The notes under the pieces were generated by a model, which was not told where the DNA came from, ran no database searches, and saw only the letters and a program-made list of their open reading frames with translations. Shown here piece after piece: positions 1 to 39,060 of a DNA stretch of 39,060 nt. Location: positions 1-39,060 of the forward strand of contig JACMKT010000005.1 of assembly GCA_014380005.1 (NCBI GenBank). Reading direction: 5' to 3'. Each line of letters opens with the position of its first letter. Positions within the stretch are counted from its first letter, which is position 1. The DNA comes from Rhodospirillales bacterium. Lineage in GTDB: Bacteria > Pseudomonadota > Alphaproteobacteria > Rhodospirillales > Magnetospirillaceae. The position numbers and the translations under genes were made by a program.

Positions 1-1835
1 AAGCCGATGATGGCGTTCAGCGGGGTGCGCAATTCGTGGCTCATGGTTGCCAGGAATTCGCTTTTCGCCCGGTTCGCCAACTCAGCGGCTTCGCGGGCGC
101 TGTTGACCGCTTCCTCCGCCTGCTTGCGGGTGGTGATGTCGTGGAACACCTGCAGCAGGGACAGGCTGGTATCGGGGTTGTGCACCCAGGTGGCGGTCAG
201 GTCATAGGTGCGCCCGGTCTGCTCGGAGCGCCATTCGCTGCGGGTGGTGATTTCCGTGGGCGGCGTTTCGGGCGTGTCAAACACTTCGGACGCCACCCTG
301 CCGTCCACCGCGCCGAATTCGGCCACCAGCGCCGGGTTGGCGTATTGGAAGGCGCCCTGGTCGTCGGTCAGGGCGATGCCGTCATGCATGGCTTCCAGCA
401 CCCGGCGGATATTGGCGTGTTCGCGTTCCAAGGCCTGACGCAGCGAGCGGACCTCGGTGACGTCCTCCTTCACAGCGATGTAGTTGCACACCCTGCCATC
501 GGCCCCCTTCACCGGGGCGATGGTCATGTGCTCCCAATAGACGGTGCCGTCGCGGCGCTGGTTGACGATCTCGCCGCGCCATTCGTGGCCGGTGCCGATG
601 ATGCGCCACATGTTGTCATAGACGTCCTGGGGCGTCAGCGGCGAGCGCAGCAGGCGTGGATTGGCGCCCAGCACTTCGTCGCGCTCGAACCCGGTCATGC
701 GGCTGAAGGCGGGATTGACGTATTCGATCAGGCCGGACAAATCGGTGATCATGATCGAGACCGGGCTTTGCTCCACCGCGCGGTACAGTTTGCGCGACTG
801 TTTTTCGGCGATGGTGGCGCGGCGTTCGCTGCGCCGCAGGGTCTCCAGCGAGAACACCACCAGCCCCACCACCACAGCCACCACCAGATAGAAGGTGATT
901 TGGGCCGAGCGCAGGTTGGAGTGGATCTGCGCCTCCATCTCGCCGGCCAGGATTTCCTCGGCGCGGGTGATCTTCTGGGTCACCGACATGTGGGTCTGGT
1001 GCCACGACGCGGAATCGGCGGTGCTCAGGCTGCTGCTGATGGCAAGGTTGTGCAGGCGGTCCACTTCGGCCAGCAGCGGCGTTCCCACCAATTGTTCGAA
1101 CAATTCCCATTGGTGAACCGAGGCATGGCCGCGGAAGGATTGCAGGAAGGCTTCCTGCTCGGCATGGGCTTCCACGAACATGCGCATCAGCTCGGGGTCG
1201 CGGCGGCCCTGCAGCAACCACGTCGCGCCGATGGAGCGGGCGCGCCCGATGCGGTCCTTCACATGGCCCAAATCCATATAGGCGGCGATTAGATTGGTGA
1301 GATCGTGTCCGCCCAGCCGGGCCGAGGACGCGATCACGTTGGAGATCATGGAATTGTAGCCGTCCAGCAGATCGTGCAATGGCGTGTCGCCATCCACCCC
1401 GGTGCGCAACCCGTCCAGGGTGCCCAGGCTGAAATCCGCCCGCGCGCGGTCGAACAGGAAGGCCATCTTCGGCGTCATGGCCAGGGCGCGCAATTCCGCC
1501 GCCCGCACGTCCACCAGGGCGCGCTGGTCATTCAGTTCGCTACGCCAGCTTTCGCGGTTGGTGCCCAGGTAAAGGGCGACCAGGGCACGTTCGTCTTCCA
1601 GCTCGCGGGCAAGGCCGTGGCTGGCGCGCGCCACTTGGGCGGCGAGCAGCAAATCGGCGCTTTCGCGATAGCTCTCCAGCTTCTCATGGACCACATAGCC
1701 CGAGAACGCCACCAGGGTCAGCATGGGCGCCACCACCACCGCCGCCAGCCGATAGCGCGCCAGCTTGTGTATCCACCCCAGCAGGTTGGTCCGCCTCAGC
1801 AGTTTGGTCAGCAGGGAGGCGGGCGGGTGCAGCAT
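1..1835 (-). CDS. NIT-PAS-PAS sensor histidine kinase, 3' part cut by window edge
   Basis: Membrane sensor kinase of a two-component system; 611 codons are visible and the protein runs off the left edge inside its HisKA domain. Seen: a membrane segment at about residues 29-50; a periplasmic region of about 260 residues with the [15 protein letters not shown] pattern typical of nitrate/nitrite-sensing (NIT) domains; a second membrane segment at about 314-330; two PAS domains at roughly 350-460 and 475-590; then the dimerisation helix with the phospho-acceptor His in [10 protein letters not shown] at the very end. The ATG at 1835 lies 11 nt after the stop of the upstream hybrid kinase, so it is probably co-transcribed with it. 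Nitrate/nitrite as ligand is inferred from the domain only. The ATPase domain lies outside the window, so completeness cannot be judged. Confidence 0.85.
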
Positions 1836-1846
1836 GCAAGGTTCCG

Positions 1847-4804
1847 TCAGGGGGCTGTGGTGCGGACCGTCATGACACGATCCAGGGCTTCACGAAGCCG
1901 TGCTAGTTCTACAGGTTTAGAGAGGTATCCGTCCATCCCGGCGGCGAGGCAACGGTCGGACTCGCCCGACAAGGCGTTGGCGGTCAAGGCCAGCACCGGG
2001 ATGCGGGTGCCCGCTTCGTCGTTGTGACCCGCTTCCTCATTCCGACCCGCTTCCTCATTCCGAATAGCGGCGGTGAACTGGAAGCCGTCCATCACCGGCA
2101 TGTGGCAATCGGTGATGACCATGTCCCAATCCCGTTGCCGCCATGCCTCTAGGGCGGCTGCGCCGTTGGGGAAGATGTGCGGCTCATGGCCCAGCAGGCG
2201 CAGTTGGCGCAGGATGACTTGCTGATTCACCGGATGGTCCTCGGCCACCAGAATGGCAAGGCTGCTGGCCTTGGTGGGTGCGGGAGGCGGTAGGGGGGCG
2301 CAGGCTGGGGGCGGTGCCGGGCTGCGTGGAGCCAGCCGTGCCACCGCCTGCAACAGGGAATCCGGGGCCAGTGGCCTGCCCATGAAGCCGGCGCAGGCGG
2401 GAAGACGCTCCAGTTCGGCCCGGGAATAGTCTTCCGCCTCGCCGGTGATGAACAGCAACGGAGTGTTGCCCAGGGCCGTCAGCTCCGCTGCCACCACCCC
2501 ATCGCCGGCCAGGATGGCAAGGTCGAACGGCGCCTGGGTGTTGGACGCCCGCTCGGACGCCGCCAATGCGCCGGCGGTGCCGGGGACGCGCACCACGGCG
2601 GCGCCGGCCTGTTCCACATGGCGGGCGACGAAGGTGCGTTCCTGAGCGTCGGGGCACACCACCAGCACCCGCAGCCCCATCAGATCCACCGCTGCCGGAG
2701 CGGGGGCTTCATCCTCGGCCACGGCGTAGAGGGGCAATTCGACCCAGAAGGTGGAGCCCAGGCCGGGCTGGCTGGTGATGCCGATGCGTCCGCCCATGAG
2801 TTCCACCAGGCGCCGGGTGATGGACAGGCCCAATCCGGTGCCGCCGAACCGCCGCGTGGTCGAGCTTTCTCCTTGGGTGAACGGGCGGAACAGGCGGGCC
2901 TGTACTTCGGTTTCGATGCCGATTCCCGTATCGGCCACCCGCACCCGGACCATATTCCCCACCTTTTCGGCGAAGACGGCGACACGGCCCGTTTCAGTGA
3001 ATTTGACCGCGTTGCCGGTCAGGTTGAACAGGATTTGCCGCAGCCGCACCGGGTCGCCCAGCACCAAAGGCGGAATGGCCGGGTCGATGAAGGCGCGGAT
3101 GGTCAGGTTTTTGGCGGCGGCGGCGGGGGTCACGGTCTGGACCACGCTATCGATCATATGGGCGAAATCCACCGGCAGCCGTTCCAGCTCCAGCCGTTCC
3201 GCCTCGATCTTCGAGAAATCCAGCACGTCGTCGATGATGCCCAGTAGGGTCAGCCCGGATTCGCGGATGGTGGCGATCAGCGAGGTCTGCTCGCTGTCCA
3301 GGGGCGTGTGGGTCATCAACTCCACCATGCCGATGACGCCGTTCATGGGGGTGCGGATTTCGTGGCTCATGGCCGCCAGGAAGGACGATTTGGCCTGATT
3401 GGCCGCTTCCGCCTGTTCCTTGGCCTGGGTCAGTTCGCGGATGGCGGTGGCGCGGGCGCGGGCGGCTTCCTGGAATTTCGCCAGCACGCGGTTGAACACG
3501 TTGGCGATCTCGGCGGCCTCGGTGCCCGGTGCTACCGATACCACCGGCTGGGTCGAGGTGCCCAGCTCGTGCGCCTCCATCTGGTCCAGCACGTCGTGCA
3601 GGGTGCGGCGTTCCACCTCTGCCGCACGGGCGTTGGCCTCGCTACGCTCCTTCTCCAGGCGGGATTTTTCCATGGCGTCCAGGCGGAACACCTCCACCGT
3701 GCGGGCCATGGCCGCCAGTTCGTCGGGCAGGTCGCGGCCTTCGATGTCATGGCTCCAATCGCCGCGCGCGCCACCTTCCATGACCGCGCGCAGGCGCAGC
3801 AGCGGCTGGCGGATGGATTGGCCGATGGCCCAGCTGGCGATGGCGCCCACCAGCAGCAGCGCCAGACCCAAGGTGCCGGCGGCGGCGGCCACGTGGCGCA
3901 GCAAGGTGTGGGACTGGGCCTGCAGGACCTTTTCGCGTTCAAGGCCGTGGGCCACCAGCCGGTCGATGGCGCCGGCCATCATGGCCTGATTGGAATCCAC
4001 CTCATTGGCAAGGATTTGGGCGCGGTCGTTCATGGCGCGGGCAAGGCCCTCGACGCCCTCATTCAGGGTCAGGGTGCGTGATTCGATGACGTTCAGGGCG
4101 TCACGCTGCAACTCGCTGCTGGCCAATTCGCCGAGCACCGGGATGGTCTGGCTGATGCGTGACAGGGCGATGTGGGCGGCCTGAGCCCGTTCGGTGGCCG
4201 GGCTGAAATAGAAGGTGTTGATGGCGATGACCGCCTCGACGAAATCCTCGTGGGATTTGACCAGAGCCGGGGCCAGCAGGGAGCTAGGGCGGCTGCGCAC
4301 CGTGGAATTCAGGATGGCGTACAGGCCCGACATTTCGCTGGCGGTGTCGACGATCTGGCTTTCATAGACCCGCGCAATCTCGGCGTTGATGGCCTTCAGG
4401 TGCTGGAACCCGGTCATGAAACGGCGCGCCGCATCGTTCATCTGGGCGATCTCGCCCATTTGCGCGGTCTCCGGCGACATGCTCTGGCCGTGGGTGATGG
4501 CGGCCAAAGCGGCGAACAACTCGTCCGAGCGGCGGCCGACGTCCTTCAGCACCTGTTCGGTGGGGCTGTTGAGGTATTGCCGGATCAGGCTTTGTAGCCG
4601 GCTGGCCTGGGCGTCGATGTCGGTCAGTTGCCGACCACGCTGCTGGACCACCCGCAATTCGTCCAAATCGGCACGCACCACGCCCACCGCCTGCCAGCCC
4701 AACAGGCCCACCGCCAGCACCACGCCGGCATTCAGCGCCACCACCAGCGGGATGCGCCACGCGATGGGAATGTAACGGATCCAGCGGCTTAGGGTGACTT
4801 TCAT
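1847..4804 (-). CDS. TorS-like hybrid sensor histidine kinase with two receiver domains
   Basis: A 985-residue hybrid kinase. Order: membrane segment about 17-40; a long helical periplasmic region; second membrane segment about 305-330; HAMP; HisKA with the acceptor His in [10 protein letters not shown] at about 480; HATPase with DTGIGI and GGTGLGLSI; a degenerate receiver (about 700-820) in which the expected Asp region reads LAILAGDG; and a C-terminal receiver with acceptor Asp in [11 protein letters not shown] (about 894). The architecture is that of TorS/ArcB-type kinases, but no Hpt domain follows, so an external phosphotransfer protein would be needed. I chose the ATG at 4804 because it overlaps the stop of the binding-protein gene by ATGA; the frame is open further upstream, but that stretch overlaps the binding-protein gene. 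The receiver carries an unusual 18-bp tandem repeat, listed separately. Confidence 0.9.
2008..2061 (-). repeat. 18-bp tandem repeat inside the receiver domain of the hybrid kinase
   Basis: Two perfect 18-bp copies (2026-2043 and 2044-2061, GACCCGCTTCCTCATTCC on the plus strand) follow a diverged third copy at 2008-2025. They encode the hexapeptide pattern N-E/D-E-A-G-R/H three times, inserted between the phospho-acceptor Asp helix and the [10 protein letters not shown] strand. The reading frame is kept because the unit is a multiple of three. Confidence 0.85.
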
Positions 4805-5778
4805 GGCACAGCCTGGATGCGGCGCAGCAGGTCCTTCAGCCGGGGATCGGCGGTGAAGCGTTCGTATAGCGGTCGCATGGCCTCGGCAAAGGCGGCCTTG
4901 TCCACGGTGTTGACGTTGATGCCGGCGGCGGTCATGGAATCGCGCGCGGCCTGTTCCCGCGCCGCCCACAGGGTGCGCATGGTGCCCACGGACTCCCGCG
5001 CCGCCTCGCGGATCAGGTCTTGATCGGCGGGGGTAAGGCCGTCCCACACCTTCTTGGACATGAGCAGCACGTCGGGCGCCATGGAATGTTCGGTCAACGA
5101 ATAGAACTGCGCCGCTTCGAAATGGCGGGCGTCCTGATAGGACGGCCAATTGTTCTCGGCACCATCGATCAGCCCGGTCTTCAGCCCCACCGCCACCTGA
5201 CCATAGGGCAGCGGCGCCGGGGTGGCGCCCAAAGCCTGGACCATGGCCTCGGCCACGGGCGATTGCTGCACGCGGATGCGCAGGCCCTTGAGGTCGGCGG
5301 GCCGGCGGATGGCGTGGCGGGCGTTGTAGAATGACCGCGCGCCGGAATCATAATAGGCCAGGGCGATGAAGCCGCGGCGTTCCAATGCCTTGGCCAGTTC
5401 AGCCCCCACCGGGCCGTCCAGGAAATTGTGCAGATGTTCGGCCGAGCGGAACAGGAAGGGCAGCGAGGGCACGATGGTTTCGGGCACCAAACCGTTCAGG
5501 GGCGCCAAATTGACGCGGGCCATGTCCAGGGCGCCGATGCGGGTGTGCTCGATAGTCTCGGCTTCTTCCCCCATCAGGCGGGAATGCAGCACCTTCAGGC
5601 CCAGGCGCCCCTGCGAACGTTCGGTCAGCAGGCGGCCCATGTGGTTCAGAGCCTGAACGGTGGGGTAGTCGGCGGGATGGGTGTCGGCCACCCGCAATTC
5701 CCGGTTGACAGCCATTGCAGGCGTCGGCAGCCACAGCGCGGCTGCGAGCAAGCCGGCGAACAGCGCTCGTGCGGTCAA
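4801..5778 (-). CDS. DctP-family TRAP periplasmic solute-binding protein (orphan, probably a sensor partner)
   Basis: A periplasmic binding protein of the DctP family, 325 residues from the proposed start. Seen: a hydrophobic leader ending in PTPAMA; a beginning of [16 protein letters not shown]; the family core [15 protein letters not shown] with its conserved Arg; and [16 protein letters not shown], the usual DctP signature. No DctQ or DctM permease gene is adjacent. Instead the gene overlaps the TorS-like kinase by ATGA, which suggests it presents a ligand to that kinase. Start: a TTG at 5778 has GGGGGG nine nt upstream and gives a normal 23-residue signal peptide; an ATG at 5847 would add 23 residues and has poor spacing from its AAGGA. 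The frame stays open to 6003, close to the divergent regulator gene. The ligand cannot be told from the sequence. Confidence 0.85.
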
Positions 5779-5947
5779 GATTAGGCGCCCCCCTGCGCAA
5801 ATTTCCCCCACGGCCGGCCTGCGAACATATGCGCAGGATGATCTCATTCCTTGCCGATCAACCACTTGTAGCGCCCCGGGCCGCCCATGAAAAGGCGCAA
5901 TTTTTAGGAATTTTAAGGTCGCATGGGAGCTATGAGCGTTTGAAGCC

Positions 5948-5978
5948 TTGACCTGACGCTCGCAACCATTAGAAGATA
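5948..5978 (+). promoter_or_regulatory. weak promoter candidate for the Rrf2-type regulator
   Basis: TTGACC at 5948-5953 resembles a -35 box. The matching -10 region (AGAAGATA at 5971-5978) is only a fair match at 17-19 nt spacing. It would start a transcript about 30 nt before the ATG at 6015. The divergent 236-bp gap (5779-6014) otherwise shows AT-rich runs but no clear NsrR-type palindrome. Confidence 0.25.
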
Positions 5979-6014
5979 AGGGGCTTTCAGGGGATAACAA
6001 CAAAAGTCAGAAGA

Positions 6015-6464
6015 ATGCGCCTCACGCTTCACACGGACTATGCGTTACGGGTCCTCGTCCACGTTGGGCTCCGCCAGGGTGAGTTGGTCACCATCAGTGA
6101 GATCGCCGATTGCTACGGCATTTCCAAGAACCACCTGACCAAGGTGGTTCACCAATTGGGCCGCTCGGGCTATCTCGAGACGGTGCGAGGCAAGTATGGC
6201 GGCGTGCGCCTGCTGGTCGAGCCCGAGAACGTGCGCCTGGGTGCCTTCATCCGCCGCACCGAGGACGATTTCGCCCTTGCCCGCTGCATGCGCGAAGAGG
6301 ACGTGGAAAACGACAATTGCCTGCTGACGGAATCCTGCGTCGCCAAGCGGGCGCTGGGCCAGGGTTTGGCCGCGTTCTTCTCGGTGCTGGACAATTACAC
6401 CTTGGCCGACATGATCGCCGCCGAGAGCTGTGCTGCGACCGAGTGCATGCCGGCCTGCGCCTGA
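6015..6464 (+). CDS. nsrR: Rrf2-family Fe-S regulator, NsrR-like nitric-oxide sensor
   Basis: A 149-residue winged-helix repressor of the Rrf2 family. The N-terminus MRLTLHTDYALRVL and the helix ISKNHLTKVVHQL are those of NsrR rather than IscR. Three candidate cluster-ligand cysteines are present at 91, 102 and 108 (C-X10-C-X5-C), and Asp8, known as the fourth ligand in NsrR, is conserved. The first Cys spacing is longer than the X4-X7 I would expect. The last 11 residues hold three further cysteines (139, 144, 148) that the family does not usually have. Known NsrR proteins bind a [4Fe-4S] cluster and derepress NO-detoxification genes when NO attacks it. It diverges from the DctP/TorS/NIT operon, which would fit a nitrogen-oxide sensing locus; that link is inference. 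Confidence 0.85.
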   Translation: MRLTLHTDYALRVLVHVGLRQGELVTISEIADCYGISKNHLTKVVHQLGRSGYLETVRGKYGGVRLLVEPENVRLGAFIRRTEDDFALARCMREEDVENDNCLLTESCVAKRALGQGLAAFFSVLDNYTLADMIAAESCAATECMPACA

Positions 6465-6554
6465 TCAATTTTTGCGTGCCGCGACCACGGCCCGGTTCCG
6501 CTTTGTGCGGAACTGGTGTATCCCTCTGGGCAGGCAACGACTGAGGGGGCGTGA

Positions 6555-7340
6555 ATGTCGAGCGTGGATACTGGCGATAACGAGAACGAACGCCGCGTTA
6601 TTAGCGAATTCCTGGAAGAACTTCACGACACTGCCAGTGCCCTTCAGGTGCTGCTGGGCAATCTGCGCTCCAAGAGCGTGCCGCCCGATGAGGGGTTGTC
6701 CACCCTGAAGCGCGATGCCAGCAATTTGCGCAGTCAGGCCCAGGCGTTGAATTTGCCCCTGGTCAAGATGGTGACCCACCGTCTGGACGAATATGTGGGC
6801 GAACTGAAATCCGCCGGCCCCGCCGAGCTGGATGAAATCCAAATCTTCATCGACCGCATCGAACGTTTGGCCGATGGCGAGGAAGTCAACGATGCCGACA
6901 TGCCCGCCATGGTGCGCGCCTTGCCGGCCAAGCGCACCGTCACGGCCATCGATTTCGGCCTGATCGAACAGAAGAACGTGGAAGTGCTGCTGGTGGTCCC
7001 GGAAAAGGCCATGAGCCGTATCATCGAGCGCGAACTGGCCGCTTGCGGCTACCGCACTTCGGTGGTGCGCAACCCGTTCGAGGCGCTGGAGACCGTGGTC
7101 CACAGCAAGCCCGACATGGTGGTGGCGTCCATGGAATTGGGCGTGCTGACCGGCGTCGATCTGGGCTGCGCCCTGGCCGCCATGCCCACCACCCAGGGCA
7201 TCCCCTTCGCCGTCCTGACTTCGTATTCCTGGGGCCACCCCAAACTGGCCGGCCTGCCGCCCCGCGCGGCTTTGATCCGCAAGGGCGCCCAGTTCGGCGA
7301 CGATTTGGCGGAAAGCTTGGCCCGGTTCAATATTACGTGA
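6555..7340 (+). CDS. two-part protein with C-terminal receiver-like domain lacking the acceptor Asp
   Basis: A 261-residue soluble protein. The first 120 residues are helical and acidic (EFLEELHDTASALQVLLG) and could be a helical-bundle or Hpt-like module, but I see no clear Hpt histidine motif. Residues from about 141 to the end have a receiver-like pattern: VEVLLVVPEKAMSRIIERELAACGY, then DMVVASMELG where the phospho-acceptor should be, then PFAVLTSYSWG and a late RKGA that could supply the conserved Lys. Ser or Met replaces the Asp, so it is probably not phosphorylated in the usual way. The start is supported by a GAGGGGGC ribosome site about 6 nt upstream of the ATG. It follows the NsrR-like gene by 90 bp on the same strand. 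Function unknown. Confidence 0.75.
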   Translation: MSSVDTGDNENERRVISEFLEELHDTASALQVLLGNLRSKSVPPDEGLSTLKRDASNLRSQAQALNLPLVKMVTHRLDEYVGELKSAGPAELDEIQIFIDRIERLADGEEVNDADMPAMVRALPAKRTVTAIDFGLIEQKNVEVLLVVPEKAMSRIIERELAACGYRTSVVRNPFEALETVVHSKPDMVVASMELGVLTGVDLGCALAAMPTTQGIPFAVLTSYSWGHPKLAGLPPRAALIRKGAQFGDDLAESLARFNIT

Positions 7341-7404
7341 GGGCGGTTTTTTGGGGGGGCAGGGGCGTCACAGCCCCCCACCCAATGCCTTTAAGAATCG
7401 TTGG

Positions 7405-7483
7405 TGACACGGATGGACACGGATAAACACGGATGACTTTTATCCGTGTCCCGCGCAGCGGGGATCCGTGTCCATCCGTGTCA
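7405..7483. repeat. long palindromic intergenic element (GACACGGAT type)
   Basis: Perfect 20-bp inverted arms lie at 7405-7424 (TGACACGGATGGACACGGAT) and 7464-7483. A nested 8-bp pair ACACGGAT/ATCCGTGT (7427-7434 and 7442-7449) encloses a 7-nt loop. The left side is three direct copies of a nine-base unit ending in ACACGGAT. It sits between convergent genes. Its right arm shares 20 identical bases with the element at 12.7 kb. Confidence 0.85.
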
Positions 7484-7496
7484 TTATTTCTTGAGC

Positions 7497-9095
7497 TCAG
7501 TTCGTCCGCGTCTCGTTCATCAGCTTCTGCACCCGTGCCTGCATGGCGGCGGGGGAGCCGTCGGGGAGTTCGTCGTCGGCGGTGATGGTGACCGGGACAT
7601 AGGCCGGGCCGGGGACGATTGAGTCTTCCGTGACCGCCGTGTTTACCACCGCTGCCGGGACGGGCAGGGGGGCGATGGCGGCGCGTGGCGCGGTGTATTG
7701 GGCGGGCGGCACCGGCAGCGGAATGCCCAGTTTGGGCGCTGGTTCGGGCGAGCGCTCGATGTCTTCCACTTCCAGCCGGCCCATGGCGCCCAGCAGCTCG
7801 TACGAATGCTGGATCATGTCGTAATAGGCGCCGGTGTAGTTGATGCGGGCGTCGTTGATGCGGGTTTCTTCGTCCAGCACGTCCTGAACGGTGGCTTTGC
7901 CGGCCTCGCGGCGCTTCTTTTGCGCCTCCCACACTTCCTCAGCCAGGATGGCGGCGTTTTCCAGCAGGCCGATGCGTTCGCGCGCCGTCTTCAGCTTGTG
8001 CCACGCGATCTTGACCGTTTCCGAGACCTTGCGGTTGGCGTACAGGCTGTTGTCCTTGGAGGCGGCGTGTTCGTACGACGCCTGGGCCACTTGGGCATCG
8101 GTCTTGAAGCCCGAGAATAATTCCCAGCTGGCGGTCAGCAGCAGCGACCAGTCGCGGCGCACGCCCACGGTGCCGTTTTTGTCGTTTTCGTAATTGGCCC
8201 GGCCGATCAGATCCAAATTGGGGTAATAGCCGGCTTCGGCGGTGCGGCGGCGCTCGCTGGTCAGCTCGATGGTCTTGTTGGCGGTCAAGATGGTCGGGTT
8301 GTCTTTTTCCGCCGAGTGGATGGCGTCGTCCAATTCCGGCGGGATCAGCGCCGCAGGCACCGGCGGATCGGACAGGCGGGCGGCGTCGGGGGCGTTGCCG
8401 AAGACCTGGGTGTATTTGGCGACGGCGGCCTGGAAGGCGCCTTCGAAATTGACCCGGCGTTCCTTTGCGACCTGCAGGCGCTGCTTGGCGGCCAGTACGT
8501 CGGACGCGATGCCCGAACCTTTCTGCACCCGTTCGTCTTCCAGGCTCAGCTGTTCCTGGATCTTGCGTTCGTTGTCGCGGGCCAATTGGATCAGCTTGAT
8601 CTGACGCAGCACATCCACATAGGCCAGCACGCCTTCCTGGATGGCGTTCTGGCGGGTGGCGCGCAAATCCGACGACGACAGCTCGCGGCTGACCTTGGCG
8701 GCGTCCACGGCGGAATCGGTCAGATTGCCGTCATACAGGCGCTGGGTCACCACCAAGCCGCTGGTCTCGCGGCCCTTATAATAGCGGTGACCTTCGGTCA
8801 GGCGCCGCGACGGGCTGTCCACATATTCCGGGCCGGTATCGCCGTTCACGCGCACGGTGGGCAGATAGCCCGAGCGGGCGACACGAATGCCTTCCTCTGC
8901 CGAGCGGACACCTTTTTGCTTGGCTTGGATTTGCGGGTGGCTTTCCACCAGGCCGTGAAGTTCTTCCACAAGGGTTTGCGCTGCCAGCGGCTGCGGTAGT
9001 GCCGCCGCCAGGGCAAGCGCACAGCCGACAATGGCGGAAAAACGTAGTTTTTCGCAAATCAAGATCGCAATCCCCCGTCGCGCGCGGCTGGGCAT
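7497..9095 (-). CDS. TolC-family outer-membrane channel, type I secretion/efflux
   Basis: A 532-residue outer-membrane channel protein. Seen: a signal peptide ending QPLAAQ; the TolC-family opening LVEELHGLVESHPQIQAK with the repeated IRVARSGYLPTV strand; two halves of long helices (VLRQIKLIQLARDNERKIQEQL, then GLLENAAILAEEVWEAQKKR with KATVQDVLDEE); and the second-repeat strand AEAGYYPNLDLIG. From about residue 435 a proline-rich tail of roughly 95 residues (PAPKLGIPLPVPPAQ) goes beyond the usual TolC core. No ABC exporter or membrane-fusion gene is adjacent in this window, so the partner is unknown. The next gene downstream is convergent across the palindromic element. Confidence 0.9.
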   Translation of the reverse strand: MPSRARRGIAILICEKLRFSAIVGCALALAAALPQPLAAQTLVEELHGLVESHPQIQAKQKGVRSAEEGIRVARSGYLPTVRVNGDTGPEYVDSPSRRLTEGHRYYKGRETSGLVVTQRLYDGNLTDSAVDAAKVSRELSSSDLRATRQNAIQEGVLAYVDVLRQIKLIQLARDNERKIQEQLSLEDERVQKGSGIASDVLAAKQRLQVAKERRVNFEGAFQAAVAKYTQVFGNAPDAARLSDPPVPAALIPPELDDAIHSAEKDNPTILTANKTIELTSERRRTAEAGYYPNLDLIGRANYENDKNGTVGVRRDWSLLLTASWELFSGFKTDAQVAQASYEHAASKDNSLYANRKVSETVKIAWHKLKTARERIGLLENAAILAEEVWEAQKKRREAGKATVQDVLDEETRINDARINYTGAYYDMIQHSYELLGAMGRLEVEDIERSPEPAPKLGIPLPVPPAQYTAPRAAIAPLPVPAAVVNTAVTEDSIVPGPAYVPVTITADDELPDGSPAAMQARVQKLMNETRTN

Positions 9096-9257
9096 GCCAG
9101 CGGCTGAGCATGTCAGCCGACCCCACCACAGCCTTCTTATACACCCATCCGCCGGGGACTGCCTAGCCTTCGGGTGTGGGCGATTTCAGTGTCTGCGGGC
9201 GCTATGTGATTGAGCATCATCGGCACAACACCATATGCAGGCGAGCATGTTTACCGT

Positions 9258-9267
9258 TTGTATACAA
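9258..9267. promoter_or_regulatory. TTGTATACAA palindrome, candidate GntR operator
   Basis: A perfect 10-bp palindrome, TTGTATACAA, lies about 130 bp before the GntR-family gene. Its form fits the dyads bound by FadR-subfamily GntR proteins. The rest of the 303-bp gap (9096-9398), between the divergent TolC and GntR genes, is more AT-rich than the genes around it and presumably holds both promoters; I could not pick convincing -35/-10 boxes. Confidence 0.4.
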
Positions 9268-9398
9268 TCTGACGATGCACACAAGGCGCTATTACCCTGG
9301 ACGCGATAAGGAATTTGCTGCATTCTAACTACTCTTAGGGGAGCTGGTGTGTTGCTGCTGCCCTTAAGTTTCGTGGAACAGATGAGGGTCATATCAGG

Positions 9399-10019
9399 AT
9401 GTCGCGCAGAGCTTCCATCCCCACCGTGCCGCAAATGACCCGAGCCGAACGGGTGCGGGTGCAATTGGCTTCGGAAATCGTCGCCGGGGAATTTCGGCCC
9501 GGAACGCGCCTTGATGAGGTGGTGCAGGCCAACCGCATGGGCGTATCGCGCACCCCCTTGCGTGAGGCGGTGCGTCAGCTTGCCACTCTCGGCCTAGTGG
9601 AAAACCGGCCCCATCGCGGCGTTGTCGTCGCCGATGGTGTGGGCCAAGCCTTGTTCGAAACCCTGACCGAGCTGGAAGCGGTGTGCGCCGGCTTGGCGGC
9701 GGGGCGCATGAACGAGGATACCCGCGCCGAATTGCTGCGTCTGGTTGCCGAGGACGGCGACTGGCTGAGCGCGGTGCATCGCGGCTGCGGCAATGGCGTG
9801 CTGGTGGGGCTGGCTGAAACCCTGTGGCAGCCTATCCTGACCGGCATCCAGCGGTTTGTGGTGGAGCCGGAGATCAAGCGTGCCATGGGTGGGCGCATCG
9901 CCGGTGCCGTGGCCGCCGGTGAAGGGGCCGAGGCCGAAGCCGCCATGCGCGATTTCGTCCACCTTGCCGCCCAGGCGTTCATCACCTCGGCGCCGCAGCA
10001 TGTGAGTGTTGTTAACTAG
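9399..10019 (+). CDS. GntR-family (FadR subfamily) transcriptional regulator
   Basis: A 206-residue DNA-binding repressor or activator. The winged-helix domain is clear: VQLASEIVAGEFRPGTRLDE, then RMGVSRTPLREAVRQLATLGLVENRPHRGVVV. The C-terminal FCD ligand domain is recognisable (ELEAVCAGLAAGRM at its start) but short. It has lost part of the helical bundle and several His/Asp metal-binding positions usual in FCD domains. The gene ends at a CTAG where its TAG overlaps the TAG of the convergent TerC gene. The upstream TTGTATACAA dyad suggests autoregulation. Its targets are unknown. Confidence 0.85.
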   Translation: MSRRASIPTVPQMTRAERVRVQLASEIVAGEFRPGTRLDEVVQANRMGVSRTPLREAVRQLATLGLVENRPHRGVVVADGVGQALFETLTELEAVCAGLAAGRMNEDTRAELLRLVAEDGDWLSAVHRGCGNGVLVGLAETLWQPILTGIQRFVVEPEIKRAMGGRIAGAVAAGEGAEAEAAMRDFVHLAAQAFITSAPQHVSVVN

Positions 10020-10630
10020 GCCTTGGTGTAGGCGATCACTTCATGGGCGCCATCCCAGATCATGATCGCCGCCACGTAAAGGATGATGGACAGCCCCACA
10101 TAGGCGATCCAGCGATAGCGGTTGAGAAGCTTGGCGACCACGTTGGCGGCCAGACCCATCAGGGCCACCGACAGCGCCAAGCCGATCACCATCACCCATT
10201 CATGGTCCCGCGACGCTCCGGCCACCGCCAGCACGTTGTCCAGGGACATGGACACGTCGGCGATGATGATCTGAGTCACCGCTTGCGGGAAGGTCTTGGG
10301 CGGGCCAGTCTCGCCGTTTTCTTCGAGATCGGCCCGTTCTGCCTCGGCTTGACCCGACAATTCGCGCCACAGCTTCCATGACACCCATAACAGCAGCAAG
10401 CCGCCGGCGAACAGCAATCCGACGATCTGCAGCAATTGGATGGTGAAGGCGGCGAAGACGATGCGCAGCAGCGCCGCTGCGGCGATGCCCACCAAAATGG
10501 CACGCTTGCGCAGCAGGGCCGGCAGGCCGGCTGCCGCCATGCCCACCACGATGGCGTTATCGCCGGCCAACGCCACATCAATGGCGATCACCTGCATCAG
10601 GGCCGAGAAGGCTTCTACGTATTCCGACAT
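10016..10630 (-). CDS. TerC-family integral membrane protein
   Basis: A 204-residue membrane protein of the TerC family, whose members are implicated in metal ion (mainly manganese) export and tellurite resistance. Seen: about seven hydrophobic segments and both family motifs with conserved Asp residues, AIDVALAGDNAIVVG near residue 20 and IADVSMSLDNVLAVAG in the second half, with a charged cytoplasmic loop between (EAERADLEENGETGPP). The ATG at 10630 (MSEYVEAF) is chosen because translation further upstream would add a hydrophilic leader. It lies 25 bp after the SpmAB-like gene on the same strand, so an operon is plausible. The exact substrate is unknown. Confidence 0.88.
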   Translation of the reverse strand: MSEYVEAFSALMQVIAIDVALAGDNAIVVGMAAAGLPALLRKRAILVGIAAAALLRIVFAAFTIQLLQIVGLLFAGGLLLLWVSWKLWRELSGQAEAERADLEENGETGPPKTFPQAVTQIIIADVSMSLDNVLAVAGASRDHEWVMVIGLALSVALMGLAANVVAKLLNRYRWIAYVGLSIILYVAAIMIWDGAHEVIAYTKA

Positions 10631-10655
10631 GGTTTGAGGTATAGCCGAACCGGCC

Positions 10656-11903
10656 CTAAGGGTAAAGTAGCCGGCACGCCGCCACCGCCGCCAGCAACCC
10701 GGCCGCATCGGCAATCAGGCCGGCGGCCAAAGCGTGGCGGATGCGGCGGATGCCGACGGCACCGAAATAGACGGCGATGACATAGAAGGTGGTCTCGCTG
10801 GAACCGTAGATGGTGCCCAGCAGAATGCCGGTGGCGCTATCGACGGCCAGGGCCGGGTCGTGCAGATAGGATGCCAGCAAGCCGAAGGACCCCGACCCCG
10901 ACAGCGAGCGCATGCCGGCCATGGCCAGGGCCTCCGCCGGGATGCCCAACGGCACGGTCAGCCGGCCCAACGGCGCCAGCACCATATGCATGGCACCAGA
11001 GGCACGGAACATGCCCACCGTCACCAGGATGGCGACCAGATAGGGGATGATGCGCATTGCGATGGTGAAGCCCTCGCGGGCGCCGTCCACGAACACCTCG
11101 TAAATATTGACCCCGCGCGCGAGGCCGAAGCCCAGCAGGCCGACCACCAAGCCGGGCACGATCCAATGGCCCAGGGCCTCGCCCTTGAACACCATCAGCG
11201 GGATGATGCCCAGCACCGCCGCCAAGGCCAGGGCGCAGGCCCAAGCCGGGGCGGGGGTAACGATCTCTTCGGCGCAGATGCCGGAATCAGCCACGGGCGG
11301 CGCGTCCGGCTGGGGCGACCAGCGTTGCAGCAGGCGGGCGGCCACCACCGCAACCATTGTGGCAACCAGCGTGGCGAACAAGGTGGGGGCCACCACCGCC
11401 GCCGGATTGGCCGAGCCCAGACTGGCGCGCAGGGCGATGACGCTGGTGGGCAGGATGGTCACGCCGGCGGTGTTGATGGCCAAAAACAGTACCTGGGCGT
11501 TGCTGGCGGTGCCTTTGTGCGGGTTCAGCCGGTCCAGATGTTCCATGGCGCGGATGCCGAACGGGGTGGCGGCATTACCCAGGCCCAGGATATTGGCGGC
11601 CATGTTCATGACCATGGCGCCCAAGGCGGGGTGGCCGTCGGGGATTTCCGGGAACAGGCGCTTGAGCACCGGGGCCAGCAGCCGCGCGGTGGCGCGCACC
11701 ATGCCGCCGGCCTCGGCCACCTTCATCAGCCCCAGGAACAGCGCCATCACCCCCACCAGCCCCAGGGCCAGCGGCACCGCGCCTTCCGCCGCCTTCAAGG
11801 TGGCCTCGGCCAGGGCCGCCATGGCGCCCACGCCGCCCGTGGCCTCGGCCCAGGCGGCCATGGCAAAGGCGCTGGCGGCCAGCAGGAAGAAGACGACGTT
11901 CAC
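10656..11903 (-). CDS. fused SpmA-SpmB-type nucleoside-recognition (Gate) domain membrane protein
   Basis: A 415-residue multi-spanning protein that fuses two Gate domains found as separate SpmA and SpmB proteins in Bacillus. The first half has MVMNMAANILGLGNAATPFGIRAM and the second has SGSGSFGLLASYL with GTIYGSSETTFYVIAVYFGAVG, both SpmA/SpmB hallmarks. The start is a GTG at 11903 (VNVVFFLLAASAF) with GGGAG nine nt upstream; the open frame continues to 12047 but would then overlap the divergent gene. Such proteins occur in non-sporulating Gram-negatives, where their role is uncertain (a transport-like function is assumed). Probably in one transcript with terC. Confidence 0.85.
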   Translation of the reverse strand: MNVVFFLLAASAFAMAAWAEATGGVGAMAALAEATLKAAEGAVPLALGLVGVMALFLGLMKVAEAGGMVRATARLLAPVLKRLFPEIPDGHPALGAMVMNMAANILGLGNAATPFGIRAMEHLDRLNPHKGTASNAQVLFLAINTAGVTILPTSVIALRASLGSANPAAVVAPTLFATLVATMVAVVAARLLQRWSPQPDAPPVADSGICAEEIVTPAPAWACALALAAVLGIIPLMVFKGEALGHWIVPGLVVGLLGFGLARGVNIYEVFVDGAREGFTIAMRIIPYLVAILVTVGMFRASGAMHMVLAPLGRLTVPLGIPAEALAMAGMRSLSGSGSFGLLASYLHDPALAVDSATGILLGTIYGSSETTFYVIAVYFGAVGIRRIRHALAAGLIADAAGLLAAVAACRLLYP

Positions 11904-12022
11904 CGGTGCGGGCTCCCAAAAGGGGCTGTGACATTCAGACCCTAACAGAAGGCGGCCACGCGCGCACCCTTGCCGCCGGGCACCCCCGGTTGCTAAGGTC
12001 GGTCCGGGAAGGCTTTGATAGG

Positions 12023-12628
12023 GTGTCGGGAATGGGCTGGCGGTCAAACCTTTGTGTGACTTTGGGTGTGGTGATGGCGGTCCCCGCCTTTGCTGCGGAT
12101 AACGTGCCGGCGCAGATGGACGCCGCCCGCGCCGCCTATCAGAAGAACGATTTACCGCGCACGGCGCGCGCGTTGGAAGCAGCCTTGGCCGACATCCACG
12201 ACCGCCTGGGCCGGTCCTTCGCCGAAACCATGCCGCCCCTCGCCACCGGCTGGCAGGCCGACCCGCCCGAGTTCCAAGGCTTGGGTCAAGTGGGCGGCGG
12301 GCTGTCGGTCAGCCGCGCCTATGCCAAGGGCGAGACCTCCCTGAATGCCACCCTGTTCCTGGACAGCCCGGCAGTGGAAGCCGCTGCCGCCCTGCTGGCA
12401 AACCCCGCCGCCACCGCCGCCCAGCCCAACATGAAACGCATCAAGGTGGGGGGCGAGGATGCGCTGCTGCGCTTCGATGCCTCCACCAAATCGGGCGAGA
12501 TCACCCTGGTGCTGAACAACCGCGTCCTGCTGGAGATCGAAGGCGAGAACCTCGCCAATGCCGACATCCTGGTGGAAACCGCCAAGGGCTGGAACGTGGT
12601 GAAGATCAGGACTTTGGCGGGGCTTTGA
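12023..12628 (+). CDS. secreted/periplasmic protein of unknown function
   Basis: About 200 residues. Seen: a signal peptide (SNLCVTLGVVMAVPAFA followed by ADN), then a short helical segment (DAARAAYQKNDLPRTARALEAALADIHDRLG) and a domain with alternating strands ending GWNVVKIRTLAGL. I do not recognise the family. The GTG at 12023 has GGAAGG ten nt upstream and is preferred; an ATG nine nt further on (12032) is the alternative and leaves the signal peptide intact. The gene is divergent from the SpmAB-like gene with about 120 bp between the starts. The 12629-12747 gap after it holds a palindromic element. Confidence 0.7.
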   Translation: MSGMGWRSNLCVTLGVVMAVPAFAADNVPAQMDAARAAYQKNDLPRTARALEAALADIHDRLGRSFAETMPPLATGWQADPPEFQGLGQVGGGLSVSRAYAKGETSLNATLFLDSPAVEAAAALLANPAATAAQPNMKRIKVGGEDALLRFDASTKSGEITLVLNNRVLLEIEGENLANADILVETAKGWNVVKIRTLAGL

Positions 12629-12654
12629 GGGAGGGGTGTTCGCCTTGGTTTTTT

Positions 12655-12743
12655 ACACGAATGAACACAAATAAACACGAATAGGAAGCCGACCCCGGTT
12701 GCGCGCCTGGAATTCGCGTCTATTCGTGTCCATCCGTGTCATT
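12655..12743. repeat. palindromic intergenic element related to the 7.4-kb one
   Basis: The left side (12655-12682) repeats ACACRAAT-type units three times. The right arm (12722-12743) ends in CGTGTCCATCCGTGTCATTA, identical over 20 bases to the right arm of the 7.4-kb element. The inner ACACGAAT (12675-12682) pairs exactly with ATTCGTGT (12722-12729); the outer arms pair imperfectly. As at 7.4 kb it lies between convergent genes. Confidence 0.8.
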
Positions 12744-12747
12744 AACC

Positions 12748-13473
12748 TTACTGCCCCAGCACCCACCGCACGATCAGCGGCAGCAGCAACGCCGTAGCGA
12801 CGCCGTTCAGCCCCATGGCGAGGCCCGAGAAGGCGCCGGTGACTTCGCTCATCTGGATGGCGCGCGCGGTGCCGATGCCGTGCGATGCCGTGCCCATGGC
12901 AAGGCCGCGTGCCCGTTCGTCGCGCACCTTCAATGCGTCTAGCACCCACACCCCGATCACCGAGCCAACCAGCCCCGTCAGCACTACCAAGGCGGCGGTC
13001 AGCGAGGGCAGGCCGCCGATGGTGTCGCTCAGGCCCATGGCGATGGGGGCGGTGACGGATTTGGGCGCCAGCGAGCGGATAGTTTGTTCCGACGCGCCCA
13101 AGGCCCAGCCGCAGCCCATGGCGGTCAGGATGGCGGTGATCGAACCAGCCACCAGTCCCACCATCACGGCGGTCAGCGAGCGCATGAGCAGCCGGAGCTG
13201 GCGGTATAGGGGGATGGCCAGGGCCACGGTGGCCGGTCCCAGCAGAAAGTGGACGAATTGGGCGCCGTCGAAATAGGTGCGGTAGTCGATGCCGGTGGCG
13301 GTCAGAAAGCCGCCGATGGTCATGACCGAGATCATTACCGGGTTGAGGAACGGCGACATATGCCCGCGCCGCCACAGCCAATGGGCTCCCTGATAGGCCA
13401 GCAAGGTGGCGGTCAGCCCCATCAGCGGCGAGGCCGCCAGATAGACCCAGATGGAATGCAGATCGCCGCTCAT
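12748..13473 (-). CDS. lrgB: LrgB-family membrane protein
   Basis: A 241-residue membrane protein of the LrgB/CidB family, which pairs with LrgA/CidA holin-like proteins; members are linked to murein hydrolase control and, in some species, to pyruvate or glycolate transport. Seen: about seven hydrophobic segments and the strongly conserved cores FLLGPATVALAIPLYRQL, APKSVTAPIAMGLSDTIGG and GTASHGIGTARAIQ. It overlaps the lrgA stop by ATGA, so the two are translationally coupled. The palindromic element lies just downstream, between this gene and a convergent neighbour. Confidence 0.92.
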   Translation of the reverse strand: MSGDLHSIWVYLAASPLMGLTATLLAYQGAHWLWRRGHMSPFLNPVMISVMTIGGFLTATGIDYRTYFDGAQFVHFLLGPATVALAIPLYRQLRLLMRSLTAVMVGLVAGSITAILTAMGCGWALGASEQTIRSLAPKSVTAPIAMGLSDTIGGLPSLTAALVVLTGLVGSVIGVWVLDALKVRDERARGLAMGTASHGIGTARAIQMSEVTGAFSGLAMGLNGVATALLLPLIVRWVLGQ

Positions 13474-13820
13474 GTGCCGTTCCCCTTACGGCGCGCCAGC
13501 CGGTCCATGACCCAGCCGGTCACCGCGATGGTGGCCGCCGTGCTGACCACCAGCGAGGCCGAGATGGGCAGCCATTCATGGGCGATCAGCTTCAGATGGA
13601 CCATGACGCCCACGCCCGCCGGGATGAACAGCAGGGACAGATGGGACAGCAGGGAATTGGCGACCTTTTCCAATTCCACCGGAATGCCGCCACGGATCAC
13701 CAACCCCACGAACAGCAGCAGCATGCCCACCACCGGGCCGGGGATAGGTAACCCGGTCAGACGGGCGATGACCTCGCCGGCAAGCTGGCACACCAGCAGA
13801 ACCGTGATATAGGACAGCAA
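13470..13820 (-). CDS. lrgA: LrgA/CidA-family holin-like membrane protein
   Basis: A 116-residue protein with four hydrophobic segments and the family core LPIPGPVVGMLLLFVGL. The TTG at 13820 is chosen: AAAGGA lies 6 nt upstream and it yields MLSYITVLLVCQLAGEV, which starts like other LrgA proteins. A GTG five codons earlier (13835) lacks a ribosome site. It forms an operon with lrgB. It is divergent from the SemiSWEET gene with only about 26 bp between starts, so at least one of the two promoters must lie within coding sequence. Confidence 0.9.
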   Translation of the reverse strand: MLSYITVLLVCQLAGEVIARLTGLPIPGPVVGMLLLFVGLVIRGGIPVELEKVANSLLSHLSLLFIPAGVGVMVHLKLIAHEWLPISASLVVSTAATIAVTGWVMDRLARRKGNGT

Positions 13821-13846
13821 GGGATTTCCTTTCACGAGGGCGGATA

Positions 13847-14116
13847 ATGGCTGCCGAATGGGCCGATCTGGTGGGCGCGACCGCCGCCTGCCTCACCACA
13901 TTAGCCTTCGTGCCCCAGGTGGTGAAGACTCTGAAGACACGGCACACCCGCGATATCTCGCTGTCCATGTGGGTGCTGTTCTGCGCAGGCGTCGCCTTGT
14001 GGCTGGTCTATGGCGTGCTGATGGCCGCTTGGCCCATCATCCTGGCAAACGCCGCCACCCTGGTGCTGGGCGGCACGGTGCTGGCGGTGAAGGTGGGCAA
14101 CCGGGGGCGGGAGTAA
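13847..14116 (+). CDS. SemiSWEET-type sugar transporter (PQ-loop)
   Basis: An 89-residue protein with three transmembrane helices, the size of bacterial SemiSWEETs, which dimerise to transport sugars. The PQ-loop region FVPQVVKTLKTRHTRDISLSMW in helix 1 and the following loop is diagnostic. The ribosome site GAGGGCGG lies about 6 nt before the ATG. It ends two bases before the convergent ferritin-like gene's stop. The actual sugar is unknown; some family members have other or unknown substrates. Confidence 0.88.
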   Translation: MAAEWADLVGATAACLTTLAFVPQVVKTLKTRHTRDISLSMWVLFCAGVALWLVYGVLMAAWPIILANAATLVLGGTVLAVKVGNRGRE

Positions 14117-14118
14117 CC

Positions 14119-14628
14119 CTAATCGATCACCGCCGCCGGGTCCGGGTCATCCGCCCAATCCTTGGCCGGGCGTTCCACCTTGGTCAGCCAGTGTTCCAAT
14201 TGGCGCACGTGGTCGGTTTCCTCTTCGGCGAAATGGCCGGCCAATTCACGCAGTTCGGCGTTGGTCGAATCCGTGGCCATGGTGCTGTAGTATTCCCAGC
14301 CCCGGCGTTCGTTGGTTAAGGCGAATTGCAGGGCGTGGAACGGTGTCATCAGGTAATGGGTGGCGCTGAAATCGCCCACTTCCGGCGGTTCCGGGGCGTT
14401 CCAGCGGTATTCCCAGCTTTTCAGCTTGGGCAGGGGCTGATAGGCCTCGGCCCGTTCACGCACCGAGCCCGCGTGCTTGCGCGAGAACTCGCTCATCTGG
14501 CGGAACAGCTCGGCGATGTCGGGGTTGTTGTGGACCTCCATGACGTCCGCCAGTTCCTCGTAGCGGTCGCCGGCTTCGGTCTCCAGGGCGATGGAATGGG
14601 CCAGGAACAGCGCAACCTTGCTCGTCAT
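14119..14628 (-). CDS. ferritin-like/rubrerythrin-type diiron protein
   Basis: A 169-residue four-helix-bundle protein. Candidate iron ligands are spread as expected: Glu in ALETEAGDRYEELAD, Glu/His further along (FSRKHAGSVRERAE), Glu in LTNERRGWEYYS, and the C-terminal EEETDHVRQLE with its E-x-x-H pattern. Such proteins handle peroxide or iron, but no rubredoxin domain follows. The ATG at 14628 is preferred because GGAGGA lies 8 nt upstream; an in-frame ATG at 14649 and one further upstream lack this. It is convergent with the SemiSWEET gene and divergent from the MgtC/DUF4010 gene. Confidence 0.82.
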   Translation of the reverse strand: MTSKVALFLAHSIALETEAGDRYEELADVMEVHNNPDIAELFRQMSEFSRKHAGSVRERAEAYQPLPKLKSWEYRWNAPEPPEVGDFSATHYLMTPFHALQFALTNERRGWEYYSTMATDSTNAELRELAGHFAEEETDHVRQLEHWLTKVERPAKDWADDPDPAAVID

Positions 14629-14755
14629 CGGGAGGGTCCTCCGTCGCATGGTCAGACCAGTATGCCTCAACCCATGGGGCTGTCCTACTATGACCTTGGG
14701 CTATGCATTCCTGGGCCAGCATGCGAAAATGGGGCAGGGGCAAGCGGAGGACCGA

Positions 14756-16024
14756 TTGGAACATCTTGAACTGTTCGAGCGCCTGGGACTGGCCCTCGCC
14801 ATCGGCCTGCTGATGGGCGTGGAACGCGGTTGGCAGGCGCGGGAATACGAGGGCGGACGCGTTGCCGGTATCCGCACCTTCGCCCTGATCGGCCTGCTGG
14901 GCGGCGTCTCCGGCTGGTTCGGCCATATCATGGGACCGCTGGCGCTGGGTGCGGCCTTTGTCGCCTTGGCGGCGGTGGTTGTCGCCTCCCATATCATGCG
15001 CGCGCAAAAGGGCGACCACGAGGTCGGCGTCACCACCGAAATCGCCGAGCTGACCGCCTTTGCCCTGGGTGCGCTGGCGGCCATGGGCGAGGGCTCTGCG
15101 GCGGCGGCGGGCGGCGTGGTTGCCACGGCGTTGCTGGGCGCCAAGGATACCTTGCACGGCTGGGTACGCCGGCTGGAATTGCTGGAATTGCGCGCCGCCA
15201 TCAAGCTGCTGCTGATCTCGGTGGTGTTGCTGCCGGTGCTGCCCAATCAGGGCTATGGCCCCGAGGAAGCGCTCAATCCCTATAAGCTGTGGTTGCTGGT
15301 GGTCATGGTGGCGGCCATCTCGTTCACCGGCTATTTCGCCATCAAAATCGCCGGGCCGCGCATCGGCAGCCTGCTGACCGGCGTGTTCGGCGGTCTGGCC
15401 TCGTCTACCGCCTTGACCGTGTCCTTCGCCCGCATGGGCCGCGCCAATCCCGGCATGCAATCCCTGCTGGCTGCCGGCGTGGCGGTGGCGAACGCCACCA
15501 TGTATGCGCGGCTGTGGCTGATCGTCTTCGTGCTCAACCGGCCCATGGGGCTGAAACTGGCCGTGCCGTTGGGCTTCATGTGCGCGGCCGGGCTGATTGC
15601 CACTTGGCTGCTGTGGCGCGCCCGCGATGCCGAGGGCAAGCCGGGTGAGACCGCGCTTTCCAACCCATTCGAGTTGGGCATGGCCATTAAGTTCGCCGCG
15701 CTGCTGGCCGGGGTCATCCTGGCGTCCAAGCTGCTGCAGGCCTGGGGCGGTTCCGCCGGCCTGTATCTGCTGGCCGCCCTCGCCGGTCTGGCCGATGTGG
15801 ACGCGGTGGCCTTGTCCATGTCGCAGATGGGCGGTAAGGGAGTGGCGCTGGCGGTGGCGACCACCTCCGTCACCATCGCCGCCTTCGTCAATACGGGGGT
15901 AAAGGCGGCGCTGGTGACCGGTTTGTGCGGCGGGCTGATGGCGCGCCGCATGGCCTATGCCATGAGTGGCGTGATCGTGGCCGGCGTGGCCGGTCTGGCG
16001 GTGGGTTGGCTGGGATGGATGTGA
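14756..16024 (+). CDS. MgtC-family / DUF4010 membrane protein
   Basis: A 422-residue membrane protein with about eleven hydrophobic segments. The N-terminal part is MgtC-like (LALAIGLLMGVERGW, then GGRVAGIRTFALIGLLGG); the C-terminal part has the DUF4010 features GVFGGLASSTALTVSFARM and LAGLADVDAVALSMSQ. The proposed start is a TTG at 14756 with GCGGAGG 5 nt upstream. It gives MEHLELFERLGLALAIG, which is how this family usually begins. In-frame ATGs at 14690 and 14729 lack ribosome sites. The stop overlaps the next start in TGATG, so the two genes are probably coupled. Function is not established for the family. Confidence 0.87.
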   Translation: MEHLELFERLGLALAIGLLMGVERGWQAREYEGGRVAGIRTFALIGLLGGVSGWFGHIMGPLALGAAFVALAAVVVASHIMRAQKGDHEVGVTTEIAELTAFALGALAAMGEGSAAAAGGVVATALLGAKDTLHGWVRRLELLELRAAIKLLLISVVLLPVLPNQGYGPEEALNPYKLWLLVVMVAAISFTGYFAIKIAGPRIGSLLTGVFGGLASSTALTVSFARMGRANPGMQSLLAAGVAVANATMYARLWLIVFVLNRPMGLKLAVPLGFMCAAGLIATWLLWRARDAEGKPGETALSNPFELGMAIKFAALLAGVILASKLLQAWGGSAGLYLLAALAGLADVDAVALSMSQMGGKGVALAVATTSVTIAAFVNTGVKAALVTGLCGGLMARRMAYAMSGVIVAGVAGLAVGWLGWM

Positions 16025-16686
16025 TGGACTGCAACGCCCTGGAAAAGGCGGTCATCGGCTATTTCCGCAAGCCCGATGCCCTGGGCATCATCGCCCTGTT
16101 CGCCGCCGAGCCGGTGACCGAACGCTGGCGCGCCCAGACGGTGCTGACCCTGCCGGTGTTCCTGGCCCTGGTCGTGGATGCTCAACCTGACGCAGCCGCT
16201 GCCCTGGTGGATGCCATTCGCGGCGGCGACCCGGTCAAGGTGGAGATGGTGGCCCAGGCGCTGAACTACTCCCACCACACCGACCGCCGCCGCCTGATGG
16301 AGCGTTTGGTGGGCGAGCACGCCGCCGGCGCCATGGACCCGGACGGCGCCGTGTTCACGGAATTCCTGCCCACCCACCCAGTCCATGTGGACATGCTGTG
16401 GGCGGCCTTCTTCGCCACCGGCGATGTGGCCTATGTGGATCGCATCTCCGGCCTGCTGGCCGGCTGGATGCCCGAAGCCCAATTGCAGCCCCTGCTGGCC
16501 GTGGCCGCCCGCGACGAAGCGGTGGCGCAACGGGCCATGGCCGGAGTGCTGGCCGGTGCCGCGCAACTGAGCCTGTCGGTGAATGCCCGTGATCTGGTGG
16601 AAGTGCGGGCGGCGCTGGAGGCGTTCGCGGGCCGTCAGGATGGGTTGGGATCAGCCATGGCGGCGCGGATTTTGGCGGGGCTTTAG
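16024..16686 (+). CDS. helical protein of unknown function, coupled to the MgtC-like gene
   Basis: A 220-residue soluble, alanine-rich, mostly helical protein with no signal peptide or membrane segment. Successive helix pairs (LVDAIRGGDPVKVEMVAQAL, MLWAAFFATGDVAYVDRISGLL, LLAVAARDEAVAQRAMAGVL) suggest a HEAT-like or TPR-like solenoid. I do not recognise the family. The ATG at 16024 overlaps the upstream TGA; an in-frame ATG at 16015 is also possible. Its stop overlaps that of the convergent YoaK gene by 3 bases. Confidence 0.75.
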   Translation: MDCNALEKAVIGYFRKPDALGIIALFAAEPVTERWRAQTVLTLPVFLALVVDAQPDAAAALVDAIRGGDPVKVEMVAQALNYSHHTDRRRLMERLVGEHAAGAMDPDGAVFTEFLPTHPVHVDMLWAAFFATGDVAYVDRISGLLAGWMPEAQLQPLLAVAARDEAVAQRAMAGVLAGAAQLSLSVNARDLVEVRAALEAFAGRQDGLGSAMAARILAGL

Positions 16687-17471
16687 CCCCCAGTCTTCCG
16701 CCCCCGCATACGGGCACGTAAATTGACGCTGGTGCGCATGTCGTCCACCACGGGCACGATAGCCAGCAGCACCAGCATTGCGGCCAGGGGCAGGGTCGAG
16801 GCGAAGCCGATATGCTTGAAGCCCAAGGCTCCGGCCAGACCGCCCAGGGCGAAGGACGATGCCAACATGATCAGCAGCTTCAGCTTGGTCAGATTGGCGT
16901 GCACCTGCTTGTAGTGCGGCGAGTCGGGTTCCGAGTTGAAATAGAACACCTTGCCCAGTTCGATGCCTATATCGGTGACGATGCCCGTCATGTGGGTGGT
17001 GCGGATTTCGGCGTTGGAAATCTTGGTGATGATGGCGTTCTGCAATCCCATGAGGAAGCACAGGAACATCACCGTCACCGGCACCACATAGCCGCTCTGA
17101 TGCAGGTCCAGATTGCCGCCGATCAGGCCGAAGCCCAGCAGCAAGGTTGCCTCGGCCAGCAGGGGGGCGGCGTATTCGCTGTGCAGGTGGCGGTGACGGC
17201 CCCAATTGATGCAGATGGTGGAATAGCCGGCGCCGGCGATGAAGGCGAACAAGGCGCCCAGGCCGGCCAAGGCCAGGGGCACGTGACCCAGGGCTAGATT
17301 GTCGGCCATGGATGAAATGATGCCGGTCATGTGCGAGGTATATTGCGCCACCGCCAGGAAACCGCCGGCATTGGTGGCTCCGGCGACGAAGGCCAGGGTC
17401 AGGCCCAATTGGCGATTGGCGCGCGCGGTGCGCTTTTTCCCGGTCAGCTTACGCAGATAATAAAGCGGCAT
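16683..17471 (-). CDS. YoaK/DUF1275 family membrane protein
   Basis: A 262-residue membrane protein with six or seven hydrophobic segments. The family markers are present: VAGATNAGGFLAVAQYTSHMTGI, MGLQNAIITKISNAEIRTTHMTGIVTDIGIE and the second THMTG. DUF1275 proteins have no settled function; a transporter-like role is assumed. It is a stand-alone minus-strand gene that is convergent with the preceding plus gene. The 75-bp gap behind it (17472-17546) shows no clear terminator. Confidence 0.88.
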   Translation of the reverse strand: MPLYYLRKLTGKKRTARANRQLGLTLAFVAGATNAGGFLAVAQYTSHMTGIISSMADNLALGHVPLALAGLGALFAFIAGAGYSTICINWGRHRHLHSEYAAPLLAEATLLLGFGLIGGNLDLHQSGYVVPVTVMFLCFLMGLQNAIITKISNAEIRTTHMTGIVTDIGIELGKVFYFNSEPDSPHYKQVHANLTKLKLLIMLASSFALGGLAGALGFKHIGFASTLPLAAMLVLLAIVPVVDDMRTSVNLRARMRGRKTGG

Positions 17472-17546
17472 GGGGAACCGGCGGCCTGTACTGGGCGCGC
17501 GGGTGCGGTCAGGCCGTGGAGCGCCGGGAGGGTTAGGAAAACGCTT

Positions 17547-17786
17547 TTAAGAGAAGGCCTTGAAGGCGATGAGGGTGAAGGTGTCCTTCACCCCCGGCAC
17601 CTTTTGGATGGTATCGACGACGAATTGGCCGATGTCCTGACCATCTTCCAGGAAGCATTTGAGCATCAAATCATACTGACCCGAGATGGAGTGGACCTCC
17701 GAGACCTGCTCGATGTCCACCGCCTCGTCGGCCACGCCATAGGCGCGGCCCAGCTCGCATTTGACCTGGATGAAGATGGTCTGCAC
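17547..17786 (-). CDS. stand-alone Lrp/AsnC ligand-binding (RAM) domain protein
   Basis: A 79-residue protein consisting only of the RAM domain of Lrp/AsnC regulators: the first strand MQTIFIQVKCELGRAYGVAD, the SGQYDLMLKC core strand, and VPGVKDTFTLIAFKAF. It lacks any helix-turn-helix. Such small proteins occur in many alphaproteobacteria and probably oligomerise and bind amino acids. It begins 5 nt after the stop of the DEAD-box helicase gene on the same strand, so it is likely co-transcribed. Confidence 0.88.
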   Translation of the reverse strand: MQTIFIQVKCELGRAYGVADEAVDIEQVSEVHSISGQYDLMLKCFLEDGQDIGQFVVDTIQKVPGVKDTFTLIAFKAFS

Positions 17787-17791
17787 GCGGC

Positions 17792-19612
17792 CTACTCCTC
17801 GGCTTCTTCCTTGGCGCTACGCACCGGGATTTTCGGCACTTCGCGCAGCATGAAGTCGGGCATGTGATCGCCGAAGCCGATGACACCGTCGCGGTGCATC
17901 ATCTCGCCGATCCCCAGCTCGTCCACGCGGCCACGGCGGCGGCCGTCACCACGGTTGTCGCGGCGGCCGCGATCGCCACCACGGTCTTCAGCGGGGCGGG
18001 CATTGCGGTCGTCACGGCGCGGACGCTCGTCACGGCGGGGTTGCTGCTGCTGCTCGACCTGTTCGGTCCGCTCGGGGGGGGCTTCACGCTCGGGACGGGG
18101 CTCACGCTCAGCACGCGGTTCGCGGGCTTCACGCTCGGGACGGGGACCACGCTCGCGGCCACGGCCACGGCCACGGCCCGAACGCTCGGGGCGCCCGGTC
18201 TGCTCGGTGATTTCCTCGCCCGCGGGCAGGGCTTCCACCAGAACTTCCTCCACAGCGCTTTCCTCACGCGGGGTCTCGTAGCGGGGCTGCTCGTCACGGG
18301 GCTGTTCTTCACGGGGCTGGGCCTCGCGGCGCGGGGCGCCACGGCGGGGACGCTTGCCGTCTTCACTACCCCTGGCTTCGGCACCACCCTTGCTGGGCGG
18401 GCCACGGCGGCGCTTGCGGCCTTCCATGTCCAGTTCCAGGGCGGGGACGCCTTCGATGGCCAGACGCGGGATTTCCGTGCCGATCAGCTTTTCGATGGAC
18501 CCAACGAACTTGCCGTCATCGGGGGTGGCGATGGTGTAGGCCTTACCCGAGATGCCGGCACGACCGGTGCGGCCAATGCGGTGAACGTAATCTTCGGCGT
18601 GGATCGGCACATCGAAATTGAAGACGTGGCTGACCGCCTTGATATCGATGCCGCGCGCGGCCACGTCCGAGCACACCATCAGGCGGGCTTCGCCGGACTT
18701 GAACTTGTTCAAGGCCTCGATGCGCGCCGGCTGGGCCATGTCGCCATGGAATTGCACGGCGTCGAAACCATGCTTGGACAGGCTTTTGTACAGCACGTCC
18801 ACGTCACGCTTGCGATTGCAGAAGATGAACGCGTTTTTGACGTTCTCGACGCGGATGATGTGGCGCAGGGTCTCGCGCTTGTCGATGTCATCGACCACCG
18901 CCAGGAACTGCTCGATGGTGGTCGAGGCCGAAGACGGCGCCGATACCGAGATTTCCTTGGGGTTCATCAGGAACGCGTCGGCCAGGCGGCGAATCTCTGG
19001 GCCAAGCGTGGCCGAGAAGAACAGGGTTTGCCGGATCTTCGGCAGCAGACCGACAATGCGTTCGACATCGGGGATGAAGCCCATGTCCAGCATGCGGTCG
19101 GCCTCGTCGATGACCAGGACCTTGACGTCGTTGAGCAGGATGCGGCCGCGATCGAACATGTCCAGCAGGCGGCCCGGAGTGGCGATCAGCACATCGACGC
19201 CGCGATCCAGCAAAGCGACCTGGTCGCTCATGGATTCGCCGCCGATGATCAGCGCTTTCTTCAGGTTATGGTACTTGCCGTACTTGTCGAAGTTCTCGGC
19301 CACCTGGGCGGCCAATTCGCGGGTCGGCGCCAAGATGAGAGAGCGCGGCATGCGCGCCTTTGCCCGGCCAGCGGCCAGGATCTCGATCATGGGCAGTGTG
19401 AAACTTGCAGTTTTACCGGTGCCCGTTTGGGCACAACCAAGGACATCGCGCCCCATCAATACGACGGGGATGGCCTGTTCCTGAATGGGAGTGGGCGTGG
19501 TGTATCCCGATTCCTCAACAGCTTTGAGGAGCTCAGGACTCAGGCCCAATTCAGCGAAGTCCATGGTGTTCGGAGAGCCGTCCGTGCGGCTGGGGTCGTT
19601 CGAGTGTGTCAT
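17792..19612 (-). CDS. rhlE: DEAD-box ATP-dependent RNA helicase (RhlE type) with long charged tail
   Basis: A 606-residue RNA helicase. Motifs in order: Q motif (TPTPIQEQAIP, about 39-49), Walker A AQTGTGKT (61-68), PTREL, ATPGR, DEAD (169-172), SAT (200-202), and in domain 2 the VCSDVAARGIDI and HRIGRTGR motifs. The first about 390 residues are the conserved core, in the RhlE branch by the order and spacing of the motifs. The remaining about 200 are low complexity: short PREEQPRDEQPR-type repeats, then PER-rich and Arg/Gly/Asp-rich blocks, a likely disordered RNA-binding tail. The start at 19612 is the first ATG; MDFAELGL at residue 17 is an alternative. The RAM-domain gene follows. Confidence 0.93.
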   Translation of the reverse strand: MTHSNDPSRTDGSPNTMDFAELGLSPELLKAVEESGYTTPTPIQEQAIPVVLMGRDVLGCAQTGTGKTASFTLPMIEILAAGRAKARMPRSLILAPTRELAAQVAENFDKYGKYHNLKKALIIGGESMSDQVALLDRGVDVLIATPGRLLDMFDRGRILLNDVKVLVIDEADRMLDMGFIPDVERIVGLLPKIRQTLFFSATLGPEIRRLADAFLMNPKEISVSAPSSASTTIEQFLAVVDDIDKRETLRHIIRVENVKNAFIFCNRKRDVDVLYKSLSKHGFDAVQFHGDMAQPARIEALNKFKSGEARLMVCSDVAARGIDIKAVSHVFNFDVPIHAEDYVHRIGRTGRAGISGKAYTIATPDDGKFVGSIEKLIGTEIPRLAIEGVPALELDMEGRKRRRGPPSKGGAEARGSEDGKRPRRGAPRREAQPREEQPRDEQPRYETPREESAVEEVLVEALPAGEEITEQTGRPERSGRGRGRGRERGPRPEREAREPRAEREPRPEREAPPERTEQVEQQQQPRRDERPRRDDRNARPAEDRGGDRGRRDNRGDGRRRGRVDELGIGEMMHRDGVIGFGDHMPDFMLREVPKIPVRSAKEEAEE

Positions 19613-19735
19613 ATGGGTCCGGATAATAGAAGTTCAGGCCGGTATGTCAACGACGTAACCATAGACCACCTGCGGGGTTGGCGCAGTGTTGCCGCTGGGA
19701 TACGTTTTGCAAAGCGAATTCGAGGGAGAAACCCC

Positions 19736-20290
19736 ATGTTGCCCCCCATGTTGATCAATGCGAAACGGTCGTCGCTGCTGTTGGTGGACGTCCAGGAAAA
19801 CCTAGCGCCGGTCATGGCCGATGCCCGCTCGGTTTATCGCGGCTGTGGCCTGCTGTTGCGGGCGGCGGCGCGCCTGGACATCCCGGTTACCGCAAGTGAA
19901 CAATATTCCAAGGGTTTAGGTTCCACCGTGGGCGAATTAGCCCAATTGCTGCCCGAGGGCGCGGCGGTGGAGAAAATCCACTTCGCCTGTTCGGCGGAAC
20001 CGGCCATCACCGAACGGCTGGCCGCCCTGAACCGCAACCAAGTGGTCATCGCCGGTATCGAGGCCCATGTGTGCGTATTGCAAAGCGCGTTGGGGCTGAA
20101 GGCGCTGGGGTTTGAGGTGTTCGTGGTGGCCGATGCCTGCTCGTCGCGCTTGGCCGCCAATCATCAGGCCGCCATGCAGCGCCTTGCCACCAACGGCATC
20201 GGCGTGGTCACGGTGGAGATGGTGGTGTTCGAATGGCTGCACCGGGCCGGCACGCCCGAGTTCAAAGATTTGGTGGCGCTGATCAAATGA
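19736..20290 (+). CDS. isochorismatase-family cysteine hydrolase
   Basis: A 184-residue hydrolase. The catalytic triad of the family is in place: Asp18 (LLLVDVQENL), Lys80 (VEKIHFAC) and Cys113 (GIEAHVCVLQSA). The family includes isochorismatases, nicotinamidases and ureidoacrylate amidohydrolases; this one resembles the small YcaC/hydrolase subgroup whose substrate is open. The ATG at 19736 has GAGGGAGA 6 nt upstream; the frame is open for some 600 codons further upstream, opposite the helicase, which is an artefact of GC-rich codon use. It overlaps the next gene by ATGA. Confidence 0.88.
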   Translation: MLPPMLINAKRSSLLLVDVQENLAPVMADARSVYRGCGLLLRAAARLDIPVTASEQYSKGLGSTVGELAQLLPEGAAVEKIHFACSAEPAITERLAALNRNQVVIAGIEAHVCVLQSALGLKALGFEVFVVADACSSRLAANHQAAMQRLATNGIGVVTVEMVVFEWLHRAGTPEFKDLVALIK

Positions 20291-20982
20291 CCCAATCCCT
20301 GATCCTGCTGCCCGGCCTGCTGAATGATCACCGCTTGTGGGGCCACCAAGCCGCCGCCTTGGCCGACATGGTCCAGGTGTCCGTGGCCGATCTCAGCCTG
20401 GACGAGTCCCTGGCCGCCATGGCGGAGCGGGTGCTGGCGGCGGCGCCGCCCCGCTTTGCCTTGGCCGGGCTGTCCATGGGCGGCTATGTGGCGCTGGAGA
20501 TCATGCGCAAGGCGCCCGAGCGGGTGGAGCGGCTGGCCTTGCTGGACACCACGGCGCGGCCCGATACGCCCGAGCAAAGCCAGCGTCGTAGCGATGCCGT
20601 CGCCATTGCCCGTTCCGGCGGTTTCGACAAGATCATGCCGACCATGCTGCCCAATCTGCTGCACCCCGATCATCTGGCCCTGGAGCGCATTGCCGGTCTC
20701 GCCAAGGACATGGCCCGCGCCATCGGCCCGGACGCCTTCGCCCGCCAGCAGAACGCCATCATGCACCGCCCCGATTCCCGTCCCGTCCTGACCAGCATTG
20801 CCTGTCCGACGCTGGTGCTGGTGGGCCGCGACGATGCTCTGACGCCGCTGGACCGGGCTGAGGAAATGGCCGAACTGATCCCCCATGCCCGCTTGGTGGT
20901 GGTGGAGCAATGCGGTCACCTGTCGGCGCTGGAACAGCCCCAAGCAATCAGCGCGGTCATGCGGTATTGGCTCCAGGGGTAA
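20287..20982 (+). CDS. alpha/beta-fold hydrolase
   Basis: A 231-residue serine hydrolase. Triad: nucleophile Ser63 in GLSMGGY, acid Asp182 or 183 in LVLVGRDDALTP, and His211 in EQCGHLSALE. The oxyanion region LLPGLLNDHRLW begins the fold. There is no signal peptide. Translationally coupled to the isochorismatase-like gene through ATGA, so the two may act on the same compound class, which is unidentified. Confidence 0.88.
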   Translation: MTQSLILLPGLLNDHRLWGHQAAALADMVQVSVADLSLDESLAAMAERVLAAAPPRFALAGLSMGGYVALEIMRKAPERVERLALLDTTARPDTPEQSQRRSDAVAIARSGGFDKIMPTMLPNLLHPDHLALERIAGLAKDMARAIGPDAFARQQNAIMHRPDSRPVLTSIACPTLVLVGRDDALTPLDRAEEMAELIPHARLVVVEQCGHLSALEQPQAISAVMRYWLQG

Positions 20983-21051
20983 AATCAGGCAGCCTGTAAT
21001 ACTATTTGGGAATGGGGCGCGGTCAGAAGGCCGTCGTCTTGGGAGGTTGCT

Positions 21052-21825
21052 ATGGGCTCTCGCGGACCGAGGCTGTTGCGCAAGACCACCAACGGGGTTC
21101 TTGACGCGTTGCTGCAGGCGGCAGAGCACGCCTATAAAACCCACGCCATGGGCATGAACGGCCTGCACGATATTGTCGAGGGTCTGAAGGTTTCTCCTCA
21201 ATTCGACGAATTCTATCGCCGCGCCTATCGCGAGATGATGGAGGTGGTCGAGGCGGAAAAGCTGGAGCAAAAGCGCCAGAACGCCTTTGGCCGATTGATC
21301 ATCCATCCGCTCAGCGGCCTGTTCGATGACGGCACGCTGGACCGCGACATCCTGCCCAACATCTTTTCGTTCATTCATCTGGTGCTGGGCGACGACGCCG
21401 AAAGCTACGGCGAACGCTGCATCGAGCTGATCCGCGACATCCGCGAGGATTTGCTGGACGATTTCACCTGGGACGCCTTCTACAACGACCCTCAGGCCAA
21501 AGTCATCCTGTGGCACACCCTGACCCGCATCGCCACGTCATTCAAGCGCTGGGATTTGCGCAAGGACTGGTTCATCAAGCTGATGCAGTACACCCCCAGC
21601 ACGGTCAGCCTGGGCTCAAGCGCCTTTGTGGTGCGTGAACATGAGCATGTGGAGGAGCCCCGCGTGTTCGGCAATCACGAATTCTGCGCCTTCTTCCAGG
21701 CGATGTTCCACCCGCTGACTCAGTTGGAAGCGTCTGATGAGGAATTGTTCCGCCAAGAATTCGGCTCTGATCCGCACCATCTGATCGGGCAGTTCCTGGT
21801 GCATCTGGCGACGTGTCAGGTTTAG
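21052..21825 (+). CDS. conserved-looking protein of unknown function, 257 aa
   Basis: A soluble 257-residue protein, rich in aromatic and acidic residues, with no signal peptide or membrane segment. Segments such as LVLGDDAESYGERCIELIRDI, FTWDAFYNDPQAKVILWHTL and FAFFQAMFHPL-like stretches (CAFFQAMFHPLTQLE) look like a folded helical protein. I do not recognise a family. A good ribosome site, GGGAGG, precedes the ATG by about 5 nt. It ends just before a palindromic element and a bidirectional terminator. Confidence 0.75.
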   Translation: MGSRGPRLLRKTTNGVLDALLQAAEHAYKTHAMGMNGLHDIVEGLKVSPQFDEFYRRAYREMMEVVEAEKLEQKRQNAFGRLIIHPLSGLFDDGTLDRDILPNIFSFIHLVLGDDAESYGERCIELIRDIREDLLDDFTWDAFYNDPQAKVILWHTLTRIATSFKRWDLRKDWFIKLMQYTPSTVSLGSSAFVVREHEHVEEPRVFGNHEFCAFFQAMFHPLTQLEASDEELFRQEFGSDPHHLIGQFLVHLATCQV

Positions 21826-21835
21826 AAAAAAGGTT

Positions 21836-21939
21836 TTCACCACAAAGACACAAAGGACACGAAGACAGTGGGTTGGTGAAAGATTGTCATCCTGAACGAA
21901 TGGACATCTCCTTTGTGATCTTTGTGTCTTTGTGGTGAA
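21836..21939. repeat. palindromic intergenic element (CACAAAGACACAAAG type)
   Basis: Perfect 20-bp inverted arms: 21836-21855 (TTCACCACAAAGACACAAAG) and 21920-21939, about 64 bp apart. The arms continue imperfectly inward (gacacgaag / atcacaaag). It lies between convergent genes and immediately before the terminator, in the same context as the elements at 7.4 and 12.7 kb, but with a different unit. Confidence 0.8.
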
Positions 21940-21956
21940 CCTTATTTCACCCACAA

Positions 21957-21989
21957 AAAAGCCCCTCGCCAAAAAGGAGAGGGGCTTTT
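21957..21989. terminator. bidirectional rho-independent terminator
   Basis: AAAAGCCCCTC (21957-21967) pairs exactly with GAGGGGCTTTT (21979-21989) around an 11-nt loop. The GC stem is flanked by A and T runs on both sides, so it can stop the plus gene ending at 21825 and the minus pyrE ending at 22007. Confidence 0.88.
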
Positions 21990-22006
21990 CCGTAAACTCG
22001 CTCAGC

Positions 22007-22696
22007 TTACTCGGTGCGGCCGCCGTGCAGCTTGGACCATTGCACCGGGTCGTGCAGGAAGCTGCGGACGTCGTCGATGGTGCGCTTGTCGAACAGGCCG
22101 TCTTGCTCGGCCACTTCCAGCACGTCCCACCAATTGCACAGATAGCCCAGCTTGACGCCGATCTCGTTCAAATGCTTCAGGGCGCCGGGGAAGACGCCGT
22201 AGAAGAAGACCACGAACGAGTAATTGATTTCGGCGCCGGCCTCGCGGATGGCGTTGACGAAATTGACCTTGGACGCGCCGTCCGAGGCCAGATCCTCCAC
22301 CAGCACCACGCGGGCGCCGGGCTTGAAATCGCCTTCGATCTGGGCGTTGCGGCCAAAGCCCTTGGGCTTCTTGCGCACGTACAGCATGGGCAGCATGGTG
22401 CGGTCGGCGATCCAGGCGGCATACGGGATGCCGGCGGTTTCGCCACCGGCCACCGCGTCGATGGACTCATAGCCCACTTCGCGCTGGATGGTCTTGGTGG
22501 CCAATTCGCAAATCTTCTGGCGGGCGCGCGGGAAGCTGATCACCTTGCGGCAATCCACATAGACCGGGCTGGCCCAGCCCGAGGTCAGGATGTAGGGCTC
22601 CTCGGGGCGGAAATTAACGGCTTTGATTTCCAGCAGAATGCGCGCGGTGGTCAGTGCCGCCTGCTTCTGTTCAGGGGTGCGGGAAGCGGTTTGCAT
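22007..22696 (-). CDS. pyrE: orotate phosphoribosyltransferase
   Basis: A 229-residue PyrE, which converts orotate and PRPP to OMP in pyrimidine synthesis. The PRPP-binding motif VVLVEDLASDGASK is at about 130-143, FRPEEPYILTSGWASPVYVDCRK matches the orotate-site region, and YVRKKPKGFGRNAQIEGD is the flexible loop. It has an insertion-rich C-terminus (GYLCNWWDVLEVAEQDGLF) seen in the alphaproteobacterial form. Divergent from the crotonase gene with about 98 bp between starts. Confidence 0.95.
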   Translation of the reverse strand: MQTASRTPEQKQAALTTARILLEIKAVNFRPEEPYILTSGWASPVYVDCRKVISFPRARQKICELATKTIQREVGYESIDAVAGGETAGIPYAAWIADRTMLPMLYVRKKPKGFGRNAQIEGDFKPGARVVLVEDLASDGASKVNFVNAIREAGAEINYSFVVFFYGVFPGALKHLNEIGVKLGYLCNWWDVLEVAEQDGLFDKRTIDDVRSFLHDPVQWSKLHGGRTE

Positions 22697-22794
22697 GAGG
22701 AGACACCTGTGTCATGGAACCTGTCGCCTTGCCGGCTTGGGGCGGTATAGGCACAATCGTATATTCCTGCAAGACGGCAAACAAGGAAGTGCAC

Positions 22795-23577
22795 ATGTCG
22801 GACGTGATCCAGGTGGTGAAAGAGGGGCCGGTGGCTACCGTGGTGATCAACCGCCCCGACCGCATGAACGCCCTTAATTTGCCCGTGTGGCAGGGTTTGG
22901 CCGAGGCGTTCGAGGGCCTTGCCACGGATACATCCGTGCGCGCGGTCATTTTACGCGGCGCCGGCACCAAGGCGTTCGCGCCGGGCGCCGATATCGAGGA
23001 ATTCGAAACCCTGCGTGCCACCGCTCAGCAGGCCAAGGATTACGACAAGATCATGCGCCGGGCTTTGCAAGCGGTGACCAACTGTCCGACCCCGGTGGTC
23101 GCGCTGATCTTCGGCCCCTGCGTGGGCGGCGGGCTGGAACTGGCCTGCTGCTGCGATCTGCGTATCTCCGCCCGCTCGGGCTGCTTCGGCGTGCCCATCA
23201 ACAAGATTTCCGTGGTCATGGCATATCAGGAGTTGGCGGTCATCGCCCGCATCGCCGGCCCCGCCGTGGCATCGGAAATCCTGCTGGAAGCCCGCATCAT
23301 GGAAGCCGACGAGGCGTTATCCAAGGGCCTGCTGACCCGCGTGGTCGAGGACGACGCGGCGGAAGCCGAAGCCACCGCCACCGCCAAACGCATCGCCAAC
23401 GGCGCCCCCCTGGTAAATCGCTGGCACAAACAATTCATCCGCCGCCTGACCACCAACCCGGCCCCGCTGACCGAGGCCGAGCACGACGAATGCTACGTCT
23501 TCCTGGACAGTGCCGATTACCGCGAGGGCATGGCGGCGTTCAAGGAGAAGCGCCGGCCGGTGTTCAAGGGGGAGTAG
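22795..23577 (+). CDS. enoyl-CoA hydratase/isomerase (crotonase) family protein
   Basis: A 260-residue crotonase-fold enzyme. Oxyanion-hole regions are FAPGADIEEF (about 61-70) and GPCVGGGLELA (107-117), and Glu115 matches the first catalytic Glu of hydratases. The second catalytic Glu (in FGxPE) is missing: the sequence reads FGVPINKIS at 131-139. This argues for an isomerase, hydrolase or other crotonase reaction rather than a classical hydratase. The ATG at 22795 follows AAGGAAG by 6 nt. Confidence 0.87.
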   Translation: MSDVIQVVKEGPVATVVINRPDRMNALNLPVWQGLAEAFEGLATDTSVRAVILRGAGTKAFAPGADIEEFETLRATAQQAKDYDKIMRRALQAVTNCPTPVVALIFGPCVGGGLELACCCDLRISARSGCFGVPINKISVVMAYQELAVIARIAGPAVASEILLEARIMEADEALSKGLLTRVVEDDAAEAEATATAKRIANGAPLVNRWHKQFIRRLTTNPAPLTEAEHDECYVFLDSADYREGMAAFKEKRRPVFKGE

Positions 23578-23580
23578 GGT

Positions 23581-23811
23581 TTAATTCGCCTCGCCCGAAT
23601 ACCAATCCGGCTCGTCCATGCGGATGATGTCGCACAGACGGTCCACCACGCTGGGGCGCAGGGGCAGGTCTTCGGGCAGGGTGCGTTTGTAGCCGGCGGC
23701 CCAGCGCTTGGCCTCCAGCAATTCCGTGGGCGAGGCGTCGGTTTCCAGAATTTCGGCCAGTTTCAGGTCGTCGAGGCGGCCCATGATCTCCTCTACCTGC
23801 ACGCGATTCAT
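23581..23811 (-). CDS. small protein of unknown function, 76 aa
   Basis: A 76-residue acidic soluble protein (MNRVQVEEIMGRLDDLK at the start, DEPDWYSGEAN at the end). The ATG at 23811 has a strong ribosome site AGGAGGG 6 nt upstream. It reads like a genuine small gene because the codon use and the site agree. It is convergent with the crotonase gene and divergent from the ELM1-like gene by 95 bp. No family recognised. Confidence 0.72.
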   Translation of the reverse strand: MNRVQVEEIMGRLDDLKLAEILETDASPTELLEAKRWAAGYKRTLPEDLPLRPSVVDRLCDIIRMDEPDWYSGEAN

Positions 23812-23906
23812 GGCGATCCCTCCTGAGCCGTTGTTGTCGGGTTGCAATGGGGCCGGCTTTATTGGACCCTGCCGGCAGTTTTCAGGATGTAAGGACCCGT
23901 TGCCCC

Positions 23907-24878
23907 ATGCACAACGACCCTGGGCACAACGACCACGGCGCACCCGTCTGGGTATTGGCCGACGACCGCGCCGGTAATGTGGGGCAATGCCTGGGCGTGG
24001 CCGAGGCGTTGGGCTGGCCGTTCCAGGTCAAGCAAATCCGCTACGGTCGCCTGGGCCGGCTGCCCAATGTGCTGCGTGGTGCCTCGTTGTTGGGGGTGGA
24101 TGGCGCCAGCCGGGCCGGGCTGGTGGCGCCGTGGCCTCGGCTGGTCATCGCCGCCGGTCGCCGCACCGCGCCCGTCGCCCGCTGGATCAAGCGCCAATCG
24201 GGCGCCAAGCTGGTGCAGATCATGGACCCCGGTCCCGGTGGCCGGTCCGAGTTCGACCTGATTGCCGTTCCCGCCCATGACGGCACCGCCACGGGGAACA
24301 ATGTGCTGACAATGACCGGCGCCCCCCACCGCGTTACCGCCGCTAAGCTGGCCGAGGCCGCTGAACTGTGGCACCCCCGTTTCGCCCATTTGCCGCGCCC
24401 GTGGGTGGCGCTGGTCGTCGGCGGCTCCACCCGTCAGCGCCAGTTCACCCCGGCCATGGCGGCGGATTTGGGCCGCAGTGTGGCCGCTTTGGGCGGCTCC
24501 GTGCTGGTCACCACCAGCCGCCGCACCGGGGCCGAGGCCGAGGACGCCCTGCTGGCGACTTTGCCCGAACCGCGCTTCGTCCATCGCTGGGGTGCTGCCG
24601 GCGACAATCCCTATTTCGGCTTTCTCGCCTTGGCCGATGCCATCGTGGTGACCGGTGAATCCATGTCCATGGCCTGCGAGGCCTGCGCCGCTCCCGCTCC
24701 GGTCTATCTGTACGCCCCCGAGGCTCTGGTGGTGCCCAAGCACGCCCGCCTGCATGCCGAATTGTATGCGCGTGGGTTGGCCCGGCCCCTGGACGGTGCC
24801 ACGCTGGAGCCCTGGACCCACGCGCCGCTCAACGCCGCCACCGACATCGCCGCCGCCATCCGGGAGAAACTGGCATGA
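23907..24878 (+). CDS. ELM1-family (DUF1022) protein
   Basis: A 323-residue protein of the ELM1 family, named after the plant mitochondrial fission protein; bacterial members look like nucleotide-sugar-dependent glycosyltransferases of GT-B fold. Seen: VWVLADDRAGNVGQCLGVAEAL at the N-terminus, VQIMDPGPGG, the central WVALVVGGSTRQRQFT, and DAIVVTGESMSMACEACAA with the typical SMS motif. The ATG at 23907 follows TAAGGA by about 11 nt. It overlaps the protease gene by ATGA. Confidence 0.88.
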   Translation: MHNDPGHNDHGAPVWVLADDRAGNVGQCLGVAEALGWPFQVKQIRYGRLGRLPNVLRGASLLGVDGASRAGLVAPWPRLVIAAGRRTAPVARWIKRQSGAKLVQIMDPGPGGRSEFDLIAVPAHDGTATGNNVLTMTGAPHRVTAAKLAEAAELWHPRFAHLPRPWVALVVGGSTRQRQFTPAMAADLGRSVAALGGSVLVTTSRRTGAEAEDALLATLPEPRFVHRWGAAGDNPYFGFLALADAIVVTGESMSMACEACAAPAPVYLYAPEALVVPKHARLHAELYARGLARPLDGATLEPWTHAPLNAATDIAAAIREKLA

Positions 24879-25693
24879 GACGCTTTGCCCTTGCCGTGCT
24901 GCTGGTTGCCTGCTTGCCCGCCCAAGCCGGCCAGGAACAGCGGCTGAACCGGGAATTGCACGGCATCAAGGGCGGCGACGACCGGGTTGCCGTGGCCGCC
25001 GAGCAATATCCGTGGAGCGCCATGGGGCGCCTGAATAACGGCCTGGGCGGCCATTGCAGTGGCGTGCTGATCGGCCCCAAATTGCTGGCGACCGCCGCCC
25101 ATTGCCTGTGGAACCCGCGCACCCAAGGGGTGATCCCGGTCACCAGCCTGACCTTTGTCGCCGGTTATGACCGTGGCGCCTATCTGAAGGCGTCCAAGGT
25201 GACGCGCCTGCACCCGTCGCCGGCGTGGAGTTTTTCCGCCACCCCTGGCGGCTTGGCCTCGCGGGTCAACGATTGGGCACTGCTGGAACTGGAAGAGTCC
25301 CTGGGGGACGAAGTTGGATACGTGGCCCTGGGCAGTGACCCCGAGCAAGGCCAAGCGGTCACCGCCGCCGGTTACGGCAAGGACAAGGCCCATGTGCCCA
25401 CCGCCCATCTGGGCTGCCACGTGCTGGAGCGCCGGGGCGGCCTATTCGTCAATGATTGCGATGCGGTCCAGGGCGATTCCGGTGGCCCCATGCTGATCTG
25501 GCAGGGTGGCCAGCCGCGCGTTGCCGCGCTGAATGTGGCTGTGCTCATTGGTGCGGGCGATCTGGGCGTGGCGGTGGGCGTCAGTGCCTTCAAGGCGGAA
25601 GCGGCCAAGCTGGGCGCAATGGCCATGAGCAAAGCTGGCAGTGTGTCAAAGCCGCTGGACGGGGTGATCAAGGCCAAGGCCGAAGCGCGTTAA
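24875..25693 (+). CDS. secreted trypsin-like serine protease
   Basis: A 272-residue exported protease of the chymotrypsin fold (S1). A signal peptide (residues 1-18, ending AQA) is followed by a short proregion. The catalytic triad is His76 (LLATAAHC), Asp133 (NDWALLEL) and Ser202 (GDSGGP). Cys61-Cys77 and Cys181-Cys195 would form the usual disulfides. The C-terminal 50 residues have a repetitive KAEAAKLGAM... helical character. Coupled to the ELM1-like gene by ATGA. Substrate unknown. Confidence 0.9.
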   Translation: MRRFALAVLLVACLPAQAGQEQRLNRELHGIKGGDDRVAVAAEQYPWSAMGRLNNGLGGHCSGVLIGPKLLATAAHCLWNPRTQGVIPVTSLTFVAGYDRGAYLKASKVTRLHPSPAWSFSATPGGLASRVNDWALLELEESLGDEVGYVALGSDPEQGQAVTAAGYGKDKAHVPTAHLGCHVLERRGGLFVNDCDAVQGDSGGPMLIWQGGQPRVAALNVAVLIGAGDLGVAVGVSAFKAEAAKLGAMAMSKAGSVSKPLDGVIKAKAEAR

Positions 25694-25750
25694 CTTGCTC
25701 CGGGGCTCGTCTCCCCATACTATCGTTCTAATCGAAGGATGGAGGCGGTA

Positions 25751-27295
25751 ATGCCTAATTGGCTCGGTGGGGATGGTCTGTCACCCCATGGCTTCTGCCT
25801 CACCTGGGATCCTGCTCTGCTGGCCGCCCATACAATCTCCGACGCGGTGATGGGGCTCAGCTACATGGCGTGCGGCGTCGTCATCTTCTGGTTCGGTCGC
25901 CGCCGGCCCGACATGGCGCCGCCCGCGTTGTTCTGGTCGTTGGCCGTGGTCTTCATTCTGTGCGGCGTGGTCCATCTGTCCGACATCGCTACCATCTGGG
26001 TGGCCGCTTACGAACCCCAGGCGGTGTTGAAGGTTACCGCCGCCGTCGCGTCGGGCGTCACCATCTCGGTCCTGGGAGTGCTGGCCCCGCGCGCTTTGCT
26101 GATCCCCAGCGTCACCCAGTTGCAAGACGTCAACGCCCGCTTGCTGGAGGAGAAAGAGCAGCACGAGCGCACCGCGCGCCGGCTGGCCCGCCTTGCCATG
26201 GCGGTGGAGCAGAACCCCAACATCATCATCATCACCGACCAGGACGGCACCATCGAATACGTGAATGGGGCGTTCGAGGTGATGACCGGCTATGACCGTT
26301 CGACCGCCATCGGCGCCAGCCCGTCCATTATCGCCTCGGGCACCACGCCGGGCTGGGTCTATGACAATCTTTGGCATTCGGTACGGGGCCAGGGCGAGTG
26401 GCGCGGCGAGTTGCAGGACCGCCGCCGCGACGGGTCGGAATTCTGGGTCGCCTCCAGCATCGCCCCCATGCATGATTCCAACGGCGCCGTGGACGGCTTC
26501 GTCGCCATTCAGCAGGACATCAGCGACCGCAAGGCCGTCGAGGCCGAGATGCAGGTGGCCAAGCGCCAAGCCGAGATCGCCAACAAGGCCAAGTCCGAAT
26601 TGCTGGCCAATATGAGCCACGAATTGCGCACCCCCCTGAACGCCATCATCGGTTTTGCCGAGATGATGAAGGCGGAAATGTTCGGGCCGTTGGGCGCTGC
26701 GAAATACGCGGAATACATCACCGATATCCACAATTCGGGCCGCCATTTGCTGGACCTCATCAATGACGTGCTGGACGTGTCGGCCATCGAGGCGGGCAAG
26801 CTGACCCTGTTCGAGGAACGGGTGCCAGTGTCCAGTCTTGTCTCTGCCGCCGTCCGCATGGTGGCAGAGCGCGCCGAAACCCAAGGCGTCGACTTACGGA
26901 TCGCCCCCGTGCCGGAGGTGGATGTGGTGGTCGATCAGCGCCGGCTGAAGCAGGTGCTGATCAATCTGCTCAGCAATGCGGTGAAGTTCACGCCTGCCAG
27001 CGGGCAGGTTGTGGTTTCGGTGGACCTTGCCAAGGACCATCTGCTGTCCATCAGCGTTGCCGATACCGGCATCGGCATGACCGAGGACGAAATCGATTTG
27101 GCCCTTCAGGTGTTCGGCCAAGTGGATGGCTCGCTGCAACGCCGCCACGAAGGCACCGGCCTTGGCCTGCCCATCTGCATGGGCATCATGGACCGCCACG
27201 GCGGCAGCCTGCGCGTGCTGTCCGCCAAAGCCAAAGGCACCACGGTCATTGCAACGCTGCCGTCGGTGCGGGTGTTCGCCGCTGCAGAAGCGTGA
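25751..27295 (+). CDS. ethylene-receptor-like sensor histidine kinase (EBD-PAS-HisKA-HATPase)
   Basis: A 514-residue membrane sensor kinase. The N-terminal three-helix domain matches the ethylene-binding domain of plant ETR1 and its bacterial relatives: PHGFCLTWDPALL before helix 1; Asp31 in HTISDAVMGLSYM; Cys71 and His75 in LCGVVHL of helix 2 (the copper-binding Cys and His of ETR1, same C-x3-H spacing); then helix 3. A linker helix, a PAS domain (about 150-265), HisKA with [10 protein letters not shown], and HATPase with DTGIGM and GTGLGLPI follow. No receiver domain is present. The ATG at 25751 is chosen because GGAGG lies 5 nt upstream; the ATG at 25739 would place that site inside the gene. 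Ethylene, copper or another small ligand as the signal is inference. Confidence 0.88.
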   Translation: MPNWLGGDGLSPHGFCLTWDPALLAAHTISDAVMGLSYMACGVVIFWFGRRRPDMAPPALFWSLAVVFILCGVVHLSDIATIWVAAYEPQAVLKVTAAVASGVTISVLGVLAPRALLIPSVTQLQDVNARLLEEKEQHERTARRLARLAMAVEQNPNIIIITDQDGTIEYVNGAFEVMTGYDRSTAIGASPSIIASGTTPGWVYDNLWHSVRGQGEWRGELQDRRRDGSEFWVASSIAPMHDSNGAVDGFVAIQQDISDRKAVEAEMQVAKRQAEIANKAKSELLANMSHELRTPLNAIIGFAEMMKAEMFGPLGAAKYAEYITDIHNSGRHLLDLINDVLDVSAIEAGKLTLFEERVPVSSLVSAAVRMVAERAETQGVDLRIAPVPEVDVVVDQRRLKQVLINLLSNAVKFTPASGQVVVSVDLAKDHLLSISVADTGIGMTEDEIDLALQVFGQVDGSLQRRHEGTGLGLPICMGIMDRHGGSLRVLSAKAKGTTVIATLPSVRVFAAAEA

Positions 27296-27315
27296 GGCGT
27301 CGCTTCCCCTAGAGC

Positions 27316-27349
27316 TTGCGTACAATGGCGATCTGCGCAATGTATGCAA
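27316..27349. promoter_or_regulatory. inverted repeat upstream of the recombinase gene
   Basis: TTGCGTACA (27316-27324) and TGTATGCAA (27341-27349) form 9-bp arms with one mismatch around 16 bp, 21 bp before the GTG start. It could be an operator or a recombinase-binding arm site. No other gene start lies nearby. Confidence 0.35.
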
Positions 27350-27370
27350 TCTTCCTGTTAGGGGATTGCC

Positions 27371-28279
27371 GTGCTGGTCGCCGAAGCCTGCGACGAATTC
27401 TTGATTCATTGCCGCGTCGCCAAGACGCTGTCGCCCCATTCATTGCGGGCCTACGCCATCGATTTGGCTGAATTCCGCGCTTTCGCCGGCCCCGAATGCC
27501 ACGTGGATGCCTGCGACCGTGCCTTGCTGCGCGGCTATCTGGGCCATCTGCTGGACGTGCGCGGGCTGATGGAAAGCTCGGTCAAACGCCGTGTCGCCTG
27601 CCTGAAGGCCATGTTCCGCTGGCTGGAGCGGGAAGAAGTGCTGGCCGTCAGCCCGTTCCACCGCCTGGATCTGGTCATCCGCCTGCCGCGCCGCCTCCCC
27701 CGCGCCTTGCCCGCCGACGACCTCCGCCGCCTGCTCGCCACCGCCGCCGCGGACAATAGCGGCCATCGCGGATTGGCCGCCCAGGTCACGGTGGAATTGC
27801 TGTTCACCACCGGCATGCGCGTGGGCGAACTGGCCAGCGCCACAGTGAGCGCCCTGGATTTGATCGGCGGAACCCTGCGCATTCTGGGCAAAGGCAGCCG
27901 CGAACGGACCGTCTTCCTGGTGGACCAAGACATCCGAACCCTGCTGGCCGCATGGCTGCGTCGCCGCGAGGGTGTGGCGCACGACACCGACGCCCTGATG
28001 GTCACCCCCTCAGGCCGCCCCGCCACCACAGCTTGGCTGAGGGGAATGGTGAAAGCCACCGCCGCCCAAGCCGGTCTCAACGCCATAACCCCCCACCGCC
28101 TACGCCACTCCGCCGCCACCCAATTGCTGGAGGCCGGCGTAGACATCCGGTTTGTGCAGAGGTTGTTGGGGCATCACTCCATAGCGACGACGCAGCTTTA
28201 TACGGCGGTGCGCGACACGGCGCTGAAGGCGGCGGTGTGTGCGGCGGACATCAAGGGGAGGGTGCGGGGGAGGGGGTGA
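27371..28279 (+). CDS. tyrosine site-specific recombinase beside the invertible segment
   Basis: A 302-residue XerC/D-like integrase. An N-terminal SAM-like binding domain (LSPHSLRAYAIDLAEF, SSVKRRVACLKAMFRWL) is followed by the catalytic domain with every active-site residue: Arg150 (TTGMRVGELA), Lys174 (GKGSRERT), His242 and Arg245 (HRLRHSAAT), His268 (LLGHHSI) and Tyr277 (TQLYTAV). The GTG start has AGGGGA 5 nt upstream. It is not clearly a chromosomal XerC or XerD, and no phage or transposon genes accompany it. Its last Gly codon and TGA lie inside the left copy of the 25-bp inverted repeat, so inversion of the neighbouring segment would leave this gene intact. It is the natural candidate to catalyse that inversion; this is inference. 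Confidence 0.9.
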   Translation: MLVAEACDEFLIHCRVAKTLSPHSLRAYAIDLAEFRAFAGPECHVDACDRALLRGYLGHLLDVRGLMESSVKRRVACLKAMFRWLEREEVLAVSPFHRLDLVIRLPRRLPRALPADDLRRLLATAAADNSGHRGLAAQVTVELLFTTGMRVGELASATVSALDLIGGTLRILGKGSRERTVFLVDQDIRTLLAAWLRRREGVAHDTDALMVTPSGRPATTAWLRGMVKATAAQAGLNAITPHRLRHSAATQLLEAGVDIRFVQRLLGHHSIATTQLYTAVRDTALKAAVCAADIKGRVRGRG

Positions 28280-28299
28280 TAACTGAGAATTATGCGAAC
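28275..28299 (+). repeat. left 25-bp inverted repeat (IR-L) of the candidate invertible segment
   Basis: Exactly complementary to 30041-30065. It contains the last base pair of the recombinase's Gly codon onward: TGA and TAA stops, a TGAGAA stretch that serves as a weak ribosome site, and ATGCGAAC, the start of the UbiA-like gene. Internally ATAA and TTAT flank a 7-bp core CTGAGAA, resembling the inner half-sites of tyrosine-recombinase crossover sites. Outside the 25 bp the flanks do not match. Confidence 0.92.
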
Positions 28300-29089
28300 A
28301 ACTGGCATCAGAGGCTGTGCGCGACTGACGCGACCAGAATCAGCCATCATGACATTCTCTGCAATTTTGCTTCCTCGTCTTGCATACGGCGATATGCTGG
28401 AAGATGCGTTCACCATTGCACTGCCATCATTATTTCTGATGATGGCAATATTTGTACTAAATGACTTTAATGATAGAGATAAAGATGCCGTAAACTCACC
28501 TAAACGACCAATCCCATCAATGTTAGTATCAGACAATTCTGCCATTTTACTGTATTTTACATTGCTGTTTGCCTCCATGGCGTCAATATTGTATATTGAC
28601 AGCAGCTTTGTAAAGTGCATATATTTTTCTTTTGCTATAATTGGTCTAAATTACGACCACGCCAATCGTCAATTTCCCGCCATAAAAAATTTGTATGTCG
28701 CATGTTGCTTCCAGCTTCTTACGATGCTTGTGGTGTTTGACAATCCGAACGTACCTCGAAGCATCCTGTTGTGTGCGGCAATATTTATTCACCGCCTTGG
28801 CATCGAAATGTCGATGGATATCGTAGATATGAAAGGCGATGGACGAACAATAGCCAACATAATTGGTGCATCGAATGCGGTGATTGCCTCAACTGCACTT
28901 AGGCTTGCGAGTGCGATTGCAATGATTGCGGCAATAACAACACAAGCAGGCGCAATAATTGTTGCATTAATTTTTCTATGCGAGGCGCTAATATTTCGAT
29001 TATGGAGAGCGGAAGGGTATAGGCGCTCCGCTATCTTGGTAATGAAGGGTGAGATTGCCCTTGGAGTTGCGTTCCTATCATTCGCATGA
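28292..29089 (+). CDS. UbiA-superfamily prenyltransferase-like membrane protein
   Basis: A 265-residue membrane protein with about eight hydrophobic segments. Both Asp-rich motifs of UbiA prenyltransferases are present: NDFNDRDKD at 57-65 (N-D-x-x-D-x-x-x-D, followed by NSPKRPIPS) and DIVDMKGD at 176-183 (D-x-x-D-x-x-x-D). The family attaches prenyl chains to aromatic or glycerol-phosphate acceptors in the membrane; the RPIPS context resembles the archaeal-lipid and chlorophyll-synthase branches. The acceptor is unknown. The gene starts 12 nt after the recombinase stop, inside IR-L, and is much more AT-rich than the flanks. It is convergent with the next gene, with 5 bp between the stops. Confidence 0.82.
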   Translation: MRTTGIRGCARLTRPESAIMTFSAILLPRLAYGDMLEDAFTIALPSLFLMMAIFVLNDFNDRDKDAVNSPKRPIPSMLVSDNSAILLYFTLLFASMASILYIDSSFVKCIYFSFAIIGLNYDHANRQFPAIKNLYVACCFQLLTMLVVFDNPNVPRSILLCAAIFIHRLGIEMSMDIVDMKGDGRTIANIIGASNAVIASTALRLASAIAMIAAITTQAGAIIVALIFLCEALIFRLWRAEGYRRSAILVMKGEIALGVAFLSFA

Positions 29090-29094
29090 GCAAT

Positions 29095-30048
29095 TTATTT
29101 CATAACAACTTGAATAACCATCATTATTATTGTAATTGCCACAGGAAGGTCGCTCAGCGCCACCCTCATTCTATTCCGTAATTCCTCTCGACATAGCTTG
29201 TCATACTCAATTGCATATGACATTCGTTCGAAGGCGGTCATGTTAGTGCGCGCCGTCTTTGCCTTTAGCTTTTCTAACTGCATCAGGATACAGCGAGAAT
29301 ATAACTTTTGGAGCACCACCCTCGGATAGAAATTGAAAATTGTTATTACTGGTGCCGCAATCACAGCCATCAGCAATATTAATATTTTTGTTGCCGGAAA
29401 AAGCGGGTTTGCGGCAAAGGCGCCTCCAAAATAACTAATGGAGTGCATGTACGTAAAAAATATTGTAACGGTAGACAGGGCATTTACATAGGTACCAATT
29501 CCAGCCAATCTGTCGTCCTGAAATATGTCATCTTCAAATTCGACAACTACTATTGAGTTTAGCATTTGCGCCAAATAAAACATTTTTCTCCCAACATATA
29601 CGCCAGCGGCATATTGGGCTGACGCAAATGCGATCATAAAATAATTTCCGAGACGTGATATGCCAAAGTCAGCAATATAATATATTGCCGCCCCAACGAG
29701 TAAGAAATTTGTGCTAAATGTTATTGAGCGCAATATACTAAAGTATCTTTTGCGCTGCTCACCATATTCTGTTTTCGCCAGCGCCTCCGAAGAGAAAACT
29801 TCTTCAATCAATTTCGGTATGTAGTTCTGGCTGTTATTCATTATAATTGCTGCGCCGAAAATTAGTCCGCCAGAAAATACACAATTAAACACTGAAAAGA
29901 ACGAGAGGACATATTTAGTAAATATGTCATTGGCTTCCATTATCCACATAACTAAACTGGTCGAAACTCCGTAAAAGAGGCTGATCCCGAACCCGACAAA
30001 TACGTGGTTCATTAAAAAAAATATATGCCGTGACCGAGGGGTTCGCAT
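29095..30048 (-). CDS. multi-pass membrane protein of unknown function
   Basis: A 317-residue protein with about seven hydrophobic segments (near 9-37, 46-70, 110-130, 138-158, 200-222, 230-257 and the C-terminus) and a charged cytoplasmic stretch between the last two (LEKLKAKTARTNMTAFERM). I recognise no family. Its first codons ATG-CGA-AC are shared with the UbiA-like gene because both starts lie in the inverted repeat. It is AT-rich like its partner. A promoter-like sequence lies upstream, outside the repeat. Possible roles (transporter, lipid flippase, surface-exposed partner of the prenyltransferase) cannot be told apart from the sequence. Confidence 0.75.
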   Translation of the reverse strand: MRTPRSRHIFFLMNHVFVGFGISLFYGVSTSLVMWIMEANDIFTKYVLSFFSVFNCVFSGGLIFGAAIIMNNSQNYIPKLIEEVFSSEALAKTEYGEQRKRYFSILRSITFSTNFLLVGAAIYYIADFGISRLGNYFMIAFASAQYAAGVYVGRKMFYLAQMLNSIVVVEFEDDIFQDDRLAGIGTYVNALSTVTIFFTYMHSISYFGGAFAANPLFPATKILILLMAVIAAPVITIFNFYPRVVLQKLYSRCILMQLEKLKAKTARTNMTAFERMSYAIEYDKLCREELRNRMRVALSDLPVAITIIMMVIQVVMK

Positions 30049-30065
30049 AATTCTCAGTTATCACC
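30041..30065 (-). repeat. right 25-bp inverted repeat (IR-R) of the candidate invertible segment
   Basis: Reverse complement of 28275-28299 over all 25 bases; the match ends abruptly on both sides. It holds the ATG and leader of the minus-strand membrane protein. The adjoining bases form a further imperfect palindrome, AGTTATC (30056-30062) and GATAACT (30074-30080), not present at the left end, which could be an accessory recombinase-binding site. Confidence 0.92.
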
Positions 30066-30082
30066 TTGTGGTAGATAACTTG

Positions 30083-30111
30083 AATATAACTGATTGGTTA
30101 TGGTGTGCCAA
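30083..30111 (-). promoter_or_regulatory. sigma-70-type promoter pointing into the invertible segment
   Basis: On the minus strand, TTGGCA (30106-30111) and TATATT (30083-30088) are separated by exactly 17 bp. Transcription would begin near 30076, just outside IR-R, and enter the gene that starts at 30048. The promoter stays in place when the segment inverts. The 81-bp gap (30049-30115... to the macro gene end) is AT-rich and otherwise empty. Confidence 0.55.
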
Positions 30112-30115
30112 TAAA

Positions 30116-30634
30116 TTACGACCCCAGGTCGCCAACCGCCACCCGATGCATCTCCGCACTCCCCTCCCCATAGCAACAAAACACCACCCGCTCGAAGAAC
30201 CCATCCCCTGCCAGCGCTTCCGCCACCGTCGCCACCGCGATCCGTGCGGCGCGGTTCTTGGGGAACCGGTAAGCCCCTGTTGATATGGCGGGAAAAGCGA
30301 TCGTCCGGGCGGGCAGGGTGCGGGCCAACTCCAGGCACCTCCGGTAGCACGATGCCAGTTGTGCATCGTCATGCGGGGCGCCGGTCCACACAGGGCCGAC
30401 GGTGTGGATGATCCATTTTGCCGGTAACCGGAAGCCTGCCGTCACCTTGGCCTCGCCGGGCAGGCAGCCGCCCAGGCGGCGGCATTCGGCCAGCAGTTCG
30501 GGGCCGGCGGCGCGGTGGATGGCGCCGTCTACGCCGCCGCCGCCCAGCAGGGACGAGTTGGCGGCGTTGACGATAGCATCCACGGGCAGTTGGGTGATGT
30601 CGGCCTCCACGATGACCATGCGTGGGTCGGCCAT
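30116..30634 (-). CDS. macro-domain protein, ADP-ribose/O-acetyl-ADP-ribose hydrolase type
   Basis: A 172-residue stand-alone macro domain of the YmdB/MacroD group. Seen: VIVEADITQLPVDAIVNAAN, the catalytic-loop SSLLGGGGVDGAIHRAAG (27-44), GEAKVTAGFRLPAKWIIHTVGPVW, and the phosphate loop AISTGAYRFPK. Known members hydrolyse O-acetyl-ADP-ribose and remove ADP-ribose from proteins. It starts 7 nt after the stop of the upstream unknown gene on the same strand, so it is probably in its operon, and it lies directly upstream of the right end of the invertible segment. Confidence 0.93.
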   Translation of the reverse strand: MADPRMVIVEADITQLPVDAIVNAANSSLLGGGGVDGAIHRAAGPELLAECRRLGGCLPGEAKVTAGFRLPAKWIIHTVGPVWTGAPHDDAQLASCYRRCLELARTLPARTIAFPAISTGAYRFPKNRAARIAVATVAEALAGDGFFERVVFCCYGEGSAEMHRVAVGDLGS

Positions 30635-30641
30635 GGAGACC

Positions 30642-31790
30642 TCAGCGGGGCAAGTCGTTGTAGAAGGCGATCAGCAGGGGGGCCTTGCGTTCGCGTTCGG
30701 TGTCCGAGCGGCCCATGCTTTGGATCAGCAATTTCAGGAACATGCGGTCCACTTTGGGCAGGTCGAAGAAGGCGCGGATGACCAGCAAATCGCCGGCGTG
30801 GTTATCCATCTTCTCCATGGCGCGCAGCAGGGCGTCGCGGAAGGCGCCTTGGCGGGCTTGGTCGGCCTTGGCCTTGGGGTGGAATTCCTGTTCGTAGATT
30901 TGGGCGATATGGCCCCAGTTTTCCGCGATCTCCTCGCCGTCATAGCGCAGGATGCGCTGCAGCATGGGGATATCGGTGTAGAACGGCGGGACATAGCCGT
31001 GCTTGGTGGCATCGTCCTTGAACACCGGCCATGGATTGTCACCGGGGCGGATGGTGCCCTTGCCCTTGGCGGTGGCGCGGGCGGGATCGAAGCCGTTCCA
31101 GCGGGTGTCCCAGTAATGCAGGATGGCATTGTCGGACTCGCCAGCATGCACCATACCCAGCAGCCGGGAGGCGCTGTTCTTTTCCTGCCAGTTGCGGCTG
31201 GTGGCCATTTCCTTGATGCGGCGCGCCGTGCGCATGGTCGGCAGCACGTATTCCCGCAACACCGCTTCATAGGTGGCGCCGAAATGGGGCGAGAACAGGA
31301 AGGGGTGAGGAATATGGGGCCGCGTGTTGGTGGCCGCCAGCGCAGCCAAAGTCTTGCGGGTGTGGCGCGCCAGGGTCTCGTCGAACAAGGTGGGGAAATC
31401 GCCGGCCTCGATAGGCGCTTCGTCGGCGGCCAATTCCTCCATCACCGCATCGGCGGTGGTTTCCTCGGACGGTTTCATGCCGGCCAGCATGGCGCGCGAC
31501 AGGTCGAACAGCAACCAGCGTTCCTGGTCGCGGGAATCGTCGTCGCCGGGCGGGAGCAGGGGCTCGAACTGGTTCTGGCTGGCGGCGAACACCACATCCT
31601 TGTCGGTGCGCTCGATGGCCTTTTCCAAGATGACGCTGAAGATCAGCTCCAATTGACGGGTATTGGCCCATTTCAGGGTCTCGGGATCGTTCAGCGTTAT
31701 CCGGCGCACCATCAGGACGCGCGGCACGTCAAGGCGTTGCGTGACCGCGACCAGTTCGGCGACCTTCGATTCGAAGCCCTTGGAATCCAT
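30642..31790 (-). CDS. unknown-family protein A, tandem paralogue of the next gene
   Basis: A 382-residue soluble protein without signal peptide or membrane segment. Blocks shared with the 31.9-33.2 kb gene: KVAELVAVTQRLDVPRVLMVRR near the N-terminus, FPTLFDET, HYWDTRWNGF, NPWPVFKDDATK, QIYEQEFHPKA, and GRSDTERERKAP at the end. I do not recognise the family. The ATG at 31790 has GAGGG five nt upstream; the frame is open a little further but without a ribosome site. It precedes the macro-domain gene. Confidence 0.78.
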   Translation of the reverse strand: MDSKGFESKVAELVAVTQRLDVPRVLMVRRITLNDPETLKWANTRQLELIFSVILEKAIERTDKDVVFAASQNQFEPLLPPGDDDSRDQERWLLFDLSRAMLAGMKPSEETTADAVMEELAADEAPIEAGDFPTLFDETLARHTRKTLAALAATNTRPHIPHPFLFSPHFGATYEAVLREYVLPTMRTARRIKEMATSRNWQEKNSASRLLGMVHAGESDNAILHYWDTRWNGFDPARATAKGKGTIRPGDNPWPVFKDDATKHGYVPPFYTDIPMLQRILRYDGEEIAENWGHIAQIYEQEFHPKAKADQARQGAFRDALLRAMEKMDNHAGDLLVIRAFFDLPKVDRMFLKLLIQSMGRSDTERERKAPLLIAFYNDLPR

Positions 31791-31810
31791 CCTACCCTCG
31801 TCCAGGCGGT

Positions 31811-31823
31811 GCCCATTCTGGGC
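31811..31823 (-). promoter_or_regulatory. leader hairpin before unknown-family gene A
   Basis: GCCCA and TGGGC (31811-31815 and 31819-31823) pair around GAA (minus strand), 21-33 nt before the start codon and just upstream of the GAGGG ribosome site. A similar CCCAGAA-GGG hairpin precedes the paralogue. Confidence 0.4.
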
Positions 31824-31896
31824 ATCCGCCACCCTTTATATAATATTTGTCATCCCCATGGGTACTGATGCCTGCGAATGGGGGCAGGCGGCAGGC

Positions 31897-33183
31897 TCAG
31901 TCCATCAGGTTTTGTGCGAAATCGGCAAGGAATGGCGCGTTGCGGCGGCGTTCGCTGTCGGAGCGGCCGAAATTGTTGACCAGACGGCGGATGAAATGGC
32001 CGTCGATGCGCGGGAATGTGTAATAGCCCTTGATGGCGAACAACTCGCCCACATGGTCGGGCAGCTTGCTCGACCATTTCATGATGCCGTCGCGCAGCGC
32101 GCCCTCGCGGGCCTGCTCCTGGCGGGCATTGGGGGTGAATTCCTGTTCGTAAAGCTGACCGATTTCGCGCCACGCCTTGGCGAAGGACTCGATTTCGAAG
32201 CGGATCAGATCCTGCAGCACGCCCAGATCGTCTTCATCCGGCGGCTTGTAATTGGCTTTGGTGGCATCCTCGCGGAACAGCGGCCAGGGGTTTTCCTCGG
32301 GCTTGGGCTTCTTGCCCTTGACCTGACGGAACGCCGCCCAGCGCGTATCCCAATTGTGCAGAATGGGGTTGTTGACCTCGCCTGCCTGGATGATGTCCAG
32401 CAGCTTGGCGCCGCCCACTTCGGCCCAATTGTAGTTCATGCCCATCTGCTGGATATGGCGCGAACTGCGCATGGCCGGCAGCACCATGCGGCGCAGCACA
32501 TCCTCGTAACAGGCGCCGAATTGGGGCGCCAGCATGAAGGGCATGCGCTCGGGCCGGTCGGTGTTGCGCACCTGGAACAGGGTCAACAGCTTGCGCGAGA
32601 AGGCGCAGATGGTGTCGTCGAACAAAGTGGGGAAGTCGGTGAACGGCTTTTCGTCGTCCACTTCCATGTCGGTCAGGCCGCGCATCTTGGCGGGCATGAT
32701 CAGGCGGTCGGAATCCGGGCCCAATTGAGCGGCGAATAGCGGCGGCGGTTCCTTGATGGGGGCGCTGGCCCGCGTGGTGCGTTCGCGCGCCTGAGCCGGG
32801 CCGATGGCCAGCAGCTTGTCCAGGGCGGCTTCGTGCTCGCTCATGGGGGCCTGGGGGTTGCCCAGCATCTGGGTCGCCACCTCGGACAGCACTTGGAAGT
32901 CGGCCTGACGCTGGGAATCCGAGCCCGGCGGCACCATGGTGACGAAGTTCTTGGCCCGGGCCTCGCGCAGGCGGTCCATGCCGGCCCGTTCCATGGCCTT
33001 GGCGACGATGACGTTGAACACAACGGTCAGCTGGCGCTCGCTGGCCCAGCGGCGGCTTTCCGGATCGGCCATGGTCAGGCGGCGCAGCATCAGGATCTGC
33101 GCCACTTCCAAATGCCGGGTGGCGGCAATCAGATTGGCGACCTTGGTTTCGAACGTTTTGTTGTCTTGCGGATTATTATTCAT
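31897..33183 (-). CDS. unknown-family protein B, tandem paralogue
   Basis: A 428-residue soluble protein related along its length to the downstream gene: KVANLIAATRHLEVAQILMLRR, FPTLFDDT, HNWDTRWAAF, NPWPLFREDATK, QLYEQEFTPNA and GRSDSERRRNAP match. It is longer by a segment between about 95 and 180 (PGSDSQRQADFQVLSEVATQ and a Pro-rich link). The ATG at 33183 has GAGGGCGGG before it; the GAGGG-hairpin leader resembles that of gene A. The two genes are about 100 bp apart on one strand. No function can be given. Confidence 0.78.
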   Translation of the reverse strand: MNNNPQDNKTFETKVANLIAATRHLEVAQILMLRRLTMADPESRRWASERQLTVVFNVIVAKAMERAGMDRLREARAKNFVTMVPPGSDSQRQADFQVLSEVATQMLGNPQAPMSEHEAALDKLLAIGPAQARERTTRASAPIKEPPPLFAAQLGPDSDRLIMPAKMRGLTDMEVDDEKPFTDFPTLFDDTICAFSRKLLTLFQVRNTDRPERMPFMLAPQFGACYEDVLRRMVLPAMRSSRHIQQMGMNYNWAEVGGAKLLDIIQAGEVNNPILHNWDTRWAAFRQVKGKKPKPEENPWPLFREDATKANYKPPDEDDLGVLQDLIRFEIESFAKAWREIGQLYEQEFTPNARQEQAREGALRDGIMKWSSKLPDHVGELFAIKGYYTFPRIDGHFIRRLVNNFGRSDSERRRNAPFLADFAQNLMD

Positions 33184-33196
33184 CCCGCCCTCGTAA

Positions 33197-33211
33197 CACC
33201 CTTTCTGGGTG
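33197..33211 (-). promoter_or_regulatory. leader hairpin before unknown-family gene B
   Basis: CACCC and GGGTG (minus strand, 33197-33201 and 33207-33211) pair around AGAAA, 14-28 nt before the ATG and just before its GAGGG site. It has the same CCCAGAA...GGG core as the hairpin before gene A. Confidence 0.4.
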
Positions 33212-33285
33212 CCCTCCATACCCAAGTCATAGCATGGGGCACCGCCGTGGCGGGGTCAACCGGGCGGTAACCCTATCCTTGAAGG

Positions 33286-34023
33286 TTAGCGGATGAAAAC
33301 CTTCTCGCCGTGCTGAGTGCAACCGGCCTCGGCCAATGCCACGAAGGTGTCGGTGATGTCTTCCGGCTGGGGCAGCGTGCTGGGATCCTCGCCGGGGAAG
33401 GCGATGGCGCGCATGCGGGTGGCGACCACGCCGGGGTCGATCAGGTTCACGCGCAGCTTGGAAATGTTGACCACTTCCTCGGCCCAGGTGCTGACCATGG
33501 TCTCCAGCGCCGCCTTGGTGGCGGCATAGACGCCCCAATAGGGATAGGTGCCGCGGGTGACGCCCGAGGTCACGAACATGGCCCGGCCCGAATCGGACAC
33601 GCGCAGCAACGGGTCGAACGCGCGGATCAGCCGGTAATTGGCGGTGACGTTGACGTCGAAGGCTTCCTGGAAGTGCTTGTGGTCGATATGGCCGATGGGA
33701 GCCAGCCCGCCGCCGATATCACCGGCAATGCCGGCCAGCACGTCCAGCCTGCCGAAGCGCTCGAACATGGCGGCGGCCACCTGATCGATCTTGTCGAATT
33801 CGCGCAGGTTCAGCGGGCACAGCACCGCCTTGCCGTAGTCTTGACCAAGGCCGCTTGCCGCGGCGGCCGCTGTAATTTCGTCGTCAAGCTCCTCCAGGCC
33901 GCCCTGGGTGCGGGCGACGCAGATGACTTCGGCGCCCTCGGCGGCGAAGCGCTTGGCGACGGCACGGCCGATGCCGCGCGAGGCACCGGTGACCAGCGCC
34001 ACGCGCCCCGTCAGGCGGCCCAT
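33286..34023 (-). CDS. short-chain dehydrogenase/reductase (SDR)
   Basis: A 245-residue NAD(P)-dependent oxidoreductase of the classical SDR fold. The cofactor motif TGASRGIG is at 12-19; the catalytic residues are Ser153 (MFVTSGV), Tyr166 and Lys170 (YAATK). The usual NNAG strand reads AGIAGDIGG here. An Arg at about 38 (CVART) suggests NADP. It follows purF with no gap and ends 61 bp short of the preceding gene. The substrate is not evident. Confidence 0.88.
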   Translation of the reverse strand: MGRLTGRVALVTGASRGIGRAVAKRFAAEGAEVICVARTQGGLEELDDEITAAAAASGLGQDYGKAVLCPLNLREFDKIDQVAAAMFERFGRLDVLAGIAGDIGGGLAPIGHIDHKHFQEAFDVNVTANYRLIRAFDPLLRVSDSGRAMFVTSGVTRGTYPYWGVYAATKAALETMVSTWAEEVVNISKLRVNLIDPGVVATRMRAIAFPGEDPSTLPQPEDITDTFVALAEAGCTQHGEKVFIR

Positions 34024-35508
34024 TTACGAGGCTCCTTCGGTCAGCAGCGACAATTGCTTGGTGTCCTTATCCTTGGACGCCTCGATGTAATCGGTGGGGT
34101 TGACCGGATAATCGCCGGTGAAGCAGGCGTCGCAGAATTGCGGGCTGGCGGGGTCGCGGGCTTCGCCGCCCACAGCCTTGTACAGGCCGTCGATGGAGAT
34201 GAAGGCCAGGGAGTCCACGCCGATCAGCTTGGCCATGCCCTCAAGGTCGTAGCGGGCGGCCAGCAGCTTCTCGCGCTCGGGGGTGTCGATGCCGAAATAG
34301 CAGGAATAGGTGGTGGGCGGCGACGAGATGCGCATGTGCACCTCGGTGGCGCCGGCCTGACGCACCAGTTCGACGATCTTGCGGCTGGTGGTGCCGCGCA
34401 CGATGGAATCGTCCACCAGCACCACGCGCTTGCCCTCGATGCTGGCGCGGTTGGGGTTGTGCTTCATCTTGACGCCGGCGTGACGGATGTTGTCGGTCGG
34501 CTGGATGAAGGTACGGCCCACATAGTGGTTGCGGATGATGCCCAGTTCGAACGGGATGCCGGCTTCGGCGGCATAGCCCAAAGCGGCGGGCACGCCGGAA
34601 TCGGGCACCGGCACGATGACGTCGGCGTCCACATTGCTTTCGCGGGCCAGTTGGGCGCCGATGCGCTTGCGCGCCTCGTACACCGAAGTGCCTTCCATGA
34701 TGGAATCGGGCCGGGCGAAGTAGATGTATTCGAAGATGCAGAAGCGGCGGCGGTTGTTGCCGAACGGCTTCAGCGAGCGGATTCCGTCCTTGTTCAGCAC
34801 GACGATTTCGCCGGCTTCCACGTCGCGCACGAATTCGGCGCCGATGATGTCCAGGGCGCAGGTCTCGGACGCCAGGATCCACGAACCGTCCAGGCGACCG
34901 ATGACCAGCGGGCGGATGCCCAGCGGGTCGCGCACGCCGATGACGCTGTCCTTGGTCAGGCAGACCAGCGAATAGGCGCCCTCGATCTGACGCAGGGCGT
35001 CGATCAGCCGGTCTTCCACGGTGGAATACAGGCTGATGGCGATCAGGTGGATGATGACTTCGGTGTCGGTGGTGGACTGGAACAGGCAGCCGCGCTTGAC
35101 CAGTTGGCGCCGCACTTGGGTCGCGTTGGTCAGATTGCCGTTATGGCCCAGGGCCAGACCGCCGAACTCCATTTCCGCGAACAGCGGCTGCACGTTGCGC
35201 AGCAGGGTCTCGCCGGTGGTGGAATAGCGCACATGGCCGACCGACGAGCGGCCCTTCAGCTTGCGGATGACGGATTCGCTGCCGAAGCAATCCTCCACAT
35301 GGCCCAAATCGCGGTGGTTGTGGAACTGCTCACCGTCGAACGAGACGATGCCCGCCGCCTCCTGGCCACGGTGCTGCAGCGCGTGCAGGCCCAGGGCGAC
35401 CAGGGCCGCCGCTTCCGGGTGGCCGAAGACGCCGAAGACACCGCATTCTTCGCGCAGATGATCGTCATCGTAGGGATTGGTGGTGAACATTTGATCCGCC
35501 GCTTGCAT
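34024..35508 (-). CDS. purF: amidophosphoribosyltransferase
   Basis: A 494-residue PurF, the first committed enzyme of purine synthesis (PRPP plus glutamine to phosphoribosylamine). The Ntn glutaminase nucleophile is the Cys of ECGVFG (residue 22), released by propeptide removal. GHVRYSTTG and the PRPP motif VVLVDDSIVRGTTS are intact. Four Cys (CIFEY, CYFG, CDACF) could bind an Fe-S cluster, as in Bacillus-type PurF. The ATG at 35508 overlaps the cvpA stop (TGATG), so coupling is expected; ATG at 35490 is an alternative start. Confidence 0.95.
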   Translation of the reverse strand: MQAADQMFTTNPYDDDHLREECGVFGVFGHPEAAALVALGLHALQHRGQEAAGIVSFDGEQFHNHRDLGHVEDCFGSESVIRKLKGRSSVGHVRYSTTGETLLRNVQPLFAEMEFGGLALGHNGNLTNATQVRRQLVKRGCLFQSTTDTEVIIHLIAISLYSTVEDRLIDALRQIEGAYSLVCLTKDSVIGVRDPLGIRPLVIGRLDGSWILASETCALDIIGAEFVRDVEAGEIVVLNKDGIRSLKPFGNNRRRFCIFEYIYFARPDSIMEGTSVYEARKRIGAQLARESNVDADVIVPVPDSGVPAALGYAAEAGIPFELGIIRNHYVGRTFIQPTDNIRHAGVKMKHNPNRASIEGKRVVLVDDSIVRGTTSRKIVELVRQAGATEVHMRISSPPTTYSCYFGIDTPEREKLLAARYDLEGMAKLIGVDSLAFISIDGLYKAVGGEARDPASPQFCDACFTGDYPVNPTDYIEASKDKDTKQLSLLTEGAS

Positions 35509-36239
35509 CACTGGTTGGTTTGGAACAGCCGGTCCAACTGGCCCCGGCTTTCCTTGTCATAGCCCTTCGCCGGCTTGGCCGGAGAGGTTGTTTCGCCCGG
35601 CTTCGCCGGATTGGATAGCTCGCCCGGTTTGGCCGGGCCGCGTTTGTCTTCCACCGGGCTGGCCGGCAGGGGGGCGACGAACTGGCGGAATTTCTGTTCC
35701 GCTTCCATCAAGTCGCGGGCCTCGCTCGAGACCGCCTTGGTCTTTTGCTCGGCGCTGCCGAAGCCGTCGGGCGCGAAGCCCTTCAACAATGCGCTGCCAC
35801 GTTCCAGCCAGGGCTGGGTCTTGGCCTGGGCCAGCCAGTCCGGCTGGTCGGGGCCGGTGAACCACGTCACGCCCATATAAAGCAAGCAGGCCAGCAGGCC
35901 GCCTAGTCCCAATCCGAACACAAAGCCCAAGGAAGAATCAACGCTGTTCAGCGCGCTTCGGCGGACCCGGTCGGAAATGGCTTTGGTGAGAATGGACAGT
36001 GTCAGCAACGATAGCAGAAACAGGCTCACGGCGGTCGCCACATCGGCGCCCAATGCTGAGTCTATGTGGCTGCGGACGAAGGGCCGCGCAAGGCTGAAGC
36101 CATAAAAAGTGGCAGCGCCGGCACCGATCCACGCGCCGATTGCCAGCACTTGGTGGACGAAGCCACGAAAAAAGGAAAAGGCCGCCAAGCCGAGCATCAC
36201 GACGGCGACAATGATGTCCACGGCGGTGAAATTGCCCAT
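35508..36239 (-). CDS. cvpA: CvpA-family membrane protein with PAKPGE-repeat tail
   Basis: A 243-residue protein with four N-terminal membrane segments typical of CvpA (TAVDIIVAVVMLGLAAFSFFRGF, and NSVDSSLGFVFGLGLGGLLACL). The C-terminal half is soluble and ends in a Pro/Lys/Glu-rich stretch with PAKPGE-like units (GPAKPGELSNPAKPGETTSPAKP). CvpA is linked to colicin V production and, in other bacteria, to envelope stress. It sits between radA and purF, a conserved alphaproteobacterial order, and its stop overlaps the purF start. Confidence 0.92.
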   Translation of the reverse strand: MGNFTAVDIIVAVVMLGLAAFSFFRGFVHQVLAIGAWIGAGAATFYGFSLARPFVRSHIDSALGADVATAVSLFLLSLLTLSILTKAISDRVRRSALNSVDSSLGFVFGLGLGGLLACLLYMGVTWFTGPDQPDWLAQAKTQPWLERGSALLKGFAPDGFGSAEQKTKAVSSEARDLMEAEQKFRQFVAPLPASPVEDKRGPAKPGELSNPAKPGETTSPAKPAKGYDKESRGQLDRLFQTNQ

Positions 36240-36272
36240 GTTAGGCGTGGCTCTTTCGTCGGCTGGCAGTCG

Positions 36273-37646
<1,374 letters not shown>

Positions 37647-37695
37647 AGGGGGGCGTCCTTAGGTGCGGGGCAGCGGAAATCAGGAAGAGAAAGAC

Positions 37696-37992
37696 TCATC
37701 CGATCCAGTGGAACCCTTTGGCCATCAGTGCGGCCAATCCTAGGGCAACGCAAATCAGGCCGCCCCAGGTGATGCGGAAATCCTGGCGCATATCGCCACG
37801 CAACTGGCGTGCTTCGGCCCGAAGGTCCGAGACGTCCCGTTCAACATGGCCTACTGAGGCCTCTAATTTCGCAATGCGCGCTTCCATGCCACCATCTTGG
37901 CCTCCACCTCCGCCGGTTTCAAGTCCCGTGGACCCAGCCTTAAGGGCGGTTATGCGCGCTTCGAGGAATCCGATGTCAGCGTGCTTGGGCAT
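37696..37992 (-). CDS. small coiled-coil protein with C-terminal membrane anchor
   Basis: A 98-residue protein. Residues 1-25 are hydrophilic (MPKHADIGFLEARITALKAG), followed by a Gly-rich link (ETGGGGGQDGG), then a coiled coil (ARIAKLEASVGHVERDVSDLRAEARQLR) and one membrane helix (TWGGLICVALGLAALMA). The layout resembles small phage-associated or XhlA-like anchors, but I see no phage genes. Its first 17 bp overlap the end of the next small gene. Confidence 0.72.
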   Translation of the reverse strand: MPKHADIGFLEARITALKAGSTGLETGGGGGQDGGMEARIAKLEASVGHVERDVSDLRAEARQLRGDMRQDFRITWGGLICVALGLAALMAKGFHWIG

Positions 37993-38194
37993 CGAGTCTC
38001 GCCTTCAAGAATTCTTCCAGGCCGGAAATCGCTTCCTTTAGACCATCGTCATACGTAGCGGCGGATGCCTTCGCCTTCTCGAATTCACCGGCGTGCAAGT
38101 GGATCGTCATGTCATGGAGGCCCTGCATGGCCTTTAGGGACGATGCCACCATAGTGACCAGAAGAATTTCGGGGTCTTCGTTCATTACTGCCAT
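37976..38194 (-). CDS. small helical protein of unknown function, 72 aa
   Basis: A 72-residue protein (MAVMNEDPEILLVTMVASSL; ends with EEFLKARLDAQAR), predicted helical and soluble. The ATG at 38194 touches the mlaF stop; an ATG at 38185 is possible. It overlaps the next small gene by 17 bp, suggesting coupled expression of mlaF and both small genes. I do not recognise it. Confidence 0.65.
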   Translation of the reverse strand: MAVMNEDPEILLVTMVASSLKAMQGLHDMTIHLHAGEFEKAKASAATYDDGLKEAISGLEEFLKARLDAQAR

Positions 38195-38982
38195 TAAGCC
38201 CGCAATTCCATCTTGATCGGTCCCTCGGCGCGGCCATGGATGAACTGGTCCACGTATTCGTTGCCCGAATGGTCCACGTCCTTGGCCGGGCCGACCCAGA
38301 TCAGGCGGCCCTTATACAGCATGGCGATGCGGTCGGCGATTTTGCGGGCCGAGGCCATGTCGTGGGTGATGGACAGGGTGGTGGCGCCCAATTCCTTGGT
38401 GCATTTGACGATCAGATCGTTGATCACGTCGGCCATGATGGGGTCCAGGCCGGTGGTGGGTTCGTCGAAGAAGATGATCTCGGGGCTCGACGCGATGGCG
38501 CGGGCCAGGGCCACGCGCTTTTGCATGCCGCCGGACAACTCCGACGGGAACAGCTCGCCCGAGGACGGGGCAAGGCCGACCTGGGCCAGCTTTTCCATGG
38601 CGATGTCGCGGGCTTTGTTGCGTTCCATGTTGCGGCCCTGGATCAGGCCGAACGCCACGTTTTCCCACACCTTCAGCGAATCGAACAGGGCGGCGCCCTG
38701 GAACAGCATGCCGAACTGGGTCAGCACGCGGTCGCGGTTGCGGCCACGCAGGCCGACAACTTCCTCGCCATCAATGCGGATGGAACCGCGCTCGGGGCGC
38801 AACAGGCCCAGGATGCATTTCAGCATCACCGACTTGCCGGTGCCGGAACCGCCGATGACCACCACCGACTCGCCCTTGGCCAGGGACAGGTCGATGCCGT
38901 CCAGCACCACCTTGGGGCCGAACGATTTGTGGACGTCGGTCATTTGAATTTTCGGCGGGGCGGTGTTGGTCATGTGGCTCAT
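38194..38982 (-). CDS. mlaF: Mla phospholipid-transport ABC ATPase
   Basis: A 262-residue ATP-binding protein of the Mla (YrbF/Mkl) type, which powers phospholipid trafficking between inner and outer membranes. Walker A is GGSGTGKS (44-51), the signature is LSGGM (149-153), Walker B is IIFFDE (169-174), followed by the switch His in ITHDM. GMLFQGAALFDSL is typical of MlaF. It overlaps the MlaE-like permease gene by ATGA. Confidence 0.92.
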   Translation of the reverse strand: MSHMTNTAPPKIQMTDVHKSFGPKVVLDGIDLSLAKGESVVVIGGSGTGKSVMLKCILGLLRPERGSIRIDGEEVVGLRGRNRDRVLTQFGMLFQGAALFDSLKVWENVAFGLIQGRNMERNKARDIAMEKLAQVGLAPSSGELFPSELSGGMQKRVALARAIASSPEIIFFDEPTTGLDPIMADVINDLIVKCTKELGATTLSITHDMASARKIADRIAMLYKGRLIWVGPAKDVDHSGNEYVDQFIHGRAEGPIKMELRA

Positions 38983-39060
38983 TTGCCGAAATACAGTGCG
39001 GTGATGGCGTAATTGAAGATCAGGATCATGATTGCGGCCGACACCACCGAATTGGTGGTG
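38979..39060 (-). CDS. mlaE: C-terminus of MlaE-type permease, cut by window edge
   Basis: The last 26 codons of a membrane protein (NSVVSAAIMILIFNYAIT, then ALYFGK and stop) are visible. The sequence and its position before mlaF match the last helix of MlaE/YrbE permeases. The rest lies beyond the window. The TGA overlaps the mlaF ATG. Confidence 0.8.
   Translation of the reverse strand, partial: TTNSVVSAAIMILIFNYAITALYFGK

Follow-up and report, generated by a model that had tools for sequence, protein, structure and literature searches.

A probable inversion switch exchanging two convergent genes beside a XerC-like recombinase in a Rhodospirillales bacterium

Layout and proteins of the locus

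The window, the stretch of DNA analyzed here, is an entire contig of 39,060 bases from a Rhodospirillales genome assembly of 4.24 Mb in 287 contigs. It carries a XerC-like tyrosine recombinase gene, followed by two convergent genes that start inside the arms of an inverted repeat (Table 1). The initial annotation had described a complete recombinase gene, perfect 25-bp repeats and an AT-rich segment, and each of these was confirmed. The arms were complementary at 25 of 25 positions with 1741 nt between them, and a pair of this kind would be expected by chance about 7e-7 times in the window. A search of the assembly at up to 3 mismatches found these two arms and no further copies. The GC content was 41% for the segment and 67% for the recombinase gene. 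The window contig is continuous across the segment and presents it in one orientation.

Table 1. Features of the recombinase locus in the window
Feature	Position	Strand	Remarks
XerC-like tyrosine recombinase P0001, 302 aa, proposed DNA invertase	27371..28279	+	PF00589, 130.9 bits
Left inverted-repeat arm	28275..28299	+	perfect repeat; core GATAACTGAGAATTATG at 28278-28294
Left-arm spacer			7 bp, CTGAGAA; same in right arm
UbiA-type prenyltransferase P0002, 265 aa	28292..29089	+	PF01040; starts inside left arm
P0003, multi-helix membrane protein, candidate 7TM channel	29095..30048	-	starts inside right arm
Right inverted-repeat arm	30041..30065	-	perfect repeat
Sigma-70-like promoter TTGGCA-17-TATATT	30083..30111	-	just outside right arm; points into the segment

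The recombinase stop codon (TGA, 28277-28279) lies inside the left arm, as do two bases of the gene's last codon, in agreement with the initial annotation. P0002 and P0003 lie on opposite strands, and each opens with ATG CGA AC within its arm. Their common start is ATG, one more codon and two bases of the next; the earlier claim that both genes begin within the repeats with the same ATG was correct, and its "first two codons" were slightly too many. When the segment was inverted in silico, the recombinase, P0002 and P0003 all stayed intact, as had been predicted from the frames. Inverted recombination sites next to a recombinase gene, with fully matching arms and recurring in relatives, are the mark of a site-specific inversion system.

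R150, K174, H242, R245, H268 and Y277 of P0001 were invariant in an alignment of 9 homologues. We take this R-K-H-R-H-Y series to be the catalytic set of tyrosine recombinases, and it was complete in P0001 across the 9 sequences, indicating a tyrosine recombinase. P0001 was not classified as XerC or XerD, with scores of 206.4 against 335.15 bits and 185.8 against 329.6 bits, both below the equivalog cut-offs. Assignment as an integron integrase was also rejected, as the score was 94.3 bits against a curated cut-off of 265 bits and the sites are inverted.

The UbiA-type assignment of P0002 held, with a PF01040 score of 63.5 bits (cut-off 34.2, E 2.5e-17). The protein keeps both Asp-rich motifs, NDxxDxxxD and DxxDxxxD, which together with the Pfam domain define a UbiA prenyltransferase, and it has a homologue at the gammaproteobacterial locus L076.

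Searches of Pfam, NCBIfam and PADLOC found nothing for P0003 (317 aa) at E<=0.01. The fold of its structure model resembled the 7TMIC superfamily, which contains insect gustatory and odorant receptors, and a C-terminal TxhhhhhQh stretch was present. PMC11100771 gives the 7TMIC motif as TYhhhhhQF; its Y and F are I and V in P0003. A second structure model had low confidence and its matches were weak. Unlike the insect members, P0003 is bacterial, and it had no sequence match in the PDB up to E 1. We propose that P0003 may be a 7TM channel with kinship to the gustatory receptors of insects.

The pairing of a UbiA enzyme with such a partner recurred in a distant bacterium. At L076, a P0003 relative (49% identity) is paired with a UbiA protein (28% identity), and the contig ends just before the second arm. 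At L110, from an acidobacterium, a P0003 relative (17% identity) is paired with a lycopene-cyclase-like FAD enzyme. The P0003-type partner is thus retained, and the enzyme varies within an isoprenoid theme. A search of 397 other genomes of the phylum with P0003 yielded two matches, both weak and partial, and the site was absent from the 16 and 9 kb around them.

A recombinase family with a conserved site

Some Xer-like match was found in all 119 related genomes, and closer P0001 homologues were found in twelve, with 42-62% identity over the matched part. The same site, whole or partial, was present at the 3' end of the gene in 8 of the 12. For the other four, the G024 contig stops too early, the G008 contig ends inside the gene, and G043 and G077 were without the site. 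A wider sample comprised the best 80 loci of 200 relatives in a one-genome-per-species collection; the homologues were chosen by similarity to the query, and the loci are not independent of one another. By record title, they came from Pseudomonadota, Acidobacteriota, Actinomycetota, Thermodesulfobacteriota, Nitrospinota, Planctomycetota, Bacteroidota, Verrucomicrobiota, Calditrichota and Myxococcota. A tree was built from 46 of the family's 79 usable rows (window included) together with 9 Xer-like rows; in it, a branch supported at 100/99 set the family apart from the Xer-like rows.

The site pattern [GCA]ATAA[CT]TNNNRATTM was searched on the recombinase strand between -25 and +220 bp relative to the end of the gene. 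It was found at the 3' end in 61 of the 80 loci, against 0.14 expected from background. In four loci the contig stops less than 40 bp past the gene. The other 15 included three with the site on the 5' side (L102, L149 and L151) and 12 in which the pattern found no site on either side of a recombinase whose contig was not cut off. Among the pattern-negative loci, L138 had a partial match and L098 had a diverged site that the pattern missed. Forty loci had at least 1.6 kb beyond the site; an inverted partner was found within 8 kb in 33 of them and was not found in 7. The partner lay at a distance of 1.7-6.2 kb in 32 loci, and L072 was exceptional, with its partner at 188 bp and the sites separated by 174 bp. 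Repeat size across pairs was 16-26 bp.

The 7-bp spacer, mostly CTnnGAA, was identical between arms in 44 of 45 pairs, including that of the window. Of the 45 pairs, 32 belong to the 80 loci, one is the window's, and 12 come from further segments of the searched genomes, a few of them closely related. Shuffled partners gave 10.6 identical-spacer pairs, with a maximum of 21 in 10,000 shuffles. L148 was the sole pair with mismatched spacers. Unlike the spacer, the bases flanking the core differed between arms. Arm-matched spacers correspond to the homology rule of strand exchange and are characteristic of a site-specific inversion system. The arms also coincided with gene starts: in 59 of 66 arms the start of an ORF of at least 150 codons lay 8-30 bp inside the site, whereas random control positions gave 271 of 1986, and the start codon was the ATG of the site's TTATG in 32 arms. 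The two genes are packed tail to tail, with ends -57 to +30 bp apart in 24 of 30 pairs. The search for homologous loci proposed in the initial annotation thus returned dozens with a recombinase, spacer-matched arms and two genes.

No plasmid record matched at the thresholds used, E<=1e-40 for P0001 and E<=1e-60 for the recombinase of L090. Viral contigs contained 42 relatives, of which one was close (L228, 39%) and lacked the site. A plasmid or phage origin was rejected on the basis of these plasmid searches and the locus of L228. Conserved neighbors within 5 kb were just generic transporters, regulators, oxidoreductases and the like, or flanks shared by near relatives, indicating that the unit stands alone.

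Cassette contents and replacement

One gene of a cassette usually encodes an enzyme. ATP-grasp/D-Ala-D-Ala-ligase-like proteins, glycosyltransferases, carbamoyltransferases, SHMT-like proteins, methyltransferases and aminotransferases were found, as were radical-SAM/ATP-grasp, PEP mutase, aminoacyl-tRNA-editing-domain (L115), UbiA and lycopene-cyclase-like proteins. Partners were STAND/AAA-TPR-type proteins, pentapeptide-repeat proteins, P0003-type membrane proteins or proteins that belong to no family; several of the AAA/STAND and TPR assignments fall under Pfam's own cut-offs, and members without their own domain scan were placed by BLAST cluster. In L187, one arm holds two genes. Within the family, the usual cassette joins a sensor-type protein to an enzyme for small molecules, glycans or lipids. 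The initial reading as a gene-swapping switch was supported, and its scope proved too narrow, as the UbiA pair is one of many cassettes.

Some STAND/AAA-TPR partners begin with an Mrr nuclease domain, and others have a SIR2 domain (72 bits); D48, D52, E78 and K80 of the Mrr domain were invariant in six. Partners with an Mrr-AAA-TPR or SIR2-NACHT-TPR layout presumably resemble STAND/Avs-like antiphage proteins. PADLOC was run on 19 proteins (17 partners from other cassettes, P0002 and P0003). Unlike STAND/Avs-like and SIR2-NTPase antiphage systems, they gave domain-level (SIR2) or weak matches only. A defence-family annotation was not supported, as no full-length family was found among the 19. 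We know of no STAND or SIR2 antiphage protein that is switched by inversion with a biosynthetic enzyme.

Four loci of the Pseudoalteromonas luteoviolacea group (L107, L108, L112 and L117) represent one locus with four cassettes. Left flank and recombinase were 67-85% identical over aligned stretches, the three available right flanks 90-92% and the recombinases 79-90%. The segments had no nucleotide similarity beyond the arms and encoded SHMT-like plus AAA-TPR, ATP-grasp plus AAA, GT2 plus AAA, and ATP-grasp plus a family-less protein of 797 aa. P. byunsanensis and P. amylolytica likewise share a locus with two different cassettes, and L072 is nearly empty. These comparisons indicate that whole cassettes are replaced at a fixed locus, the recombinase and site forming a platform on which two-state cassettes can be exchanged. 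Within the genus of the window, the recombinase and the segment are both missing from G002 at the syntenic position, and from G003 and G010 next to the same macrodomain gene.

Orientation, expression and interpretation

Comparison of orientations among relatives, which had been proposed as a check, revealed both between species. The ATP-grasp plus STAND pair in L101 is reversed relative to L086 and L090, and glycosyltransferase and carbamoyltransferase genes occur on either side (L081/L085 and L077/L125). Both junctions were also found within one assembly. In Insolitispirillum peregrinum DSM 11589, one inner-gene start joins the recombinase side and, elsewhere, the opposite flank; from that start, the two contigs are identical for 95 bp inward (to a contig end) and 0 bp outward. 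In 33 loci with the recombinase and both arms, the gene next to the recombinase was the enzyme in 25 and the partner in 5, with the other 3 unscored. Therefore, orientation may be biased or slow.

Contig ends also argue for inversion. A contig ended within 150 bp of the recombinase on the 3' side in 23 of the 80 loci and on the 5' side in 3 of the 80. We searched for the site in 21 genomes picked because no more than 200 bp separate the recombinase gene from the end of its contig (among them G011, G021, G024, G052, G058 and G095). Nine of them (G095, G120, G121, G122, G123, G125, G126, G129 and G130) showed a three-contig signature: one contig carries the recombinase and ends at or in the site, a second of 3.4-6.2 kb is bounded by the site on each side, and the last one ends at the site. 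In G122 this last contig continues 106 bp past the site, and in G130 the recombinase end is on both outer contigs. The signature was partial or absent in the other 12. A repeat of 16-26 bp would not normally break an assembly by itself; mixed orientations would.

The external promoter assumed in the initial annotation has a counterpart in the promoter-like element outside the right arm, which matches the sigma-70 consensus at 10 of 12 positions. Across the family, promoter-like elements were found in 13 of 43 right flanks, several of them from related species, against 6.8 +- 2.1 in shuffles; a count of 13 was reached in at least 1 of 200 shuffle sets, and the enrichment is modest. Left flanks had 0 of 33, against an expectation of only 2.2 +- 1.3. 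A -10 element ending 17-21 nt before the core occurred in 7 of 43 right flanks (2.25 +- 1.39 when shuffled), this being the highest of 13 position bins tested. Flank GC was 39% on the right and 50% on the left. Elements of this kind outside the right arm suggest that the right-arm gene is probably strongly expressed, with the left gene trailing the recombinase.

The gene architecture, the frames preserved on inversion, the conserved site, the matched spacers and the two junctions in one relative, all read from sequence, argue that the locus is very probably a site-specific inversion switch that swaps two convergent genes. In the proposed mechanism, the XerC-like recombinase would bind the two inverted 25-bp sites and exchange strands in the 7-bp spacer. 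The 1.7-kb segment would then flip and the convergent genes would trade places, leaving one behind the recombinase and the other downstream of the fixed promoter outside the right arm. Every junction would be translatable because the site supplies a start codon and a weak ribosome-binding-like sequence. We infer that inversion takes place in the window's organism, dividing its population between cells in an enzyme state (UbiA) and cells in a sensor/channel state (P0003).

Other readings were weighed against this switch. Exchange of whole two-gene cassettes might be the primary function, with inversion a by-product without regulatory meaning; the four cassettes at one locus in the P. luteoviolacea group, the two in P. 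byunsanensis and P. amylolytica, and the near-empty L072 fit this idea. We consider it unlikely, as the start codons in the arms and the tail-to-tail packing keep both junctions expressible, and acquisition alone needs neither. It is somewhat less likely still that both genes are always expressed, one per side, and that inversion is nearly neutral and changes their levels little. The recombinase gene upstream on the left and the promoter-like element on the right would allow this, but an enzyme and a sensor recur as a pair with both frames kept, and the excess of promoter-like elements is on the right only.

A transposon-like insert with terminal inverted repeats, lying by chance beside a recombinase gene, would account for an AT-rich segment in GC-rich DNA and for its absence from three related genomes. 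However, the ORFs encode a UbiA enzyme and a membrane protein and no transposase, the arms are conserved across phyla as recombinase-associated sites, and the gene starts sit within them. Spacer-matched sites and both junctions in a relative contradict this explanation further, making it highly improbable.

The inversion switch resembles several known systems. In the Vpma system of Mycoplasma agalactiae, the XerC-type recombinase Xer1 acts on sites at gene starts, and inversion picks the gene behind a fixed promoter; the genes encode homologous surface lipoproteins of one genus. The fim (FimB/FimE), Mpi and Bacteroides CPS-promoter invertases are tyrosine recombinases that act on inverted sites and invert promoters. 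Integrons and Komano-type shufflons combine a tyrosine recombinase with exchangeable gene cassettes. The window locus shares a XerC-type recombinase, sites at gene starts and a putative fixed promoter with Vpma. Unlike Vpma, its genes are unrelated and seemingly functionally complementary, and one recombinase and site family spans phyla. It would swap whole genes, whereas fim, Mpi and CPS invertases flip promoters, and it differs from integrons and Komano-type shufflons in having inverted rather than direct sites, usually one pair. Published accounts describe the Vpma shufflon with a XerC recombinase, with a cited title on promoter addition by inversion (PMC11868660), the fim switch as a short promoter segment (PMC5903667), hsdS inversion by PsrA/CreX that alters coding DNA (PMC7096588), Moraxella Piv pilin inversion (by a reference title in PMC11868660) and gene choice by inversion in the Hin flagellin switch (PMC8987985). 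In hsdS, Piv and Hin, as proposed for the window locus, inversion changes coding DNA or gene choice, but they choose among variants of one protein type. Searches of full-text literature, with subscription papers mostly outside their coverage, turned up neither the site nor loci of this type.

A broader reading, which we offer tentatively and consider rather doubtful, is that the family represents two-state immunity or chemistry switches across phyla. One recombinase family and one site would serve an exchangeable enzyme plus sensor/effector cassette, inversion would divide a clone, and the sites would permit recombinase-mediated cassette exchange. If so, some cells would make a modification or metabolite and others would run a sensor, namely a STAND nuclease, an NADase-like protein or, for the window locus, a bacterial relative of insect taste-receptor channels.

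If flipping occurs as inferred, this would be phase variation that chooses between two unrelated functions rather than between surface-protein variants. The switch is recognizable by a 17-bp motif in many phyla, making it easily found and testable. It may also serve as a genetic tool, needing one small recombinase and a short site, with the start codon already contained in the junction. The family points to enzyme and sensor pairs, some with defence-like nuclease, SIR2 or STAND domains, and in one pair a bacterial protein may be related to the chemoreceptor channels of animals.

Layout variants of the switch unit

At L072, the two sites are 174 bp apart and the interval is gene-free; this near-empty locus looks as if its cassette had been lost. 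At L102, L149, and L151, the layout is mirrored, with the site 5′ of the recombinase; in L151, this holds for the entire arm pair, with ORFs of 539 and 386 aa.

In a Thermoanaerobaculia genome (L113), 32 nt from the 3′ end of the recombinase gene are repeated ahead of a second arm pair, which suggests a tandem arrangement of two switch units. A third site was observed ~90 bp past the right arm of L077 (the same locus as L024). Its spacer differs, and a GT4 gene follows; this site is possibly part of a larger array. Contigs C55 and C122 of genome G130 (L146 and L192) both end at the same site, each with a related recombinase end. Thus, a single segment may be common to, or flanked by, two recombinases.

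Sites without a family recombinase

The arm pair of L062 encloses a methyltransferase-like protein and a 427-aa protein. No family recombinase was found within the 16 kb examined, and the pair is a possible in-trans or orphan switch. The window's genome contains a lone core-like motif elsewhere (L061, spacer CTTGGAA), with no long ORF and no family recombinase nearby.

Positions of the loci and of the P0003 gene
Feature	Genome	Position
L072, site pair		10947-11136
L151, arm pair		7096/9863
L113	Thermoanaerobaculia	16039-17817
L077 (= L024)		16791-17410 (L024: 15232)
L062, arm pair	G043	6491-8604
L061, lone motif	G000	C225:7630
P0003 gene	G000 (window)	29095-30048 (-)

The P0003 protein group

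The window's multi-helix membrane protein P0003 is a candidate relative, in bacteria, of the gustatory-receptor channels of insects. Its group has three members assigned with confidence, every one inside an inversion switch.
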